From: Halorubrum sp. CSM-61
GTDB taxonomy: Archaea; Halobacteriota; Halobacteria; Halobacteriales; Haloferacaceae
DNA: 64,000 nt
Reading direction: 5' to 3'
NCBI RefSeq assembly: GCF_003781945.1
Contig: NZ_RJJW01000009.1
Span: 64,098 to 128,097, forward strand
In this document: one piece after another, positions 1 through 64,000 of the stretch
Numbering within the stretch: the first letter of the stretch is position 1
Layout: each line of letters starts with the position of its first letter
Notes under the pieces: model-generated
Seen by the model: the letters and a program-made list of their open reading frames with translations, nothing else
The model's database searches: none
Told to the model about the DNA's origin: nothing
Made by a program: the position numbers and the translations under genes

Positions 1-2
1 CG

Positions 3-920
3 GAACCACGTTGTGTCGTCAGACAAATAATTTCTACAGATGGTCGCGGAATTTGTGCTGCTTATTCCGAGGAGGAACTGTTCCATACACAGGTTGGATT
101 CGTTCTACTTCCAAAGAAAGGACAGAGTGACCTCGCAAAAGCAATTGTAGGACTTCTCAATTCGAAAACAATCGCATTCTATCACAGGAAGAAGTACCTA
201 GACGAGAATAAGGAGGTTTTCCAGAAGATATTGATTCAAGATGTCGTGGAGTTCCCGCTACCAGATGCTTATTCACCAGATCGACTTGTCGCAGCCGTTG
301 AGGACATTCAAAAATTAGTTGAAAAGCGTCATCAGTTGAATACAGAAGCATATGATTACTTTTCAACGCACGAATTTAGCCACCCGATCGATGAGTTTGG
401 TTTGATACAACCACCTCAAGAGAGGATAAAACAACTAGGTAAAACAAAATCAGATCTACACAGCCTCCGCCTTAGTGATGTTGCTGTGGACCGCGAATCC
501 CCAAACGCTGTCTTGATAAAGGCCACTGCTCGTCACAAGCCGGATCCGAATAAAAAAGGAAAAGACGCTTACACTGAGACCGACCTCCTACCGGCGTTCC
601 GAATCACGGACCTCACGGAGCGGGAGGCGGACCTGATCGAGCACTTCGTTCCGGTCGCCGTCGACGAGGCGGGCGGGTTCGCGAACTTCCGGGAGACGGC
701 GACGAAGACGAACTCGCTCGTCGATCGGCTGAAAGCGATCGAGTTGCCCGACGTCGACGACGTGGCCGACGATCTGGAGAACTACTTAAAAACGACAGAG
801 CGCGCCGAGGAGTTAGACGCCAAGATCGAGCAGACGGACGAGCTTATCGACGAGATCGTCTACGAGCTGTACGGGCTGGCTGAGGAGGAGATCGAGATCG
901 TCGAGGAGGCGGTTAACTGA
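3..920 (+). CDS. Eco57I/TaqI-type DNA methyltransferase-restriction protein, C-terminal part
   Basis: The frame is open at the left edge, so the N-terminal catalytic part lies outside the window. The visible 305 residues begin in a TaqI-like C-terminal specificity region: a segment reading GLLNSKTIAFYHRKKY is followed by DVVEFPLP, typical of target-recognition parts of Eco57I-class N6-adenine methylase and type IIG proteins. The end is a charged helical tail (KIEQTDELIDEIVYELYGL). The first ~560 bases are AT-rich, while the rest of the same gene is GC-rich and haloarchaeal in style, so it looks mosaic. The next gene starts 2 nt after the stop, which suggests one operon. The family call comes from these motifs; restriction activity cannot be judged without the N-terminus. 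Confidence 0.75.
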   Translation, partial: EPRCVVRQIISTDGRGICAAYSEEELFHTQVGFVLLPKKGQSDLAKAIVGLLNSKTIAFYHRKKYLDENKEVFQKILIQDVVEFPLPDAYSPDRLVAAVEDIQKLVEKRHQLNTEAYDYFSTHEFSHPIDEFGLIQPPQERIKQLGKTKSDLHSLRLSDVAVDRESPNAVLIKATARHKPDPNKKGKDAYTETDLLPAFRITDLTEREADLIEHFVPVAVDEAGGFANFRETATKTNSLVDRLKAIELPDVDDVADDLENYLKTTERAEELDAKIEQTDELIDEIVYELYGLAEEEIEIVEEAVN

Positions 921-922
921 CG

Positions 923-1603
923 ATGGTGAGTCGCGATCCGGCCGAGTTACGCGAGGAACTCGAAGACGTGGACTTCGACGGCGACCCAGAGCAGCTCGCC
1001 GAGTTGCGCTCGGAGGCTCGCGAAACTGTCGATGCACAGCGTGAGACGCTCAACGACATCGATACGAAGGCGAGTAAGATACTCCGGCTTAACGTCGCAC
1101 TGATAGGGATTCTCATCTCTGTGCTGTCCATCGCGATCCAAGTCGGTCCCGACTCCGAGACGGGACTCGGGAACGTCGAGCCGTTCGTAAACGTCTATAC
1201 GGAGATCGGACTCGGTGCGCTGGTCCTTTCGACCGCCTTCGCAGCGATGACGTACACCGCGTCGGAACTCGATGTCGGTGTGAGTTCCGAGAATCTCACC
1301 GGGCTACTTAAAGCCGGCTTCACACGGGAAGAGACCGAAGAGCTGCTCGTACAGAACTACATCATGCGGATCAACTTCAACCGGAGTACGAACCTCCGGA
1401 ACATCCCGTTGATCCAGTTGACGATCGTTCTGATCGTCTCGGCGATCGTCTCGTTCGTGCTCGGGCTCTACCACGGTGTCTCGGGATCCGTTCCGATCTG
1501 GCTCTGGCTGCCGTCGATCGTACTGCTCGGCGGAGTCGTCGCGGTGTCCGGACTGGTCACGCAGGTCCGTCGAGCGATCGCTGACCTTCGAGAGTGGCGC
1601 TGA
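923..1603 (+). CDS. Four-TM membrane protein with IDxKA motif (PycTM/SLATT-like candidate effector)
   Basis: 226 residues. A charged N-terminal helix ends in IDTKA (46-50) just before TM1 (about 55-75). TM2 is about 94-113, then comes a cytosolic loop of about 45 residues and TM3-TM4 (160-183, 190-212). The protein at 19948-20643 has the same plan and shares loop residues Y, N-R and N at identical spacing. In established families, a KA-containing helix before paired TM hairpins marks Pycsar-effector-type (PycTM) and related SLATT membrane proteins, which kill or arrest phage-infected cells. The gene starts 2 nt after the methylase stop, so it is probably co-expressed with a restriction-type system. 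Membrane topology is clear; the effector role is inference, and no cyclase gene is visible nearby. Confidence 0.6.
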   Translation: MVSRDPAELREELEDVDFDGDPEQLAELRSEARETVDAQRETLNDIDTKASKILRLNVALIGILISVLSIAIQVGPDSETGLGNVEPFVNVYTEIGLGALVLSTAFAAMTYTASELDVGVSSENLTGLLKAGFTREETEELLVQNYIMRINFNRSTNLRNIPLIQLTIVLIVSAIVSFVLGLYHGVSGSVPIWLWLPSIVLLGGVVAVSGLVTQVRRAIADLREWR

Positions 1604-1640
1604 CCCAACGGTTATACACCTCACCGTATAAGTCGGGAGT

Positions 1641-1769
1641 ATGAGCGCAGAAAGTGAGGAACAATCTGACCGAGAAAAGGCGCGTGAGAGCCTTCGTAGC
1701 GGCGGCGAGCGGGTCTCAAAGGGTCGCCAGCGTGACAGCGACGACGCTGACGACACTGACGACACCTGA
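1641..1769 (+). CDS. Small charged protein, 42 aa, possible partner of the 4-TM protein
   Basis: An ATG at 1641 opens a 42-residue frame with no hydrophobic segment: a Glu/Ser-rich start, a basic middle (SGGERVSKGRQR) and an Asp-rich end (DDADDTDD). It lies 37 nt after the 4-TM gene on the same strand, with AT-rich stretches in the gap. The second 4-TM gene of the window is also followed by a tiny charged protein (19821-19955). The recurrence supports a real gene and a two-gene unit. No known domain is recognised, and a chance frame cannot be excluded. Confidence 0.5.
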   Translation: MSAESEEQSDREKARESLRSGGERVSKGRQRDSDDADDTDDT

Positions 1770-1799
1770 TCGGCCCGGCTGTAGCCGAACTGCGTGTAT

Positions 1800-2047
1800 T
1801 CAATTTTCGACAGTTCGAGACGGCGATGAAGACGAACTCGCTCGTCAATCGGGCGAAGGCGATCGAGTTGGCGGCTGTCAACGGCGTGGCTGACGACATA
1901 GAGAACTACTTAAAACCGGAAGAGCGTGCCGAGGAGTTAGATGCGAAGATCGAGCAGACGGACCGGCTCATCGAAGAGATCGTCTACGAACTGTACGGGC
2001 TGACTGAGGAGGAGATCGCGATCGTCGAGGAGGCAGTGGGGGAGTGA
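1800..2047 (+). pseudogene. Second copy of the methylase 3' end (orphan C-terminal tail)
   Basis: The frame repeats the last ~75 residues of the methylase-type protein ending at 920. Shared blocks include ERAEELDAKIEQTD and IVYELYGL, and the reading frame and stop position are preserved. Similarity starts near 1800-1815 (an FETAxKTNSL block) with no start codon or catalytic domain upstream, so this is a fragment. A short ORF from the ATG at 1826 would give 73 residues. It either marks a second related methylase that was deleted, or a duplication made when the 4-TM cassette at 923-1769 entered between the copies. Several differences from the first copy show it is not a very recent duplication. 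Confidence 0.75.
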
Positions 2048-2142
2048 GGAGAACAGCCGAAATGGCCGCGGTGAGTTCGACTTAGCGACTATTCAGGAAC
2101 GCTGTGACACGTCATATCACGGGTATCAGTATCGTACGCGAT

Positions 2143-2153
2143 TAAAAAAAATC
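2143..2153 (-). terminator. T-rich terminator after the pilin gene
   Basis: A run of eight A at 2144-2151 reads as T8 on the minus strand, about 25 nt past the stop codon of the pilin gene. Archaeal RNA polymerase terminates at oligo-T runs. Confidence 0.4.
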
Positions 2154-2173
2154 GGTAACGCTATTGGCTCAAT

Positions 2174-2653
2174 TTAGAAATTGAGAGTTTCGTCCGAATC
2201 CATTTGTAGATCCTGAACCTCAAGGGTCCGATCGAGAAGAATAGAATCACTGGGAGTGTGAATCACACGAATTCGGATTTCCTCTTGTGCATCACTACCG
2301 CCACCGAAGTCGGCCGATTCTATGTCACCAACGGTAAATCTACTGCTGAATACGCTGTTGTTCTCTGCTTGAGCACTGTTATTGTTGCCAGTAATCACGA
2401 TACGCATAGATTCCGTAGCTATTTCATCACCGCCGCTGTGCTCAAGACTGAGTGTTGCGCCATTGGCATCATCCTCGGTGACATCTGCATTGATCTGCGC
2501 CGTCGGCTGATTGTCTCCGAGCGAGTCGCCCAGACCCAGCACGAACGTCCCGATGACGGCGGCCAGAATGACTGTAATTGCGACCATCAGAATGACCCCG
2601 ATCACGGGACTCACTGCGCGGTCGTCCGTGTTGAACAGATTGCTTGGTTTCAT
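2174..2653 (-). CDS. Archaeal type IV pilin-like protein (Pilin_N/DUF1628)
   Basis: 159 residues from the ATG at 2653, which places the class III signal peptide at the N-terminus: a short charged stretch, then [20 protein letters not shown]. The first hydrophobic segment after the RAVSP motif is the standard haloarchaeal pilin signature. PibD peptidase would cut before this helix, which then packs the fibre core. The remainder is a Ser/Thr/Asp-rich beta domain with several Asn residues that could be glycosylated (for example NNS). The gene is moderately AT-rich compared with the core genome and stands alone, without pil ATPase genes, as many adhesion-pilin genes do. A seven-residue upstream extension is possible but would place extra residues before the signal. 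Confidence 0.85.
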
Positions 2654-3087
2654 AGTTTGAACCCAGCGGTCCACCGAGGAGCGAGCCCGCGAATCGCGCG
2701 TCGTCGTCGACGCCGCGGAAACCCCGAACCCGTTCCGATCGGTTGCTGGTTACGTGCAGAGATGGCGACCTCGCTTATGTACTTATTGGCATGAATATCA
2801 ACGCCGAAAATTGCGCGCAACGGCTCAGCACGCTCCGATTGAGACAGTGACACGATCGACGCCGACTGCTGTGTGCGGCTGTCACGCGACGGAAGTCGGA
2901 CCCTCGAGTGCCTGCAACGCGTATGCCTCCGTCACATTCGACTACGCACGGAACGCTCCCGTACTCGCCGATCGTCCTGCCATTTCGTCGATCGGCGTTG
3001 GGGACGCGAAGGACTCGTCGAACCTGTTGGTGGGTGTATTTCTCGATCTGGGGAACGATTTTGTATCTACCCATCGTACAGGAGCGT
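2654..3087. other. Intergenic region with no supported gene
   Basis: Reading frames here are short, Arg- or Ser-rich and lack recognisable domains. The stretch holds the upstream region of the pilin gene (leftwards) and of the vapB-like gene (rightwards). A TATA-like ttttgtat lies about 30 nt before the antitoxin ATG at 3088. Confidence 0.5.
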
Positions 3088-3318
3088 ATGTCCGACGCCA
3101 CGCTCGACGACCGTGGGCGGCTGACGCTCCCGAAGGAGATCCGAGAGCGATACGGCGATCGCTACCACGTCGTCGACCTCCGCGACGGGATCAAGCTGAT
3201 TCCCATTTCCGACGACCCCCTCGACGCGCTTCGAGACGAGTTCGCCGACGTCGAGAAGACGGCCGAGGAGCTCCGCGAAGGCGCTCGGAAAACGGCGCTG
3301 GACGAGGCGGGACGCTGA
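3088..3318 (+). CDS. AbrB/SpoVT-family antitoxin (VapB-like)
   Basis: 76 residues from the ATG at 3088. The N-terminus MSDATLDDRGRLTLPKEIRE is a classic swapped-hairpin AbrB DNA-binding fold (LDDRGRLTLPKEIR, then a Tyr/Val strand). The C-terminus is a Glu/Arg-rich helix that would wrap and inhibit the toxin. The stop codon at 3316-3318 directly abuts the ATG of the PIN toxin, so the two are translationally coupled. The protein should repress its own operon. An in-frame upstream extension exists but has no AbrB-like sequence, so the internal ATG is preferred. Confidence 0.85.
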   Translation: MSDATLDDRGRLTLPKEIRERYGDRYHVVDLRDGIKLIPISDDPLDALRDEFADVEKTAEELREGARKTALDEAGR

Positions 3319-3693
3319 ATGTACGCCGAAACGGACTTTCTGCTCGCGCTGATCAAAGACGAGGACTGGCTGGGTGACGCCGCCGAGGCGGTGTATCGAA
3401 CCCACCGGGACGAGCTCTGGACCTCGCGGTTCACGCTCATCGAGCTGCTCCTGGTCGCCTACCGCGAGGACCGCGACACCGAACGCGTCGTCACGAACGC
3501 GTCGAGGCTCGTCGAGGTCCGCGGCGACGTCGATACGGTTGTCGCGGCGGCCACGTACGTCGAAGATCACGGCTTCACCCCGTTCGACGCGCTCCATCTC
3601 GTCGAGTCCGACGGCGACACGATCGTTTCGAGCGACGGCGCGTACGAGGGGTTCGCTCCGCGACTCGACCTCCGAGCGGTGTCCGAGGAGTGA
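3319..3693 (+). CDS. PIN-domain ribonuclease toxin (VapC-like)
   Basis: 124 residues. The acidic PIN residues are in place: Asp5 (YAETDFL), Glu in TLIELLL, Asp in PFDALH, and Asp in SSDGAY. These bind Mg2+/Mn2+ and cut RNA, often tRNA or rRNA loops in characterised VapC proteins. It is the second gene of a compact VapBC pair with the AbrB-type antitoxin. The pair sits between an accessory defence-like edge and the core gene rfcL, typical of a toxin-antitoxin module at the border of a variable region. The actual RNA target cannot be deduced. Confidence 0.88.
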   Translation: MYAETDFLLALIKDEDWLGDAAEAVYRTHRDELWTSRFTLIELLLVAYREDRDTERVVTNASRLVEVRGDVDTVVAAATYVEDHGFTPFDALHLVESDGDTIVSSDGAYEGFAPRLDLRAVSEE

Positions 3694-3811
3694 TCGGAGC
3701 CGGTGGCGTCCGCCGCCGCCCGAACGGCGCCGGCCCGACAGCCGGATCCCGACGCGACACCCGGAGCGCGCCTCCGCAACCACTAAACGCGGCTCGCTCC
3801 TTGCCCCGGTA

Positions 3812-5296
3812 ATGGCCGATTGGACGGAGAAGTACCGCCCGAGCACGCTCTCGGAGGTCCGCGGCAACGACAAGGCCCGCGACGCGTTCGCGGAGTGGGC
3901 GCGCTCGTGGGACGACCACCGCGAGGCCGTCGTCCTCCACGGGAGCCCGGGCGTCGGGAAGACGAGCGCGGCCCACGCGCTCGCGAACGACATGGGGTGG
4001 GAGACGGTCGAGCTGAACGCCTCCGACCAGCGCACCGCCGACGTCATCGAGCGCTTCGCGGGGCGGGCCGCGCGAAACGCCACCCTCGGCGGGAGCGCGG
4101 CCGGCGGAGGGGCCGGCGGCGGCGACACCGCCTCGCGCCAGCTCGTAATCTTGGACGAGGCCGACAACATCCACGGCAACTACGACCGCGGCGGGGCCTC
4201 GGCGATCACGGAGCTGGTCAAGGAGTCGGGCCAGCCCATCGTCCTCATCGCCAACGACTACTACGACATGGCGCGCGGGCTCCGGAACGCCACCCAGGAG
4301 ATCGAGTTCCGCGACGTCTCCGCGCGCTCCATCGTCCCCGTCCTCCGCGACGTGTGCCGGAAGGAGTCGATTGAGTTCGAGTCGGACGCGCTCGAGCGGA
4401 TCGCGGAGCGCAACCGCGGCGACCTCCGCGGCGCGATCAACGACCTGCAGGCCGCCACGGAGGGCCGGGACTCGATCGCGGTCGAGGACGTGGTCACCGG
4501 CGACCGCGACAAGGCGCTCGGCCTGTTCCCGTTCCTCGACGCGGTCCTCAAAGAGGAGTCGGCGGAGGAGGCGCTCCGGTCGGCGTACGCCGTCGACGAG
4601 ACCCCCGACGACCTAACGATGTGGATCGAGAACAACGTCCTCGACGTGTACGAGCCGATGGAGGCGGTCCGCGCGTACGACTTCCTCGCGAACGCCGACG
4701 TGTGGCTCGGGCGCGTCCGGGCGACCCAGAACTACACCTACTGGCGGTACGCCACCGACAACGCGGCCGCGGGCGTCGCCGCCGCGCGCGACGGCGAGAA
4801 GGGCGGGTGGACGCGCTACGGCCGCCCGCAGTTCTGGTCGTCCTCGGACGCGACCGCGGACGAGGTCGTCGGACGGATCGCGGCCGCGAGCGGGTGTAGC
4901 GTGGCGACCGCGCGCCGCGAGGTCCTCCCGTTCCTACAGGCGGTCACCCACCACTGCAAGCCTCGGGAGCTGACGGTCGCGATGGCGGCCGCCTACGACC
5001 TCGACGAGTCCGGGGTCGCCTTCGTCACCGGATCCGGCGAGTCGACGAACAAGGTGGAGTCGATCGTGGAGGACGCGCAGGCGCTCCGCGAGGAGCGGAT
5101 GGAGGACCACGCCGAGGGCGCCTTCGCCGGCGGCCGCCGCGCGACGGGCGAGACCGACTCCCCGACCGACGACGAGGCGGTCGAGACCGGCGCGCCGGTC
5201 GCTGACGAGGGTGACGAGGAGACCGACGGTTCCGCGGGCGACGACGGCCGCGAAGACGATGACGACGGACAGGCGGGACTGAGCGACTTCGTCTAA
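3812..5296 (+). CDS. rfcL: Replication factor C large subunit
   Basis: 494 residues from the ATG at 3812 (MADWTEKYRP, the canonical archaeal RFC-L start; the upstream in-frame extension is low-complexity). Walker A GSPGVGKT is at 44-51 and Walker B VILDEAD at 112-118. A Gly-rich insertion (93-104) sits between them. With four small subunits it would load the PCNA clamp onto primed DNA at the replication fork. The tail from about 420 is very acidic and ends GQAGLSDFV, a PCNA-interacting (PIP-box-like) motif at the extreme C-terminus. Length and architecture fit archaeal RFC-L. The ATPase lacks the SRC arginine of the small subunits, as expected for this subunit type. Confidence 0.95.
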   Translation: MADWTEKYRPSTLSEVRGNDKARDAFAEWARSWDDHREAVVLHGSPGVGKTSAAHALANDMGWETVELNASDQRTADVIERFAGRAARNATLGGSAAGGGAGGGDTASRQLVILDEADNIHGNYDRGGASAITELVKESGQPIVLIANDYYDMARGLRNATQEIEFRDVSARSIVPVLRDVCRKESIEFESDALERIAERNRGDLRGAINDLQAATEGRDSIAVEDVVTGDRDKALGLFPFLDAVLKEESAEEALRSAYAVDETPDDLTMWIENNVLDVYEPMEAVRAYDFLANADVWLGRVRATQNYTYWRYATDNAAAGVAAARDGEKGGWTRYGRPQFWSSSDATADEVVGRIAAASGCSVATARREVLPFLQAVTHHCKPRELTVAMAAAYDLDESGVAFVTGSGESTNKVESIVEDAQALREERMEDHAEGAFAGGRRATGETDSPTDDEAVETGAPVADEGDEETDGSAGDDGREDDDDGQAGLSDFV

Positions 5297-5337
5297 GCGG
5301 GCGTGGGGCGACTCACGGATGTGTCGGTCGCCGCGGC

Positions 5338-6540
5338 TCACTCGCTCGGCGGCGTTTCCGAACCCGTTCGGGAGCCGGTGCTCTCGGACTGGGAGACGGA
5401 GCTTTCGTTCGGTGCGGGGTCGACGGCGCCCGCTCCCTCGGGATCGACGAGGTCGACGTCGGTGAACTCGAACCGGGCGCCGCCCGCCCGGCTCTCGGCC
5501 ACCGACACCCCCCAGCCGTGGGCCTCCGCGATGCGTTCGACGATGGCGAGCCCGAACCCCGTCCCGTCCGTTTCGGTCGAGTGGCCCGGTTCGAAAACCG
5601 TGTCGCGCTCGGACGGGTCGATCCCCGAGCCGTCGTCGGCGACGTAGAAGCCGTCCGGCAGTCGGCCCACGAACACCCGGAGCGAGGGGTCGCGACCGGT
5701 CCGGGTCTCCGCGTCGTCGATCTCGGAACCGGGACGCTCCGCGGCTCCGCCGGAGGCGGCCGGACCGGTCCCGTCGATCGCCTCCTCGGCGTTCCGTTCG
5801 CCGGAATCGACCGAGAGCCTGTCCTCCGCGCCGTGTTCGATCGCGTTGCGGAAGAGGTTCTCTAACGCCTGTCGGAGTCGGCCTCGGTCGCACTCGACCC
5901 ACGGCAGGGACTCGTCGACGACGAGCGCGACGCCCTCCGGCGCGTCGACCGTTTGCCACGCCCGATCCACGACGCTCCGGAGATCCGTCGTCGCTGTCTC
6001 CTCGACCGTTCGGCCCTCGCGAGCGAGCGCGAGGAGGTCGGAGATGAGATCGTCCATCCAGCCGAGCGCGTCGCGGGCGCGGTCCAGCCGCTCGTCCGCC
6101 TCCTCGCCCTCGAGCTTCCGGGCCAGTTCGATGTTCCCGGCGGCGACGGAGAGGGGGTTCCGCAGGTCGTGCGAGACGACGCTCGCGAACTCCTCTAACC
6201 GCTCCCGCTGCCGTTCGAGCCGTTTGCGGCGCTGAACCCGGTCGTCGGCCGGGAAGAGGTAGCCCACGACGTCGCCGCTCTCGTCGCGCGCGCCGCGCTC
6301 GTGGACCCACTCGGGCTCGTCCCCGACCGCGAGCCGGTACGTCACGTCGACCGCGCCCTCGTCGAGCGCGTCGCGGAGCCGGTCCCTGTCGTCCGACTCG
6401 ACGATTCGGAGCCAGTCGGACCGCGGCAGCGCCTCCGAGTTCAAGCCCGACTCGCCGCCGGCCTCGACGACGAGCTGCGTCGGGTCGCCGTCCGGTCGCC
6501 GATACGCGACGCCCGGTCGACGCTCCATCGGCTGCGTCAC
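5338..6540 (-). CDS. PAS-domain sensor histidine kinase (soluble)
   Basis: About 400 residues with no membrane segment. Residues ~15-105 form a PAS-like sensor, followed by a coiled linker, then HisKA with SVVSHDLRNPL (phospho-His near 124). The HATPase_c domain has an N-box (NLFRNAIEHG), DDGSGID and GTGFGLAI. A Ser/Gly/Glu-rich insert of about 50 residues lies after the N-box, and the tail is low-complexity and acidic. No response regulator is adjacent, as is common for haloarchaeal orphan kinases. The longest frame starts at a GTG (6540); an ATG four codons later (6528) is equally possible. A TATA-like ggtttattat lies upstream. The signal sensed is unknown. Confidence 0.88.
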   Translation of the reverse strand: MTQPMERRPGVAYRRPDGDPTQLVVEAGGESGLNSEALPRSDWLRIVESDDRDRLRDALDEGAVDVTYRLAVGDEPEWVHERGARDESGDVVGYLFPADDRVQRRKRLERQRERLEEFASVVSHDLRNPLSVAAGNIELARKLEGEEADERLDRARDALGWMDDLISDLLALAREGRTVEETATTDLRSVVDRAWQTVDAPEGVALVVDESLPWVECDRGRLRQALENLFRNAIEHGAEDRLSVDSGERNAEEAIDGTGPAASGGAAERPGSEIDDAETRTGRDPSLRVFVGRLPDGFYVADDGSGIDPSERDTVFEPGHSTETDGTGFGLAIVERIAEAHGWGVSVAESRAGGARFEFTDVDLVDPEGAGAVDPAPNESSVSQSESTGSRTGSETPPSE

Positions 6541-6776
6541 GTCCGATCCGTGCTACTATAGGATAATAAACCTTTCTAGAATATCATTTCAGGGATCAGT
6601 CGTACGGGTGGCGAGCTTTCATAATATCCAGTTCAGAGCCGTTAAAAGAGCGTTTACGGAGTGAAACAAAGTACACCCCTCGTCGCTACCGAATGTCCTA
6701 TCACTATCACATCACGTGTCTGACGCCGCTCGTACCCGGAGATCGGTTTTAATCCCCGCGGGGTCGTGGGTCCGGT

Positions 6777-7856
6777 ATGCGCGCGGCGATCCTCCGCGAG
6801 TACGGCGAATCGCTGGCGATCCGCGAGGTCCCCGAGCCGGAGCCCGGTCCCGACGACGCCGTGGTCCGCGTGGCGGCCTGCGGCGTCTGTCGGAGCGACT
6901 GGCACGCGTGGGCGGGCCACGGCGAGTGGGCCGACGACCGGGTCCCCCGCGGCCAGGTGCTCGGCCACGAGCCGGCCGGCGAGGTGGTCGCCGTCGGTGA
7001 CTCCGTCGACCGGTTCGCCCCGGGCGACCGCGTCGTGGTCCCCTTCTCGCTCGGCGACGGCACCTGTCCGCGCTGCCGGCGGGGACACGGGAACGTCTGC
7101 GACGACGGGCGGGCGCTCGGCTTCGAGCCCGACGCCCCCGGCGCGTTCGCGGAGCGCGTCGCCGTCCCGGACGCCGACTACAACCTCGTCGAGCGCCCGC
7201 CGTGGCTCGACGCGACCGCCGCGGCCGCCTTGGGCTGCCGGTACATGACGGCCTACCACGCCCTCGCGGAGCGGGCCGGTCTCGGCGGCGGCGAGCGGCT
7301 GGCCGTCCACGGCTGCGGCGGCGTCGGGCTCTCGGCGGTCCAGCTGGGCGACGCGCTCGGCGCGCGAGTCCTCGCCGTCGACGTCGACGACGAGGCCCTC
7401 TCGCTCGCTCGCGATCTGGGCGCCGACGAGACCCTGAACCCGAACGAGCTCGGCGACGACGAGGAGGCGGTGCCGGACTGGATCCGGACCCGCACCGACG
7501 GCGGGGCCGACGTCTCGGTCGACGCGCTCGGAATCGCCGAGACGTGTCGTAACTCGGTTCGCTCGGTGCGCCCCCGCGGGACGCACGTGCAGGTGGGACT
7601 GACCACCGAGGCCGAGCGCGGCGAGGTGTCGCTGCCGACCGACTGGATGACCCGGTGGGAGGTGTCGTTCGTCGGCTCGCGCGGAATGTCACCGACCAGC
7701 TACGGCGACCTGTTCGCCCTGATCGAGGCGACCGACGTGGACCCCGCCGCGCTGGTGAGTCGAGAGATCTCGCTCTCCGAGGTCTCCGACCGGCTCGCCG
7801 TGATGGGCGAGTACGACGCGCGGGGCGTCGAGGTCGTCACCGACTTCACGAGGTAG
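6777..7856 (+). CDS. Zinc-dependent medium-chain alcohol dehydrogenase
   Basis: 359 residues. The catalytic zinc site is visible: CGVCRSDWHAW near the N-terminus and GHEPAGEVVAVG. The Rossmann NAD(P)-binding motif is HGCGGVGLSAVQLG, followed by an acidic residue (AVDVDDEAL) that suggests NAD preference. The structural-zinc lobe is incomplete: only CPRC and one later Cys (GNVC) are present instead of four cysteines. Homologues act on alcohols, polyols or 6-hydroxyhexanoate-type substrates; the substrate here is not predictable. The gene is monocistronic and converges with the ABC transporter operon. Confidence 0.88.
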   Translation: MRAAILREYGESLAIREVPEPEPGPDDAVVRVAACGVCRSDWHAWAGHGEWADDRVPRGQVLGHEPAGEVVAVGDSVDRFAPGDRVVVPFSLGDGTCPRCRRGHGNVCDDGRALGFEPDAPGAFAERVAVPDADYNLVERPPWLDATAAAALGCRYMTAYHALAERAGLGGGERLAVHGCGGVGLSAVQLGDALGARVLAVDVDDEALSLARDLGADETLNPNELGDDEEAVPDWIRTRTDGGADVSVDALGIAETCRNSVRSVRPRGTHVQVGLTTEAERGEVSLPTDWMTRWEVSFVGSRGMSPTSYGDLFALIEATDVDPAALVSREISLSEVSDRLAVMGEYDARGVEVVTDFTR

Positions 7857-7880
7857 GGTCGGGTCCCCGGGAGGAGCCTC

Positions 7881-8807
7881 TCACTCCTCGCTATCGGCGC
7901 CGAGTCCGGGAATCGAGACGCGCTCCTCGACGCGCTCCATCAGCTTCGAGGCGGTGAGGACCAAGGCGAGGTACGTCACCCCGGTCACGACGAAGATGAG
8001 CGTGTACCGGAACGTCTCGGAGGCGATCTGGTCGGCCCGGTAGTAGAGCTCGGGGACCGTGATGAAGGCCGCCAGCGACGAGTACTTGATCAGGTAGACG
8101 AACTCGTTGGTCCACGACGGGATCGCGTACCGGAGCCCCTGCGGGAGCACGACGTAGTAGATCGTCTCCAGCTTCGAGAGCCCGATCGCGCGGCCCGCGG
8201 TGATCTGCCCCTCCTCGACGCTCTCTAGGGCCCCGCGGATGTACTCGGCCTGATACGCGGCCCCGTTGAGCGTAAACCCGAGGATCGCCACCCAGACCAC
8301 GTCCCGCGCGAACACGCCCGAGAACGCGCCGGGGACGTAGCTCGCGAGGTTGAGCCCGTAGTAGAGCACGAACAGCTGCGCGAGGAGGGGCGTGCCGCGC
8401 AGCAGTTCGGTGTACGCCAGCGAGAGCCACGCCGAGAACCGGCCGTACACGCGGGTCACCGCCAGCGGGACGGCGATGAAGAACCCGAGAACGAGGCTCA
8501 CGGCGGTGATCACGACCGTGAGCCACGTGCCCCGCGACAGCTCCGGCGTCAGCTCGACGACGAAGGCGGCGTCGGCCGCGTACGCGGCGAATCCCGGAAT
8601 CGCCGCGAAGGCCGTCTCGACGGCGCCCGCCGGGATCAGCGGTTGGCCGACCGGCACGAGGACGCCGCCGAGCCACCGGTTGACCCAGCTCGCGACGAGC
8701 CAGCCCCAGAACAGCGCGCCGGCGGCGACGAGGAGGAGCCGGCCGACCGAACGGTCGGCGTCGGCCACGCGTTCCCGTACCGTCGCGGGTCTCGTCGCGC
8801 TCGCCAT
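7881..8807 (-). CDS. Polar amino-acid ABC transporter permease (second permease)
   Basis: 308 residues, HisM/GlnP-type. An N-terminal extension of about 100 residues with a first TM precedes the conserved core. The EAA loop is seen as GRAIGLSKLETIYYVVLPQGLRYAIP (quoted in parts: GRAIGLSKLE, then VVLPQGLRYAIP), which contacts the ATPase. Other family signatures are TELLRGTPLLAQLF and FTLNGAAYQAEYIRG. Its ATG overlaps the stop of the ATPase gene (TGATG), so it is the last gene of the operon. It would form a heterodimeric channel with the permease at 9550-10362. The alternative long frame upstream is a shadow of the ATPase gene. Confidence 0.93.
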   Translation of the reverse strand: MASATRPATVRERVADADRSVGRLLLVAAGALFWGWLVASWVNRWLGGVLVPVGQPLIPAGAVETAFAAIPGFAAYAADAAFVVELTPELSRGTWLTVVITAVSLVLGFFIAVPLAVTRVYGRFSAWLSLAYTELLRGTPLLAQLFVLYYGLNLASYVPGAFSGVFARDVVWVAILGFTLNGAAYQAEYIRGALESVEEGQITAGRAIGLSKLETIYYVVLPQGLRYAIPSWTNEFVYLIKYSSLAAFITVPELYYRADQIASETFRYTLIFVVTGVTYLALVLTASKLMERVEERVSIPGLGADSEE

Positions 8808-9553
8808 CAGTCGTGACTCGCGATCCGTTCGAGGAACCGGCCGGTCCGTTCCTCCTCCGGGCGATCGAACAGCTGTTCGGGCGGTCCGCGCTCGACCACG
8901 CGGCCGTCGTCGAGGAACACGATCTCGTCGGCGACCTCGCGCGCGAAGCTCATCTCGTGGGTGACGACGAGCATCGTCATCCCCTCCTCGACGAGCCCGT
9001 GCATCACCTCCAACACCTCGCCGATGAGCTCGGGGTCGAGCGCGCTCGTCGGCTCGTCGAACAGCATGAGCTTCGGCTCCATCGCCAGCGCGCGGGCGAT
9101 GCCGACCCGCTGCTGTTGGCCCCCGGACAGCTCCGCGGGGTAGGAGTCGAGCTGGTCGGCGAGTCCGACGCGTTCCAGCTGCTCCTCCGCGCGCTCGCGG
9201 GCCGCCGTCTCCGAGAGCCCGAGGACGCGGCGCGGGCCGAGCGCGACGTTGCCGACCGCGGTGAGGTGCGCGAACAGGTTGAACCCCTGGAACACCATCC
9301 CGACCTCGCGGCGGAGCTCGTCGACGTCGAGATCGGGCGAGAGCACCTCCTCGCCGTCCAGCAGGATCGACCCCTCCTGCGCCTCCGCGAGCCGGTTGAC
9401 GCAGCGCAGCATGGTCGATTTCCCGGAGCCGGAGGGGCCGATCAGGACGGTCACGTCGCCCCGATCCATCTCGAAGGAGACGTCTTCCAGCACCTTCTCG
9501 TCGCCGTACCACTTCGAGACGTCCGTCACGCGGAGGAAGTCGTCGTCACTCAC
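8807..9553 (-). CDS. Polar amino-acid ABC transporter ATP-binding protein (GlnQ-type)
   Basis: 248 residues. Walker A GPSGSGKST, Q-loop VFQGFNLFAHLT, signature LSGGQQQR, Walker B LMLFDEPTSALDP and H-loop VVTHEM are all present. The start is GTG (MSDDDFLRV) and overlaps the preceding permease stop (GTGA), so the genes are translationally coupled. The sequence closely matches the PAAT family that imports Gln, Glu, Arg, His or opines. It powers import through the two permeases encoded on either side. Confidence 0.95.
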   Translation of the reverse strand: MSDDDFLRVTDVSKWYGDEKVLEDVSFEMDRGDVTVLIGPSGSGKSTMLRCVNRLAEAQEGSILLDGEEVLSPDLDVDELRREVGMVFQGFNLFAHLTAVGNVALGPRRVLGLSETAARERAEEQLERVGLADQLDSYPAELSGGQQQRVGIARALAMEPKLMLFDEPTSALDPELIGEVLEVMHGLVEEGMTMLVVTHEMSFAREVADEIVFLDDGRVVERGPPEQLFDRPEEERTGRFLERIASHD

Positions 9554-10362
9554 GCCGACTCACCCTCCGGGATCGCGTAGCGGTCGCCGAGGTAGTCGAG
9601 CGCGCGGTTCGTCGTGAACGTGAGGACGAAGTAGATTGCACTGATGAAGAGGATGACTTCGAGCACCGCGGTCGTCTGCTCCGAGAACAGGTCGTACCCC
9701 CGCGTCAGCAGCTCCGCGAGCCCGATCGCGAACACGATGCTCGTGTCCTTCAACACGATCGTGAACTCGTTTTGAAAGCCCGGGATCGACCGGCGCAGGG
9801 CCTGCGGAACGACGACGTACCGGACCGCCTCGAACCGCGAGAGCCCGATCGAGCGACCCGCCTCGAGCTGCCCCTCGTCGACGCTGGAGAGGGACGCCCT
9901 GAATATCTGCGACTGGTAGGCGGCGCTGCGCAGGCCGAGCCCCAAGATCCCGGCGGTCATCGCCGACGATATCGAGGCGACGCCGAGGTTGATCTGCGGG
10001 ACGCCGACGACGAAGTACATCACGATGAGGATCACGACGATCGGGGTCCCGCGGAGCACGATCCCGACCGTGCTGACGGCTCGCTTCAGGAGCCCGTCGC
10101 CGTACACCTCGACCGCGCCGGCCGGGAACCCGACGACGAACCCGAGGAGGATCGACGCGAATGTGAGGCCGATCGTGAGCAGGGCGCCGACCCCGAGGTA
10201 GTCGGCGTTCCGCCGGACGAACCCCCAGTCGGCGGGTTCGCCGACGACCCACCAGTCCGCGGACCCGCCGGCGGCCGCGAGCGCCGCGAGGCCGTCGCCC
10301 GCCGGGAGGTCGGTCGCGACGCTGGCGGCCGCCGCGAGCGCGAGCGTCCCCGGGTCCGACAT
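9550..10362 (-). CDS. Polar amino-acid ABC transporter permease (first permease)
   Basis: 270 residues with about five to six TM segments. The EAA motif is AGRSIGLSRFEAVRYVVVPQ and further signatures are VLRGTPIVVIL and LGLRSAAYQSQIFRAS. The N-terminal ~45 residues are Ala/Gly-rich and may be partly periplasmic or a signal anchor. It starts one base after the stop of the substrate-binding protein gene and overlaps the ATPase gene downstream, so the operon order is binding protein, permease, ATPase, permease. Confidence 0.93.
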   Translation of the reverse strand: MSDPGTLALAAAASVATDLPAGDGLAALAAAGGSADWWVVGEPADWGFVRRNADYLGVGALLTIGLTFASILLGFVVGFPAGAVEVYGDGLLKRAVSTVGIVLRGTPIVVILIVMYFVVGVPQINLGVASISSAMTAGILGLGLRSAAYQSQIFRASLSSVDEGQLEAGRSIGLSRFEAVRYVVVPQALRRSIPGFQNEFTIVLKDTSIVFAIGLAELLTRGYDLFSEQTTAVLEVILFISAIYFVLTFTTNRALDYLGDRYAIPEGESA

Positions 10363-10363
10363 C

Positions 10364-11137
10364 CTACTCCTGTCCGAACCAGGTGCTGGTTATCTCCTCG
10401 TACGTCCCGTCGTCGCGGACGGTCGCGAGCCCGTCGTTCAGCGCCGACTGGAACTCCGACTCGCCCTGCCGGATGCCGAAGCCGAACTGCTCGCCGGTCT
10501 CCTCGACGAACGCGACCTCCACGTCGCGGTTGGCCGCGAACGTCTCCGCGACTGGCAGGTCGATGACGACCGCGTCGACGTTCTCGTTCGCGAGGTCCTC
10601 GACCGCGAACACGTAGCTGTCGTACGAGGAGTAGTCGTCCTCGGAGATGATGCCGGGCTCGATGAGGTTCGTCGACACCTGGTCGGCGCCGGTCGTCCCC
10701 GACTGCGCGCCGACGCGGACGCCCTCGAAGTCCTCCCACGACGACGGCTGGAAGTCGCCGCCCTCGCGCACGAGGATCGCCTGATCGGACTCCCAGTAGG
10801 GGTCCGAGAAGGCGATCGTCTCCTGCCGGTCCTCGGTGATCGTCATCGCGGCGGCGATCACGTCGATCTCCTCGTTCTGGGTGAGCGCGGGGATGAGCGA
10901 GTCGAACTCGAAGGTGGCCCACTCGCCCAGCTCGTACTCGGTCTCCCCGACGACGGCCTCCAGCAGGTCGATGTCGAAGCCGACCAGCTCGCCGTCCTCC
11001 TGCATCTCGAACGGAGGGAAGCCGGGCGCGGTGCCCGGGGTGATGGTGGTGCTGTCGTCGCCGAGACAGCCGGCGACGCCGGTCAGCCCGACGGCGCTGG
11101 CCCCGCCGGTCAGCTTCAGGTACGTACGACGGCTCAT
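10364..11137 (-). CDS. Amino-acid ABC transporter substrate-binding lipoprotein
   Basis: 257 residues from the ATG at 11137. A Tat signal (SRRTYLKLTGG) is followed by the lipobox GVAGC at about 22-26, so the protein is exported folded and lipid-anchored outside. Family SBP_bac_3: the ligand-binding core includes GFPPFEMQEDGELVGFDID (shortened) and DVIAAAMTITEDRQ, and SGTTGADQV resembles the phosphate/carboxylate-handling loops. It is the first gene of the operon and delivers a polar amino acid to the permeases. An ATG eight codons upstream (11161) is possible, but 11137 gives the standard Tat N-terminus. The exact ligand cannot be assigned. Confidence 0.93.
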   Translation of the reverse strand: MSRRTYLKLTGGASAVGLTGVAGCLGDDSTTITPGTAPGFPPFEMQEDGELVGFDIDLLEAVVGETEYELGEWATFEFDSLIPALTQNEEIDVIAAAMTITEDRQETIAFSDPYWESDQAILVREGGDFQPSSWEDFEGVRVGAQSGTTGADQVSTNLIEPGIISEDDYSSYDSYVFAVEDLANENVDAVVIDLPVAETFAANRDVEVAFVEETGEQFGFGIRQGESEFQSALNDGLATVRDDGTYEEITSTWFGQE

Positions 11138-11217
11138 GTCCGTCTCCGCGCGGTATGACATACCTGAGGGTGAACGTGAACTGATTTTAAGCTTTCCTCC
11201 TCGGGCGGAGAGGGCCC

Positions 11218-12111
11218 TCAGTCGCCGCGGACGGGGTTCGCCGTCGTCCCCTCCGACCCGACGCCCCTGACCGTCCACGCGGCGCCGAGCGCGAGCGCAG
11301 CGGCGACGCCGAGCGCGACGAGGTTGAGCCGCTGCCAGAACGCGGTGTACAACACCAGGTCGCGGCCCAGAAGCAGGGTGCCGACCAGCGCGGCCATCGA
11401 CCCGGCGACGAGCAGGCGGGCGGTCCTCGCGGTCGACCGATCGAGACCCGGGTAGCCGGTGCGGACGGCCTCCGTGGCGTACGCGACGGCGGCGACGAGC
11501 CCGAGGTGGCCGGCGAGCCCGGTCGCGTAGAAGCCGGCCTGCGCGCCCGGCGAGTAGGTGACGAACGGGACCGCCCGCGAGAAGACCGCGCTGGCGACGA
11601 TCCCGGCCGCGGCGATCCCCACCGCGGCCCGGAGCAGCCGCGGGGAGCCGCGGCCGCCGCCCCAGATGGTCGTCAGCCCGAGCAGCGTGAAGATCCCCAG
11701 CGCCACGATCAGGTGGGCGGCGTGCGTCGACACCGTGTACCCGCCGGGGACGAGGCCGCCCACGGTGACGGTGATCGCGCCGACCGTGATCTGCAGCGGG
11801 AGGATCGCGACCGCGAGCGTCGCCGCCAGCCGGGTGCGGCGGTCGAGGTCGCCGATCCACGTCCAGCCCGCGACGCCGACGATGAGGAACCCGGTGACCA
11901 TCGCCCACACGCGGTGGAACCACTCGATGAAGTCCGGGTTGATCGTCAGCGCGGGGATGAGCTGGTCGGAACAGAGCGGCCACTGGGCCTGACACGCCAG
12001 CCCCGAGCCCGTCGCCGCGGTGTAGACGCCGAGCGCGAACAGCACCAGGGTCATCCCGGTCGTCGTCGCCGCGTACCGCCTGAAGGTCAACCACGCGGGC
12101 CGAAGACTCAT
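11218..12111 (-). CDS. ctaA: Heme A synthase (CtaA/COX15)
   Basis: 297 residues with about eight TM helices. Conserved features are TGSGLACQAQWPLC (a cysteine pair near the first extracellular loop), EWFHRVWAMVTG (heme-ligand His in TM2) and STHAAHLIVALG. CtaA oxidises the methyl group of heme O to make heme A for the terminal oxidase. The protein has the usual size. The gene is monocistronic here; no cox genes are in the window. It runs in the same direction as the ABC operon but with an 80-bp gap. Confidence 0.9.
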   Translation of the reverse strand: MSLRPAWLTFRRYAATTTGMTLVLFALGVYTAATGSGLACQAQWPLCSDQLIPALTINPDFIEWFHRVWAMVTGFLIVGVAGWTWIGDLDRRTRLAATLAVAILPLQITVGAITVTVGGLVPGGYTVSTHAAHLIVALGIFTLLGLTTIWGGGRGSPRLLRAAVGIAAAGIVASAVFSRAVPFVTYSPGAQAGFYATGLAGHLGLVAAVAYATEAVRTGYPGLDRSTARTARLLVAGSMAALVGTLLLGRDLVLYTAFWQRLNLVALGVAAALALGAAWTVRGVGSEGTTANPVRGD

Positions 12112-12209
12112 TGGTCGAGTTCGGGTGTGAGCGCACTTAGACCGTTCGGACGCTCCGGGGAGGCGGGAATTCGGTGAACGGCGTGAGTACCTCCATCGAT
12201 CGCTTTCGA

Positions 12210-12514
12210 CTTATAAAGAAATGGCGGTGGCGCGCGCCTCCGAGCGCCCTCTGGGCGCGAGGAGCGCGTGCGAGGGAGTCGGTCGGCCGGAGCAACGCGG
12301 AGGCCGACCGACGAGGCTGGGGAGGTGTGAGGCTACGGTGCTGTGCGGTCGGGTGGGACTCAAAGGGGCAGTCGCGAAAACGGCGCAGGCGACGTAAGCA
12401 CTGCAAGGAGTGAGCGGAGCGAACGACTGAAGCGCGCAGCGAGCGTGCGCCGTTTTCGCGACTGGGGCTTTGGTGGCCTTCACCATCGATCCGTCGATAA
12501 CCGTTTATAAATAA
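12210..12514 (+). repeat. Dispersed structured repeat, copy R1
   Basis: Bounded by cttataaag (12210) and tttataaataa (12504-12514). The shared blocks occur in order: cgaggctggggaggtgtgag (12312-12331), gtgggactcaaaggggcag, and gactggggctttggtgg. Between the last two lies a perfect 19-bp inverted repeat: 12369-12387 pairs with 12446-12464. No conserved reading frame. Intergenic between ctaA and the DUF5814-type gene. See findings for comparison with the other five copies. Confidence 0.85.
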
Positions 12515-12543
12515 CCGACAGGGACTCTACTCGCGAATACCGA

Positions 12544-12999
12544 TTATCCCGCCAGCTCGCGTTTCGCTCTCCTTGCTCGCTCCGACATCTCCTCGTTGCC
12601 CTCGACGTCGGCCAGCGTCTCTAACGCCTCCAGCTGCCGCACCGAGTCGTCGAGGAAGGAGAGCACGTCGCCGGTGTACGCGTACACCATGTAGTCGTCG
12701 CTCATCACGTCCACGATCGCCTGCGGGCCGAGCCCCTCCGCCCGGAGCTCCAACACGTACCGCATGAACTTCTCCTCCGGGCAGCCGCAGTACGGGTTCG
12801 CCTGACAGTCGCAGTCGAGGAAGTCCTCCGCGAAGTCCAAGATTCGGTCCCGCGTCGTCGAGTCGAGCTTCGAGAGCCCGTCGCCGGTGAACAGCATGTC
12901 GAGGGTCGCGCCGGCGAAGGCTCCCTTCGGGATGTTCGTCTCCAGCTGGGAGGCGAGCTGCCGGTGGTTCTTCACGTAGATCTTGTCGGTGAACGCCAC
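12544..12999 (-). CDS. DUF5814-type haloarchaeal protein
   Basis: 151 residues from a GTG at 12999 (VAFTDKIYVKNHRQLASQ). The centre has a Cys-rich motif CDCQANPYCGCPEEKF that may bind metal, followed by helical segments (GPQAIVDVMSDDYMVYAY). It resembles the small haloarchaeal DUF5814 family, whose members are also found attached to DEAD/DEAH helicases. The assignment comes from memory of family features and is tentative; the role is unknown. The longer frame upstream of the GTG is Arg/Pro-rich and not family-like, so the GTG start is preferred. Confidence 0.7.
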   Translation of the reverse strand: MAFTDKIYVKNHRQLASQLETNIPKGAFAGATLDMLFTGDGLSKLDSTTRDRILDFAEDFLDCDCQANPYCGCPEEKFMRYVLELRAEGLGPQAIVDVMSDDYMVYAYTGDVLSFLDDSVRQLEALETLADVEGNEEMSERARRAKRELAG

Positions 13000-13105
13000 G
13001 GTTGCCCCCGAATACGCCGGCTGGAAGTAAAAACGGCGTGGTCGTGGGGCCGACTGGATACGGTACGGGCGTACATTTATTTCAAAAGTACACGAAGTAT
13101 ATACC

Positions 13106-13285
13106 ATGCCCGTTCGCATCGAGGAGTTCGAGTCCGGCGACCTGCCGGACGGGCCGAGCGTCCCGGAACGCGTGGTCGCACACCTCTACGCGCATCGCGA
13201 CAAGGCGTTCACTCGGGCGGAGATCGCCGCTGAGATCGACGCCGACGCGTACGCGCTCCGCGAGGTCAGCGAGCGCGAGGAGTGA
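13106..13285 (+). CDS. Small HTH-like protein, apparently shortened
   Basis: 59 residues, MPVRIEEFESGDLPDGPSVP followed by RVVAHLYAHRDKAFTRAEIAAEID. The second half looks like the first two helices of a winged HTH (AFTRAEIAAEI). Relatives I recall continue through the recognition helix and wing, whereas this one ends after ~12 unrelated-looking residues. A TATA-like gtatatac sits just upstream, so it may be leaderless. The next frame overlaps its stop by one base. It may be a truncated or frameshifted antitoxin-type regulator. Confidence 0.55.
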   Translation: MPVRIEEFESGDLPDGPSVPERVVAHLYAHRDKAFTRAEIAAEIDADAYALREVSEREE

Positions 13286-13386
13286 TGCGACCGGAGCGCG
13301 GCGAAGACCTGATCGCGTGGCAGGGCCGAGTCGGCGACGCATTCGTCGATCTCGTCGTCGACTCGCTCGACGCGTATCTCCGATGA
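13285..13386 (+). CDS. 33-aa ORF overlapping the HTH-like gene
   Basis: The ATG overlaps the preceding stop (TGATG). The product MRPERGEDLIAWQGRVGDAF... is acidic and amphipathic. It could be the displaced C-terminal part of the preceding gene after a deletion plus frameshift, or a very small partner protein. No family recognised; support is the coupling and acidic haloarchaeal codon use. Confidence 0.35.
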   Translation: MRPERGEDLIAWQGRVGDAFVDLVVDSLDAYLR

Positions 13387-13441
13387 CCCGATCCGTTCCC
13401 CGAACGACACCGCACCACACGCCCGTCCGGGAGTCGTAACG

Positions 13442-13451
13442 GTTATTTATC
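13442..13451 (+). promoter_or_regulatory. TATA-like box of tRNA-His
   Basis: gttatttatc is centred about 28 nt upstream of the mature tRNA 5' end at 13476, the correct spacing for an archaeal TATA element. Confidence 0.55.
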
Positions 13452-13475
13452 AAAGCGGGATAGATATCGACGCGT

Positions 13476-13550
13476 GTCCGGGTTAGGGTAGTGGACTATC
13501 CTTCAGCCTTGTGGAGGCTGAGACGCGGGTTCGATTCTCGCACCCGGACC
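13476..13550 (+). tRNA. tRNA-His (GTG)
   Basis: A full cloverleaf can be folded: acceptor gtccggg/cccggac, D arm around agggtagtggactatcc, anticodon stem cagcc/ggctg with loop ttgtgga (anticodon GTG), and T arm gcgggttcgattctcgc. The discriminator base is C (13550), as expected for His tRNAs. The extra G-1 is not encoded upstream (base 13475 is T), so it would have to be added after transcription. No intron seen. Confidence 0.95.
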
Positions 13551-13656
13551 TTCTGAGGAACGTAGTGACGAAGAAAGCCGGAAGGCGAAATCGAACCACG
13601 CGAGACGAGCAGTAGCGAGTCTCGCAATCGGGTTCGATTCTCGCACCCGGACCTTT
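13526..13656 (+). repeat. Duplicated tRNA-His 3' end (attachment-site-like direct repeat)
   Basis: The 27 bases at 13526-13552 (T arm, 3' acceptor strand and two following bases) recur exactly at 13630-13656, 104 bp downstream. The second copy has no tRNA 5' half. Exact duplication of a tRNA 3' end is the usual scar of tyrosine-integrase elements. Only 77 bp separate the copies, and no integrase is present, so any element has been lost or the site is an empty remnant. Confidence 0.75.
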
Positions 13657-13785
13657 TCCGACGACTGAAGCGAGGAGCGATGAGTCCGGAAGGCGAGACC
13701 GCAGCGGGGAGCGAACCGTCCGGTCGGTTTCTAAATGGGTGTCGTCCCCGACCGCAGTTTTTTTCCACCGTGGCGTCGCCGTCGG

Positions 13786-15480
13786 CTACTCGGCCGTCCG
13801 CGTCCTCTCTGGCCGTGCGAGCTCGACGACGAAGACGGCGCCGCGCGGGTCGTTGTCCTCGACCCACACCTCGCCGTCGAACTGCCGAGTCAGGATCGAG
13901 ACGAGGTAGAGCCCGATCCCGGAGCCGGCGCTTTCGAGCCCCTTCTCGCCTTTCCCGAAGATCTCGTCTTTCTCCGCGTCCGGAACGCCCGGACCGTTAT
14001 CGGCAATTCGGACGCGGATCCGGTCGTCGACCTCCTCGCAGGCGACCGTCACCTCGGGTTCGTCGGTGTCGTTGTGCTGGACCGCGTTGTTCAGGAGGTT
14101 CCGGAAGACGGACGCGAGCATCTCGTTGGCGAGCACCGTGACTCCGGTCGGGTCCTCGGACACCCGGAACGTCGCGTTCGGGAAGGAGTCGCGAGCGGTC
14201 TGGACCTCGGCGGTCAACACCTCGTCGAGCGCGACCGGCTTCACGTCGAGCACGGCGTCGCCGGCGAGCGAGTCGACGAAGTCGCGGGCGGTTTCGGTGA
14301 GTTCGATGACGTGCGCGGACGCCCTGACCACGCGTTCGATCGCGTCTTGCCCCTCCTCGTCGACGTGGTCGCGGAGCGTCTCGGTCCAACCGTGGATTAC
14401 GGTCATGTCGTTGCGGATGTCGTGGCGGACGACGCGGTTCAACGCCTCCAACTGTCCGGTCCGTTCCTCCAGCTGTTCGGTCCGTTCCTCCAGTCGGACT
14501 CGATAGCGCTCTCGCTCGGTAACGTCGTCCATCGTGAGCAGCTCTCCCGCGGGTGCGCCGCCAGACGTGAAGGCGTTGCGCGAGATCTGGTAGCACCGGG
14601 ACGCCTCGTCTCCGGTCCGGATCTCGATGACCTCGTCGTCGTCGCGGTCGATGGCGATCCGGGGAAGGACGGACTCCAACGGGTCGCCGATCGACCCCCC
14701 CAAAGCCGGGAACAGCTCGCGGGCGGCCCGGTTGTAGTCGCGTATCCGGCCGGACTGGTCTAAGAAGATCGCGGCGTCGTCGCTCTCGGCGGCGAACTGG
14801 ATCGCCTCGAACCGGCGGAAGTAGACGAACAGCGTGCCGACCGCGAACAGCGCCACACCCGGCGGCTCGTACATCAGCGGTAGCAGCCACGAGGCGGTCC
14901 CGCCGAAGACGGTGGCCGCGGTCGGGAGGGCCGTGAGCGCGGCGAGTACGATCAGCGGCCGACTGTCGGCGCCGGTGTAGTAGAACTGTTCGATCAGCAT
15001 GAAGAACCCGACGGCGATGACCGCATACGAGATCCCGAGCACCGCCCAGTAGAGGACACCGTGGCGGATCGCGAGGTGGGGAAACGGCTCCGTGGCCCAC
15101 GCGGTCGTGAAGTAGAGTCCGTGGACCGAATTGGTGACCTTCAGCGCCGCCGTCGCGACGAACGTCCCGATCACGACCCGGCGGTACGGCGCGTGCCGCG
15201 GCGATCGTCCCGTGTAGGCCGCACAGAAGTAGAGCCACGCGGCGACCGCGAACAGCGCGAAGACGAACCCGACGATGTACAGCGCCATCTTCGTCGACTC
15301 GCCCGGGGCGACGAGGTACCCGACGTAGCCGCCGGCCCAGCCGACGACCGACACGAGCAGTGCGACGAGTCCCTCTCGGGTGTCGTGTCGGCGGATCCGC
15401 AATGCACGCGGGATCACCGCGAGACACGCGAGCGCCGAGAGCCCGAAGACGGAGACGTGCGCGAGAAAGACCGGATTCAT
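13786..15480 (-). CDS. Sensor histidine kinase with N-terminal 7TM domain
   Basis: 564 residues. Seven hydrophobic segments fill residues ~1-225 (7TM histidine-kinase N-terminal region). They are followed by a PAS domain (~230-325), a coiled coil with repeated RTEQLEERTGQLEALN, HisKA VVRHDIRNDM (His353), and HATPase_c with NLLNNAVQHND, DNGPGVP and GSGIGLYLV. It is a membrane-bound two-component sensor typical of haloarchaea; the ligand and the cognate regulator are not visible. Monocistronic; it lies downstream of tRNA-His in the opposite direction. Confidence 0.92.
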   Translation of the reverse strand: MNPVFLAHVSVFGLSALACLAVIPRALRIRRHDTREGLVALLVSVVGWAGGYVGYLVAPGESTKMALYIVGFVFALFAVAAWLYFCAAYTGRSPRHAPYRRVVIGTFVATAALKVTNSVHGLYFTTAWATEPFPHLAIRHGVLYWAVLGISYAVIAVGFFMLIEQFYYTGADSRPLIVLAALTALPTAATVFGGTASWLLPLMYEPPGVALFAVGTLFVYFRRFEAIQFAAESDDAAIFLDQSGRIRDYNRAARELFPALGGSIGDPLESVLPRIAIDRDDDEVIEIRTGDEASRCYQISRNAFTSGGAPAGELLTMDDVTERERYRVRLEERTEQLEERTGQLEALNRVVRHDIRNDMTVIHGWTETLRDHVDEEGQDAIERVVRASAHVIELTETARDFVDSLAGDAVLDVKPVALDEVLTAEVQTARDSFPNATFRVSEDPTGVTVLANEMLASVFRNLLNNAVQHNDTDEPEVTVACEEVDDRIRVRIADNGPGVPDAEKDEIFGKGEKGLESAGSGIGLYLVSILTRQFDGEVWVEDNDPRGAVFVVELARPERTRTAE

Positions 15481-15582
15481 CGTGCGACGGTTACGCCCTC
15501 CGCGCCGCCACCGATAACGGTTCGGATATCCGTCCGACGGACGGGTGCTCGGAGGCGTAGACCGTATCCGAGGCGGCCCGCG

Positions 15583-16047
15583 TCACCCGAATATCCGAAA
15601 CAGCCCCAGCACCCATCGAGCCAGCTCGGAGCAGACGAAGAGGGCGCCCTCGGCGCGGGAGAGCCGCCGTCCGGACCACAGCGCCGCGACCATCAGCACC
15701 GTGAGGGCCGTCAGCCAGACGAGCGTCTCGATCGCCGCGCCGCCGACGGTGAGCGGACGGAGGAGAGCGGCGATCCCCAGGATACCGAGCACGTTGAACA
15801 CGTTGCTCCCGACGACGTTGCCCACGGACATCCCGACGTGACCCTGTCGCATCGCGACGAGCGAGACGGCGAGCTCCGGCGTCGAGGTCCCCGCCGCGAC
15901 GATCGTCAGCCCGATCGTGAGCTCGCTGACTCCCAACCGCCGGGCGATCCGCACCGTCGAGTCGACGAGGGCGCGGGCGCCGATCCACAGGCCCAGAACC
16001 GCGAGCGCGATGACCGCGAGCTGAGCGGTCGACCCTCCCGGTGTCAT
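15583..16047 (-). CDS. Half-size sodium/calcium exchanger-type (CaCA) membrane protein
   Basis: 154 residues with about five TM segments and a single alpha-repeat: GLTIVAAGTSTPELAVS followed by GNVVGSNVFNVLGILG. Full CaCA antiporters are about 300-450 residues with two inverted alpha-repeats, and only one is present here. No second half is found upstream or downstream. It could act as a homodimer, resembling the presumed ancestral single-repeat form, or be a truncated relic. The sequence has no internal stops and keeps the key Glu and Gly-Thr-Ser residues. Confidence 0.8.
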   Translation of the reverse strand: MTPGGSTAQLAVIALAVLGLWIGARALVDSTVRIARRLGVSELTIGLTIVAAGTSTPELAVSLVAMRQGHVGMSVGNVVGSNVFNVLGILGIAALLRPLTVGGAAIETLVWLTALTVLMVAALWSGRRLSRAEGALFVCSELARWVLGLFRIFG

Positions 16048-16188
16048 GTGCGTACTCGTTCTCGAACGCCGGTGTTAAAATCGATCCACCGAACTGCGGT
16101 CACCCGACCCGCTCAGACCCGTAACGCACCTTCTACTTATGTGTCGGTCGGGCGTTTTGGCGTTCGTCATGGACGGACGTGAGTCGCC

Positions 16189-16830
16189 GTGAGACGGCGC
16201 GAGCTGCTCCGGAGGGGCGGCGGGATCGGGGTCGCCGGTCTCGCCGGGATCGCGGGGTGTACCGGCGGGAGCGACGGTCCGGCCTTCGAGGAGGGGTTCG
16301 AGGACGGGATCGGCGACTGGGAGTTCGGCGCCGCGATCGGTCCCGAGGTGAACATCGACGAGTTCGACTGGGAAGCGTCCGTCTCCGAGGAGGAGGCGGC
16401 CTCCGGGGAGCGCTCGCTCCGAATTTGGAACCAGGGCGATTACGACGACGGCGTCACGTGGGCCACCCACCCGATCTCCGTCGACTCCGGCGAGGCGTAC
16501 CGGATCGAGGTGAGCGGGCAGTTCTGGAGCGAGTCGGAGTCGTTCAACACGATCCGGCACGCGCTGATGCGCCTCGGCCCGGAGCCGCCCGAGACCGAGG
16601 AGGACTTCCCCCAGCCGGGGCTCAACACGACTGACCTCGGTGAGACGCCCTACGGCGGGCTCCGGGACGCGCTGTGGCTCGCCGACGGGTGGCGGAAGTA
16701 CGCCTTCGAGTGGACCACCACCGAGCTGTCGACCGACACGCTCCACCTCGCCGTGGGCACGGCGGTGATCTGGGAGGCCGACGCGACCCACTACGTCGAC
16801 GACCTCTCCGTGACCGTCGAGGCGCGATGA
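16189..16830 (+). CDS. Tat-exported lipoprotein of unknown function
   Basis: 213 residues from GTG at 16189 (RRRELLRRGGGIGVAGLAG then the lipobox IAGC). The body is rich in Trp, Glu and Asp and has a beta-sandwich feel (WATHPISVDSGEAYRIEVSG, ending HYVDDLSVTVEAR), resembling carbohydrate-binding/DUF-type jelly rolls on the cell surface. An ATG at 16169 is out of frame and terminates after seven codons. The stop overlaps the ATG of the next gene (ATGA), so the two genes are co-translated. Confidence 0.7.
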   Translation: MRRRELLRRGGGIGVAGLAGIAGCTGGSDGPAFEEGFEDGIGDWEFGAAIGPEVNIDEFDWEASVSEEEAASGERSLRIWNQGDYDDGVTWATHPISVDSGEAYRIEVSGQFWSESESFNTIRHALMRLGPEPPETEEDFPQPGLNTTDLGETPYGGLRDALWLADGWRKYAFEWTTTELSTDTLHLAVGTAVIWEADATHYVDDLSVTVEAR

Positions 16831-17933
16831 GCGAAGACTCAGAGGTGGCGTCGGGCGCGGGCGACGGCGCCGACAGCGACACCGATACCTCCCCCGACGC
16901 CGACAGCGACGCGAATACCGCAGACACGATGCGGGAGCGCGTCGACGAGAACCGGGCGAAGCTCTGGTTGCTGTTGCGCGCGAACCGGCTCCTCGTCGCG
17001 GGCGTCCTGACGGTCGCCGTCTTCGTCGCGTTCGTCGCCGCGGCGACCGCCTTCTCCCCCTCCCTCGCCGGCAAGGTCGAGGCGAAGGACCCGATCGAGA
17101 CGCTGTTCGCCTCGATGATCACGGTGATCGTCACCGGGGCGACGCTCGTGGTCACGATCGGTCAGGTCGTACTCACGCAGGAGAACGGCCCGCTCGGCGA
17201 CCAGCAGGAGCGGATGAACGGAACGCTCGCGGTCCGGGACTCCATCGAGGAGCTGACTGGCTCGCCGGTCCCCACGGACCCCGCTCCGTTCCTCGACGCG
17301 ATCATCGCGGCCGCGTCCCATCGCGCTCGGGGCCTCCGCGAGTCGGTCCACAAGCCGGTCCGCGAGCGGGGCGACAACGGTGACGAATCGGACCGAACCG
17401 CCCTCCGAGAGGACGTCGACGAGCTCGCCGCGGAAGTCGTCGAGAACGCCGACACAGTGCGCGGACAGCTCGACGGCGCGGAGTTCGGCACCTTCGACGT
17501 GGTGTTCGCCGCCCTCGACTTCGACTACGGCCCGAAGATCGGCCGGATCGAGGACATCGCCCACGACCACGGCGAGGCGCTCACCGACGGCGAGCGCGAC
17601 CTGCTCGAAGAGCTCAAGGAGTCGCTGTCGCTGTTCGGTCCCGGCCGCGAGCACGTCAAGACGATCTACTTCCAGTGGGCGCTGATCGACCTCTCGCGGC
17701 AGATCCTCTACGCCGCGGTCCCTGCCTTGGTCGTCGCGGGCCTCATGCTCGCGGTCGTCGACGCCGGGACGTTCCCCGGGAGCACCCTCGGGATCGACCA
17801 CCTGACGCTCGTGGTCGGGGGCGCGTTCGCGGTCACGCTCCTCCCTTTCCTGCTCTTCGTCTCCTACGTGCTCCGCGTCCTCACCCTCGCGAAGCGGACG
17901 CTCGCCATCGGGCCAATGGTGTTGCGGGAATGA
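16827..17933 (+). CDS. Membrane protein of unknown function, 368 aa
   Basis: The N-terminal ~35 residues are a disordered Asp/Ser tail. Two TMs follow (about 55-75 and 95-115), then a long soluble alpha-helical domain (~120-285) and two more TMs near the C-terminus (~290-360). The ATG overlaps the stop of the lipoprotein gene. I recall similar haloarchaeal proteins of unknown role. The paired lipoprotein suggests an envelope complex, which is inference. Confidence 0.75.
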   Translation: MSEDSEVASGAGDGADSDTDTSPDADSDANTADTMRERVDENRAKLWLLLRANRLLVAGVLTVAVFVAFVAAATAFSPSLAGKVEAKDPIETLFASMITVIVTGATLVVTIGQVVLTQENGPLGDQQERMNGTLAVRDSIEELTGSPVPTDPAPFLDAIIAAASHRARGLRESVHKPVRERGDNGDESDRTALREDVDELAAEVVENADTVRGQLDGAEFGTFDVVFAALDFDYGPKIGRIEDIAHDHGEALTDGERDLLEELKESLSLFGPGREHVKTIYFQWALIDLSRQILYAAVPALVVAGLMLAVVDAGTFPGSTLGIDHLTLVVGGAFAVTLLPFLLFVSYVLRVLTLAKRTLAIGPMVLRE

Positions 17934-17969
17934 ACTCCCGTTCGTTAGATAACTAACTATATCACAACC

Positions 17970-18791
17970 ATGCCAACGATTCGAACGAACGGGATCGAGA
18001 CGTACTACGAGCGACGGGGTGAGGGACGCCCGATCGTCTTCGTTCACGGCGCGATCATGGACCGCCGTATGTGGGCGCCCCAGACGGACGCGCTCGCCGA
18101 CGAGTTCACAACGGTCGCCTACGACGTCCGGGGTCACGGCCGAACCGGCGGGTCGGACGTACCGACTTACACCGTCGACCTCTACGTCGAGGATCTGCAC
18201 GCGCTGCTCGCGGCCCTCGACCTCGATCGGCCCGTGCTGTGCGGGCTCTCGCTGGGCGGATGCATCGCCCAGGCGTACGCCGCGACGTATCCCGAAACGC
18301 TCTCGGGGCTCGTGTTGGCCGACACGTTCACTCAAGCCCCGCTCGGTCTCACCGGGCGGCTCCTCTTCGCCAACCTCCGAGTCTTCGCCGCTCTCGACCG
18401 CGTCGTCCGGTACAAGTCGCTCAACCGGATCCAGATGGCCGTCGGCGATCTCATCAAGCCCGGAGTTGCGGGCGAAGGAGGAACCGTCCAGGAACTCATC
18501 GACACGGGTCCGACGATCTCCCACGCGGAGTTCGTCAAGATCGTCGACTCGCTCGTCGCCTTCCCCCGCGGCGGCGACGTCGAGCTCTCCCGGATCGACG
18601 TCCCGACGCTCGTCCTCTACGGTGAGAACGAGCCGTCCCTCATGCGCGATCACGCGGCGCTGATGGGCGAGCTGATCCCGAACGCGGTCTCGGTCACCGA
18701 GATCCCCGACGCCGGACACGCGTCGAACATCGACAACCCGGCGTTCTTCACGGAAGCGGTGCGGGAGTTCCTCGACGGGCCGGTCCAGTAA
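17970..18791 (+). CDS. Alpha/beta-fold hydrolase
   Basis: 273 residues. The oxyanion segment is FVHGAIMDRRMW, the nucleophile elbow is GLSLGG (Ser near 93), the acid is probably the Asp of the PTLVLYGENEP region, and the catalytic His is in DAGHASNIDNP. It resembles 3-oxoadipate enol-lactonase/haloperoxidase-type esterases. The substrate cannot be predicted. Monocistronic, with an AT-rich upstream (ttagataactaactatat). Confidence 0.88.
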   Translation: MPTIRTNGIETYYERRGEGRPIVFVHGAIMDRRMWAPQTDALADEFTTVAYDVRGHGRTGGSDVPTYTVDLYVEDLHALLAALDLDRPVLCGLSLGGCIAQAYAATYPETLSGLVLADTFTQAPLGLTGRLLFANLRVFAALDRVVRYKSLNRIQMAVGDLIKPGVAGEGGTVQELIDTGPTISHAEFVKIVDSLVAFPRGGDVELSRIDVPTLVLYGENEPSLMRDHAALMGELIPNAVSVTEIPDAGHASNIDNPAFFTEAVREFLDGPVQ

Positions 18792-18798
18792 CGAGTCG

Positions 18799-18846
18799 GA
18801 GATATCCGCAAAACCGGAGTGCGAGATATCCGCAAAACCGGAGTGC
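18799..18846 (+). repeat. Tandem 24-bp repeat, two copies
   Basis: The unit gagatatccgcaaaaccgga (first 20 of 24 bases) is present at 18799-18822 and again at 18823-18846 without change, starting 8 nt after the hydrolase stop. Confidence 0.85.
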
Positions 18847-18915
18847 GAGCGGAAAACGACCGGACCGACGGTTTGAGCACGAATAACCATACGCGCTGTG
18901 GGCCATACGTGACGC

Positions 18916-19509
18916 ATGCACCCACTGCGGCGGCAGTACGTCGGGGGAATCGGAACCGCGTTCGTGGGCGGTTTCGCCGGCTGCTTCGACGGTGGCTCCG
19001 GCGACGACGGGACCCGCCCCCCGGGAACGGGCGGTCCCGGAATCACCGTCGCCGCCGTGGACGAGGACACCGACCTCCCGATCCGACCGTCCGTGGAGGT
19101 CGTCCGCGACACCGCCACGTCGGACCACCCGCCGCGGCTCCGGACGACGCTCGAGAACGCGAGCGACGAGACGCTGCGAGTCGGCGAGGGCCGAGCCGTC
19201 CACTTCGAATACGTCACCAGCGACTCCGGGGTACTCATCCTCCTCCCCGGAGGGAGCGATCGGGAGTATCCCGCGGAGCCCGACTGCTGGCGGCTCACCG
19301 AGCGGATCGCGATCACCGAGGAGTACCGGACGTTCGAGATCGGGGCCGGCGAGTCGAGTGAGCGCCTCGTCGACCTGTACGCCACCCCCGACGCCGACGG
19401 GTGTCTCCCGGTGGGAGAGCACCGCTTCGAGACGACGGTCTCGGTCGTCTCGGAGGACGCCGAGCCGGAGTCCTCCGCGGAGTGGGGGTTCTCGGTGCTG
19501 TTGGAGTAG
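18916..19509 (+). CDS. Secreted lipoprotein-like protein, unknown function
   Basis: 197 residues. The short N-terminal signal lacks a clean twin Arg pair (PLRRQYVGG) but has a lipobox-like FAGC at 21-24. It is followed by a Gly/Pro-rich linker and a beta-rich domain (LENASDETLRVGEGRAVHFE), similar to intracellular-proteinase-inhibitor/Ig-like folds. The stop lies within the repeat at the left edge of the AT-rich insertion. Role unknown. Confidence 0.7.
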   Translation: MHPLRRQYVGGIGTAFVGGFAGCFDGGSGDDGTRPPGTGGPGITVAAVDEDTDLPIRPSVEVVRDTATSDHPPRLRTTLENASDETLRVGEGRAVHFEYVTSDSGVLILLPGGSDREYPAEPDCWRLTERIAITEEYRTFEIGAGESSERLVDLYATPDADGCLPVGEHRFETTVSVVSEDAEPESSAEWGFSVLLE

Positions 19510-19606
19510 AATGTCGCCCGCGACACTACCGGACGAAAATCTACTAGTAGGCTCGGAGAAAGTGTAGTACCCGTTTTGAAGGCCTTATACCCACAAAAAC
19601 GCAGAT

Positions 19607-19820
19607 CTAATCAAATCTAATGGGGGTGTGTTCTTCTTGCCCACCGAACGCGTCTCGGTTCGGATACGTATCGGCCATCGTACTGAGACCAGCCACAACT
19701 TGATACGCCGACATCGTGTGTAAATATCCTGTCGACAATCAGGACAATAGTTGATGGATCTGTGTCGGTCTCATCCTACCGCTAAAGCGAGTGGGCTTCC
19801 GTCTTGCCCCGCTGTAACAA
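19607..19820 (-). other. Region with only a doubtful 35-aa ORF
   Basis: On the minus strand an ATG at 19714 gives 35 residues (MSAYQVVAGLSTMADTYP...) ending at 19607. Just upstream, another frame carries YCPDCRQDIYT, a zinc-ribbon half, so this may be a frameshifted small zinc protein. Otherwise nothing is seen between the lipoprotein gene and the small acidic gene. Confidence 0.25.
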
Positions 19821-19955
19821 CTACTCGTCGTCCTCGGCGGCCGCACCCTTAGCGTTTTTTACCATCTTCGCCCGAACCCGACCATCATCATCTACTGTGA
19901 CCCCGTCCGCATCTTCCAGCTCGGCCGCGGATGTCCGTTTTTCTGGGTCAGTCAT
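19821..19955 (-). CDS. Small acidic protein, 44 aa, coupled to the 4-TM gene
   Basis: ATG at 19955; the product begins MTDPEKRTSAAELEDADGV, has a basic middle (RVRAKMVKNAK) and ends in EDDE. The start overlaps the last eight bases of the 4-TM gene, so translation is coupled. No domain is recognised. It parallels the small protein after the first 4-TM gene (1641-1769) in size, charge pattern and position. It may be a regulator or antidote of the membrane protein; this is inference. Confidence 0.6.
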   Translation of the reverse strand: MTDPEKRTSAAELEDADGVTVDDDGRVRAKMVKNAKGAAAEDDE

Positions 19956-20643
19956 CACTTGGAAGGTCACGCTCCAGCACTAAAAATCGTTCCGTGAATA
20001 TCCCATAGGTTACTACGGCTACAAGGATTGTCGCCACCCCCACGAGAGAAACGTTTATTCTCAGACTGAATGAGGTGAGGAAGAGAAATCCGGCAAGCGA
20101 CGAAAACACGATCCCTACGAAAAGCGCGGCCAAGGAGTATCCGAATCGTTGGGCATTAACAGCGATGACACGGCGATTTTCGGCCACGGCATCAGCGTAG
20201 CTGTTCAGGATGGCCTGCTTGTATGTCTGATCATCAAAAACTTCGTCCGAAACGTTATACCCAAACTCTCGCGCAAGTCCATATTCTTGAACGCTACTCA
20301 GGAAGGTAATGATTGCCGCGCAGATCGCCAAGAGAAAACCCCCTAACCCAATCAAGAACGAAATGGTTGCGATCAATCCACCATCTGCGAGTGAGACACT
20401 ATCCGTTTCTGGGATGAGTGAAATTGCAGTGAAGAGAACACCAATCAGAACAGCTGTGTATTGAACTACACGCTGGGCTTTGTTATCGATTTCCCGTAAC
20501 AGATCGATCTGATGGTCAATCGTCCGCTCAAACCGATTTATGGCATTCTCTATTTGATCGTATTCTACTGACTGCTCAACCCGCATCGGGTCAAATACGT
20601 CAGTCCAATCATCGTCTGTTTCGTCACTGCCTGTTCCAGTCAT
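19948..20643 (-). CDS. Four-TM membrane protein with IDxKA motif, second paralogue
   Basis: 231 residues. An N-terminal acidic region and amphipathic helix end in IDNKA (52-56). TM1 is about 60-77, TM2 about 89-115, then a loop, TM3 about 168-190 and TM4 about 198-216. The loop block LNSYADAVAENRRVIAVN aligns without gaps to the 923-1603 protein at Y, N-R and the final N. The architecture resembles PycTM/SLATT-type effectors. The gene is clearly AT-richer than the surroundings, is followed by an overlapping small gene, and sits in the repeat-bounded insertion. Function not proven. Confidence 0.6.
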   Translation of the reverse strand: MTGTGSDETDDDWTDVFDPMRVEQSVEYDQIENAINRFERTIDHQIDLLREIDNKAQRVVQYTAVLIGVLFTAISLIPETDSVSLADGGLIATISFLIGLGGFLLAICAAIITFLSSVQEYGLAREFGYNVSDEVFDDQTYKQAILNSYADAVAENRRVIAVNAQRFGYSLAALFVGIVFSSLAGFLFLTSFSLRINVSLVGVATILVAVVTYGIFTERFLVLERDLPSDD

Positions 20644-20854
20644 CTATATGGCTCGCTGGCAGCAAGTTGCGTGGAATCTATCTGGTTAGAATGTAAAGCT
20701 ATTGCCTAGTGATAGCAGATCAAGATCACCACAGAATAGTCTCGGCTCTGTTGAAATCCTCTTATTCAGAGACATATTATCGTCTGAAACAGCCGGTCGC
20801 TGAAGAGTGCTTCTTGATCGATGGCGGGAGTAGGTATAGCGAATTGGTGAAACG

Positions 20855-21246
20855 GTTGTTTATACGCGATCGAGTGGTGTTGCTGGCGGCTGTTTATAAG
20901 TGTACGACGGTGCTGGGGTGAACACCTCCAAAGCCCCAGCCACTGAGGGCGGCGCACGTTCGCTGTCGTTCGAAAGGCGCGAAGCGCCTTTCGTGATGAC
21001 GAGAGGGCTTTGCTCTCTCGAACCACGCTCCCCAGTCGCTCACGGTGTTCGCTCCCTCCTTGCGGTGCTTACATCGCCTGCGCCGCCCTCAGCGGCTGCC
21101 CCTTTGAGTCCCGCCCCGCACCGCAGCCTCACACCTCCCCAGCCTCGCCGCGGCCGCCAGAGGCGGCCGCGGGCTCCCTCGCACGCGCTCCTCGCACCCT
21201 TATCAGGGCGCTCGGAGGCGCGCGCCACCGCACCGTATTTATAAGC
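20855..21246 (-). repeat. Dispersed structured repeat, copy R2
   Basis: Reverse orientation. It is bounded by tttataagc (right, near 21236-21245) and by two tttata modules on the left (20858-20864 and 20892-20898). The inverted repeat 20937-20956 / 21079-21098 pairs over 20 bases with one non-Watson-Crick position, a G-U pair in the forward sense of the element. The loop carries a further hairpin, and the element is longer than the other copies. Lies inside the AT-rich insertion. Confidence 0.8.
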
Positions 21247-21669
21247 TATCGTCGTCGCTCACGGCTGTTTGAATACTGTCTCGTAGTCACCGATCTGCGA
21301 CACCCATTCCCGCTATCGCTCACTCCTCAGTCTGTCTTGATCACAACCGAGGCAAAATATATCATCTGCTGAGGATTACAATACAACCGTCGTGTGTGGA
21401 GTTGTTTCGTGGCGGTAGCTCTCTACTAGTAGATTGTCGCCCGCAACACTAACGACCGGTCTCATCTCCGGCGGCGTGCCGCGTCGACCGGGAAACCCTC
21501 GTGGCGGGCGGTCGCCTGCGCGGCGACGGGCGGGTCGCGTCAGCGACCACATGTGACGCGCCTGGGTTCTCCGCGCTGTCATCGCTCCCATCGGGGAGTA
21601 CTCGGGCGGGGACTGAGGGCGCGCATCCGACGGTAGCCGGCGAGCGCGTTTAAAAGGTCGGGTGGGCGC

Positions 21670-23349
21670 TCAGTCGCGCTGATCCTCGCCGGCGACGACC
21701 ACGCGCTCGCCGTCGTCCGTCTGCGGCTCCGAGACCGACACCGGGTCGATCCCGCGGCGGGCGGCGTCGAACTCGGAGAGGAGGTAGACGAGCGCGGCGA
21801 GCAGGACGGCGCCGAGCGGGAGCAGCGCGAGCGGCGTCACCCGGGTGAATCCCCACACGACCAACAGGAGGACGACCACGGCGGCGACGGTGACCGCGTA
21901 GTAGATCTGGGTGCGGACGTGGTCGATCAGGTCGGCGCCGGTGAACGTCGCCGAGAGGACGGTGGTGTCGGAGATGGGCGAGCTGTGGTCGCCGAAGATG
22001 GCGCCCGAGAAGATGACGCCGACCATCGCCGCCACGAGGGTGTGGCCCGCCGCGCCGCCGCCGCTGATCTCCCACGCGATGGGGATCGCGATGGGGGTGA
22101 CGATCCCCATCGTCCCCCACGAGGTGCCGGTCGAGAAGGCGATCACGCCGGCGACGACGAACACGAGCGCGGGGAGGAGAGCCGCCGAGACGGTGCCTAC
22201 GGCCGCGGTCGCGACGTAATCTCCCGTGCCGAGCGCGTCGATGGCTTCGCCGATCCCCCACGCCAGCGCGAGGATGGAGACCGCGGTAAGCATGATTCCG
22301 AACCCGTCGATCGTGTACTCGGTCGCGTCGGCGACCCCGAAGATCCCGTACGCCTTCCCGAGGGCGAAGCCGCTGGCGACCATCGCGAACGAGCCGATCA
22401 TCAGCGCCACCTCGTAGGAGGCGTTGAGCGCGGCGTCCCACAACTGTCCGCCGGCCGAGCCGAACTCGGCGGCGAGCAGGTCGCCGAGGAACGCCGCCGG
22501 CGAGAGCCCGCCGGACCACAGCGCGGTCGCGACCGTGACCGCGATCAGGACCGCCACGGGCACGAAGAAGTTGACGAGCCGGGGCGTCGACGCCGGCGGC
22601 TCGCCGAGCTCGCCGGCCACGTCCTGCATCGGTACGGCCTCGTCGCGAGTCACCTTTCCGGAGGTCCACGACCGGTGTTCGGCGGTCAGCATCTCGCCGT
22701 AGTCGCGACCCGATACCACGATCAACAGCACCATCACGATCGCTAAGATCGCGTACATGTTGAACGGGATCGACGAGAGGAACACCTCGAAGGTGCCGGG
22801 GCGGTTCGCCTCGGCGACCCCGGCGGCGTCGTACCCCTCCGAGATGAGCGACAGCTGGAACGCGACCCACGAGGAGATCCCCAGCGTCGCCACCGGGGCG
22901 GCGGTCGAGTCGACGATGTACGAGAGCTTCTCGCGGGAGATACGGAGGCGGTCCGAGACGTCTTTCATCGCCGATCCGGCGATCGCGGTGTTGGCGTAGT
23001 CGTCGAAGAAGAGGACGATCCCGAGCCCCCACGCGACGAGCCCGGCCTTCCGCTGGGAGTCGAGGCGTTCGAGCGCCCAGTCGCGGACCGCGGCGGTGCC
23101 GCCGAGGTTCCACACCATGGCGACGCCGGAGCCGAGCAGCAGGGTGAACACGAGGATGGTCGCCTGGAACTCGTCGGAGACCGCCGCGACGATCCACTCG
23201 AACGTCTGGACGATCCCGAGCCCGCCCGTGACGATGACGGCCCCCGACCAGATCCCGAGGAACAGCGACAGCACGGCCTTGCGGGTGATCACCGCCAACA
23301 CGATCGCGAGCACCGGCGGGACGACGGACAGCGCTCCGAAATCACTCAT
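21670..23349 (-). CDS. nhaC: NhaC-type Na+/H+ antiporter
   Basis: 559 residues from ATG at 23349. About twelve TM segments; NhaC signatures include FFDDYANTAIAGSAMKDV, STAAPVATLGISSW and a late STGTSWGTMGIVTPIAIP. NhaC exchangers extrude Na+ in exchange for protons across the membrane. The size is typical of haloarchaeal members (COG1757). Monocistronic. A GTG two codons upstream (23355) is possible. Confidence 0.92.
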   Translation of the reverse strand: MSDFGALSVVPPVLAIVLAVITRKAVLSLFLGIWSGAVIVTGGLGIVQTFEWIVAAVSDEFQATILVFTLLLGSGVAMVWNLGGTAAVRDWALERLDSQRKAGLVAWGLGIVLFFDDYANTAIAGSAMKDVSDRLRISREKLSYIVDSTAAPVATLGISSWVAFQLSLISEGYDAAGVAEANRPGTFEVFLSSIPFNMYAILAIVMVLLIVVSGRDYGEMLTAEHRSWTSGKVTRDEAVPMQDVAGELGEPPASTPRLVNFFVPVAVLIAVTVATALWSGGLSPAAFLGDLLAAEFGSAGGQLWDAALNASYEVALMIGSFAMVASGFALGKAYGIFGVADATEYTIDGFGIMLTAVSILALAWGIGEAIDALGTGDYVATAAVGTVSAALLPALVFVVAGVIAFSTGTSWGTMGIVTPIAIPIAWEISGGGAAGHTLVAAMVGVIFSGAIFGDHSSPISDTTVLSATFTGADLIDHVRTQIYYAVTVAAVVVLLLVVWGFTRVTPLALLPLGAVLLAALVYLLSEFDAARRGIDPVSVSEPQTDDGERVVVAGEDQRD

Positions 23350-23518
23350 TGTCACGTACTGTCACGAGCAAGTATATAAACGTCGCGTGCCGCGACGCCG
23401 GCCGGGGGCGCAACGTCGCGGGACCGGCGAGGGCGCGACGCCGCGCAACCGCCGAGGGCGGCCGGGGAATCGACGCGTATCCGAACGCACTTACGTCCCT
23501 GTCACGGACCCACGCGCA

Positions 23519-24565
23519 ATGTCTGTACGAGTCGGCATCCTCGGCGCCACCGGCGCCGTGGGACAGCGGTTCATCCAGCTCCTCGACGACCACCCGACGT
23601 TCGACCTCGCCGCGGTCACCGCGAGCGCGGACAGCGCGGGCGAGACCTACCGCGAGGCGGCCAAGTGGCGCGTGAACACCCCGATCCCGGACGACGTCGC
23701 CGAGATGGAGGTGGCGGAGACGACGCCCGCGGGAATCGCGGACGACGACGTGGATCTCCTCTTCTCGTCGCTCCCCTCGGGCGTCGCCGCCGAGGTCGAG
23801 CCGGCGTTCTTAGAGGAGGGATACGTCGTCTCCTCGAACTCCTCGAACGACCGCATGGCGATCGACGTGCCCCTCACGATCCCCGAGATCAACCCCGGTC
23901 ACCTCGAGTTGATCGAGGTCCAGCGCGACGAGCGCGGCTGGGACGGCGCCCTCGTCAAGAACCCGAACTGCTCGACGATCACGATGGTCCCCACCCTCGC
24001 GGCGATCGACGAGTTCGGCTTGGAGAGCGTCCGCGTCTCCACCCTGCAGGCGGTCTCCGGCGCCGGCTACTCCGGCGTCACCTCGATGGAGATCATCGAC
24101 AACGCCATCCCGCACATCGGCGGCGAGGAGGAGAAGATGGAGACGGAGTCGCGCAAGCTCCTCGGCGAGTTCGACGGCGCGGAGGTCCACCTCCACGGCG
24201 CCGACGTGGCCGCCTCCTGTAACCGGATTCCCACGCTCGACGGTCACCTGGAGAACGTCTTCGCCGAGTTCGCCGAGGACCCCTCGCCCGAGGACCTCCG
24301 CGAGGCGATGCGCTCGTTCGAGGGCACCGGCGACCTCCCCAGCTCGCCCGATCAGCTCATCAAGGTGTTCGGCGAGGACGAGCCGGAGCGCCCCCAGCCC
24401 CGCCTCGACCGCACGTATGCCGACGGGATGGGCATCGTCGCCGGCGGCGTCCAGTCGACCGACGCCGGCGCGAAGTACAACTGCCTCGCGCACAACACGA
24501 TCCGCGGCGCCGCGGGCGCCTCGCTGCTCAACGGCGAACTGCTCGTCGAGGAAGGGTACGTCTAA
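23519..24565 (+). CDS. asd: Aspartate-semialdehyde dehydrogenase
   Basis: 348 residues from ATG at 23519. The NADP-binding motif is GATGAVGQRF, the catalytic Cys is in LVKNPNCSTIT, and LQAVSGAGYSG follows. The catalytic His is expected in the CNRIPTLDGHLE region. It reduces aspartyl phosphate to aspartate-semialdehyde in the Lys/Thr/Met pathway. It matches the archaeal/fungal type in length and motifs. The upstream in-frame extension (from 23096) runs antisense to nhaC and is not real. Divergent from nhaC. Confidence 0.96.
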   Translation: MSVRVGILGATGAVGQRFIQLLDDHPTFDLAAVTASADSAGETYREAAKWRVNTPIPDDVAEMEVAETTPAGIADDDVDLLFSSLPSGVAAEVEPAFLEEGYVVSSNSSNDRMAIDVPLTIPEINPGHLELIEVQRDERGWDGALVKNPNCSTITMVPTLAAIDEFGLESVRVSTLQAVSGAGYSGVTSMEIIDNAIPHIGGEEEKMETESRKLLGEFDGAEVHLHGADVAASCNRIPTLDGHLENVFAEFAEDPSPEDLREAMRSFEGTGDLPSSPDQLIKVFGEDEPERPQPRLDRTYADGMGIVAGGVQSTDAGAKYNCLAHNTIRGAAGASLLNGELLVEEGYV

Positions 24566-24660
24566 GCGTCGAACCAATCGGCGGCTAGCGAGCCCAGCGA
24601 CCGCGACTGTTTTTAAATAACCGGCAGTAACCGGACCGCGGATCGGAATTCCGACCTTTC

Positions 24661-24973
24661 CTAGTGGCGCGTGCCTGCGAGCGGCGCGAAGCGCCGCGAG
24701 ACAGCACGCGCGAGGTCGCCGGCGCTACGCGCCGGCTGCCAGAGGGACCTCCGGTCCCTCGCTGGAGTCGGTCGCCGAGCGAAGCGACGGCGACCGACGA
24801 GGCTGGGGAGGCGTGAGGTGCGGGGTGGTGCCGTGCGGGGCGGGACTCGAAGGGGCAGCCGCGAGGCGGTGTCCGTGTCGATCAGTTGTTTATAAGGCGC
24901 ATTATTGTTCGGCCGAGCGGCTGGGGCTTCGGCGGTGTTCTTTGCCACTCCGCGAGTACCCATTTATAAATAA
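24661..24973 (+). repeat. Dispersed structured repeat, copy R3
   Basis: It begins tggcgcgtgcctgcgag and contains gacgaggctggggaggcgtg, a slightly changed gcgggactcgaaggggcagc, and gcggctggggcttcgg. It ends at tttataaataa (24963-24973). The long hairpin is shortened to cagccgc/gcggctg and a tttataa lies inside the loop (24889-24895). It appears the most decayed of the six. Confidence 0.75.
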
Positions 24974-25023
24974 GCCGTCGGAGACGCGATCGGCCCAATT
25001 ACCAGAGCCGATCCGCTCGCGCC

Positions 25024-27021
25024 CTACTTCCCTTCGAACTCGGGCTCGCCGTCGCCCATGAACGCCGTGACGCCCTCCATGAGGTCGTCGGTGTTCATCA
25101 CGTGGCCGAAGCCCATCGCCTCGACTTCGAGGCCGGCCTCGCCGTCGGTGCGGCCGGCGTGCATCGCGCGCTTCGTGTACTTCTGGGCGATCGGCGGGCC
25201 GGCGGCGAGCGACTCGGCCAGCTCCCACGCGCGCTCGTCGAGTTCGTCGTCGGGGACGACCTCGTTAACGAAGTCGTAGTCGGCCATCGTCTCGGCGTCG
25301 TAGCGATCGGCGGTGAGGATGATCTCCTTTGCGCGCCCCTCGCCGACGATCCGGGCGAGCCGCTGGGTCCCGCCCCAGCCGGGGAGAAGCCCCAGATCGA
25401 GCTCCGGCTGGCCGAGCTCCGAGCGCTCGGAGGCGATCCGCATGTCGGTCGCGGTCGCGAGCTCCATCCCCCCGCCGAGACAGTACCCGTCGATGGCGGC
25501 GACGACCGGCTTGTCGGACTCTTCGAGCTTCCCGAACGTCTGCTGGCCCTGCCGCGAGAGTTCGACGGCGCTTATCGGCTCCGCACCCCCGGCGGCCATG
25601 CTCTGTACGTCGGCGCCGGCGGAGAACGCGCGGTCGCCGGCGCCGGACAGCAGGATCGCCCGCACCTCGTCGTCGGCGTCGAGGCGGTCGATCGCGTCGG
25701 ACAGCTCCTCGAGCAGCTCGCCGCTGATCGTGTTCATCCGGTGCGGGCGGTCGATCTCGACGTGCCCCACGCGGTCCTCGACGGCGACGTCGAGGGTGTC
25801 GTAGGCGGCGAACGCGTCGCCCTCGGCGCCCTCGCCGTCCTCGGCGTCCCCGCCGCTCCCCCCGTGGAAGCCGCCGGCCTCGGCGGCCTCGCGGAGGTAG
25901 TCGGTGGCCTCGTAGCGCTCCTCGCCCGTCTCCTCGTGGAGCTCGTCGAGCACGTCGACGAGCGCGTCGAGCCCCTCGCCGTCGGCGAGCTTCGCCGGGC
26001 CGTCCGGGAAGCCGGCGCCGAGCATCACCGCGCGATCGATCGCGGGCGGGTCGGCCACGTCGTTTCCGACGAGCCCGGCGACCTCGTTGGCCATCACGGC
26101 GAGCAGTCGCTTGCGAACGTCGGCGTCGATCGCGTCTGAAGGGACCTGTGCGCCGCCGTTCTCGTAGTCGTAGAACCCCGAGCCGGTCTTCTTCCCGAGC
26201 TCGTCGGCCTCCACCTTCTCGACGAGCAGCGGGCAGGGGCGGTACGCCTCGCCCAGCACCTCGTGCATGTACTCCAAGACGTGGTAGCCCACGTCGATGC
26301 CGACCTGGTCTGCGAGCTCGAACGAGCCCATCGGGAGCCCCATGTCGAACTTCGTCGTGGAGTCGACCGCCTCCATCGTCGCGTCGCCGGACTCGACGAT
26401 CCACGCCGCCTCGTTCATCAGCGGGACGAGGATCCGGTTGACGATGAATCCCGGGCTGTCCTTCCGGACGCGGACGGGGGTCTTCCCCATCGACTCCGCG
26501 AGCCCCTCGATCAGCTCGAGGGTGTCCTCCGCGGTGTGTTTTCCGGAGATGACCTCGACTAAGTCCATCCGGACCGGCGGGTTGAAAAAGTGCATCCCGC
26601 AGAAGCGCTCGGGGCGGTCGGTCACCTCCGAGAGCTCCGTGATCGAGAGGCTGGAGGTGTTGGTGACGAAGACGGCCTCCTCGGGCGCGTACTCGACGAC
26701 CTCGTCGTACACGTCCTTCTTGATCGCCATCTTCTCCGGGACGACCTCGATCACCACGTCGGCGTCGGCGAGCGAGTCTTCGAGGTCGACGAAGGCCTCC
26801 ACGCGGTCGAGCGCGGCCTCCGCCTCCTCCTCGCCGATCCGGTCGTTCTCGGCGAGCTTGCCGAGCGACCACTCGATCTGGTCGTAGCCGTCCTGTACGA
26901 GCTCCTCCTCGATGTCCCGCAGCGCCACGTCGTAGCCGGCGAGCGCGGCCACCTCCGCGATGCCGTGCCCCATGTTCCCGGCGCCGAGGACCGCTACGCG
27001 CTGGACGTCTTCGAGCTGCAT
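25024..27021 (-). CDS. 3-hydroxyacyl-CoA dehydrogenase / enoyl-CoA hydratase fusion
   Basis: 665 residues from ATG at 27021. Residues ~5-185 are the NAD-binding domain (VAVLGAGNMGHGIAEVAALA), ~190-385 two HCDH C-terminal modules (SPGFIVNRILVPLMNEAAWI), then a short acidic linker. Residues ~415-665 are a crotonase fold (GDRAFSAGADVQSMA, DGYCLGGGMELATATD). It would catalyse two consecutive steps of fatty-acid beta-oxidation or a related CoA pathway. The order (dehydrogenase first) is the archaeal arrangement, opposite to bacterial FadB. A longer start at 27060 is possible. Confidence 0.93.
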   Translation of the reverse strand: MQLEDVQRVAVLGAGNMGHGIAEVAALAGYDVALRDIEEELVQDGYDQIEWSLGKLAENDRIGEEEAEAALDRVEAFVDLEDSLADADVVIEVVPEKMAIKKDVYDEVVEYAPEEAVFVTNTSSLSITELSEVTDRPERFCGMHFFNPPVRMDLVEVISGKHTAEDTLELIEGLAESMGKTPVRVRKDSPGFIVNRILVPLMNEAAWIVESGDATMEAVDSTTKFDMGLPMGSFELADQVGIDVGYHVLEYMHEVLGEAYRPCPLLVEKVEADELGKKTGSGFYDYENGGAQVPSDAIDADVRKRLLAVMANEVAGLVGNDVADPPAIDRAVMLGAGFPDGPAKLADGEGLDALVDVLDELHEETGEERYEATDYLREAAEAGGFHGGSGGDAEDGEGAEGDAFAAYDTLDVAVEDRVGHVEIDRPHRMNTISGELLEELSDAIDRLDADDEVRAILLSGAGDRAFSAGADVQSMAAGGAEPISAVELSRQGQQTFGKLEESDKPVVAAIDGYCLGGGMELATATDMRIASERSELGQPELDLGLLPGWGGTQRLARIVGEGRAKEIILTADRYDAETMADYDFVNEVVPDDELDERAWELAESLAAGPPIAQKYTKRAMHAGRTDGEAGLEVEAMGFGHVMNTDDLMEGVTAFMGDGEPEFEGK

Positions 27022-27147
27022 ACCGGAACGGTCGGAACCGTAATGGTTGAACGTTTTCATCTTCCAAACGGGAAACGTACTGTAAGTTTATTCGCGTGCG
27101 GCTCGCGGGAGAAACCCACTCCCGTCTCCGGGCCCTACTGACCCTCG

Positions 27148-27744
27148 ATGAACGAGCGAGTCGCGGCGACCTTACGCGAGGACCAGACGATGGCCCGGCT
27201 GATCGACCGACACGGCCCGCTGGCGGTCGAGCCGGCCGGCGACGAGTTCGCGCGCCTCTGTACCTCGATCGTGAACCAGCAGCTCTCGACCGCCTCCGCG
27301 GCGGCGATCCACGGGCGGTTCCTCGACGCCCTCGGCGGCGATCCGACGCCCGACCTCGTGCTCGCGGCCGACGAGGACGCCCTCCGCGAGGCCGGGCTCA
27401 GCGGCACGAAAGTCGAGTACCTGCGGAACGTCGCCGCGGCCTTTAGCGACGGCGACCGCGACCTCACGCGGGAGGGGCTCGCGGACGCGAGCGACGAGGC
27501 GGTCGTCGCCGCGCTCACCGAGATCCGCGGCGTCGGCGAGTGGACCGCGCGGATGTACCTCATCTTCGCGCTGGGCCGCGAGGACGTGCTCCCGCTCGGC
27601 GACCTCGCGGTGCGGAAGGGGATCGAGCGGGTGTACAACGACGGGGACGAGCTGACCCGCGCGGAGATGCGCGAGATCGCCGAGGCGTGGCGGCCCTACC
27701 GGAGCTACGGGACGCGGTACGTGTGGGCGGAGTACGAGTCGTAA
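27148..27744 (+). CDS. DNA-3-methyladenine glycosylase (AlkA-like, HhH-GPD)
   Basis: 198 residues. The HhH motif is LTEIRGVGEWTARMYLIFAL, with the catalytic Asp in LPLGDLAVRKG about 20 residues later, as in AlkA. The N-terminal SIVNQQLSTASAAAIHGRF is the standard AlkA helix. It would remove alkylated purines for base-excision repair. The N-terminal AlkA beta domain is absent, as in the small archaeal and thermophile members. Upstream AT-rich stretch gtaagtttattcg is a likely promoter, divergent from the fusion enzyme gene. Confidence 0.92.
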   Translation: MNERVAATLREDQTMARLIDRHGPLAVEPAGDEFARLCTSIVNQQLSTASAAAIHGRFLDALGGDPTPDLVLAADEDALREAGLSGTKVEYLRNVAAAFSDGDRDLTREGLADASDEAVVAALTEIRGVGEWTARMYLIFALGREDVLPLGDLAVRKGIERVYNDGDELTRAEMREIAEAWRPYRSYGTRYVWAEYES

Positions 27745-27904
27745 ACTGTCGAATCCTCGGACGCCCATTTGTCAGAAGATGGTGCTGTCGATCGCGTGTT
27801 CTCTTGGAGAGATCCCTCCGGTGATGCGTTCAGACTCGACTGCGGTACGTACATGCACAGGAGTGAGCGGTAGCGGGAGTCGGTGTCTCGATACGATAGG
27901 GTAG

Positions 27905-28221
27905 CCGTTTATAACTAGTCGAGTATGTCGCTGGCGGCGGTTTATAAGCAATCAACGACATTAGGGCGAGGACCGCCAAAGCCCCAGCCGTGAGGCGGGC
28001 GCACGCTAGCTGTGCTCCTCACTCGCGTTGCTCATTGCGGTGCTTGCATCGCCTGCGCCCGCCTCACGGCTGCCCCTTTGAGTCCCACCCACCTGACCGC
28101 AACCGCAGCCTCACGCCTCCCCAGCCTCGCCGCTCGCTCCGCTCGCGGCGTCCCTCGCGCGGTGCTGCTCGGCCGCAGGGCGGCCTCGCAGGCACGCGCC
28201 ACCGCAGTGTTATTTATAAAC
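27905..28221 (-). repeat. Dispersed structured repeat, copy R4
   Basis: Reverse orientation; tttataa modules at 27908-27914, 27941-27947 and at the right end (28212-28219). The inverted repeat 27985-28003 / 28054-28072 is a perfect 19-bp stem (cagccgtgaggcgggcgca and its complement). All fixed blocks are present. The lead into the left module (gtcgctggcggcggtttataag) matches that of R2. Confidence 0.85.
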
Positions 28222-28293
28222 GATCGTAGCCACAGATCGGGTTTGTTTAAAAATTCACAGACAGAGCATGTCAGATGGGAAACTCACGAGAAA

Positions 28294-28650
28294 TCACTCG
28301 CCGTCCGCCGCCGCGTACGTCTCCAGCGCCGCGAGCCGCCCGTCCGCGATCGAGAAGACGTCCACGAACCCGAACACCTCGTCGCCGTCGGCGTCGAGCA
28401 GCCGCCCGCGGACGGCGACGCCGGGGCCCTCGGGGTACACCGCGTCGACGGCGTGGGTCGTGTCGGTCATCGGGCGCTCGTCGCGCATGAACGCGACGAA
28501 GCGGTCGCGTCCCTCGAAAGTGCGGTCGGGACGCCGCTGGACGAACTCCGGATCGAGCAGGGCTGCGAGCCGGTCGTACTCGCCGGCGTCGAGCGCGTCG
28601 TAGTACGCGCGGGCGAGTCGGGCCGGGTCGTCGGTCTCGGGTGCCGTCAC
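28294..28650 (-). CDS. SnoaL/NTF2-like protein
   Basis: 118 residues from GTG at 28650 (VTAPETDDPARLARAYYDAL). It has the typical cone fold pattern: helical start, then RFVAFMRDERP and the beta sheet GPGVAVRGRLLDADGDEVFG, VDVFSIADGRLAALETY. The start overlaps the stop of the PhoU/TrkA-C gene (GTGA), so they form one operon. Such proteins bind or isomerise small polyketide-like or steroid-like ligands, or are just stress-response proteins; the role here is unknown. Confidence 0.85.
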   Translation of the reverse strand: MTAPETDDPARLARAYYDALDAGEYDRLAALLDPEFVQRRPDRTFEGRDRFVAFMRDERPMTDTTHAVDAVYPEGPGVAVRGRLLDADGDEVFGFVDVFSIADGRLAALETYAAADGE

Positions 28651-29852
28651 GCCGCGAGCGCCCCGAACTCCTCGGCCGACGTTCGAGTCCCCTTCGAGAG
28701 CACGGCGTCGCCGGCGCGGAGCGTGGTGTCGATGTCGTGGCCCACGAGCCACCCCTCGTCGGGCCGGCGGATCGCGATGACGCTCGTCGAGATGTCGGTC
28801 GCGGGGATCCCGTCCTCGACCCGGGTGCCGTCGAGGTCGCTCCCCTCGCCGATCACGGTCCGGACGATGATCTCGTCGGACTCCTGGACCGCCATCTCCA
28901 CGACCGGGTGGACGCCGATGTCGCGCATGACGCCCTCGGTGATCTCTAAGGCGGCGTCGGAGATCTCCTCGGTCGCGACGCCGAGGTGGATCAGCCCGCG
29001 CAGCGAGACGGGGTCGTCGGCCTCGCGGGCCGCCCGGAGCGTCCACGCCTCGAACCGCGACTGGAGCGCGTCGACCTCGATCTCCAGGTTCGACACCTCC
29101 TCGGCGAGCGCCTCGTTGTCGAAGAGGACGGAGCCGTACGCCAGATCGACCGCCAGCTCCGAGAGGTTCTTCATCAACAGGATGGAGTCGACCGCGCGCT
29201 CTAAGTCGTCGATGGCGGGCTCCGGGGGGTCGCTCGGTTCGAACGGGTCGCCGGTCAGCGTCGGGTGTACGTCGACGACGCCCGTCTCCGGTCCGCGGAG
29301 GAGCGTCACGTCGCCGGCCTCGATCCGGGTCTTCGGGCCGGGGTTGAGGATCCAGTCGTCGTCGCGCCGGATCGCGATGACGCGCACGCCCGTCTTCGAC
29401 TCCAGGTCGACGTCCTTCAGCGTCCGCCCCGCGTACGCGGAGTCGGACGAGACGGTTGCCCGGACCAGCGTCTCGACGCCTTCGGTGAGCGCGCCGCGCA
29501 TCGCGTCGGGGAGCCCGATCTCCTCGGTGACGATCTTGGCGATGTCGCCGGCGGCGTCGGAGATCTTGTCGGCCGCGCCGACCACGCCGAGGACGGGTGC
29601 GAGCGTCTCGGCCTCGTCCGGGCTCCGCGCCGCGAGCATGAGGCTCATCCGCGCCCGCATCTGGAGCACGTCCATCCGATGTTCGAGCTCGACGACCTCG
29701 TGGGCGATCGTCGGGCTCCCGTGGAGGACCGCGGAGTACGACAGGTCGATCAACAGCTCGGCGGTGTCTTTCATCTCCACGAGCAGGTCCTTCACGCTCG
29801 TCGGCTCGTACCGGACCCGCAGGGGTCCGTCCCGCCCGTCGAATCCTCCCAT
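28647..29852 (-). CDS. PhoU-like/TrkA-C repeat regulatory protein
   Basis: 401 residues built from two homologous halves. Each half has a PhoU-like helical block (first ~15-125, second ~215-315) followed by a TrkA-C domain (TGVRVIAIRRDDDWILNPGP; TSVIAIRRPDEGWLVGHD). TrkA-C binds nucleotides or ions and gates K+ transport systems. No channel gene is adjacent, so it would act in trans on a cation transporter. The family is COG3273-like in archaea. The coupled SnoaL gene follows. Confidence 0.88.
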   Translation of the reverse strand: MGGFDGRDGPLRVRYEPTSVKDLLVEMKDTAELLIDLSYSAVLHGSPTIAHEVVELEHRMDVLQMRARMSLMLAARSPDEAETLAPVLGVVGAADKISDAAGDIAKIVTEEIGLPDAMRGALTEGVETLVRATVSSDSAYAGRTLKDVDLESKTGVRVIAIRRDDDWILNPGPKTRIEAGDVTLLRGPETGVVDVHPTLTGDPFEPSDPPEPAIDDLERAVDSILLMKNLSELAVDLAYGSVLFDNEALAEEVSNLEIEVDALQSRFEAWTLRAAREADDPVSLRGLIHLGVATEEISDAALEITEGVMRDIGVHPVVEMAVQESDEIIVRTVIGEGSDLDGTRVEDGIPATDISTSVIAIRRPDEGWLVGHDIDTTLRAGDAVLSKGTRTSAEEFGALAA

Positions 29853-29921
29853 GGGGGTACCTCTCCGGCTCCGAGTAAAAGGCTTGTTACGGCTCGTCGA
29901 CGCCCGTCACAAACCGCCGAT

Positions 29922-30455
29922 TCAGGCCGCGTCGCCGGCGACGTAGCCGGGGGAACTCGCTCCCAGAATCCCGTCCCCGCCGGCCTCGACCGCCTCGGCG
30001 AGGTCGGCGAGCGCGAGCCACCGGAGGAGCCGGTCGGCGCGCTCGCGCCACGTCGCCTCCCAGTTCGGGTCGCGGGCGCGGTCGTGTCGCGGCACCGACT
30101 CCCGCGTCGCCGCGAACAGGTCGTCGGGAGTGAGCGGGTTCGCGGGCGAGGCCTCTCGGAGAGCGGCGAGCGCCTCGGGAACGAGGAGGACGCCCTCGCG
30201 GAGCCCCTCGCGAACGCGCTCCGGTGTCGGCTCGGCGTCGGCTCTGACGAACCCGCGCGGCGTCTCCCGGGCCAGCCCGAGCGCGCGCAGGAACGCCAGC
30301 CAGTCGTTCGCGGTCTGCCGGTCCGGGAGTCCCCGGCGCTCGCGGAGCCGGGCGCAGCAGTCGTCGGTGCTCCCCGGGACGAGCGGGACCGCCCGCTGGA
30401 ACGCGCAGAGGTCGTCGAGCGAGTCGGGGGGTTCGGGAACGGGTTTGAGGCGCAT
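29922..30455 (-). CDS. Hypothetical haloarchaeal protein, 177 aa
   Basis: All-helical and hydrophilic, Arg/Asp/Glu-rich (RLKPVPEPPDSLDDLCAFQR, GFVRADAEPTPERVREG). The middle resembles a winged-helix arrangement (ERRGLPDRQTANDWLAFLRAL then LGLARETPRGFVRAD). It lies 11 nt after the start side of mch in the same direction, so it is likely in the mch operon. I do not recognise a characterised family. No metal-binding motif despite two adjacent Cys. Confidence 0.75.
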   Translation of the reverse strand: MRLKPVPEPPDSLDDLCAFQRAVPLVPGSTDDCCARLRERRGLPDRQTANDWLAFLRALGLARETPRGFVRADAEPTPERVREGLREGVLLVPEALAALREASPANPLTPDDLFAATRESVPRHDRARDPNWEATWRERADRLLRWLALADLAEAVEAGGDGILGASSPGYVAGDAA

Positions 30456-30466
30456 CGTCGGGCCGC

Positions 30467-31405
30467 TCAGCGGTAGTCGAACGACTCCGCCAAAAGCTCC
30501 TCGTCGGTCTCGCCGACGGTGTAGACGGGGCCGTCGATCACGTCGACGGTGACCTTCGCGGGCGCGAAGACGCGCTCGTCGACCTCGTAGAAGTCCCAGC
30601 CGGCGTCCTCGAACACCTCGACGAAGGGCGTCCCGTACTCCTCGCGGGCGGTCGAGACGATCTGGTCGAAGCGGTCGTCGTCGCGCGCGACCTGCAGGTG
30701 GACCTCCCCGCCGTAGGCCAAGGCGTCGTTCGTCCGCCCCATCGCCAGGTCCTCGTCGCGGGTGGCCGGGGCCATCGGCGCGGCGCCGGAGGCGTGGAGC
30801 ACGTCGGTCGGCTCGTAGCCGAGCTCCAGCAGGCGGAAGACGGCGAGCTCAGCGGCGCGGGCCGCGGTCGCGACCGAGCCCGCGGTCGAGCCGGTGGCGT
30901 ACGTCGGCAGGAACACGCCCTCCAGGTCGACCTCGGCGAGGTCGGCGACGTGCTCGGCGACCTCCTCGGTCGGGAGCGTCGTCGACTCGACGGCGAGCGT
31001 CGCGAACTCGGAGGAGTCGTAGTAGCCGACGCGCTCGAACTCGGTCTCCTGTCCGACCAAGGCCCGGGCCGGCCCCGAGCCGAGTCCCTCGAAGCCGGAC
31101 TCGAAGGCGAGCTCCCAGCCCGCCTTCTGCGAGCAGAGCAGCGCGATCGCGGGGTGGTCGGTCGACAGTTCGACGTACTGGCGCGGGGCGCCCGCGACCT
31201 CGCCCATGCGGGTGCGGAGGTTCGCGAGGCCGGCGGTCTGGATCTCGGCGAGCAGCAGTCCCGCCTCGACTCCGCCCGCGGCGTCGACGCCGAAGTCGAC
31301 GACGGTGGCGCCGTTGTCCAGCTCGTAGCCGACGACGTCGAGCTCGCCGGCGAAGTCGAGCGCCTCGTCGACGAGCTCGATCGCGGTCCGGTTGATGCTT
31401 TCCAT
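30467..31405 (-). CDS. mch: Methenyltetrahydromethanopterin cyclohydrolase
   Basis: 312 residues. Mch family signatures: LANLRTRMGEVAGAP (near the N-terminus), STDHPAIALLCSQKAGW, and GSTAGSVATAARAAELA. In haloarchaea, which do not make methane, the enzyme opens methenyl-H4MPT or an analogous C1-carrier for one-carbon metabolism. Length matches archaeal Mch. It is followed in the same direction by an unknown helical protein gene, probably co-transcribed. Confidence 0.95.
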   Translation of the reverse strand: MESINRTAIELVDEALDFAGELDVVGYELDNGATVVDFGVDAAGGVEAGLLLAEIQTAGLANLRTRMGEVAGAPRQYVELSTDHPAIALLCSQKAGWELAFESGFEGLGSGPARALVGQETEFERVGYYDSSEFATLAVESTTLPTEEVAEHVADLAEVDLEGVFLPTYATGSTAGSVATAARAAELAVFRLLELGYEPTDVLHASGAAPMAPATRDEDLAMGRTNDALAYGGEVHLQVARDDDRFDQIVSTAREEYGTPFVEVFEDAGWDFYEVDERVFAPAKVTVDVIDGPVYTVGETDEELLAESFDYR

Positions 31406-31479
31406 GCCCGGTCCTTCTGGCTCCCGCAGTAAGTGGTTTGTCAGTCGTCGGCGTCTCGGTCCGCGTCGGCCTCGGCGTC

Positions 31480-31821
31480 TCAGTCGTCGCGCTCGCCGTC
31501 GCCGCCATCGCCGACCGGCTCGACGTGGAACACGTACCCCTCGTACGCGTCGTCAAGGTTCACCGGGGACTCCTCGGCGGTGTGGTCCGCACAGAGGAAC
31601 GCGGTCGCCTCCACGGCGCCCTTCCCGGTCTCCTCCTGATACCGTTCCGTGACCGAGTACGCGACCGGCTCGGAACAGCCCCGGCGGTGGCACTCGGCCG
31701 GCGGGTCGGCGGTCGGGTCCGGCTCGTCGCCGCGCTCCCTGGCCTCCGAGATGTCGCGCCGTATCCGTCGTCGCTCCTCGTCGCGCGCCTGTTCCTCCCG
31801 TCCGGATTTGGTGTCCCCCAT
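31480..31821 (-). CDS. Hypothetical protein with Cys/His cluster, 113 aa
   Basis: The N-terminal half is a charged coiled helix (REEQARDEERRRIRRDISEA). The second half has CHRRGC and, further on, FLCADHTAE, a CxxxC...CxxH zinc-binding candidate. The acidic tail is DGGDGERDD. Haloarchaea-type small protein of unknown function. It may share a transcript with the next gene on the same strand (31887-32342), which also has zinc-ribbon features. Confidence 0.7.
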   Translation of the reverse strand: MGDTKSGREEQARDEERRRIRRDISEARERGDEPDPTADPPAECHRRGCSEPVAYSVTERYQEETGKGAVEATAFLCADHTAEESPVNLDDAYEGYVFHVEPVGDGGDGERDD

Positions 31822-31886
31822 ACGTCGATCGTCGCGCCGAAGCGGGATAACGCCACGGGCGGTTCGGACCCCGATCCCTTCCGATC

Positions 31887-32342
31887 CTACCAGAACCCGC
31901 CGTCCGAGCCCCCGTCCGCTCCGTCGGGCCCCGACGGGCCGGTCGGTCCCCGCGGCCCGCCCGGGCGGGGATCGGGGTCGATCTCCACCGGTTCCGACTC
32001 GGTGCGCGGGTCGATCTCGCGGCCCTCCTCGTACCGCACGAACGAGAGGTAGAAGGGCTCGCCGCAGCCGTCGCCCTCGGCGTCCGGGTCTCGATAGGGC
32101 TCGTCACCGCCCACGTCCGACCCGCGGACCCCGTCGTGCGGGTCCCAGTCGACGCCGTCGCTCTCGCCGCAGACGAACCGGACGCCGTCGGCCTCGTCGC
32201 CCTCGAAGGGCGCGGTCGGGTCGACGTATGACCACCCTTCGAGGGGGTACGGCGTCACCGACTTGTCCGCGAGGTAGCCGTCGCGCTCCAGTTCGACGAG
32301 AGTCCCGCAGTGCGGACAGTAGTAGGTGACCGGATAGCCCAT
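31887..32342 (-). CDS. Zinc-ribbon protein with collagen-like Gly-X-Y tail
   Basis: 151 residues. The N-terminal knuckle VTYYCPHCGTLVEL pairs with a later CGE and CGEPFYL, giving a zinc ribbon. The C-terminus from about 125 is GGPRGPTGPSGPDGADGG, a run of Gly-X-Y triplets, ending in GGFW. A collagen-like tail is uncommon in archaeal soluble proteins. Function unknown; its ribbon resembles small transcription- or ribosome-associated factors. Confidence 0.75.
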   Translation of the reverse strand: MGYPVTYYCPHCGTLVELERDGYLADKSVTPYPLEGWSYVDPTAPFEGDEADGVRFVCGESDGVDWDPHDGVRGSDVGGDEPYRDPDAEGDGCGEPFYLSFVRYEEGREIDPRTESEPVEIDPDPRPGGPRGPTGPSGPDGADGGSDGGFW

Positions 32343-32407
32343 GCGATCCGTACGGTCGTCGTTTATAAATGAGCGTCGACGGGTGTGCCGCTGACCCGGT
32401 TGTGATC

Positions 32408-32800
32408 GAATATAAAGAGCGGTGCGGCGGCGCGTGCCTGCGAGTGGCCGCCGAAGGCGGCCGCGAGGAGCGCCGCGCGAGGGACGCCGCGAACGCCCGT
32501 AGGGCGTGAGCGGCGAGGCTGGGGAGGTGTGAGGTGCGGGGTAGTCGGGTGGGACTCAAAGGGGCAGCCGCGAGGACGAAGCACGCTGCAGCAAGCACCG
32601 CAGGAACGAGCGAAGCGAGTGACGAGGAGCGCAGCAAAGCGCGCGAGTCGTCGCGGCTGGGGCTTTGGAGGTCTTCACTGCGGATCTGCCGTCGACCACT
32701 TATAAGCGAGCGGCCGGGGCTTTGGAGGCGTTCACCGTCGATCGGCAGTCACCCACGCATAAACATCCACAAGCAGCACCGAAATCTGACTTATAAACGA
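32408..32800 (+). repeat. Dispersed structured repeat, copy R5, with extra terminal module
   Basis: It starts at gaatataaag (32408) and includes gcggcggcgcgtgcctgcgag, gcgaggctggggaggtgtgag (ending 32533), gtgggactcaaaggggcag and gcggctggggctttggaggt. The stem 32565-32577 / 32647-32659 pairs over 13 bases with one mismatch. After tttataa-like (cttataag, 32699) the last block repeats as cggccggggctttggaggcg and again ends near cttataaacg (32790-32798). Confidence 0.8.
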
Positions 32801-32804
32801 CCGC

Positions 32805-33386
32805 TCAGTGAAACCCGCGGTCAACGTCGTCGTCGTCGATCAGGTCCTCCAGCTCCGAAGAGAGCAGTTCCTCGGCCTCCTCGAAGGTGTCCGAGAGCTC
32901 GTCGAGCTCGTCCGGCCGCCCGTCGAACTCGTAGTCCATCGGGCCGAACGCGGGCGAGTCGACCGCCTCCATCACGTCCTCGAACAGGTGGTCGGGGCTC
33001 GTGGGCGCCTCCGCGTGGACCTTCAGCGTCTCGCGTAGTCGGGTCGCCACGTCCTCGGCCTCTGACTCGTCCTCAGGGGGCGACTGCACCGCGAACCGCC
33101 CGGCCGACTCCTCGTCCGGGAGCAGGGGATCGAGCTCGTCGTCGACGCTGCGGGCGATCTTCGCGCCCACGCCGCGGAGGTCTCGGGGGTTCTTCGCGTA
33201 CGTCTTCAGGTGGTAGACGCCGACGCTCGGGTGGCCGAAGTAGAGGTCTTCGCCGAGCCCCGCGCGTCTGGAGCCGGCGACCGCGCGCCAGCCGTCGGGG
33301 TCGGTCGAGTCGCTCGCGACGTCGGCGAGGATGTCGTCCCAGTCTCGCACGCGCATGTCGGGGTATCCTAACGGGGAGAGCCGCAT
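32805..33386 (-). CDS. Hypothetical haloarchaeal protein, 193 aa
   Basis: From the ATG at 33386 (MRLSPLGYPDMRVRDWDD); other in-frame starts are at 33428 and 33356. The core is YFGHPSVGVYHLKTYAKN followed by RGVGAKIARSVDDEL, which is helix-hairpin-helix-like. The second half is a long acidic helical tail, with DELSDTFEEAEELL close to the end and a final DDDDVDRGFH. I recognise it as a haloarchaea-specific type but cannot name a function. Confidence 0.7.
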   Translation of the reverse strand: MRLSPLGYPDMRVRDWDDILADVASDSTDPDGWRAVAGSRRAGLGEDLYFGHPSVGVYHLKTYAKNPRDLRGVGAKIARSVDDELDPLLPDEESAGRFAVQSPPEDESEAEDVATRLRETLKVHAEAPTSPDHLFEDVMEAVDSPAFGPMDYEFDGRPDELDELSDTFEEAEELLSSELEDLIDDDDVDRGFH

Positions 33387-33456
33387 GAGCGTGTCGGTCG
33401 CGGCGACCCCGCCGCGGAGCGGCCGCATCGGCCGTGGAGCTACGTCGGCTCTCCGC

Positions 33457-33630
33457 GACCGCCGACCGGATCAACCACGCGTGACCGCCGACCGGATCAG
33501 CCACGCGTGACCGCCGACCGGATCAGCCACGCGTGACCGCCGACCGGATCAACCACGCGCGACCGCCGACCGGATCAGCCACGCGCGACCGCCGACCGGA
33601 TCAGCCACGCGCGACCGCCGACCGGATCAG
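33457..33630 (+). repeat. 26-bp tandem repeat, six full copies plus a partial
   Basis: The unit gaccgccgaccggatcaRcc (first 20 bases) plus acgcgY repeats at 33457, 33483, 33509, 33535, 33561 and 33587; a partial 18-base copy runs to 33630. Variation is limited to two or three positions (a/g in the middle, t/c at the end). It fills the gap between the genes at 32805 and 33627 and reaches the stop codon of the latter. Possible size-variable locus. Confidence 0.92.
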
Positions 33631-34001
33631 TCGTCTCCCGCGCGGAGTTCCGCGAAGAACAGCGACAGCGCGGTTAACAGCAGTCCGACGCTGAACACGC
33701 CGTTTGCGACGCCGAGGACGAGGAATCCGCGACCGTCGAGCACCCACACGACGCCGAGTGCGACAACGTGCACCGTCCCGACGAGATACAGAATCGAGTT
33801 CCAGAACCGGGTGAAAAAGAGCGCGATGCCGAACACGAAGCTTCCGGCGATCGCGAGGAACTGCGGCATGGCGGTCAGCGTCCAGACGTAGAGGTTGATC
33901 CCGGCGATCGCGACCGAACACAGCAGGCCGAGCCAGTGGAACGGGCCCCACGAACCGACCTCGTCGAAGCGGAACAGAGAGGCGAATTCGGTGTCGGCCA
34001 T
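33627..34001 (-). CDS. Small four-TM membrane protein, unknown
   Basis: 124 residues from ATG at 34001 (MADTEFASLFRFDEVGSWGP). Four hydrophobic segments (about 22-42, 48-66, 70-90, 94-118) and a short charged tail (ELRAGDD). No motifs for transport or catalysis. Its stop is embedded in the 26-bp repeat array. Divergent from dna2. The longer frame upstream is antisense to dna2. Confidence 0.75.
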   Translation of the reverse strand: MADTEFASLFRFDEVGSWGPFHWLGLLCSVAIAGINLYVWTLTAMPQFLAIAGSFVFGIALFFTRFWNSILYLVGTVHVVALGVVWVLDGRGFLVLGVANGVFSVGLLLTALSLFFAELRAGDD

Positions 34002-34071
34002 GGTGCCCCCGACGCGGGGTATCGACAAAGTCGTTGTGACCCACCGACAGCGTTTTTCGGGGGCGCCGCCG

Positions 34072-36846
34072 ATGACGGCCGTGAACGTTCGGGGGCCGAT
34101 CCTCTCCGTCGGGGAGGCGCGGACGGTGTCGACGTCGTACGGCGACCGCGAGCTCCGCGAGCTTCGGATCCGCCCCGACCGCGGCGCGGGCGACGCGGTC
34201 GACGTGACGCTGTGGGGCAAGTGGACCGAGACCGCCGAGCACGCCGAGCCGGGCATGGAACTGCTGGTCACCGACGCCGAGGAGGACGAGTTCGGCGGCG
34301 AGACCGGGTACGCCACCACCGGCGACTCGTGGGTCGTGCTCGAGCCCGACTTCCTCGTCGACGTGACCGGGATCCGGTCGTGGGTGCAGTGCCCGCGGAT
34401 GTACTACCTGAACAAGCTCTCCGGGATCCCGCTGAACTACCCCGTGGTCAAGGGGACCGTCGTCCACGAGGTGTTCGGCGACCTGCTGCGCGGGATGGAG
34501 CTGGAGGAGTCGGTCGCCGACCGCGTCGAGGAGGCGGGCCTCGAACTCGGCTTACTCGGGTACGAGCCCGAGGAGGTCGCCGACGAGGTGCGGCGCAACG
34601 CCGCCGCGATCGAGGGGTGGCTCTCGCAGGGGACGCTGACCGACGAGGACACGTGGCGGTCGGAGTTCACACTCATCTCGCCGACGTTCGGGCTGAAGGG
34701 CCGGGCGGACGCGCTCCGGCGCGGGACCCCCGTCGAGCTGAAGACCGGGAAGAACACCAAGCGGGAGCCGCGCTTCCACGACAAGATTCAGGCGGCCTGC
34801 TACGCGCTCATGCTGGAGGAGCGCGGCGTCGACCCCGACATCGGAACCCTGCTGTACACCAAGAACACCGCCTTGGACCGCAACGAGGAGTCGGGCGATC
34901 TCGCGCCCGCCAAGGAGTTCTCGGTGGGTCGAGGACTGCTGGAGTTCGTCGTTCGCGAGCGCAACGCCCTCGCGGCGATGGAGTGGCGCGCGCTCGACGA
35001 CCCCGGCGAGCGTCCCACCGTCCCGACCGGGTACGAGGCCGACGCGAAGTGCGAGTACTGCTTCGAGCAGGACACCTGCATGGTCGTCTCCGGCCGCCTC
35101 GACCAGGAGTCGAAGGCGGGGTCGGTCGGGACGCCGGTCCCCGACGAGGAGCGCGACTACTTCGACCGCTTCTACGTCGCCCTCGAAGAGGAGCGCCGCG
35201 AGACCCACGCCGAGTACCGGAAGCTGTGGGAGCAGACGCCCGAGGAGCGCGCCGCCGACGACCGCGCGCTGATCGACTTGGAGCCGATCTCACAGACCGA
35301 GATCGACGACGCCCGGTGGGAGCTCCGCGCCCGCAAGCCGGGCGACGCCGTCTCGAAGCTCCGCGAGGGCGACGTGGCGCTCGCGAGCGACGGCGACCCC
35401 GTGACCGGCCACGGCGAACTCGGCCGGATCACCGCGCTCGACGGCGACGAGGTCGTCGTGGAGACCGACGAGCCGGTCGAGCTCCGGCGGCTCGACGTGT
35501 ACCCCTCCGAGATCTCCGTCGACCGCTCGCTCACCGCGCTCCACGACGCGATCTTAAAGGGGAGCGACGCGCGCAAGGACGTGCTGTTCGGGCGTCGGGA
35601 GCCGGAGTTTCGGGAGCCCGACGACCGTCCCGCGGGAGCGCCGGACAGCGCCGACCCGGACGCCCCCGACGCCTACATCGACAACAACGCGGCCCAGAAC
35701 GAGGCCGTCGAGCTCGCCGTCGACGCCGAGGACTGCGCGCTGATCCACGGGCCGCCGGGCACCGGGAAGACGTACACCATCGCACGGACGATCCGCGCGC
35801 TGGTCGCCGAGGGGAACCGCGTGTTGCTCTCCGCGTTCACGAACCGCGCGGTCGACAACGCCCTCGAAGCGCTGCGCGATCAGGGCTTCGAGGACTGGGT
35901 CGCGTCCTCGCGACCAGATGGAGCCGGTGAAACCGGCGGAATCCTCCGCGTGGGGTCCGAGACCGGCGTCCGCAGCGACATGCAGGACGTGCGGCTCGTC
36001 CAGCGCGGCGACCCGAACGCGAAGGCCGCCGAACTGCGGGACGCGCCGGTCGTCGCCGCCACCACCGCGGCCTGCGGCTCCCGCGTCCTCCGCGAGTGCG
36101 AGTTCGACGTGGCGCTCGTCGACGAGGCCTCGCAGCTCACGGAGCCGGGCACCCACGCCGCGATCAACCGCGCTGACCGGTTCGTGCTCGTGGGCGACCA
36201 CGAGCAGCTCCCGCCGGTCGTGCGCGCGGAGAACGACCTCCAAACGTCGCTCTTCCAGCGGCTCATCGAGCGGTACCCCGACGCGAGCGTCATGCTCGAC
36301 CGCCAGTACCGGATGAGCCAGCGCATCCAGGCGTTCGCGTCCGCGGAGTTCTACGACGGCGCGCTCCGCCCGGCCACCCCCGAGGTGGCGGGCCAGACCC
36401 TCCGCGACCTCGGCGTCGACCCCGACGACCTCCCCGACGGGCTCGCCGGCGGCGTGGGCTTCGTCGACCCGGACGGGAGCCGCGACGGCAACCGGAACGT
36501 CCGGGAGGCCGAGCGCGTCGCCGAGGTCGTCGACGCCTACGTCGCGGCCGGCGTCGACCCGGGCGACATCGGCGTGATCGCTCCGTTCCGCGCGCAGGTC
36601 GCCGAGATCGGCCGGCGCACCGGAGTCACCGTCGACACCGTCGACCGCTTCCAGGGCTCCTCGAAGGAGGTGATCGTCGTCTCGCTGGTCGCGACCGGCG
36701 ACCTCGACGGCCCGATCTTCGAGGACCACCGCCGGATGAACGTCGCGCTCACGCGGGCGAAAAAGCAGCTGACGCTGGTCGGCGACGCCGACGCGCTCGG
36801 ATCCGACCCCTTCTACGCGCGGATGCTCGACTGGGCGCGGCGGTGA
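34072..36846 (+). CDS. dna2: Dna2-like nuclease-helicase
   Basis: 924 residues from ATG at 34072. The N-terminal OB-like part (~1-95) is followed by a RecB-like nuclease with an iron-sulfur cluster: Cys107 (WVQCPRMYY) and Cys327, Cys330, Cys336 (CEYCFEQDTC) match the four-Cys Dna2/AddB pattern. The catalytic core has KGTVVHEVF, GRADAL and VELKTGKN. SF1 helicase motor: Walker A GPPGTGKT near 560, then VDEASQL, GDHEQLPPV, RYPD..., RQYRMS and VDRFQGSSKE. It processes Okazaki flaps and resects DNA ends. Haloarchaeal Dna2 has this size. Confidence 0.93.
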   Translation: MTAVNVRGPILSVGEARTVSTSYGDRELRELRIRPDRGAGDAVDVTLWGKWTETAEHAEPGMELLVTDAEEDEFGGETGYATTGDSWVVLEPDFLVDVTGIRSWVQCPRMYYLNKLSGIPLNYPVVKGTVVHEVFGDLLRGMELEESVADRVEEAGLELGLLGYEPEEVADEVRRNAAAIEGWLSQGTLTDEDTWRSEFTLISPTFGLKGRADALRRGTPVELKTGKNTKREPRFHDKIQAACYALMLEERGVDPDIGTLLYTKNTALDRNEESGDLAPAKEFSVGRGLLEFVVRERNALAAMEWRALDDPGERPTVPTGYEADAKCEYCFEQDTCMVVSGRLDQESKAGSVGTPVPDEERDYFDRFYVALEEERRETHAEYRKLWEQTPEERAADDRALIDLEPISQTEIDDARWELRARKPGDAVSKLREGDVALASDGDPVTGHGELGRITALDGDEVVVETDEPVELRRLDVYPSEISVDRSLTALHDAILKGSDARKDVLFGRREPEFREPDDRPAGAPDSADPDAPDAYIDNNAAQNEAVELAVDAEDCALIHGPPGTGKTYTIARTIRALVAEGNRVLLSAFTNRAVDNALEALRDQGFEDWVASSRPDGAGETGGILRVGSETGVRSDMQDVRLVQRGDPNAKAAELRDAPVVAATTAACGSRVLRECEFDVALVDEASQLTEPGTHAAINRADRFVLVGDHEQLPPVVRAENDLQTSLFQRLIERYPDASVMLDRQYRMSQRIQAFASAEFYDGALRPATPEVAGQTLRDLGVDPDDLPDGLAGGVGFVDPDGSRDGNRNVREAERVAEVVDAYVAAGVDPGDIGVIAPFRAQVAEIGRRTGVTVDTVDRFQGSSKEVIVVSLVATGDLDGPIFEDHRRMNVALTRAKKQLTLVGDADALGSDPFYARMLDWARR

Positions 36847-36895
36847 CGCGGGTATCGACCCGATTCGCTCACACCGGTGAGCGATAGCGCAGATC

Positions 36896-37202
36896 GTTTA
36901 TAAATGCGGTGCGGCGGCGCGTGCCTGCGAGGCCGCCCCGCGGCCGAGCAGCACCGCGCGAGGGAGTCGCTGGTCCGGAGCAACGCGGAGGACCAGCGAC
37001 GAGGCTGGGGAGGCGTGAGGCTGTGCGGTGCGGGTGGGACTCAAAGGGGCAGTCGCCGGCGGCTGTGCCGCCGGCTGCCAGAGGCGCGAAGCGCCTCGCG
37101 GCTGGGGCTTTGGAGGTCGTCACGGCCGATCCATAATCAGCCGTTTATAAGCGAGCGGTCGGGGCCTTCGCGGTAGTCGCCGCGACGTCGGCGGTTTATA
37201 GG
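36896..37202 (+). repeat. Dispersed structured repeat, copy R6, with extra terminal module
   Basis: It starts gtttataaatgcggtg (36896), then gcggcggcgcgtgcctgcgag, gacgaggctggggaggcgtg, gtgggactcaaaggggcag and gcggctggggctttggaggt. The terminal stem cagtcgc/gcggctg contains one G-U pair in the forward sense. Its loop has two small hairpins (gccggcggc/gccgccggc and gaggcgc/gcgcctc). The last module recurs after gtttataagcg and ends at gcggtttata (37191-37200). Between dna2 and purC. Confidence 0.85.
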
Positions 37203-37225
37203 GAAAGAGATCCGCTCGCCGTTTC

Positions 37226-38302
37226 TTATAACTCGTCGACCGCGTCCAGCGCCGCCTCGATGTCGGGGACGTCGAACCACTCCCGGCCGGTGTACGCGTT
37301 CGTCCCGGCCGCGTACAGGTTCGAGACCGCCTCGACGACCGCCGGCGGCAGCGGCTCGGGGTCGCGCTCGCAGAGCTCGCGCCAGTCGTCGATCTCCCGA
37401 CCCGCCACGGATTCCTTCGCTTCCTTCACGCTCTCGACCCACGCGGGGTCGTTCGCCTTGTACCACTGGCGGACGACCTCCTTCGAGATCCCCCGGCCGC
37501 CGTACGAGAACCGGTTCTCGTCGAAGGTGCCGACCACGTCCGCGACCCGGAGCTCTCCGTCGGCGTACAGGCACTCGATCTTCCCGTCCTCGTGGACGAA
37601 CCCCGCGGACTCGGCGCGCTCGGTGACGGTCAGGTTCACGTCTCGCGCGAGCGACGCGAGGGCGTCGACATCCGCTTTGCCCGCGATCCGGTCGGCCTCT
37701 TCGCGGGTGAGGTAGCGGTCCTGCTGCTCGTACTTCGTGGAGAACTCCACGACAGGCTCGGGGAGGTCGACCGGCTCGTCCGGCCACTCGGCGGCGTCGA
37801 TACCGAGTTCCGCGTCGAGTCCGAAGTCGGCGGGGTCGGCGCGGCGCCGCAGACTGGACCCCACCGGAACCCGGTTGCGGAAGACGACCTCCAGCGGGAC
37901 GAGGTAGTTCTCGCCGCCCGCGGCGTGGAAGGCGTCGTAGTCGTAGCCGGCCTCGGGGCCCTCGTACGGGAGGTCGGGAACCTGCGTCAGGTCGATGGCC
38001 ATCTCCGTCGGCGGGGCGGTCGCGTCGGCGAGCGGGACGGCTTCGGGCTCGCCCTCTCCGCCCGCGTCGGCGTCTCGGCCGGGGTCCGCGACGCCTCGGT
38101 AGTGGGTCGGGACGCCCTCGTCTTCCAACAGTTCGAAGTTGAACGCGCCCATCGCGCAGAGGCTCGCGCCCTTCCGCGGGATCGCGTCCGGCATCTGCCC
38201 CCAGTCGAACACCGAGTAGGCGTCCGTGAAGACGAACCGGCCGCGGCCGAGCGCGTCGGCGGTCGCGGGCTCGTCGACGCGGAACTCCTTGACGCTCGTC
38301 AT
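37226..38302 (-). CDS. purC: Phosphoribosylaminoimidazole-succinocarboxamide synthase
   Basis: 358 residues. SAICAR synthetase signatures: [20 protein letters not shown] (a start variant typical of haloarchaeal PurC), [19 protein letters not shown], and [17 protein letters not shown]. The C-terminal part has [15 protein letters not shown] and [18 protein letters not shown]. It adds aspartate to CAIR in purine biosynthesis. Longer than bacterial enzymes (~240) because of the archaeal insert regions. Monocistronic. Confidence 0.93.
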
Positions 38303-38472
38303 ACCCGATCCGGTGACCGCCTCCCCAATGAATCTTTCACTTACGTGGTCACCTCTCGACTCTGCCTCGATAAACGATCCATAAGTGTGTGGTAACAGCG
38401 GCGAACCGCAAACGGGAGCCGCCGCCGAGTTCGCATCGAAAGGACCACGCCGCTCGCGGGCGCACGGCCGGT

Positions 38473-39126
38473 ATGCACGATGCGCGCGAGGTCGTCGTCC
38501 TCCGGTACGGTCACCGGCCGGGACGCGACGACCGCATGACGACGCACGTCGGGCTCACGGCCCGAGCGCTCGGCGCCGACCGGGTGATCTTCCCCGACAA
38601 CGCCGGGCAGTCGGCGGAGACGGTGCGGGACATCACCGATAGGTTCGGCGGCCCGTTCGCGGTCGAGCTCCGCGGCGACCAGAAGGCGATCGTCCGGAAC
38701 TGGAAGGGGACCGTCGTCCACCTCACGATGTACGGCGAGCGCGTCCAGGACGTGGAGAGGGATGTCCGGGAGTCGATCGGGCTCGACGGCGAGTCGACGC
38801 CCCGCGACCTCCTCGTCGTGGTCGGCGGCGAGAAGGTCCCGTGGGCGCTGTACGAGCGCGCCGACTTCAACGTGGGCGTGACGAACCAGCCGCACTCCGA
38901 GGTCGCCGGGCTCGCGGTCTTTCTCGACCGGCTGTTCCAAGGCGCCGAGCTGGACCGTGAGTGGGAAAACGCCGACCGGCGGGTGCTGCCGGAGGCGACC
39001 GGAAAAACGGTGATCGACGCCGACGAGGGGGGAGGAGGCGACGGCGAGGAAGCCGAACCCGGCGCCGACGATTCCGGGACCGACGACTCCGGGACCGACG
39101 ATTCCGGGATCGCCGACTGCGGCTGA
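38473..39126 (+). CDS. trm56: tRNA (cytidine(56)-2'-O)-methyltransferase
   Basis: 217 residues from ATG at 38473. A SPOUT-type fold: [20 protein letters not shown] near the start, [12 protein letters not shown], and [20 protein letters not shown] with [19 protein letters not shown], the knotted AdoMet site. It makes Cm56 in the T-loop of archaeal tRNAs. The typical length is about 170-180; the extra 40 residues are a Gly/Glu/Asp tail with a repeated DDSGT unit. Upstream in-frame sequence (from 38389) is basic and not family-like. Confidence 0.93.
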
Positions 39127-39282
39127 GCCGCCCTACTCGTCGTAGTCGCCGCGCTTCGATCTCCGTTTCGATCCCCGGTTCGATTCTCGATTCGACTCCC
39201 GATCGACGACTTCCGGCGTGCCGCTCAGGATGCCGCGGATCCCCGACATCAGCTCGCCGACGGCGATCCCCTCTCCGTGAGC

Positions 39283-39602
39283 GTGGTCGGCTTCGAGACG
39301 GCGATCGAGGAGGGCGTGGAGAACGCGGTCAAACACAACGACTCCCCGAGCCCGACGGTCCGGATACGGGTCGAGCGCAGGGACGGAGAGTGGATCGAGA
39401 TCGAGATCGAAGACGACGGTCCGGGCATCCCGGAACACGAGACCCACGTGCTCGAACGCGGCGAGACGTCGCTGAAGCACGCGGACCGGCTCGGGATCTG
39501 GCTGATGTACTGGTCGTGAGCAGGGCCGGCGGGGAGTTCTCGGTGGAGGCGCCCGAGGGGGGCGGAACGCTCCTCCGGATGGCCGTCCCGGCGAATCCCT
39601 GA
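39283..39602 (+). pseudogene. Histidine-kinase ATPase-domain fragment with frameshift
   Basis: Frame one reads FETAIEEGVENAVKHND, IEDDGPGIPEHE and HADRLGIWLMYW, the HATPase_c N- and G-boxes of a haloarchaeal sensor kinase. It ends in a stop at 39517-39519. The expected continuation (VVSRAGGEFSVEAPEGGG... AVPANP) is in the +1 frame and ends at 39602, as if one base had been lost near 39515. No kinase N-terminal domains are found upstream. It is a relic, upstream of it is a short 12-bp minisatellite. Confidence 0.75.
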
Positions 39603-39645
39603 CGACGCGCTCCTGACGACGCGCCCCTGACCGTACCGGGCGAGT

Positions 39646-40707
39646 TCACAGCGCCCGCTTCGACCGGAGCCGGGCGAGCCGCGTCCGCGCCTCCTGCCGG
39701 CTCGTCCCCCGCACCCGCCCGGTCTCGGCGTCAGCCATCGAGACGAGCGAGAGCCGGTCGAGGAGGGGCGGCCAGTCGGCGGCGCCCGCGGCGTCGCTGG
39801 CGAACGCGACCGCGTTGCCGAGCCCGTCGCGCTCGGCGGCTCCGGCCCGCGCGACTGCCCCGTCCGCGTCCCGACGACCGCCGGCGACGTAGAACCGGTC
39901 GCCGACGGCGGCCGGGATCCACGCCGGCAGGAGCAGGGCCCAGAGCGCGACGCCCCCGACCGCGTACGCCCACGAGGGGATCCGGTCGCGCTCCGGTTCG
40001 TACCCGTGGATCCGGTTGACGCGTCGGTCCGCCGCGGTGCGCTCGCCGCGCCGCCCGACGAGCAGCGTCGCGAGGAGCGCCACCGTCTCGACGGCCCCGA
40101 GCGCCGGGAGCAGCGCGGTCGCGACGAGCGCCTCCCGGGTCCGGAGCCGGACGAGCGCGTGGCGGAGCGCCGCGTCGCGGTCGGCCTTCGGCAGGGAGAG
40201 CAGGCGGGTCGAGACGACGAGCCGCGAGCCGCGGTGACCGTCGGCGACGGCGACGTTGGCGGCGTCGGCGCGCACCACCGTCACCCGGGGGGCGTCGACG
40301 CCGACCTCGCCCGCGAGGGTCGCGACGCGGTCCGCGACGAAGTCGGCCGGGCGGTCGTCGAGTTCGGCCTCGGGGAGCCGGGCGATCCGGCGGTCGACGA
40401 CGATGGGCCCGAGGAGCGCGGAGCCGCCGAGCCCGACGACGACGGCGGCGAGGAGTCCCCCGAGAGCCCCCGGGCCGGCCACGTCGAGGCCGGCCGGTCC
40501 GAGGAGTGCGGCGGCGGGGACCAGCGGGAGGGCGGCCAGCAGGACGGGGACGGAGAGCAGCGCGAGCGCGCCGGCGGCTCGGCGGACCCGCGTTCCGGCT
40601 CCCGAGGAGCCGGACCCGCCGGTCCCACTCGATACGTCCGACTCGCTCGACTCGTCCGGTCGCGCTGACGAGTCCGACCCCTCCCCCGTGACCCCGGTCG
40701 ATGCCAT
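39646..40707 (-). CDS. M48-like membrane protein lacking the zinc-peptidase motif
   Basis: 353 residues from ATG at 40707. The Ser/Gly-rich head is followed by TMs at ~45-100. The block VAVADGHRGSRLVVSTRLLS aligns with the strand before the HExxH helix of HtpX/M48 peptidases. At the position of HExxH the sequence reads RDAALRHALVRLRTREAL, so the Glu and second His are gone. Two further TMs follow, then a basic tail. It appears to be a catalytically dead homologue, perhaps a regulator or chaperone partner. Start alternatives: GTG at 40725. Confidence 0.7.
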   Translation of the reverse strand: MASTGVTGEGSDSSARPDESSESDVSSGTGGSGSSGAGTRVRRAAGALALLSVPVLLAALPLVPAAALLGPAGLDVAGPGALGGLLAAVVVGLGGSALLGPIVVDRRIARLPEAELDDRPADFVADRVATLAGEVGVDAPRVTVVRADAANVAVADGHRGSRLVVSTRLLSLPKADRDAALRHALVRLRTREALVATALLPALGAVETVALLATLLVGRRGERTAADRRVNRIHGYEPERDRIPSWAYAVGGVALWALLLPAWIPAAVGDRFYVAGGRRDADGAVARAGAAERDGLGNAVAFASDAAGAADWPPLLDRLSLVSMADAETGRVRGTSRQEARTRLARLRSKRAL

Positions 40708-40839
40708 ACGACCGTGTCCTGTCACACGCCGGGTAAAGCTTTGCCGGAGGCGGTCGGGAGCGGGACCCCCGACAACCGCGGGCGGCGGTCACCGCTCCTT
40801 CCGGAGCTTTTAACCCGGTTCCTCCACCAGATCCACGTA

Positions 40840-41364
40840 ATGGCTTTTGAGGATCTACTGAACGACCCCGTCATCCAGAAGTACCTCCACGAGCTGGTGG
40901 GGCCGACGGGGATGCCGGTCGCGGCCGCGCCGCCCGACGGCGAGGTCACCGACGAGGAGCTGGCGGAGGAGCTCGGACTGGAGCTCAACGACGTCCGACG
41001 CGCCCTGTTCATCCTCTACGAGAACGACCTCGCCACCTACCGCCGGGTGCGCGACGAGGACTCGGGATGGCTCACGTACCTCTGGACGTTCCACTACGAC
41101 AACATCCCGGAGAACCTCGAAGAGGAGATGTACCGCCTGCTCGACGCCTTAGAGGAGCGCGAGGAGTACGAGCGCACCCACGAGTTCTACCTCTGTGAGG
41201 TGTGTTCGATCCGCTTCGAGTTCGGCGAGGCGATGGACTTCGGCTTCGAGTGCCCCGAGTGCGGCTCTCCCGTCGAGGCGATGGACAACGACCGGCTCCG
41301 CGAGGCGATGGGCCAGCGCGTCGAGAAGCTCCGTGACGAGCTCAACGCGGACGTGACGGGCTGA
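40840..41364 (+). CDS. tfe: Transcription initiation factor E (TFE alpha)
   Basis: 174 residues from ATG at 40840 (MAFEDLLNDPVIQKYLHE). The winged helix lies at ~35-105 (ELAEELGLELNDVRRALFIL, YRRVRDEDSGWLTYLW). A zinc ribbon has CEVC and CPECGS near 125-150, followed by a short helical end. TFE stabilises the open promoter complex with TBP/TFB. The TAA-rich TATA-like sequence before it (cttttaacccgg) is a possible promoter. Its stop overlaps the next start by one base (TGATG). The upstream extension is not used. Confidence 0.96.
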   Translation: MAFEDLLNDPVIQKYLHELVGPTGMPVAAAPPDGEVTDEELAEELGLELNDVRRALFILYENDLATYRRVRDEDSGWLTYLWTFHYDNIPENLEEEMYRLLDALEEREEYERTHEFYLCEVCSIRFEFGEAMDFGFECPECGSPVEAMDNDRLREAMGQRVEKLRDELNADVTG

Positions 41365-42059
41365 TGGTCGTCCTCGCAACCAAGTGCTACGTCGAGGGCG
41401 ACGCCCGCGACCGCGCGCTCGACGGCATGAACTCGCTGGTCGCCAACGACGTCGGCGAGCTCGACGTCGACTGGCACGTCGGCGTCCGCGACGACGACTT
41501 CGTGCAGGTGGACGTGAGCGGCGAGGACGCCGAGGTCGCCCGCAACGTCCTCGCGGAGACGTGGGGCGAGATCGTCTCCCACGACGAGGGGCTGGAGGCC
41601 GGCGAGGAGTACGTCGGGACCCTCGAGTCGTGGGACGACGACGGCTTCGTCCTCGACGCCGGCGTCGACGTGCGGATCCCGGCCGACGATATCGGCCTCG
41701 GCAGGGGCTCGCCCGAGCAGGTCGTCGAGCGGTTCGGGCTGGTTCAGCACCTCCCCGTCCGATTCGTCTACGGCGGCGACGTCGGCGACCCCGACTCGGA
41801 GCCGAGCCGGCTGGCGGACGCCGAGCGCGACCGCCTGTACGACTGGCAGCGCGGCGACGGTCGCCTCAACGTCAACTCCGCGACCCGCGGCGAGGTCCGA
41901 GCGACCGTGAACCGCGCGGGCCACGCGCAGGACATCGTCACCGTCGAGCGGCTGGGGCTCTTGGAACAGAGCGTCGTCTGCACCGAGGACACCGACCCGC
42001 CGGGGCTGTTGGCCGCGATCGGCTCGTACCTCCCGGCCGAGATGCGCTGCGTCGTCTGA
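41364..42059 (+). CDS. DUF2110 family protein
   Basis: 231 residues. Matches the archaeal DUF2110 family by order and pattern: MVVLATKCYVEGDARDRAL, a middle WGEIVSHDEGLEAGEEYVGT beta region resembling S1/OB-fold, and a C-terminal RLNVNSATRGEVRATVNR ACT/HTH-like segment ending PAEMRCVV. The ATG overlaps the tfe stop. The gene pair tfe-DUF2110 is conserved among haloarchaea in my recollection. Function unknown; a transcription- or RNA-linked role is suggested by context only. Confidence 0.85.
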   Translation: MVVLATKCYVEGDARDRALDGMNSLVANDVGELDVDWHVGVRDDDFVQVDVSGEDAEVARNVLAETWGEIVSHDEGLEAGEEYVGTLESWDDDGFVLDAGVDVRIPADDIGLGRGSPEQVVERFGLVQHLPVRFVYGGDVGDPDSEPSRLADAERDRLYDWQRGDGRLNVNSATRGEVRATVNRAGHAQDIVTVERLGLLEQSVVCTEDTDPPGLLAAIGSYLPAEMRCVV

Positions 42060-42062
42060 CCC

Positions 42063-42830
42063 GTGAACCGACGTTTCGCCCTCGCGCTCGCGGTCGTCGC
42101 GCTGCTCGCCGTCAGCGCCGGCTGTCTCACCTACGTCAACGACGGGGGCGAGGTCGCGAACGAGACGCTCGACGCCGAGCCGCCACACGCGTACGACTTC
42201 GAGACCGAGCGCGACGCGGCGATCAACCTGTCGACCGGGACGCGGTACACCGCGGTGTACGACGTCTCCGGCGTCGACGAGATACGGTTCTACCGGCAGA
42301 CCCCGTACGCGGGCGACCAGCCCTTCGAGTTCGACGCGTTCCGGTACCAGTACCCCGACGGCGAGGTGGTGAACGGGAGCGAGTTCCGCGCCCGCGGCGG
42401 CGAGATCGAGCGCACCCCGGACGAGACGTGGGTCCGGTTCGGCGACGGGATGGAGGGCGGGCGGATGGCCCTCTCGGCGTCCGGGTCGCCCCGCCGGTTC
42501 AGCACGCTCACCTACGTCGAGGGGTCGTACGCGGTGACGCTCCCGCCCGGGTTCAGCACCGATATGCCGATCGTCGGGCACGTGTCGCCGCGCGGCCACG
42601 AGGTCGAGACGGTCGACGGTCGCGACCGGATCACGTGGGACTCGGTCACGAGCGGGTCGGTCGTAGTCCAGTCGTACCGCGAGACCGACCTGCTCGTCTT
42701 CGGGGTGATCCTCGCGATCGCCGCGGTCGCCGCGGTGATCGGGACCGCGTACTTCCGGCGACAGCTGGAGGAGCTCCGCGACCGTCGCCGAGAGCTGGGG
42801 CTCGGCGTGTACGAAGACGAGGACGAATAA
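42063..42830 (+). CDS. Membrane-anchored lipoprotein-like protein (DUF5803-type)
   Basis: 255 residues from GTG at 42063. The signal sequence FALALAVVALLAVSAGC has a lipobox (SAGC), then an acidic beta-rich extracellular domain (~30-210), one TM (~222-242, LLVFGVILAIAAVAAVIG) and a charged cytosolic tail. It begins 3 nt after the DUF2110 stop. DUF5803 assignment is from family appearance and gene order, so moderate. Function unknown. Confidence 0.75.
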   Translation: MNRRFALALAVVALLAVSAGCLTYVNDGGEVANETLDAEPPHAYDFETERDAAINLSTGTRYTAVYDVSGVDEIRFYRQTPYAGDQPFEFDAFRYQYPDGEVVNGSEFRARGGEIERTPDETWVRFGDGMEGGRMALSASGSPRRFSTLTYVEGSYAVTLPPGFSTDMPIVGHVSPRGHEVETVDGRDRITWDSVTSGSVVVQSYRETDLLVFGVILAIAAVAAVIGTAYFRRQLEELRDRRRELGLGVYEDEDE

Positions 42831-42868
42831 CTGACGCCCTTTTTCAGTGTGCGACGCCTTGTGCGGGT

Positions 42869-43564
42869 ATGGACGTCGCAATCGTCACCGTCGGGGACGA
42901 GCTCCTCGTCGGTGACACCGAGAACACGAACGCGACGTGGCTTTGCGGCCGGCTCGCCGACCGCGGCGTGACGGTCCGGCGCGTGACGGTCGTCCCGGAC
43001 GAGGTCGCCGAGATCGCGCGCGTCGTCAACGAGTACCGCGCGGAGTACGACGCCGTGATCGTCACCGGCGGGCTCGGACCGACCCACGACGACGTGACGA
43101 TGGAGGCGGTCGCGGCCGCGTTCGGACGCGACCTCGCGGCCAACGACGAGGCCGCGGCGTGGCTCGCGGAGCGGGGGTACAGCGCGGGCGACCTCGTCGC
43201 CGAGACCACCCACCTCCCGGTCGGCTGCCGACCGCTTCCCAACGAGGAGGGAGTCGCGCCCGGCGCCGTCGTCGAATCGACGTACGTCCTACCCGGCGTC
43301 CCGGCGGAGATGGAAGCGATGTTCGAGTCGGTGATCGAGGAGTTCGAGGGGACCCCGACCCACACCGTCGTCGTCGACGTCGACGAGCCGGAGAGCGCGC
43401 TCTTAGAGCGGTTCACGGAGCTACGGGAGGCGTTCGACGTGACGGTCGGCTCCTACCCCGGCGAGAGCGTGCGAGTGAAGATCACGGCGCCGACCGCCGA
43501 GGAGGCGGAGCGCGCCGCCGAGTGGGTCCGGGAGCGGTCGGTGTTGGTCGATTCGAAGAATTGA
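42869..43564 (+). CDS. Molybdopterin-binding domain protein (CinA/MoaB-like)
   Basis: 231 residues from ATG at 42869. The MoCF-biosynthesis fold is clear: VGDELLVGDTENTNATWLCG, VTGGLGPTHDDVTMEAVAAA and LPGVPAEMEAMFES. The CinA C-terminal deamidase domain is absent, so this is the short archaeal version. Such proteins bind molybdopterin or act as ADP-ribose/NMN pyrophosphatases in bacterial CinA; the exact reaction here is uncertain. Fourth gene of the tfe neighbourhood with a 38-nt gap. Confidence 0.9.
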   Translation: MDVAIVTVGDELLVGDTENTNATWLCGRLADRGVTVRRVTVVPDEVAEIARVVNEYRAEYDAVIVTGGLGPTHDDVTMEAVAAAFGRDLAANDEAAAWLAERGYSAGDLVAETTHLPVGCRPLPNEEGVAPGAVVESTYVLPGVPAEMEAMFESVIEEFEGTPTHTVVVDVDEPESALLERFTELREAFDVTVGSYPGESVRVKITAPTAEEAERAAEWVRERSVLVDSKN

Positions 43565-43587
43565 GGAAGCGGTCCGAGACCGGAGAC

Positions 43588-43701
43588 CTAGCGGTACAGG
43601 TACGCGAGCCACACCGCGGTGATCACGAGGCTCGCGACGAGCACGGCGGTCGCGGTCGCGTCGATCGGGAGCGGCTCGGTCGGGGCGGCTTCGAGGATCA
43701 T
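43588..43701 (-). CDS. Small single-TM protein, 37 aa
   Basis: ATG at 43701: MILEAAPTEPLPIDATATAV, then a TM (VLVASLVITAVWLAYLY) and a final Arg. Highly regular composition and a location divergent to the NAD kinase-like gene support a real gene; similar short proteins occur in haloarchaea. No function assignable. Confidence 0.6.
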   Translation of the reverse strand: MILEAAPTEPLPIDATATAVLVASLVITAVWLAYLYR

Positions 43702-43791
43702 GACTCGCGCTTGTTCTGGGGGCGTCTTAAACGTTGATCTTCCGGCGGCGAGACGCGTCCCGCTTAAGTCCGCGCCGCCGAAGGACCGGAC

Positions 43792-44919
43792 ATGCACGTC
43801 GGATTCGTGATGAACCCCGTCGCCGGAATGGGCGGCCGCGTCGGGCTCAAGGGCACCGACGGGAAGGTGGCGGAGGCGGTCGCGCGGGGCGCGGAGCCCC
43901 GGGCGCCGGACCGCGCGCGACGGGCGCTGGATCGGCTCGCCGCGGTCGCCCCCGAGACGCGCGTCTCGACCGCCGCCGACCCCATGGGCGAGCGGCTGGT
44001 CCGCGAAGCGGGCTTCGAGCCGGCCCGCGTGGTCGACCCGTTCGGCGACGACCGCGGCGACGGGGCGGACCCGCCTGGCCCCACGGAGACGACCGCCGAG
44101 CACACCGCGCGCGTCGTCGAGGCGTTCGCCGGGGGAGACGACGCCGCGGGCCCCGTGGACCTCGTTCTGTTCGTCGGCGGCGACGGCACGGCGACCGACG
44201 TGGCGACGGCGCTCGAACGGACCGGAACCGAGGTCCCGATGCTCGGCGTTCCGGCCGGTGTGAAGGTGTACTCGTCCGTGTTCGCCGTCTCGCCCGAGGA
44301 CGCCGCGGAGGTCGCGGCCGCCTTCTCCCGGACCGAGCGCCGCGAGGTGATGGACATCGACGAGGACGCCTACCGGGAGGGCGAGGTCCACCCGGAGCTT
44401 CGCGCGGTCGCGCGCGTCCCGGTCGCCGACGACCTCCAGTCGTCGAAACAGACCGCGAGCGGGACCGTCGAGTCGCTGGCCGAGGGCGTCGCCGACGACA
44501 TCCGCGCCCGCGAGGGGGAGGGCGTCACCTTCGTGCTCGGTCCCGGCTCGACGGTCGGCGCGATCAAGGCGGAACTGGGGTTCGAGCCGTCGCCGATCGG
44601 GGTCGACGTGTGGCGCGACGGCGAGGTGGTGGTCCGGGACGGGACCGAGCGGGAGATCCTCGACGCGCTCGGCGAGGAGAACGTGATCGTCGTCTCGCCG
44701 ATCGGCGGGCAGGGGTTCGTCTTCGGCCGGGGAAACCCGCAGCTGTCGCCGGCGGTGATCCGGCGCTGCGACCTGCGGATCGTCGCCTCGCGAGCGAAGC
44801 TCGACGACGTGCGCGCGCTCCGCGTCGACACCGACGATCCCGACCTCGACGCGGAGCTCGCCGGCTGGGTGCGCGTCCGCGTCGGCAAGTTCGAGACGCG
44901 GATGATGAAGATCGCCTGA
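43792..44919 (+). CDS. ATP-NAD kinase/AcoX-family protein
   Basis: 375 residues. The NAD kinase fold is seen in MHVGFVMNPVAGMGGRVGLK and LVLFVGGDGTATDVATALE (GGDGT motif), with LGVPAGVKVYSSVFAVSP and GPGSTVGAIKAELG later. COG3199-type proteins are related to NAD kinases and diacylglycerol kinases. It probably phosphorylates NAD(H) with ATP or polyphosphate; whether it is the cell's main NAD kinase is not known. It lies 90 bp after the divergent small TM gene. Confidence 0.9.
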   Translation: MHVGFVMNPVAGMGGRVGLKGTDGKVAEAVARGAEPRAPDRARRALDRLAAVAPETRVSTAADPMGERLVREAGFEPARVVDPFGDDRGDGADPPGPTETTAEHTARVVEAFAGGDDAAGPVDLVLFVGGDGTATDVATALERTGTEVPMLGVPAGVKVYSSVFAVSPEDAAEVAAAFSRTERREVMDIDEDAYREGEVHPELRAVARVPVADDLQSSKQTASGTVESLAEGVADDIRAREGEGVTFVLGPGSTVGAIKAELGFEPSPIGVDVWRDGEVVVRDGTEREILDALGEENVIVVSPIGGQGFVFGRGNPQLSPAVIRRCDLRIVASRAKLDDVRALRVDTDDPDLDAELAGWVRVRVGKFETRMMKIA

Positions 44920-45126
44920 GAGACGGGAAACCGACGCCCCCGAACGCTCCGCGTCGACGGCGAAAACCCGCCCATGCGACGGCGTTTTAACCGCGGATGT
45001 TGTACCGTGCTATATGATGGCACAGATCGCCGCATCTCTCGAATCGCTCGGCGGAACAGGCGCCGACAGGGGCAACAGGCTTATTCCCGAACCGGGTGCA
45101 GTTAGGGACAACCCCCGCAGGGAATT

Positions 45127-47349
45127 ATGAACGAAGTCCAACTCGAAGTGGCGAAGGCGTACCCGAACGACTCGGGTCGCGGCATCGCCCGACTCGACCC
45201 CGACACGCTGTTGCACCTCAAGCTCTCGCCCGGCGATATCATCGAGATCGAGGGCGCGGAGACGACCGCCGCGAAGGTCTGGCGCGCGGACCGTCAGGAC
45301 TGGAACACCGACACGGTCCGCGTCGACGGGTTCACCCGGCAGAACGCCGACGTGGGCATCGGCGAGCGCGTGACGATCCGGAAGGCGGAGGCAGAGAAGG
45401 CCGACAAGCTCGTGTTGGCCCCGCCCGAGGAGGCGTCGGTCCAGTTCGGTTCCGACGCCGCCGGCATGGTGAAACGCCAGATCCTCAAGCGCCCGGTCGT
45501 CGAGCGCGACATCGTCCCCGTGATGTCGTCGACGAACCACCCGTTCATGCGGTCGCCCGGGCAGGCGATCCCGCTGATCGCGGTGGAGACCGAGCCCGAC
45601 GGCGTCTGCCTGATCACGGAGGACACCGAGGTCGAGCTGCGCGAGGAGCCGATCTCCGGGTTCGAGAAGACCGGCGGCGGGATCACCTACGAGGACATCG
45701 GCGGCCTCCAGTCGGAGATCCAGCGCGTCCGCGAGATGGTGGAGCTGCCGATGAAACACCCGCAGATCTTCTCGAAGCTCGGGATCGAGCCGCCGCAGGG
45801 GGTCCTCCTGCACGGCCCGCCGGGCACCGGGAAGACCCTGCTCGCGAAGGCGGTCGCCAACGAGACCTCGGCGTCGTTCTTCTCGATCGCCGGCCCGGAG
45901 ATCATCTCGAAGTACTACGGCGAGTCCGAACAGCAGCTCCGCGAGATCTTCGAGGACGCGAAAGAGGAGAGCCCGAGCATCATCTTCATCGACGAGCTCG
46001 ACTCGATCGCGCCCAAGCGCGAGGACGTGACCGGCGAGGTCGAGCGCCGCGTCGTCGCCCAGCTGCTGACGATGATGGACGGGCTGGAGACGCGCGGACA
46101 GGTGATCGTCATCGGCGCGACCAACCGCGTCGACAGCGTCGACCCCGCGCTCCGCCGCCCGGGTCGGTTCGACCGCGAGATCGAGATCGGCGTCCCCGAC
46201 GAGGTCGGTCGCAAGGAGATCCTCCAGATCCACACCCGCGGGATGCCGCTCTCGGACGACGTGAGCTTGGACCACCTCGCCGACGAGACCCACGGGTTCG
46301 TCGGCGCCGACATCGAGAGCCTCACCAAGGAGGCCGCGATGAAGGCGCTCCGACGGTACCTCCCCGAGATCGACTTAGACGAGGAGGAGGTGCCGCCGAG
46401 CCTCATCGACCGGATGATCGTCAAGCGCGACGACTTCTCGGGCGCGCTGAACGAGGTGGAGCCGTCGGCGATGCGCGAGGTGCTCGTCGAGCTGCCGAAG
46501 ATCTCGTGGGACGACGTGGGCGGCCTCTCCGGCGCCAAACAGCAGGTCCAGGAGTCGGTGGAGTGGCCGCTCACCTCGCCGGAGAAGTTCGACCGGATGG
46601 GCGTCAGCGCCCCGAAGGGCGTGCTGCTGTACGGCCCGCCCGGCACCGGGAAGACGCTGATGGCGAAGGCGGTCGCCAACGAGACGAACGCGAACTTCAT
46701 CTCGGTCAGGGGCCCGCAGCTGCTCTCGAAGTGGGTCGGCGAGTCGGAGAAGGCGATCCGACAGACCTTCCGGAAGGCCCGGCAGGTGAGCCCGACCGTC
46801 ATCTTCTTCGACGAGCTCGACAGCCTCGCGCCCTCGCGGGGACAGGAGATGGGGAACAACGTCTCCGAGCGCGTCGTCAACCAGCTGCTCACCGAGCTCG
46901 ACGGGTTAGAGGAGATGGGCGACGTGATGGTGATCGGCGCCACCAACCGCCCGGACATGATCGACCCCGCGCTGCTTCGCTCCGGCCGGTTCGACCGGCT
47001 CGTGATGATCGGCCAGCCGGACCAGGAGGGCCGCGAGCGGATCCTCGAGATCCACACGCAGGACACGCCGCTCGCGCCCGACGTGAGCCTCCGCGAGATC
47101 GCGGAGATCACCGACGGCTACGTCGGCTCCGACCTGGAGGGAATCGCCCGCGAGGCCGCCATCGAGGCGCTGCGCGACGACGACGACGCGGAGGAGGTCG
47201 AGATGAAGCACTTCCGCCGCGCGATGGAGTCGGTGCGCCCCACGATCACCGACGACATCCTCTCGTACTACGAGGAGGTCGAAGAGCAGTTCAAGGGCGG
47301 CAGCGGCAACGCGATCCGCGACACCGGCGGCCGGATCGGATTCCAGTAG
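45127..47349 (+). CDS. cdc48: Cdc48/p97-type AAA+ ATPase
   Basis: 740 residues. N-terminal double-psi barrel plus 4-helix domain ([20 protein letters not shown]) followed by two AAA cassettes: D1 Walker A GPPGTGKT near 230 with FIDELDS, D2 Walker A near 503 with FFDELDS. The arginine fingers are conserved ([17 protein letters not shown]). Hexameric unfoldase, in archaea feeding substrates to the 20S proteasome. The end [11 protein letters not shown] is typical of haloarchaeal CdcH. Upstream has a TATA-like gcttattcc. Confidence 0.97.
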
Positions 47350-47424
47350 GGAGGCCGCCTCCGCGGCGCTCCGCTACCCGTCCCGTTCCGCGCCTTTTAA
47401 CCCCGACAGCGACCAACGGCGGGT

Positions 47425-47958
47425 ATGTCCCAGCCGCGCGTCCCCGGCGGTGACGAGAACACGCTGGAGCTGCCGTGCGGGCAGACGATCGCGTCCGGCG
47501 AACTGGACCTCGGGATGCGCGAGTTCGAGTGCGACTGCGGCGAGACGCACGCGGTCGTGATGGACGTGCATCCCCCCGAGCGGTTCCTCCCTGACTTCTT
47601 GGTCGAGGTGCTCCGCGAGGCGATCGAGACCACGAGCGAGGAGATGCCGGAGTTCGACACGCCGCACCTGCTCGGCGTGGTCTTGGAGGAGTTCCCGGAG
47701 GCCGTCGTCGCGCACGACGCCAGCGAGAACGCCGACGTGGGGTACGCGATGGCGTGGGTGACCGACTTCGACTCCCGCCGGCTCCACGAGATCGTCGTCG
47801 AGCTCGTCGTCGAGCTGATGGAACACGCCGTGAGCCACGCCGACGACGACGAGGCCCTCTCGGCGTTCGAACGAGAGATGGTCGAGTTCGACGTGAGCGA
47901 GTTCGTCGACCAGTACCGCGCCGAACGCGACCTCGAGGCCGAGGACCCGTACGCCTGA
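47425..47958 (+). CDS. DUF5815-type haloarchaeal protein
   Basis: 177 residues. The N-terminus has Cys in LPCGQTI and FECDCGETHAVVMDVH, a candidate metal site, and the rest is helical and acidic (REAIETTSEEMPEFDTPHL, VVELVVELMEHAVSHADDD). No enzyme motif. It resembles the haloarchaea-restricted DUF5815 family, tentatively. It is downstream of cdc48 on the same strand, 76 nt away. Confidence 0.7.
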   Translation: MSQPRVPGGDENTLELPCGQTIASGELDLGMREFECDCGETHAVVMDVHPPERFLPDFLVEVLREAIETTSEEMPEFDTPHLLGVVLEEFPEAVVAHDASENADVGYAMAWVTDFDSRRLHEIVVELVVELMEHAVSHADDDEALSAFEREMVEFDVSEFVDQYRAERDLEAEDPYA

Positions 47959-48799
47959 GCGCGGCGTTCGGGGCCTCGGTCTCCTCGAACCTCTCTCGGT
48001 TCCGATCGATACCGTCGCCGTCCAGTCAGTCCGACGAGCCCCCGGCTCGAGCAAGGGTGGTCGACACGATCAGCCAGACAAATATATACAAAATCGGGTA
48101 CTTAGAGATTATTATAACTATACGTATGTTTTGAGAGCGGCCGGATCAACGGCGAGCCGGTCGGAGTCGGCGGAACGTCTGGAAGGGCGTGCCGTGAGAG
48201 ACACGCCCTAATCGACGAGAAGCGGTGTGCCGACGGCGCGGTGTTCCTCGCCGAGATCGCGGAGACCTACCGGCGGACCACGCGGTAACTGGCGGCGAAC
48301 CCGAGAACGATCGAGAAGAGCCGGTCGGACGAGTCGATCGAGGCCGCGATCGGGTTCCGTTCGGCAAACGCGGGTGCAAGTCTGCGAGAGCCGTCCGTTC
48401 GGGCGGTCTCGACACACGAACCGGTGACCGATTCGAGATGCCTACACACCTGCGAAACCGGTCCGCACCCGAATTCTGTCAGGAAAGCGGCCGGCGGAGC
48501 CGTCGACGCGTTCGACGGGCTCGGTAGCGCCGAGGCCTTCTCCTCGAGAACCGCTCGGAGGGAGCGCGGGTTATCCGACTACCTATCTGTTTCAAATACT
48601 ACTACGATTACTTATATATCTGCGTCAGGATCGGTTTACATTCGTCGCCGGTTGGCGAAGGCGAGCTTCAGTCCCACGACCGATAGCCTACCCGGTGCCC
48701 GCAGTGAGGAGAGCGAACGGTACCACGACGCGACCCGCTGATGTCATGCTTTCACGAGCAAGGTGTGCGCTTATCTGCGTTTCCTCACGTGGTAGTGGT
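47959..48799. other. Non-coding stretch with AT-rich patch and hairpin
   Basis: No reading frame here looks like haloarchaeal protein. An AT-rich patch at 48081-48131 is promoter-like. A perfect 8-bp stem agggcgtg...cacgccct lies at about 48184-48209. A short remnant frame (CADGAVFLAEIAETYRR) near 48215-48290 may be a gene relic. Another AT-rich stretch at 48590-48645 precedes the PRC-barrel-like gene. Confidence 0.5.
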
Positions 48800-49042
48800 A
48801 TGGACGAGACGACGTACACGGACGAAGAAGTCGGAAAGCACGTCGTGACCGCCGACGGCGACCGCGTCGGAACCGTCACGGCGGTTCGACACGGGACGCC
48901 GTACATCGATCCCGACCCGGACGCGTTCGATCGGATCAAGGCGGCGATGGGCTGGGAGGACGTGAACGACGACGCCTATCCGCTTCAAGAGGGGGAAGTG
49001 GACGAGATCACCAACGAAGAGATTCGGCTGCGCCAGTTCTGA
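48800..49042 (+). CDS. PRC-barrel-like small protein
   Basis: 80 residues from ATG at 48800: TYTDEEVGKHVVTADGDRVG followed by VTAVRHGTPYIDPDPDAFDR and a C-terminal ITNEEIRLRQF. The first 30 residues follow the PRC-barrel pattern (a VGKxVxxxDGxxVGxV block). Such domains bind RNA processing or photosynthesis proteins in other organisms and occur as stress-type small proteins in haloarchaea. It precedes the Mn catalase gene by about 175 bp. Family assignment from pattern only. Confidence 0.7.
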   Translation: MDETTYTDEEVGKHVVTADGDRVGTVTAVRHGTPYIDPDPDAFDRIKAAMGWEDVNDDAYPLQEGEVDEITNEEIRLRQF

Positions 49043-49217
49043 CGCCCGAGATGCCGTCGAGGCTCTGATCGGGCTCCAGCCGATGTTACCGTCAGTAACG
49101 TTCGCCCCGTCTTGAGCGACGAGACCCGGCTGACGGGCGTGACGCTCGGGATAGCAAAAGTTCCCGGCATGCGCAAGCAGGACGCTATTATCGGCCTCTG
49201 ACGTTACTGCCCATGCC

Positions 49218-50030
49218 GTGTTCTACCACGACAACCAGCTCCAGTTCGAGGTCGAAGTCGAGAACCCCGACCCCCGGTTCGCGAAGATGCTCCAGCAGGC
49301 CATCGGCGGCGCGGAGGGAGAGATGCGCGTCGCCTTGCAGTACATGTTTCAGGCCTTCGCGATCCCGGCCGAGAAACGGGAGATCAGGCAGTTCCTGATG
49401 GAGACCGCGACCGAGGAGCTCGGCCACATCGAGATGCTCGCGACCGCGGTCTCGAAGAACCTCGAAGGGGCGTCCGAGGAGGCCCGCGAGGCCGCCCGCG
49501 AGGACGCCGTCGTCGACGAGATGATGCGGTCGGGCCAGCCGCGACAGGCCCTCTCGGCGGGGTTACACGCGATGCCCGTCGACAGCAACGGCGTCCCGTT
49601 CACCGGGAACTACGTGGTCGCCTCCGGGAACCTCGCCGCCGACCTGTACGCGAACGTCATGGCCGAGTCCACGGGACGCGTGCTCGCGACCCGGCTCTAC
49701 GAGTTCACCGACGACCCCGGCATGAAGGAGATGCTGGAGTACCTCATCGCCCGGGACACGATGCACCAGAACCAGTGGCACGCCGCCTTGGAGAGCCTCG
49801 GCGAACACCGCCCCGTCCCGGCGAGCTTCGATCAGGAGAAGGAGAATCAGGAGTACAACTACTCGTTCATGTCCACCGCTCGCGAGGAGCGGCCCGACCC
49901 GGAACAGCCGTGGACGCAGGGCGAAGCGCCCGACGGGAAAGGGGAGTTCAGCTACACGCCCCGTCAGCCCGGCGGTGGCAGCCCCGATCTCAAAGAGATG
50001 ATAGACGAGATGTACAACGAGGTCCAGTGA
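49218..50030 (+). CDS. Manganese catalase
   Basis: 270 residues from GTG at 49218 (FYHDNQLQFEVEVENPDPRF). Di-manganese ligands are visible: Glu in GEMRVALQYMFQAF, Glu and His in TATEELGHIEML, a Glu/His in MAESTGRVLATRL and RDTMHQNQWHAAL. It dismutates hydrogen peroxide. The C-terminal ~60 residues are Pro/Gly/Gln-rich and disordered. The length is usual for the family. The GTG is needed because the upstream ATG (49213) is out of frame. Confidence 0.93.
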   Translation: MFYHDNQLQFEVEVENPDPRFAKMLQQAIGGAEGEMRVALQYMFQAFAIPAEKREIRQFLMETATEELGHIEMLATAVSKNLEGASEEAREAAREDAVVDEMMRSGQPRQALSAGLHAMPVDSNGVPFTGNYVVASGNLAADLYANVMAESTGRVLATRLYEFTDDPGMKEMLEYLIARDTMHQNQWHAALESLGEHRPVPASFDQEKENQEYNYSFMSTAREERPDPEQPWTQGEAPDGKGEFSYTPRQPGGGSPDLKEMIDEMYNEVQ

Positions 50031-50167
50031 CCGACCGAGAGCACCCGACGTTCCGGTCATCCGGGTTCCGTCCATCGCTCTCGAACGGTCCCCGATCCCG
50101 TATCTCCGCCTCCCCCTGCACACGCAGGCCACGATATTAATGGGCTGAGGGCAGTCCTCAATGAGTG

Positions 50168-50749
50168 ATGAGCACTGTAGTAGCGATCGAGACGCCGACA
50201 GGGGTGGCTATCGCCGGGGACACTCGGCTCGTCGACGGCGACGCGGTGTCGTCGGATCAGTTCCGGCGCGTGTTCGGCCTCAAGGGCGTCGGCGTCGGCG
50301 TCGTGGGTGAATCGGGGGCGGTTCAGCAGTTCCGCCGTCAGTTCGAGGTCAAACTCCGAGATCGGGGGCTGCGGAGCGAGAAGACTCCCGATATCGACGT
50401 CATCGCTCGCATCGCGGCCAGGGAAGCGGAGGACGCTGGCGTCGACGCCGTGATCGGCGCTCGCGACGACGACGGGACCGCGACCCTGAGAGAGGTCGCC
50501 TCCGACGGACGCGTACTCGAGGGGGGCGAGGTCGCGCTCGGTTCCGGAAGGGAGATCGCCATCGGATTGCTGGAGGCGCTCGACGCGGACGAGGCGGCGA
50601 ACGACCCCGCCGCCGCGGTGCGAAACACGCTGGAGACGGTGACAGAGCGCGACGTCAACACCGGCGGCGAGATCAACGTCTGGACTCTCGGGAGCGCCGA
50701 CCAGATCGAAAAGGACGTGCGCCGATCCGAGGACGGGGCGGAACGGTGA
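50168..50749 (+). CDS. Proteasome-fold Ntn hydrolase-like protein
   Basis: 193 residues from ATG at 50168 (MSTVVAIETPTGVAIAGDTR). The N-terminal region aligns with 20S proteasome beta/HslV: a Thr at position 3 that could become the nucleophile after removal of Met-Ser, and the conserved Asp in AGDTR. The usual catalytic Lys33 position seems to be Arg (RRVFGLKGVG). So it may be inactive, or use another base. It is separate from the regular proteasome genes. Follows the Mn catalase at about 140 bp; a stress role is inferred. Confidence 0.75.
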   Translation: MSTVVAIETPTGVAIAGDTRLVDGDAVSSDQFRRVFGLKGVGVGVVGESGAVQQFRRQFEVKLRDRGLRSEKTPDIDVIARIAAREAEDAGVDAVIGARDDDGTATLREVASDGRVLEGGEVALGSGREIAIGLLEALDADEAANDPAAAVRNTLETVTERDVNTGGEINVWTLGSADQIEKDVRRSEDGAER

Positions 50750-50810
50750 CTCGTCGTTTCTCGCGGACCGGCCGGCGACCGGAATCCACTACGATCGGAG
50801 CGCCCCACGC

Positions 50811-51350
50811 ATGGTAGACGTGAGCGGCCACCTGGGCATGGCGCTGCTCTGGCTCGCGCCGGCGTGGCTCGTCCTCGACCACCGGGGAACGGCGGCGGCG
50901 TTCGTCCTGTCGGGCGTCCCGTTCGGAATGTTACCGGACATCGACTTGGTGCTCGAGGGGGTCGTTCCGACCGTCAAGCACCACGGGACGATCCACACCG
51001 TGCTCGCGGTGACGCTCATGGCCGCGGTCATCGCCCCCGTCGTCGGAAAGATATTCGAGAAGATCGGTGACGAGACGGCCTGGCTGTCCCCCCAGGCGGT
51101 GGACAACAGCGTCCGCCTGGGCTTCCTGGCGGTCTGGATCCCCGGAATCGCCCACCTCTTCGCGGACATCCTCTCGGCGCCGGACATCGCCGATTCCATC
51201 GAACCGTTCTGGCCGGTGTACCCGAGTTCCCTCGGCATCGACGTCGTCTGGTACAACGATCCCCTCGCCAATTGGGGATTGCTCGCCGCCGGCGTCCTCG
51301 TCAACGTCGGGCTGTACCTCTACGTCGACGATCGACGGCCGTCGGAGTGA
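50811..51350 (+). CDS. Membrane-bound metal-dependent hydrolase (YdjM-like)
   Basis: 179 residues with four hydrophobic segments. His/Asp motifs GHLGMALLW, GMLPDIDLVLEG, HHGTIHTVLAV and HLFADILSAP fit the YdjM/DUF457 family of inner-membrane hydrolases. The membrane location and His/Asp at membrane borders are seen; activity and substrate are unknown. It ends ~60 bp before the convergent YihY gene. Confidence 0.88.
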   Translation: MVDVSGHLGMALLWLAPAWLVLDHRGTAAAFVLSGVPFGMLPDIDLVLEGVVPTVKHHGTIHTVLAVTLMAAVIAPVVGKIFEKIGDETAWLSPQAVDNSVRLGFLAVWIPGIAHLFADILSAPDIADSIEPFWPVYPSSLGIDVVWYNDPLANWGLLAAGVLVNVGLYLYVDDRRPSE

Positions 51351-51413
51351 ACGGATACTACCGGGACCCGACAGGGATTCCCGCGGGCCGGAGCGTCGTT
51401 CGCGTTCGGGATG

Positions 51414-52244
51414 TCACCGAGCGCTCGACGGCTCGGCCGAGGCGGAAGACCGGCCGCCCATGAGCACGATGTTCGTGACCGCCCCGATCAGGATCACCAA
51501 CGCGCCGAAATAGAGGAACGTGATCAGGAGTATCACGCCGCCGACGACGCCGTACAGCGCTTGGGTCGACGAGTACGCGACGTAGATCCCGAAGCCGGCG
51601 TTGAGAACCGCCCACCCGACGGCCGCGACCATCGTCCCCGGAAGGATCATCTTGAGGGACAGATCCACGTCGGGAAACACGTAGTAAATGGGGAGAAACA
51701 CGACCGTGAGACCGACGATCAACAACGCCCCCCTCACCAGCCCGGGCAACGGGAGGTTCGGGACGAGATGGAGGAGCAGTCCCGCGCCGACGACGACGAC
51801 CAGCGCGATCCCCAACGACACCAGTACCACGATCCCGTCTTTGAGTTGATTGGGGAGATCGTTTTTCCACTGGGTGTCGTAGATGGCCGAGAAGGCCGTG
51901 TCGAGCGCCCGGAAGACCCGAAGTATCCCCCAGAGGAGCACGAGGGACCCGAGGATCGAAAGCCCGGTCTGACTGCCGGCTTGGTTGATACTGTCGACCA
52001 AGAGGGACTGTCCGCTCGGCGTGAGGTAGCTCTCCGTGACCCGCTGAACCTGATTCACCAGCACTTCGCCGCCGAGCACGGACGCCGCGATCGTCAACAG
52101 CAGCACGAGCGGAAGCAGCGAGACGAACGCCGAATACGCGATGCTCCCCGCCATGAACGGGACGTTCTTCTCCTTCGATTCGCGAGCGATTCCCCGCACT
52201 ACGTGGACCGCATTTTCGGCCGTGTGAGTGTGTCGTGAACCCAT
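51414..52244 (-). CDS. YihY/BrkB-family membrane protein
   Basis: 276 residues with six TM segments. Family patterns: FMAGSIAYSAFVSLLPLVLL, LLWGILRVFRALDTAFSAIY, and a late YVAYSSTQALYGVVGGVILL and FLYFGALVILIGAVTN. BrkB-like proteins are membrane transport or tRNA-processing look-alikes with no firmly known function in archaea. The Ser/Ala/Arg tail is short. Convergent with the YdjM-like gene, divergent from the upstream region of the regulator gene. Confidence 0.9.
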   Translation of the reverse strand: MGSRHTHTAENAVHVVRGIARESKEKNVPFMAGSIAYSAFVSLLPLVLLLTIAASVLGGEVLVNQVQRVTESYLTPSGQSLLVDSINQAGSQTGLSILGSLVLLWGILRVFRALDTAFSAIYDTQWKNDLPNQLKDGIVVLVSLGIALVVVVGAGLLLHLVPNLPLPGLVRGALLIVGLTVVFLPIYYVFPDVDLSLKMILPGTMVAAVGWAVLNAGFGIYVAYSSTQALYGVVGGVILLITFLYFGALVILIGAVTNIVLMGGRSSASAEPSSAR

Positions 52245-52425
52245 ATTCGATAGTTCCCTCTAATTCGCGACGTACCGACGGTTTCTGCTGTGTGAACGCT
52301 TCACGAGAGATCGGCGGCGTAACGAGACGGGAGCCGGTAACGAGACGGGAGCCGGAGTCCTTCGGAGCGGGCCCGCGACGTGAGCGCGACCCGACCGTCG
52401 CCTTCGGTGACGGGGAGAGCGACGG

Positions 52426-53094
52426 TCACAGCCGGCTTTCCACTCCGGCCGTCGTTTCCGAGAGCATCTGCTCGACGAGGTGGGAGTGGCCTCGCCGGAG
52501 GCGTTCGGACACGGCCTGGTGAGACACGTCGAAGCCCGAGGACAGCTCCTCTAGCGTCGTGCCCCGCGGAACTTTGTAGTAATCCGCCTCGAACGCTTGG
52601 GTGATGGTGCTGTGTTGCGTCGGCGACAGCCCCCCCTTGTTGTCCTCCGGACACGACAGGTTGCCGATACGTGACAGCGACGGGCTGATGCCGTCGTCAC
52701 ACCACGCTTGGAAGGTCTCCGACGCCGTCTCGCGGTCGGGAAACAGGATCTGAAACTCCCAGTGGTCGGACATCCCCTGGACGTCGAGCACCGAGCCGTC
52801 GGTCTCGGCGAACTCGTCGATGAGACGCGCCGCGGACGCCGTCCAGTCGACTTCGTACAGGGCGCGACTCCCGTCTATGGACAGGCGGCGCACGCGTTGC
52901 GTGGACGGGTCGTCCTGTAGGGAGGTGTCCAGTTCGTCCGGTTCGCTCGTCGACGTCCAGAGGAAGGGCATCGTGCTGTTCGAACTGTGGATGGCGGACT
53001 GAAGGAACTCGAATTCGACGTCCGGGACCTGCTCGACGGTCTCTTCCAGAATGAACCGGTCAGTTGGGACGGTGGCAACTACAACGGTTTCCAT
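52426..53094 (-). CDS. Bacterio-opsin-activator-type HTH regulator (HTH_10)
   Basis: 222 residues. The N-terminal ~150 residues are a GAF-like/Bat N-terminal domain (METVVVATVPTDRFILEE). The C-terminal HTH_10 has LSPTQHSTITQAFEADYYKV, then GTTLEELSSGFDVSHQAVSERLRRGHSHLV, typical of haloarchaeal Bat-family activators (quoted in pieces). Targets unknown. Possibly controls the stress gene set next to it. Confidence 0.9.
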   Translation of the reverse strand: METVVVATVPTDRFILEETVEQVPDVEFEFLQSAIHSSNSTMPFLWTSTSEPDELDTSLQDDPSTQRVRRLSIDGSRALYEVDWTASAARLIDEFAETDGSVLDVQGMSDHWEFQILFPDRETASETFQAWCDDGISPSLSRIGNLSCPEDNKGGLSPTQHSTITQAFEADYYKVPRGTTLEELSSGFDVSHQAVSERLRRGHSHLVEQMLSETTAGVESRL

Positions 53095-53514
53095 GTCCGT
53101 TTGATTTCCGTGTGAGGGCTTTAATATAAGCCGCGTAGGCGCGCCGCCGGTCGCGGCTCACTGGCGGGTTAGCGATCGATTCCTGTAACCGGGCGAACAC
53201 GGGTCGAACGCACACCCGTTCGCTCACGTATCGCTCTGTTAAATCCGGACAATCACCCGAAGTAACGTCGTTCGTGGACGCCCTCTCCGAGGCCACCAAC
53301 GGCGGTGTCGCTCTGCTTAACACGGACAAAGGTCATATTTAGCGGTACTCGCGCGGATCGCATCGCTCCGTTCCGAACCCGTTTGTCGCCTCACTCTGCG
53401 CCAGTGCGGTTCGCCGATTGCGACCCGATCGTCGGTCAGCGAGCCGGGCGGCAGTCGACCGTCCGATTCGGATGTCGCGCGTAACGTTCGCGACTCGTTC
53501 GGGCGTCCGGCGAA
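53095..53514. other. Intergenic region with no supported gene
   Basis: Upstream region of the Bat-type regulator (a possible TATA in ctttaatataagcc at ~53125). Two similar motifs tcgctctgttaaatccggac (53231) and tcgctctgcttaacacggac (~53308) look like remnants of an insertion-sequence end. No real frame is seen. Confidence 0.4.
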
Positions 53515-54738
53515 CTACGCCGACTCGACGGACGGTTCGAGCTCGCTCTCCGCGTCGGGTTGCACGCGATCGTAGATTCGACGGTGATCGGTGCCGACCT
53601 GCTCGAAGCTGTTGGCCCGTTTGTACTGGGCCATGACGTCGGCGAGCTTCGTTCGGCGGCTCTCGTCTTCCATGAGCTGTCGGACGCGCTCGGCCACCTC
53701 GTCGGCGTCCGAGACGTCGACCGTCTCCGGTGTGCCCCACGCCCCCTCGATCCGTTCGAAGTACTCGGCGTCGCTGGCGAGGACCGGAAGCTCCTGTGTC
53801 GCACACGCGTTGAACGTCCCGCTCTGCGTCACGACGCGGTACGGAAGCACGGCGAGGTCGGGCGCTTTGAGCGCGGCCCAGTAGTCGTCGTCGTCGAGGA
53901 CCCCCGTGACCGTCACGTTGTCCGGCGCGTCCGCTTTAATCTGTTCCGCGAACTCGAAGTCCTCGCCCTTCGGGCGCGCGCCGCCCGCGATCATGAACTC
54001 GTACTCGGGGAGTTTGGACGCGACCTCGAGGAAGATGTCGTGGCCCTTCGGCGGGCGGATAAATCCGGGGATGGCGACCACGGGCTCGTCCGGGTCGTAA
54101 CCGAACCGTCGCTTGGCTTCCGCCTTCGACAGATCGGGCGAGACGTCGGTGTTCACGCCGTGTGAGAGCAGGCTGTACTCGTCCGATTCGAGCGCGATGT
54201 CCCCCTGGAACTTCGAGGCGCAATCGGGCGCCAGGAAGATCAGGTGCGCCGAGCAGACGGCCAGGAGCTTGTGCATCAACAGGAGGTAGAGCCTCACCGA
54301 GAACGGCGCCTCGTCCGGCTCGAAATCGAGCACGGAGTGCATCGTCACGACGATCGATTTCGACCGGAGCGCGCACGCGACGTAGAGCACCGGGAAGAAG
54401 AGGAGGCCGAGCACTCCCGGATACTTGCTCCCCTCGCGGCGAAACAGCCCGTACTCGTGTTGGACGTGAACCACGTCCCCGTTCCCCCGTGCCGCGCGTA
54501 CCGCGAGCTGGAGGAAGGCGGGTATCGAGCGATCGTCCTGTGGGATCTCCACGGTGTCCGCGCTGACCGCCCCGATCCCCTTGATGAGGTCCCGCGCGTA
54601 CGTGCCGATTCCGCAGGACCCGTCGTCGGGCGTCGCTACCATCGTGATACGCTTCAGATCGCTCCGGCTCGATCGCGATACCGTCGGTTCCTCCGCCGGA
54701 GCGACCTCGGACTCGCGCCGCTGTGCCGGCTTGCTCAT
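53515..54738 (-). CDS. Family-4-type glycosyltransferase
   Basis: 407 residues. GT-B fold: N-terminal part ITMVATPDDGSCGIGTYARD and VVHVQHEYGLFR; C-terminal nucleotide-sugar half with AIPGFIRPPKGHDIFLEV, VLDDDDYWAALKAPDLAVLP and TFNACATQELPVLASDAEYF. The acidic EX7E-type motif region is not perfectly classical. No signal; a short hydrophobic stretch around 105-125 may be membrane-associated. It builds a surface glycan with the neighbouring FkbM and epimerase genes. Confidence 0.9.
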   Translation of the reverse strand: MSKPAQRRESEVAPAEEPTVSRSSRSDLKRITMVATPDDGSCGIGTYARDLIKGIGAVSADTVEIPQDDRSIPAFLQLAVRAARGNGDVVHVQHEYGLFRREGSKYPGVLGLLFFPVLYVACALRSKSIVVTMHSVLDFEPDEAPFSVRLYLLLMHKLLAVCSAHLIFLAPDCASKFQGDIALESDEYSLLSHGVNTDVSPDLSKAEAKRRFGYDPDEPVVAIPGFIRPPKGHDIFLEVASKLPEYEFMIAGGARPKGEDFEFAEQIKADAPDNVTVTGVLDDDDYWAALKAPDLAVLPYRVVTQSGTFNACATQELPVLASDAEYFERIEGAWGTPETVDVSDADEVAERVRQLMEDESRRTKLADVMAQYKRANSFEQVGTDHRRIYDRVQPDAESELEPSVESA

Positions 54739-54933
54739 GGCTTCCGTTCGCGCGACCGTTCGTCTTCGCTGACCTGTGAGCGACCCTGAACGTGCTCGGC
54801 GACCTGCGAGTGTCTCTGACGGTGCATCATTGGTGCATCGCCGCAGGGCCCATTAGTTATAATTCACACAAACGGGCACGTCGCGGGATCTGGCCCCGAC
54901 GGCACTCAGTGAACTGATCGTTTCACGGAACCG

Positions 54934-55761
54934 TCATTCCCTTTTGAAGGCCGACGCCGATCCGTTCGTGAGGCCGACCGAGACCGATCCCGCGGTCGAT
55001 CGGCCGACCCTCTCGATGTTGCTCCCGAGGAACGCCGCGTCGATTCGCGTCTCGACGGGCGCCTCGTGTCGCCACAGGGTTCCGTGGACGTTCGCGCCGT
55101 AGAGCATCCCGAATCGGTTGATGCCGCTATTTTCGCCGACGATCCTGACCCCGTCGGCGCAGGCCTCGACGTTGAGCCACTCTACCACGTTCGCCATCGA
55201 GTACCCCCGGAAATCCATCGAGAGGCCCTCTCTACTGCTGACCGACCCCGTGATTCCGCCGAACTGGAACTGTCTGAGTTCGAGCGCGGTGCCGCCGTCG
55301 CAGTTGTGAACCCCGAAGTGGCGGCTGTTGAGGACGTGATTGAGTCGGCAGGCGGCGGTTCCGTCGGGGGAACCGTTGTTCGTCGCGAACGAGAGCCGAC
55401 AGCTGTTGTACGCGTCGGTGCACTCGTCGTTGCCCAGCCGAAAGAGGACGCCGTCGCGGGCGCCTTGGAACCCGACGCCGGTGATCTCGGTGTAGAACAT
55501 ATCCCCTCCGTTGGAGTCGAGGATCGAGAAGCCGTCGCCGACGCCCGTGCCGAAATCGAGGACGCTCGCCCCGAGCCCCGCACCGCGGATCGCGAAGTTG
55601 TCGCCGAGCGACTCGTAGTCGGCGAGGTCGACGGTCGTCGGTTCGCAGTCGTGGACTCCCGGCGGGACCCAGACGATGCCGCCCCGCTGCGCGTCGAGGC
55701 GTCGGAACGCGTCGGTCCAGTCGCCGTCGCTGAGCGTAACGACACCCGGTATGTCTTCCAT
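54934..55761 (-). CDS. Right-handed beta-helix (pectate-lyase-like) protein
   Basis: 275 residues without a signal peptide (MEDIPGVVTLSDGDWTDAFR). The sequence has the regular short beta-coil pattern of pectate-lyase folds: GGIVWVPPGVHDCEPTTV, FAIRGAGLGASVLDFG, GVLFRLGNDECTDAYN. Two to four cysteine-containing coils. Probably binds or trims a polysaccharide. The cell location is unclear since no signal is present. It lies in the surface-glycan cluster. Confidence 0.8.
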   Translation of the reverse strand: MEDIPGVVTLSDGDWTDAFRRLDAQRGGIVWVPPGVHDCEPTTVDLADYESLGDNFAIRGAGLGASVLDFGTGVGDGFSILDSNGGDMFYTEITGVGFQGARDGVLFRLGNDECTDAYNSCRLSFATNNGSPDGTAACRLNHVLNSRHFGVHNCDGGTALELRQFQFGGITGSVSSREGLSMDFRGYSMANVVEWLNVEACADGVRIVGENSGINRFGMLYGANVHGTLWRHEAPVETRIDAAFLGSNIERVGRSTAGSVSVGLTNGSASAFKRE

Positions 55762-55800
55762 GGCGGTAGCATCCCGGGACGGGTGAAGACTATACGGTGC

Positions 55801-56574
55801 TTATTTCGGAGAACCGGCCGAAGGAGGCGTCGTCGCCCGCAGAAACTCCGTGTTACCTCGCTCTCTCAGCGTCGTCACTTCGAACCCGACGTCCGTCAAC
55901 CGCGAGACGACGCCGTCGACGCCGACGTGGTCGGTGTGGACCTCGACGAAGAGCTCTCGGCACGCTGAGAGCGTTTCCTCGCCCCCGTCGAGGACCTCTC
56001 GTTCGGCGCCTTCCACGTCGATCTTGGCGACGGCGGGCCGGGGGAGGTCGTTCTCTCGAACGACCGCGTCCACTCGCGTCACGGCGACGTCGGCGACGTC
56101 GGTCGCGTCGTCGACCGGTGCGACAGAGAACTCGCCGGTTCCGAGCTCGTCCGGGGACCGACGCGGGTGGGTCAGCGACGCGGTCCCCTCGTAGTCGGCG
56201 ACCGCCATCTCGAACGCCGTAACGTCGATATCGTTCAACTCGGCGTTTTCGCGCAGCCGAGCCGCCGTCTCCTCGTGCGGTTCGAACGCCACGACGCGGT
56301 CCGCGTGCTGACCGGCGAAACACGTGTACACGCCGACGTTCGCTCCGATATCGTAGAACACGTCGTCGGGGGATATAGACTCCACTACCGCTTCCAAGAT
56401 ATCCGTCTCGTACATCAGCGTCCGGATCCGTCGCTGCTCTCGGTCAGTCTCGGCGTGAAACACCGCTTCGGTCTCGTCGACGGTCCGATCGAGCGTCTCT
56501 CCTTTTACGGGCGATTCCGGAATCCGGTCGTCTGCCGCCGTATTGGAGTCTCGATCAGAGGAGGACGAGTCCAT
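55801..56574 (-). CDS. FkbM-family methyltransferase
   Basis: 257 residues from ATG at 56574. AdoMet motif VFYDIGANVGVYTCFAGQHA, then VVAFEPHEETAARLREN, AKIDVEGAEREVLDG and an end typical of the family. FkbM proteins methylate sugars of surface glycans and glycolipids or small molecules. Longer in-frame upstream sequence is antisense to the epimerase region and is not part of the gene. The N-terminal ~45 residues are disordered. Confidence 0.9.
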   Translation of the reverse strand: MDSSSSDRDSNTAADDRIPESPVKGETLDRTVDETEAVFHAETDREQRRIRTLMYETDILEAVVESISPDDVFYDIGANVGVYTCFAGQHADRVVAFEPHEETAARLRENAELNDIDVTAFEMAVADYEGTASLTHPRRSPDELGTGEFSVAPVDDATDVADVAVTRVDAVVRENDLPRPAVAKIDVEGAEREVLDGGEETLSACRELFVEVHTDHVGVDGVVSRLTDVGFEVTTLRERGNTEFLRATTPPSAGSPK

Positions 56575-56764
56575 GACGAGAACGTCAACGGTGTCCCGAC
56601 GGTTTGTTAGACGACGAGTATTTCGGAAATAGCGTCTTACTCGGAGAAAGTGTGGATCGGCGGTGTATTCACGGGGAGCGCCGCGATCGGTTCGACACGC
56701 GGACGGGCATACGGACGCACTGACACACCGGCAAGTTACGGTGCTGGAACGGTATCGGCTCGGT

Positions 56765-57529
56765 ATGCACGTCGCGATCACTGGGGCGGCCGGTAAGGTC
56801 GGCCGCGTCGCCGTCGACGCGTTCGACCGGGACGAACTCACGCTGTTGACGCACCGCGAACACGAGGAGATGGACAGCGACCTGCTCGACGCAACGGACA
56901 GAGAGGCCTTCGTCGACGCGCTCGACGGCGTCGACGCGCTCGTCCACCTCGCGTGGGTGACGGAAGACGGGTCGGAGTGGGGGGAAGGGGGCGAGGAGGC
57001 GAACCTCCGGATCGTCGCGAACGCGATGGCGGCCGCCCGCGAGAACGACCTCGACCGGGTCGTCGTGGCCAGTTCGGCGCACGTCCACGGGATGTACAAC
57101 CGCGACGACCCCTCGGCGTTCGAATCGACCGTCGAGAGTCCCACGACGGTCGTCGACACGGAGGCCCCGCCGCGCCCGGACTCCCACTACGGCGTCGCCA
57201 AGGTCGCCACCGAGGCGCTCTGCTCGTACACCGCCGACCGGTACGACCTCGAGGTCGTCGTCGTTCGCATCGGATGGCTGCTGTCGCGCGAGGGCCTGCG
57301 AGACCTGGGGCCGGAGCCCGCCGACCGTCACCGCTTCGCCCGCGCGATGTGGCTCAGTCACCGAGACTGTCGGGCGCTGTTGCGCGCGGCCGTCCGGACG
57401 CCGATCGACGGCTCGCCGGTCGTCGCACACGGGATCTCCGCCAACGGCGACAGATACCTCTCCCTCACGGAGACGATGCAGCGGCTGGAGTATCGACCGC
57501 GGGACGATTCCGCGGATGTCCTCGACTAG
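56765..57529 (+). CDS. NAD-dependent epimerase/dehydratase
   Basis: 254 residues from ATG at 56765 (MHVAITGAAGKVGRVAVDAF). Rossmann TGAAGKVG, a short-chain-type active site YGVAKVATEAL (YxxxK) with Ser-124-like VVVASSAHVHG. Similar to uronate dehydrogenase/UDP-sugar epimerases of the extended SDR family. A role in glycan or sugar-acid metabolism fits the surroundings. Confidence 0.9.
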   Translation: MHVAITGAAGKVGRVAVDAFDRDELTLLTHREHEEMDSDLLDATDREAFVDALDGVDALVHLAWVTEDGSEWGEGGEEANLRIVANAMAAARENDLDRVVVASSAHVHGMYNRDDPSAFESTVESPTTVVDTEAPPRPDSHYGVAKVATEALCSYTADRYDLEVVVVRIGWLLSREGLRDLGPEPADRHRFARAMWLSHRDCRALLRAAVRTPIDGSPVVAHGISANGDRYLSLTETMQRLEYRPRDDSADVLD

Positions 57530-58184
57530 GGGCCGAGCGCGGTCCGCGCGGAACGCTACTGCGACCCTGGCGCCAAATGAGCGAACAATTCGGGGCGGGC
57601 AACGACGTCTGCACAGAGAGTTCAACGCAACACCAACGAGAAAAATAGTATTAATAGCGCATAGAGGGTGTGACTATTCACCATTACAAAAGTACGTCCG
57701 TAATTGAGTGACTGCTTATTTACGATATTTGGGTGAATGCATTTCAAGTGCGAGGGCACTCGACCGGCGCTTAGATCGGAGTCCAGCTGCGCGACGGGAG
57801 TGAGAGACCGATACCGAGCGACGTTAATAAGCTACTAATGACGTTCGACGATTTCGTCGACGAGTAATACACCGGGTGTTTCCCCGCTGATCGAGTTATC
57901 CGCTACATTCCTATTTATTAAATTATGTTTCTGGGTATCGGTATTCGTGTTCGCGACGCGACCCGGAGGTGCACTGTACTATCGGGTGCACGCGAGGGAC
58001 ACTCACGCAGAGTTACCGGTCGCAGAGTCGACCTCGGACGTCGATTGAATGAGGTAACGGTCGATGAGGGCGTTCTCGTCGAGCCGTGACGTACGGACCG
58101 ACGAACGGGCTCGCAGCGGGCACGGACAGTGTGAACCGGAAACTCGGACCTGCTCGCGGGGGGAGGGGCACCGCTGCGGACGTT
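57530..58184. other. AT-rich intergenic region with no supported gene
   Basis: Frames are short. The stretch at 57630-57740 and 57890-57940 is clearly AT-rich against its GC-rich neighbours. It may hold promoters or a remnant; nothing specific is recognised. The only downstream gene reads leftwards and ends at 58185, so the region may include its 3' untranslated part and terminator. Confidence 0.45.
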
Positions 58185-59567
58185 CTACCGCACTAGCGAC
58201 GGCCGGTCGAACGACAGGGACACCGCGTCGTCGATCCCGAGGAGGTCCGCGAGCGTGGGGGCGACGTCTCGCGCGTCGACGGCGGTGTCGTCGAGCGCGA
58301 GCTCCGGGGCCGCGGGGCCGCCGAGCCCGTACATCCCGTACGCCTCCTCGTCGACTCGCCCGTGCGATCCGGACACCTTCGTCGGATCGAGCGACGCGAG
58401 CCCCGCGTCCCCGAAGAACAGTTCGCAGGGGTCGAAGCCCGGTTTCGCGTGGATGTCCATGTCCGTCGCGTAGTACGGGGCCGACTCGTCGTCCGTCCAC
58501 CAGTAGTACTGGAACCAGGCGTTCGACTCCGCGACGAGCACCAGATCGCCTGCGTTCCGGTGATCGAGGTCGCGCTCCCGTTTCCCCTCGGCGCCGAGTA
58601 CGGCGGCGACTCCGGACAGCTCCGACAGGACGCGACGGGCTTCGTCGGGCGCGCCGGTGTACACGTGAGCCACCTGGTGATCGACCATCGCGAACGCCCG
58701 AGACGCCGGGATGTCGACCTCTTCGCCGCCCGACCCGTCGTCTTCCACCGAGAGCAGTCCGGCCTCGCGGAGCGCGCGGTTCGGGAACACGGGCGTGTCG
58801 ACCGGGTGGAACCCGTACTCGTTGACGACGTTGACGACCGTCTCGGACCAGCGGTCGGTCGTCACGAGCCACGCGAGGAACTCTCCGAGCATGTCGTCGA
58901 CGGTCGCCACGGCCTCCTCGAACTCCGTCGACCGGGGGCCGTGTCGCTGGGCGTCGTAGTCCAGGTGGGGCACGTAGATCCAGAGCAGGTCGGGGTCGTA
59001 CCGGGCGATCGACTCCCGCGCGGCCTCGAGGATCCACTCGCTGCCGGCCTCGCCGGCCGCCGGGCCCCAGTAGTTGTGCAGCGGGAAGTGGCCGTGCTCC
59101 TCCCGGAGGGCGTCGTAGAAGTCGTCCGGATTGGTCCAGCAGTCCATCTCGATCATGTCGTTGTTCTCGTCCTCGATCGGCGACGGGGTGACGGCGACGT
59201 CGGCCGAGGTCCCGATGAGGTGCTGGAAGAAGAGCGCACCCGTCGTCAGCCCCGCGTCGTCGCTCGCCGCCTCCCACAGCCGGTTCCGCGACCCCCGGTC
59301 TCGCTCCCAGAACGCGACCGACCTCTCGTCGCGGTCGTACTCCCCGTTCGCGACGTCGCCGTGTTCCGCCGGCGATTGCCCGGTCGCGAGCGTCGTCTGG
59401 GCGGGGACGGTGACCGCGGGGAACGGGGGTTCGAGCGACGCCACCGAATCGCCGTTCACGAACCGTTTGACGTTGGGAGCGAGCCCCGCTTCGAGGTGCC
59501 GAGGCTGGAGGCCGACGACGTCGAGGACGATCGCGCGGCCGGCGGTCGGGTCCGAGGGCCCCGACAT
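58185..59567 (-). CDS. Alkaline-phosphatase-family phosphodiesterase/pyrophosphatase (EboF-like)
   Basis: 460 residues. Type I phosphodiesterase/nucleotide pyrophosphatase fold: IVLDVVGLQPRHLEAGLAPN with the nucleophile region PFPAVTVPAQTTLATGQSP (Thr), LWIYVPHLDYDAQRHGP and SDVAV... metal-binding Asp/His residues, and SGSHGRVDEEAYG. The ATG overlaps the stop of the inositol-phosphate synthase gene (TAATG), so the two are one operon. In the bacterial ebo cluster EboF is a member of the same superfamily. Cytosolic, no signal. Confidence 0.85.
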   Translation of the reverse strand: MSGPSDPTAGRAIVLDVVGLQPRHLEAGLAPNVKRFVNGDSVASLEPPFPAVTVPAQTTLATGQSPAEHGDVANGEYDRDERSVAFWERDRGSRNRLWEAASDDAGLTTGALFFQHLIGTSADVAVTPSPIEDENNDMIEMDCWTNPDDFYDALREEHGHFPLHNYWGPAAGEAGSEWILEAARESIARYDPDLLWIYVPHLDYDAQRHGPRSTEFEEAVATVDDMLGEFLAWLVTTDRWSETVVNVVNEYGFHPVDTPVFPNRALREAGLLSVEDDGSGGEEVDIPASRAFAMVDHQVAHVYTGAPDEARRVLSELSGVAAVLGAEGKRERDLDHRNAGDLVLVAESNAWFQYYWWTDDESAPYYATDMDIHAKPGFDPCELFFGDAGLASLDPTKVSGSHGRVDEEAYGMYGLGGPAAPELALDDTAVDARDVAPTLADLLGIDDAVSLSFDRPSLVR

Positions 59568-60787
59568 TATTCGGCGGTCCCCCCGGAGGGCCGCGCGTCG
59601 TTCAGATGTCGTTCTGAGTAGTCGTAGAGCCGCTGGAGCTGCCGGGAGAGGTCGTGCTCGTCGACGCCCTGCGGCGACTTGAAGAAGGAGGCGAGCTGCG
59701 GCTGTTCACCGCCCTCGCCGTGCTCGTCGGCGAACGCGACGAGCCGGATCAGGTCGAGCACGAGCGGGGCGGCGAGCGCCGAGTCAGACCCTTCCCACGT
59801 GAACTGCATCTTCATCTCGGTCCCTAAGAACCCCCGGAAGTGGATGTGGTCCCACGCCGTCTTCCAGTCGCCGAGCGACGGCGTGTAATCGATCCGGACC
59901 GCGTTGTGGTGGTCGTAGCCGAGGATCTGTTCGAGGAGGTTCCCCTTGCTCTCGATTTTCCCCTCCTTGTTGGCGTCGTCCTCCAGGACGAGCCCGTCCC
60001 TGTTGCCGAGGATGTTGTGACCCTCCCAGGAGAGCACGCGGAGGTTCCGCCCGGCGAACATCGGTGCGAGGGCCGACTTCACCAGCGTCTCTCCGGTCTT
60101 CCCGTCGCGACCCATGTGCGGAACGTCATTCTGCGAGGCCAGCTCTCGCAGTCCGCCGAGCGCCGATCCCGTGCTCGGCGTGAAGTTGACGTACGGGCGC
60201 TCGTCGATCAGCGCGGCGTACGCGTACAGCGAACTGGCCGGGAGATCCGGATCGTCGTCTTCGATCGCCGTTTCGAGCTTCTCCAGGGTGTCGAACCGCT
60301 CGGCTCCCCCTACCGGTGGTTCGGTCGACGCGACGTTGACGACGACCAGCCGGTCGACGTCTTGGTCCGCCGCGAAGGCCTCGTAGTCGCTCCGGATCCG
60401 TGCGACGATGTCCGCGAGCGTTCCCTCGTCGGTCACCCCGTCGTCGGAGAGGTCCTCGACGACCTGTCCGCACTGCCTCGCCGTCCCCATGGTCACCCGC
60501 TCGTCGATCGCTCGCAGGTCCTCGCGGACCGCGTCCAGTGTCTCTCTGTTCGGGACGCCGCCGGCCTCGTTCGCCGCTTCGACGGTCTCCTCGATGCTCT
60601 GTGCCCGGATATCGTGACCGCCGAAGACGAGGTCGTCGACGCTCGGCAGGTCGAGCGACGCCATCGGCTCCCTGGCTGTCACCATTCCGGTCGAGTCGAC
60701 CACGCCCCTGGCGATCGCTCGCGCTCCCGCCATCGAGATGCTCGCAACGTTCCCTCTCGCGCCGATTAACCACACACCGGTCGTCAT
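59567..60787 (-). CDS. myo-Inositol-1-phosphate synthase
   Basis: 406 residues. NAD-binding VWLIGARGNVASISMAGARA, then VNFTPSTGSALGGL, MGRDGKTGETLVKSALAPMF and NILGNRDGLVLEDD, and LGYDHHNAVRIDYTPSLGDW. It converts glucose-6-phosphate to inositol-1-phosphate. In archaea this supports archaetidylinositol lipids or cyclitols. It overlaps the phosphodiesterase gene. Placed with an ebo-like set rather than with lipid genes. Confidence 0.93.
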   Translation of the reverse strand: MTTGVWLIGARGNVASISMAGARAIARGVVDSTGMVTAREPMASLDLPSVDDLVFGGHDIRAQSIEETVEAANEAGGVPNRETLDAVREDLRAIDERVTMGTARQCGQVVEDLSDDGVTDEGTLADIVARIRSDYEAFAADQDVDRLVVVNVASTEPPVGGAERFDTLEKLETAIEDDDPDLPASSLYAYAALIDERPYVNFTPSTGSALGGLRELASQNDVPHMGRDGKTGETLVKSALAPMFAGRNLRVLSWEGHNILGNRDGLVLEDDANKEGKIESKGNLLEQILGYDHHNAVRIDYTPSLGDWKTAWDHIHFRGFLGTEMKMQFTWEGSDSALAAPLVLDLIRLVAFADEHGEGGEQPQLASFFKSPQGVDEHDLSRQLQRLYDYSERHLNDARPSGGTAE

Positions 60788-60870
60788 ACGAACCGATCAC
60801 TCCATGTACACATATAATTTGGCTCCGTTTAATCCGCCTCGTTAGTACGGCCCGGTAGCGCGTTCGAGCG

Positions 60871-61080
60871 TCACCACGTCATGTCCGTGTCCGACTCCCG
60901 ACGCGAGAGCTGTTCTCCGGTCCCGCTGAAGTCCAGTTCCCTGTCCAGAACCGTCTCCTCCGGATGTCGCCACTCCTCCTCGCAGTCCTCGCACACCCAG
61001 ACTTCGTAGGGGCGTCCGTCTTCGGGCTCTCGCCGAACCGAACTCACGGCGGCGCCGCAATGGGGACAGTACTCGGGCAT
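60871..61080 (-). CDS. Small zinc-ribbon protein, 69 aa
   Basis: ATG at 61080: MPEYCPHCGAAVSSV followed by VWVCEDCEEEWRHPEETVLD. Two CxxC knuckles make a zinc ribbon, with an acidic C-terminus. Start alternatives upstream are less plausible (hydrophobic and AT-rich). First gene of the leftward arm, 80 nt before the inositol-phosphate synthase start. Function unknown; perhaps a regulator. Confidence 0.75.
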   Translation of the reverse strand: MPEYCPHCGAAVSSVRREPEDGRPYEVWVCEDCEEEWRHPEETVLDRELDFSGTGEQLSRRESDTDMTW

Positions 61081-61201
61081 ACCTCTCAGTTCGGAGCGGA
61101 TCGGTATATATCTCCGTGCCGGCCGCGGCGGCGGATCGCCCGGCCGGTCGAATAAGGGGGCAAAAAAATAAGTATAGTAGGACGAACATCGATCGTACGT
61201 C
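61081..61201. promoter_or_regulatory. Divergent promoter of the ebo-like cluster
   Basis: 121 bp between the two arms. A TATA-like ggtatatatctcc serves the leftward zinc-ribbon gene, and aaaaataagtatagtagg about 25-40 nt before the TatD gene serves the rightward arm. Shared control of both arms is likely from this layout. Confidence 0.55.
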
Positions 61202-62011
61202 ATGTCAATCCCGATCATCGATCCGCATATGCATATGATCTCTCGGAACACGAACGACTACGACCGCGCGCGCTTGGCGGGGGTGGAGTGCTGTATCGAG
61301 CCCGCGTTCTGGAGCGGGCAGGACAAACAGCACGCGGAGTCCTTTTTCGACTACTTCGAGCAGATCATCGAGTTCGAGACGAAGCGCGCCGACAGGGCCG
61401 CCGGTATCGACCACTACGTGACGATCGGGCTCGAACCGAAGGAGGCCAACTACCCGGAGATGGCCGAGCGAGTGATGGATCGGGTTCCCGAGTACCTCGA
61501 TCGCGACAACGTCGTCGGCGTCGGCGAGATCGGGCTCGATCAGGGGACCGAAGAAGAGGAGTACGCCTTCCGGCGACAGCTCCGGATGGCAGAGGAACGC
61601 GAGCTTCCCGTCATCGTTCACACGCCCCACACGAACAAGCCCGAGGGCACCGAGCGCATCGTCGAGATGATCCGGGACGAGGGCGTCACGCAGGAGCGGA
61701 TCGTCATCGATCACAACACGGAGAACACGGTCGACATCACCGCGGAGACCGACTGCTGGATGGGGTTCACGCTCTATCCCGGGAAGATCGACGACGACAC
61801 CGCGATCGACCTGCTCGAGGAGTACGGCACCGACAAGATGATGCTCAACAGCGCGGCGGACTGGGACCCGTCCGACCCGCTCGCCGTGCCGAAGGCCCGC
61901 GACAAGATGCTCGACCGCGGTTGGGACCGGGAGGCGGTCCGGAAGGTCGTCTTCGAGAACCCCTACGAGTTCTTCGACCAGTCGCCGAACTTCGAGTACG
62001 AGGGCCACTGA
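61202..62011 (+). CDS. TatD-family metal-dependent hydrolase (EboB-like)
   Basis: 269 residues. Metal ligands: IIDPHMHMISR (HxH), VGVGEIGLDQ (Glu), PVIVHTPHTN (His), ERIVIDHNTEN (His) and a late Asp (NSAADWDPSDP). TIM-barrel amidohydrolase; bacterial ebo clusters contain a TatD-type member (EboB). Exact substrate unknown. Stop overlaps the next gene start (TGATG). Confidence 0.9.
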   Translation: MSIPIIDPHMHMISRNTNDYDRARLAGVECCIEPAFWSGQDKQHAESFFDYFEQIIEFETKRADRAAGIDHYVTIGLEPKEANYPEMAERVMDRVPEYLDRDNVVGVGEIGLDQGTEEEEYAFRRQLRMAEERELPVIVHTPHTNKPEGTERIVEMIRDEGVTQERIVIDHNTENTVDITAETDCWMGFTLYPGKIDDDTAIDLLEEYGTDKMMLNSAADWDPSDPLAVPKARDKMLDRGWDREAVRKVVFENPYEFFDQSPNFEYEGH

Positions 62012-62886
62012 TGGAGTTCGGCTTCTCGCTGAACGCGTTCCAGCGACACGGACTGGAGGAGAGCCTCGAGACGCTCGGCGATATCGGGTACGACGGCGTC
62101 GAGATCCTGCTCGACGAGCCCCATCTGTTCCCGGGGACGGCCGACGAGAGCGACGTGGCGGCGGTCCGCGACCTGCTCGACGCCAACGGGCTCGCGGTGA
62201 GCAACTGCAACGCGTTCATGCTCAAGGCGCTGGAACCGACCGCCGAGAGCGCGGCGGCCGAGTACGACCGCGACACGGAGGCGTTCCACCACCCGTCGTT
62301 CCTCGAACCCGCCGCCGAGGACCGGCGCGCGCGCGTGGAGCACACGAAGAACGCGCTCGAGACCGCCGACGCGCTCGGCGCGGACAGCATCTCGCTCACG
62401 CCGGGCGGACCGATCCCGAACGGGACCTCGGAGGCGGACGCGATGGCGCTGTTCCTCGAGGGGATCCGAGAGGTCATGCCGACGGCCGAGGAGGTGGGCG
62501 TCGACGTCCTCGTCGAACCCGAGCCCGAGCTGCTGATCGAGACGTCCGACGACTTCCTTGAGTTCGTCGACCGGATCGACTCGCCGCGGATCGGCTGCAA
62601 CTTCGACGCGGGCCATTTCTACTGCGTCGACGAGGACCCGATCGAGCTGATCGACAAGCTGTCCGCCCACACGGGTCATTACCATCTCGAAGACATTCCC
62701 GCCGACAGGACCCACGAGCACACCCAACTCGGCGAGGGCGGCATGGACATCGACGGGTTCCTGCGGGCGCTCGGAGACAGGGGGTACGACGGCTTCGTGA
62801 CGGTCGAACTGTACCCCTACGAGGAGACCCCGCACGAGACCGCGAGCGAGGCGATGGACTACCTCGAAGAGCATGGTTGGACCTGA
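62011..62886 (+). CDS. TIM-barrel sugar/cyclitol isomerase-like protein (EboE-like)
   Basis: 291 residues of AP-endonuclease-2/IolE type: MEFGFSLNAFQRHGLEES, GYDGVEILLDEPHLFPG, GADSISLTPGGPIPNGT, VDVLVEPEPELLIETSDD, GCNFDAGHFYCVDED and YHLEDIPADRTHEHTQLGEG. Conserved Glu, Asp, His residues fit a divalent metal site. Translationally coupled to the TatD gene. It may isomerise a keto-sugar or inosose. Confidence 0.88.
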   Translation: MEFGFSLNAFQRHGLEESLETLGDIGYDGVEILLDEPHLFPGTADESDVAAVRDLLDANGLAVSNCNAFMLKALEPTAESAAAEYDRDTEAFHHPSFLEPAAEDRRARVEHTKNALETADALGADSISLTPGGPIPNGTSEADAMALFLEGIREVMPTAEEVGVDVLVEPEPELLIETSDDFLEFVDRIDSPRIGCNFDAGHFYCVDEDPIELIDKLSAHTGHYHLEDIPADRTHEHTQLGEGGMDIDGFLRALGDRGYDGFVTVELYPYEETPHETASEAMDYLEEHGWT

Positions 62887-62913
62887 GACGGTCTGTGCTC
62901 CGTTCGGACCGCT

Positions 62914-63852
62914 ATGAAGCGGAACGGCGACCGGTTCCACCGGACCGGTCGGTGGCGGAGTTCGCTCGCGGCCTACGCCAGGCTCGTTCGCGTCCCGAAC
63001 CTCTTCACCGCCCCGCCGGACGTCATCTTGGGCGCGGCCGTCGTCAGCGGCTTCGGCTACGCCGTCCCCGTCGGGACGGTCGTCGGCCTCGCGGTTTCGT
63101 CCGTGCTACTGTACGCCGCGGGGATGGCGTTGAACGACTACTTCGACGTCGAGGAAGACGCTCGATACCGTCCGGAACGCCCGATCCCGTCGGGCGAGAT
63201 CCCCCGCGATAGGGCGCTGACCTTCGGAGCGGCGTTGCTCGCGAGCGGCGTCGGCGTCGCCTTCCTGTCCGCCGGCGCGGCCGCCGGCGCCGTCGCCGCG
63301 GTCCTGGCGCTGGGGATTGTAGTGTACGACGGGGTCGCCAAGGGATCGCTGATCGGCTCCGCGGTCATGGGCGGCAACAGGGGGATAAACGTCGTCCTCG
63401 GAATGACCGCAGCGGTAGCACCGACCGCGCTCCCGCTACGGGCGTTTCTGATACCGGCGATCGTCGCGCTGTACATCGGGAGCGTCACACAGATGGCCGA
63501 AAGCGAGACCGGAGCGGCCGAACGTCGAGCGGTCTCTCTCGGCGTCGCTGGGACCTCGATCGCGGCCCTCGGCGTCGTCGGCGCGAGCGCGGTCGCCTCG
63601 ATGTCCCTCGTTGACGCCGCTCTCGTGGTCGCGTTACTCGCCGCCTTCGTCGTCTGGACGGGACTTCCGTTGCGAAGGGCGTACCTCCACCCGTCGCCCG
63701 ACGTGATCGGACCGGCGGTCGGGGCGTGCGTACTGGGACTGACCATCTTGGCCGCCGCGTTCGCCGCGACGGTCGGGACGCGCTGGGCCATCGCCGCGGT
63801 CGCGTTTTTCGTTCCGGCGGTCGGCCTCTCGAAGGTCTTCGACGTGAGCTGA
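62914..63852 (+). CDS. UbiA-family prenyltransferase (EboC-like)
   Basis: 312 residues with eight to nine TMs. First Asp-rich motif NDYFDVEEDARY (Mg2+-diphosphate), preceded by VRVPNLFTAPPDVILG, and second motif region IVVYDGVAKG. It transfers an isoprenoid chain to an acceptor at the membrane. The ebo cluster contains a UbiA-like EboC; in archaea the donor would be geranylgeranyl diphosphate. 27 nt after the TIM-barrel gene, so one operon. Confidence 0.9.
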   Translation: MKRNGDRFHRTGRWRSSLAAYARLVRVPNLFTAPPDVILGAAVVSGFGYAVPVGTVVGLAVSSVLLYAAGMALNDYFDVEEDARYRPERPIPSGEIPRDRALTFGAALLASGVGVAFLSAGAAAGAVAAVLALGIVVYDGVAKGSLIGSAVMGGNRGINVVLGMTAAVAPTALPLRAFLIPAIVALYIGSVTQMAESETGAAERRAVSLGVAGTSIAALGVVGASAVASMSLVDAALVVALLAAFVVWTGLPLRRAYLHPSPDVIGPAVGACVLGLTILAAAFAATVGTRWAIAAVAFFVPAVGLSKVFDVS

Positions 63853-63902
63853 CGGCGCGGCTCGTCGATCGGCTGGCCATCCGCCGCCGTGGGGGCGGTG
63901 TC

Positions 63903-64000
63903 ATGAGCGCAAAGAATATGATCCCGTGGGATGAAGACGAGATTATGGTGGAACTCGCCTTCTCGACCAACGCGTACACGCGGTTCGAACTGCCGGAAGC
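63903..64000 (+). CDS. Second TIM-barrel isomerase-like protein, N-terminal fragment
   Basis: The frame runs off the right edge. ATG at 63903 (MSAKNMIPWDEDEI) or, more typical for the family, ATG at 63948 (MVELAFSTNAYTRFELPEA). That start resembles the 62011 protein (FSLNAF versus FSTNAY), so it is probably a paralogous sugar isomerase/epimerase, as EboE in bacterial clusters. Only about 30 residues are visible. Confidence 0.6.
   Translation, partial: MSAKNMIPWDEDEIMVELAFSTNAYTRFELPE

Follow-up and report, generated by a model that had tools for sequence, protein, structure and literature searches.

The proteasome of eukaryotes contains the non-catalytic beta subunits beta3, beta4, beta6 and beta7. 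In being without activity they would resemble the haloarchaeal family described here, but they are obligate parts of hetero-heptameric rings and their loss was independent. In yeast beta5, the exchange Lys33Arg inactivates the site and Thr1Ser leaves it active at a 40-45% lower rate, and the N-terminal amine in yeast is held by Ser129, Asp166 and Ser169 (available part of PMC4792962). The beta rings of Sulfolobus acidocaldarius hold an apparently inert beta subunit, Saci0662, which is reported to lack activity by itself. Unlike the present family, Saci0662 is crenarchaeal, is described as having both the corresponding Thr and a propeptide, and was shown to assemble with alpha (available part of PMC4569737). 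Thus, it is a precedent for inert beta subunits, not for the loss of the residue at position 1. Fuchs et al. (2021) assembled 22 further proteasome homologs, screened by conserved active-site residues. The homologs treated there (HslV, Anbu, BPH, connectase, WPH, PMI and others) share the fold family, and those besides beta and HslV have no propeptide (available part of PMC8665760).

We analysed a stretch of 64,000 nucleotides from Halorubrum sp. CSM-61 (contig NZ_RJJW01000009.1, positions 64,098 to 128,097 of the forward strand; hereafter the window), which encodes a proteasome beta-like protein (Table 1). The window protein is probably a proteolytically dead haloarchaeal beta-type subunit that acts through assembly or binding. 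A plain sequencing or frame error was ruled out as the source of its unusual residues, with 49 other copies in agreement.

Table 1. Features of the beta-like gene and its surroundings (positions in the window)
Feature	Position	Strand	Basis and remarks
CDC48-type double AAA ATPase	45127..47349	+	AAA, CDC48_N, CDC48_2; 2.8 kb upstream
Manganese catalase	49218..50030	+	PF05067, 273 bits; 137 bp upstream of the beta-like gene
TATA-like ATATTAAT	50134..50141	+	sequence, ~30 bases 5' of the ATG; family A+T peak
Proteasome beta-like gene	50168..50749	+	ORF with ATG start and TGA stop, 193 aa; PF00227; no propeptide
Ser codon, Thr1 (nucleophile) slot	50171..50173	+	sequence, joint alignment, model superposed on solved proteasomes
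Asp17 codon	50219..50221	+	joint alignment; Asp in 49/50 copies
Arg codon (Arg34 of the ORF), Lys33 slot	50267..50269	+	joint alignment
Ser codon, Ser129 equivalent	50543..50545	+	Ser or Thr in 49/50
Asp codon, Asp166 equivalent	50651..50653	+	Asp in 48/50
Thr codon, Ser169 equivalent	50660..50662	+	Thr in 49/50, a mark of the family; Ser in 51/51 canonical betas
YdjM-type membrane protein	50811..51350	+	PF04307, 39 bits (cut-off 29)

The window protein matches the Pfam family PF00227 (Proteasome) with 74.6 bits (E 1.1e-20, cut-off 22.4) and stays below the cut-offs of the NCBIfam models arc_protsome_B (TIGR03634, canonical archaeal beta; 61.2 bits, cut-off 224) and HslV (13.7 bits, cut-off 137). 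The AlphaFold monomer model, computed from a 26-row alignment, has a mean pLDDT of 89.9 and displays the beta-sandwich with flanking helices of the PF00227 fold. Comparison of this predicted model with solved structures gave 6z46_I as the best match (Z 24.7, r.m.s.d. 2.3 across 175 residues). The entry 6z46 (S. acidocaldarius Saci0613/Saci0662), that of the structural inert beta, is the best PDB match by both sequence and structure. Thus, the proteasome fold proposed in the earlier note was read correctly, as the PF00227 score and the match of the model to solved proteasome subunits indicate. The structure matches also include 1ryp_J, which we take to be chain beta3 of the yeast 20S proteasome. 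The N-terminal helical extension of proteasome alpha subunits is absent, strand 1 of the model starting at residue 3. The model has helices at 49-67 and 76-90 and none before residue 49, which differs from connectase, a protein without the first helix pair and with a two-helix insert between S3 and S4 (available part of PMC8665760). Viral kinship was considered from 37 structure matches (E 0.001 or better), the best of which has 17% identity, and they were read as a shared fold only. No relatives by sequence were found on viral contigs or in phage records, and a defence-library search gave no match for the window protein.

A joint alignment of 50 family copies and 51 canonical archaeal betas showed that the catalytic slots are altered throughout the family. 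The Gly before Thr1, Thr1 itself, Thr2, Arg19 and Lys33 are each present in 51 of the 51 canonical sequences. In the family, slot 1 is occupied by Ser in 19 copies, Gly in 14, Ala in 10 and Pro in 7, never by Thr; slot 33 holds Arg in 28, His in 14, Lys in 6 and Tyr and Gln in one each, and Arg19 is found in only 18 of the 50. No copy combines a hydroxyl at slot 1 with Lys33, all six Lys33 copies being Gly1. Seven copies from plasmid records, two of which appear to repeat copies already counted, show Ala or Gly, never Thr, in slot 1 (slots assigned by eye), and the sole Lys33 copy among them is again Gly1. The tree requires at least seven changes at slot 1 and at least six at slot 33. The earlier note had placed an Arg at Lys33, and Arg34 of the ORF indeed aligns with Lys33 of the mature betas; no alignment that was made placed a Lys there. 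However, naming Lys33 as the altered residue told only part of the change, the Thr1 slot being replaced as well (Ser2 of the ORF). The family resembles canonical PsmB, its nearest lineage, in the fold, Asp17, the Gly-Ser-Gly turn (Gly-Ser/Thr-Gly across the copies) and the Arg-Asp-x-x-Ser/Thr-Gly motif, the Arg-Asp and the Gly of which are kept from the canonical invariant set toward the C-terminal end. It differs from PsmB, which has Thr1 and a propeptide and always Lys33, the last being missing from 44 of the 50 copies.

The earlier note had also raised a third proteasome-like particle of the kind of Anbu or BPH, and the family may form a particle of its own. An active one would fit the clear beta fold and the separate lineage of the family, but the Thr/Ser-Lys-Asp triad is incomplete in all 50 copies, so that the active form of this reading is almost certainly wrong. 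The homologs of Fuchs et al., which keep the active-site residues according to the descriptions in the available part of PMC8665760, are set apart from the family on the same ground. Since that set was screened on active-site residues, the family would probably fail the screen and fall outside it.

The assignment of slot 1 depends on the register of the N terminus. For the model of the window protein, 36 of 50 structure rows begin with residue 2 against residue 1 of the solved chain, as do 31 of 50 for the model of a Gly1/Lys33 member (pLDDT 92.3). These row ranges show the first aligned residue only, and the remaining rows differ in numbering or start; the top row of both models pairs residue 3 with 2, which is the same register. 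A highly improbable alternative is that Thr3 of the ORF becomes the true nucleophile once an extra residue is removed, a Met-Gly-Thr start then being a Gly(-1)-Thr1 site. Residue 3 is Thr in 47 of the 50 copies, and Gly precedes Thr1 in canonical precursors too. However, residue 2, not 3, is opposite Thr1 in both models, and reading residue 3 as Thr2 (invariant in the canonical set) gives a gapless stretch from Thr2 to Asp17 between the family and most canonical sequences. Moreover, the remaining three copies have Ile or Val at residue 3, and Lys33 would still be missing from the 44 copies without it.

All 50 copies start at one alignment column (ATG in 47, GTG in three), and the NCBI annotation of the seven plasmid records puts the start there too. 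In 49 family upstream stretches, the A+T content peaks at about -31 to -24 relative to the start; in 6-base windows it reaches 0.57 at the window starting at -29, against ~0.2 near -20 and 0.28 near -50. The peak and the TATA-like element of the window gene would fit a TATA box and a leaderless transcript from the chosen start. A longer, propeptide-bearing start was considered, some upstream frames being open, and was rejected on the constant start column and the A+T peak ~27 bases before it. An in-frame GTG at 50165 was rejected too, as it is not conserved upstream of most relatives. No notable repeats were found near the window gene, and two imperfect inverted pairs were treated as chance.

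A search with the A1 family profile found 50 copies of the family gene, spread over 49 of 391 haloarchaeal genomes and 16 of 86 genera; a four-sequence Halorubrum alignment found four loci, all in Halorubrum. Among the matches listed for 294 genomes sampled across the phylum, full-length family members score at least 160 bits and the non-haloarchaeal ones below 90 bits, like ordinary betas. A canonical beta above the NCBIfam cut-off is present in all 15 carriers tested. A tree of 49 of the 50 family rows (the deletion copy L064 left out) with 15 of 30 non-halophile betas showed the family as a single clade with 100/100 support and a long stem (1.5 changes per site). Clustering with standard betas, which would have spoken against a distinct protein, was thus not seen. 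The clade adjoins the haloarchaeal betas (SH-aLRT 100), apart from the two alphas included, which indicates that the family is an old haloarchaeal beta duplicate, neither HslV nor alpha. In Haladaptatus, Halorussus and Halomicrococcus the gene lies on large plasmids. One genome (G213) has two family copies (L065 and L088) at distant places on one contig. Some carriers have second canonical-type betas (L150-L154) that are below the NCBIfam cut-off yet have Thr1 and Lys33; one of these, L152 (G121), stands away from the remaining haloarchaeal betas in the tree.

Purifying selection on the family is weak. Nei-Gojobori dN/dS values of ten Halorubrum pairs are 0.30-0.59, compared with 0.10-0.18 in ten pairs of the canonical beta; the 21 family pairs of another genus are below 0.45, and all 31 family pairs are below 1. 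The copy of Halorubrum sp. 48-1-W (L064, 6001-6393) has an in-frame internal loss of ~62 residues, the Gly-Ser-Gly turn included, and the gene may therefore be dispensable there. Another copy, L087 (G172), has ~20 extra residues near position 50 and matches the profile in two overlapping pieces. The higher dN/dS of the Halorubrum copies, the patchy spread over 49 of the 391 genomes and the internal deletion would suit a duplicate that is decaying or hardly used and has no specific function. However, dN/dS stays below 1 in every family pair and 49 of the 50 copies are free of a large deletion. Asp17, the Gly-Ser/Thr-Gly turn and Arg-Asp-x-x-Thr are near-invariant despite the length of the clade stem, and the place behind ftsY is retained in 13 of 43 loci. 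Decay is therefore an unlikely account of the family.

The window protein itself carries Ser1, a possible nucleophile, which speaks against its being dead. An active serine hydrolase, in which Ser1, Asp17 and Arg or His33 cut some bond in the 19 Ser1 copies, would draw on this residue, on the conserved Asp17 and amine-binding residues and on the activity of Thr1Ser yeast beta5 (available part of PMC4792962). However, none of the 19 Ser1 copies has Lys33, and Lys33Arg kills the activity of yeast beta5 (same source). Such chemistry is impossible for the Gly, Ala and Pro sister copies, and slot 1 has changed repeatedly on the tree. We consider a serine hydrolase quite improbable. The inactive relative, which the earlier note had offered as an option, is likely and well supported, and stronger than first thought, since the whole family has lost the nucleophile together with the general base.

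Methionine aminopeptidase can act where residue 2 is Ser, Gly, Ala or Pro, and residue 2 of the family is always one of these. In the dead subunit, Met1 would thus be taken off by this enzyme and the freed N-terminal amine would sit in the kept Ser/Thr129-Asp166-Thr169 pocket. With the chemistry gone, no bond would be cut, and the protein may play its role through assembly or through the binding of unfolded chains.

Comparison of the helix regions bears on the assembly. Of the columns conserved in canonical betas, the family keeps 48 of 384 cells in H1-H2 vs. 391 of 480 cells in H3-H4, a comparison of few columns in 48 of the 50 copies (L064 and L087 left out). The contrast in mean identity is less sharp (0.22 in H1, 0.19 in H2 and 0.25 in H4). 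H1-H2 face the alpha ring, so the loss in this pair leans against the joining of alpha-capped barrels, as far as sequence conservation indicates. H3-H4 form the main contact between the two beta rings (PMC8665760, section 3.3, available part). Since few columns are involved and the mean identities differ little, the use of the dead subunit is best divided among several models. The likeliest use, put forward tentatively, may be to join canonical PsmB in mixed beta rings as a silent member and so to lower or tune proteolysis, as the inert Sulfolobus beta does. Second in rank comes a possible separate, alpha-free beta-type ring that holds polypeptides without cutting them. Uses other than these two make up the rest.

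Besides the window gene, the 3.7-Mb assembly has two alpha genes, a single canonical beta with its usual KTG-TTTVG processing site, and a weak fifth match. One alpha gene is located outside the window, ~5 kb to its left and ~55 kb away from the window gene. The same genome encodes a proteasome-like protein of ~283 aa (L005, contig C11 near 488482; PF00227, 24.6 bits), which keeps a Thr beside the start Met, plus Asp and Lys in plausible places, and may belong to the homologs with insertions described by Fuchs et al. Gene neighbourhoods were compared for 43 of the 50 copies, the clusters being named from the Pfam matches of one representative (two for the SRP GTPase). The stress-type cluster that had been suggested around the window gene holds insofar as a manganese catalase and a CDC48-type ATPase lie upstream. 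However, it does not extend to the genus as a whole, the catalase cluster being upstream in only three of six Halorubrum loci. The YdjM cluster is downstream in four of the six. Of the other five Halorubrum loci, that of Halorubrum halophilum (L061) likewise has the CDC48-type ATPase cluster upstream; the cluster was not seen near the gene in the remaining four.

No single gene context is common to the whole family. The Halorussus copies sit beside an Rdx gene and a CetZ-type tubulin. In the 13 ftsY loci, the family gene stands behind ftsY in the same orientation (gap of 41-131 bases in ten) in a row of rpl39e, rpl31e, tif6, rpl18a, prefoldin and ftsY; a gene of the SRP-GTPase cluster is downstream in six of the 13, and it is srp54 in the one checked. 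The ftsY-neighbour label requires four changes on the tree (42 rows), and the position may be old or may be mere inheritance. A more specific and doubtful proposal would be a non-cutting, alpha-free beta-type ring or clamp for nascent or unfolded chains. The gene order rpl39e-rpl31e-tif6-rpl18a-pfdA-ftsY, followed in some loci by srp54, is possibly an ancestral position and would tie such a clamp to the ribosome exit, prefoldin and signal recognition.

A literature search, with most subscription journals outside its reach, found no description of the family, and no archaeal beta family that is nucleophile-less throughout while the canonical beta is retained. The available part of the Halorubrum lacusprofundi biofilm proteome names only a regulatory proteasome protein. 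Non-catalytic beta subunits are already known as a kind, and the nucleophile-less haloarchaeal family would be a variant thereof. Public records list it as '20S proteasome subunit A/B', and this name is a warning for annotation, as it points to a protease that is probably absent. Among prokaryotes, the family would be a counterpart of the silent eukaryotic beta subunits, and in its free-living carriers the mixed-ring, separate-ring and monomer models would be directly distinguishable.
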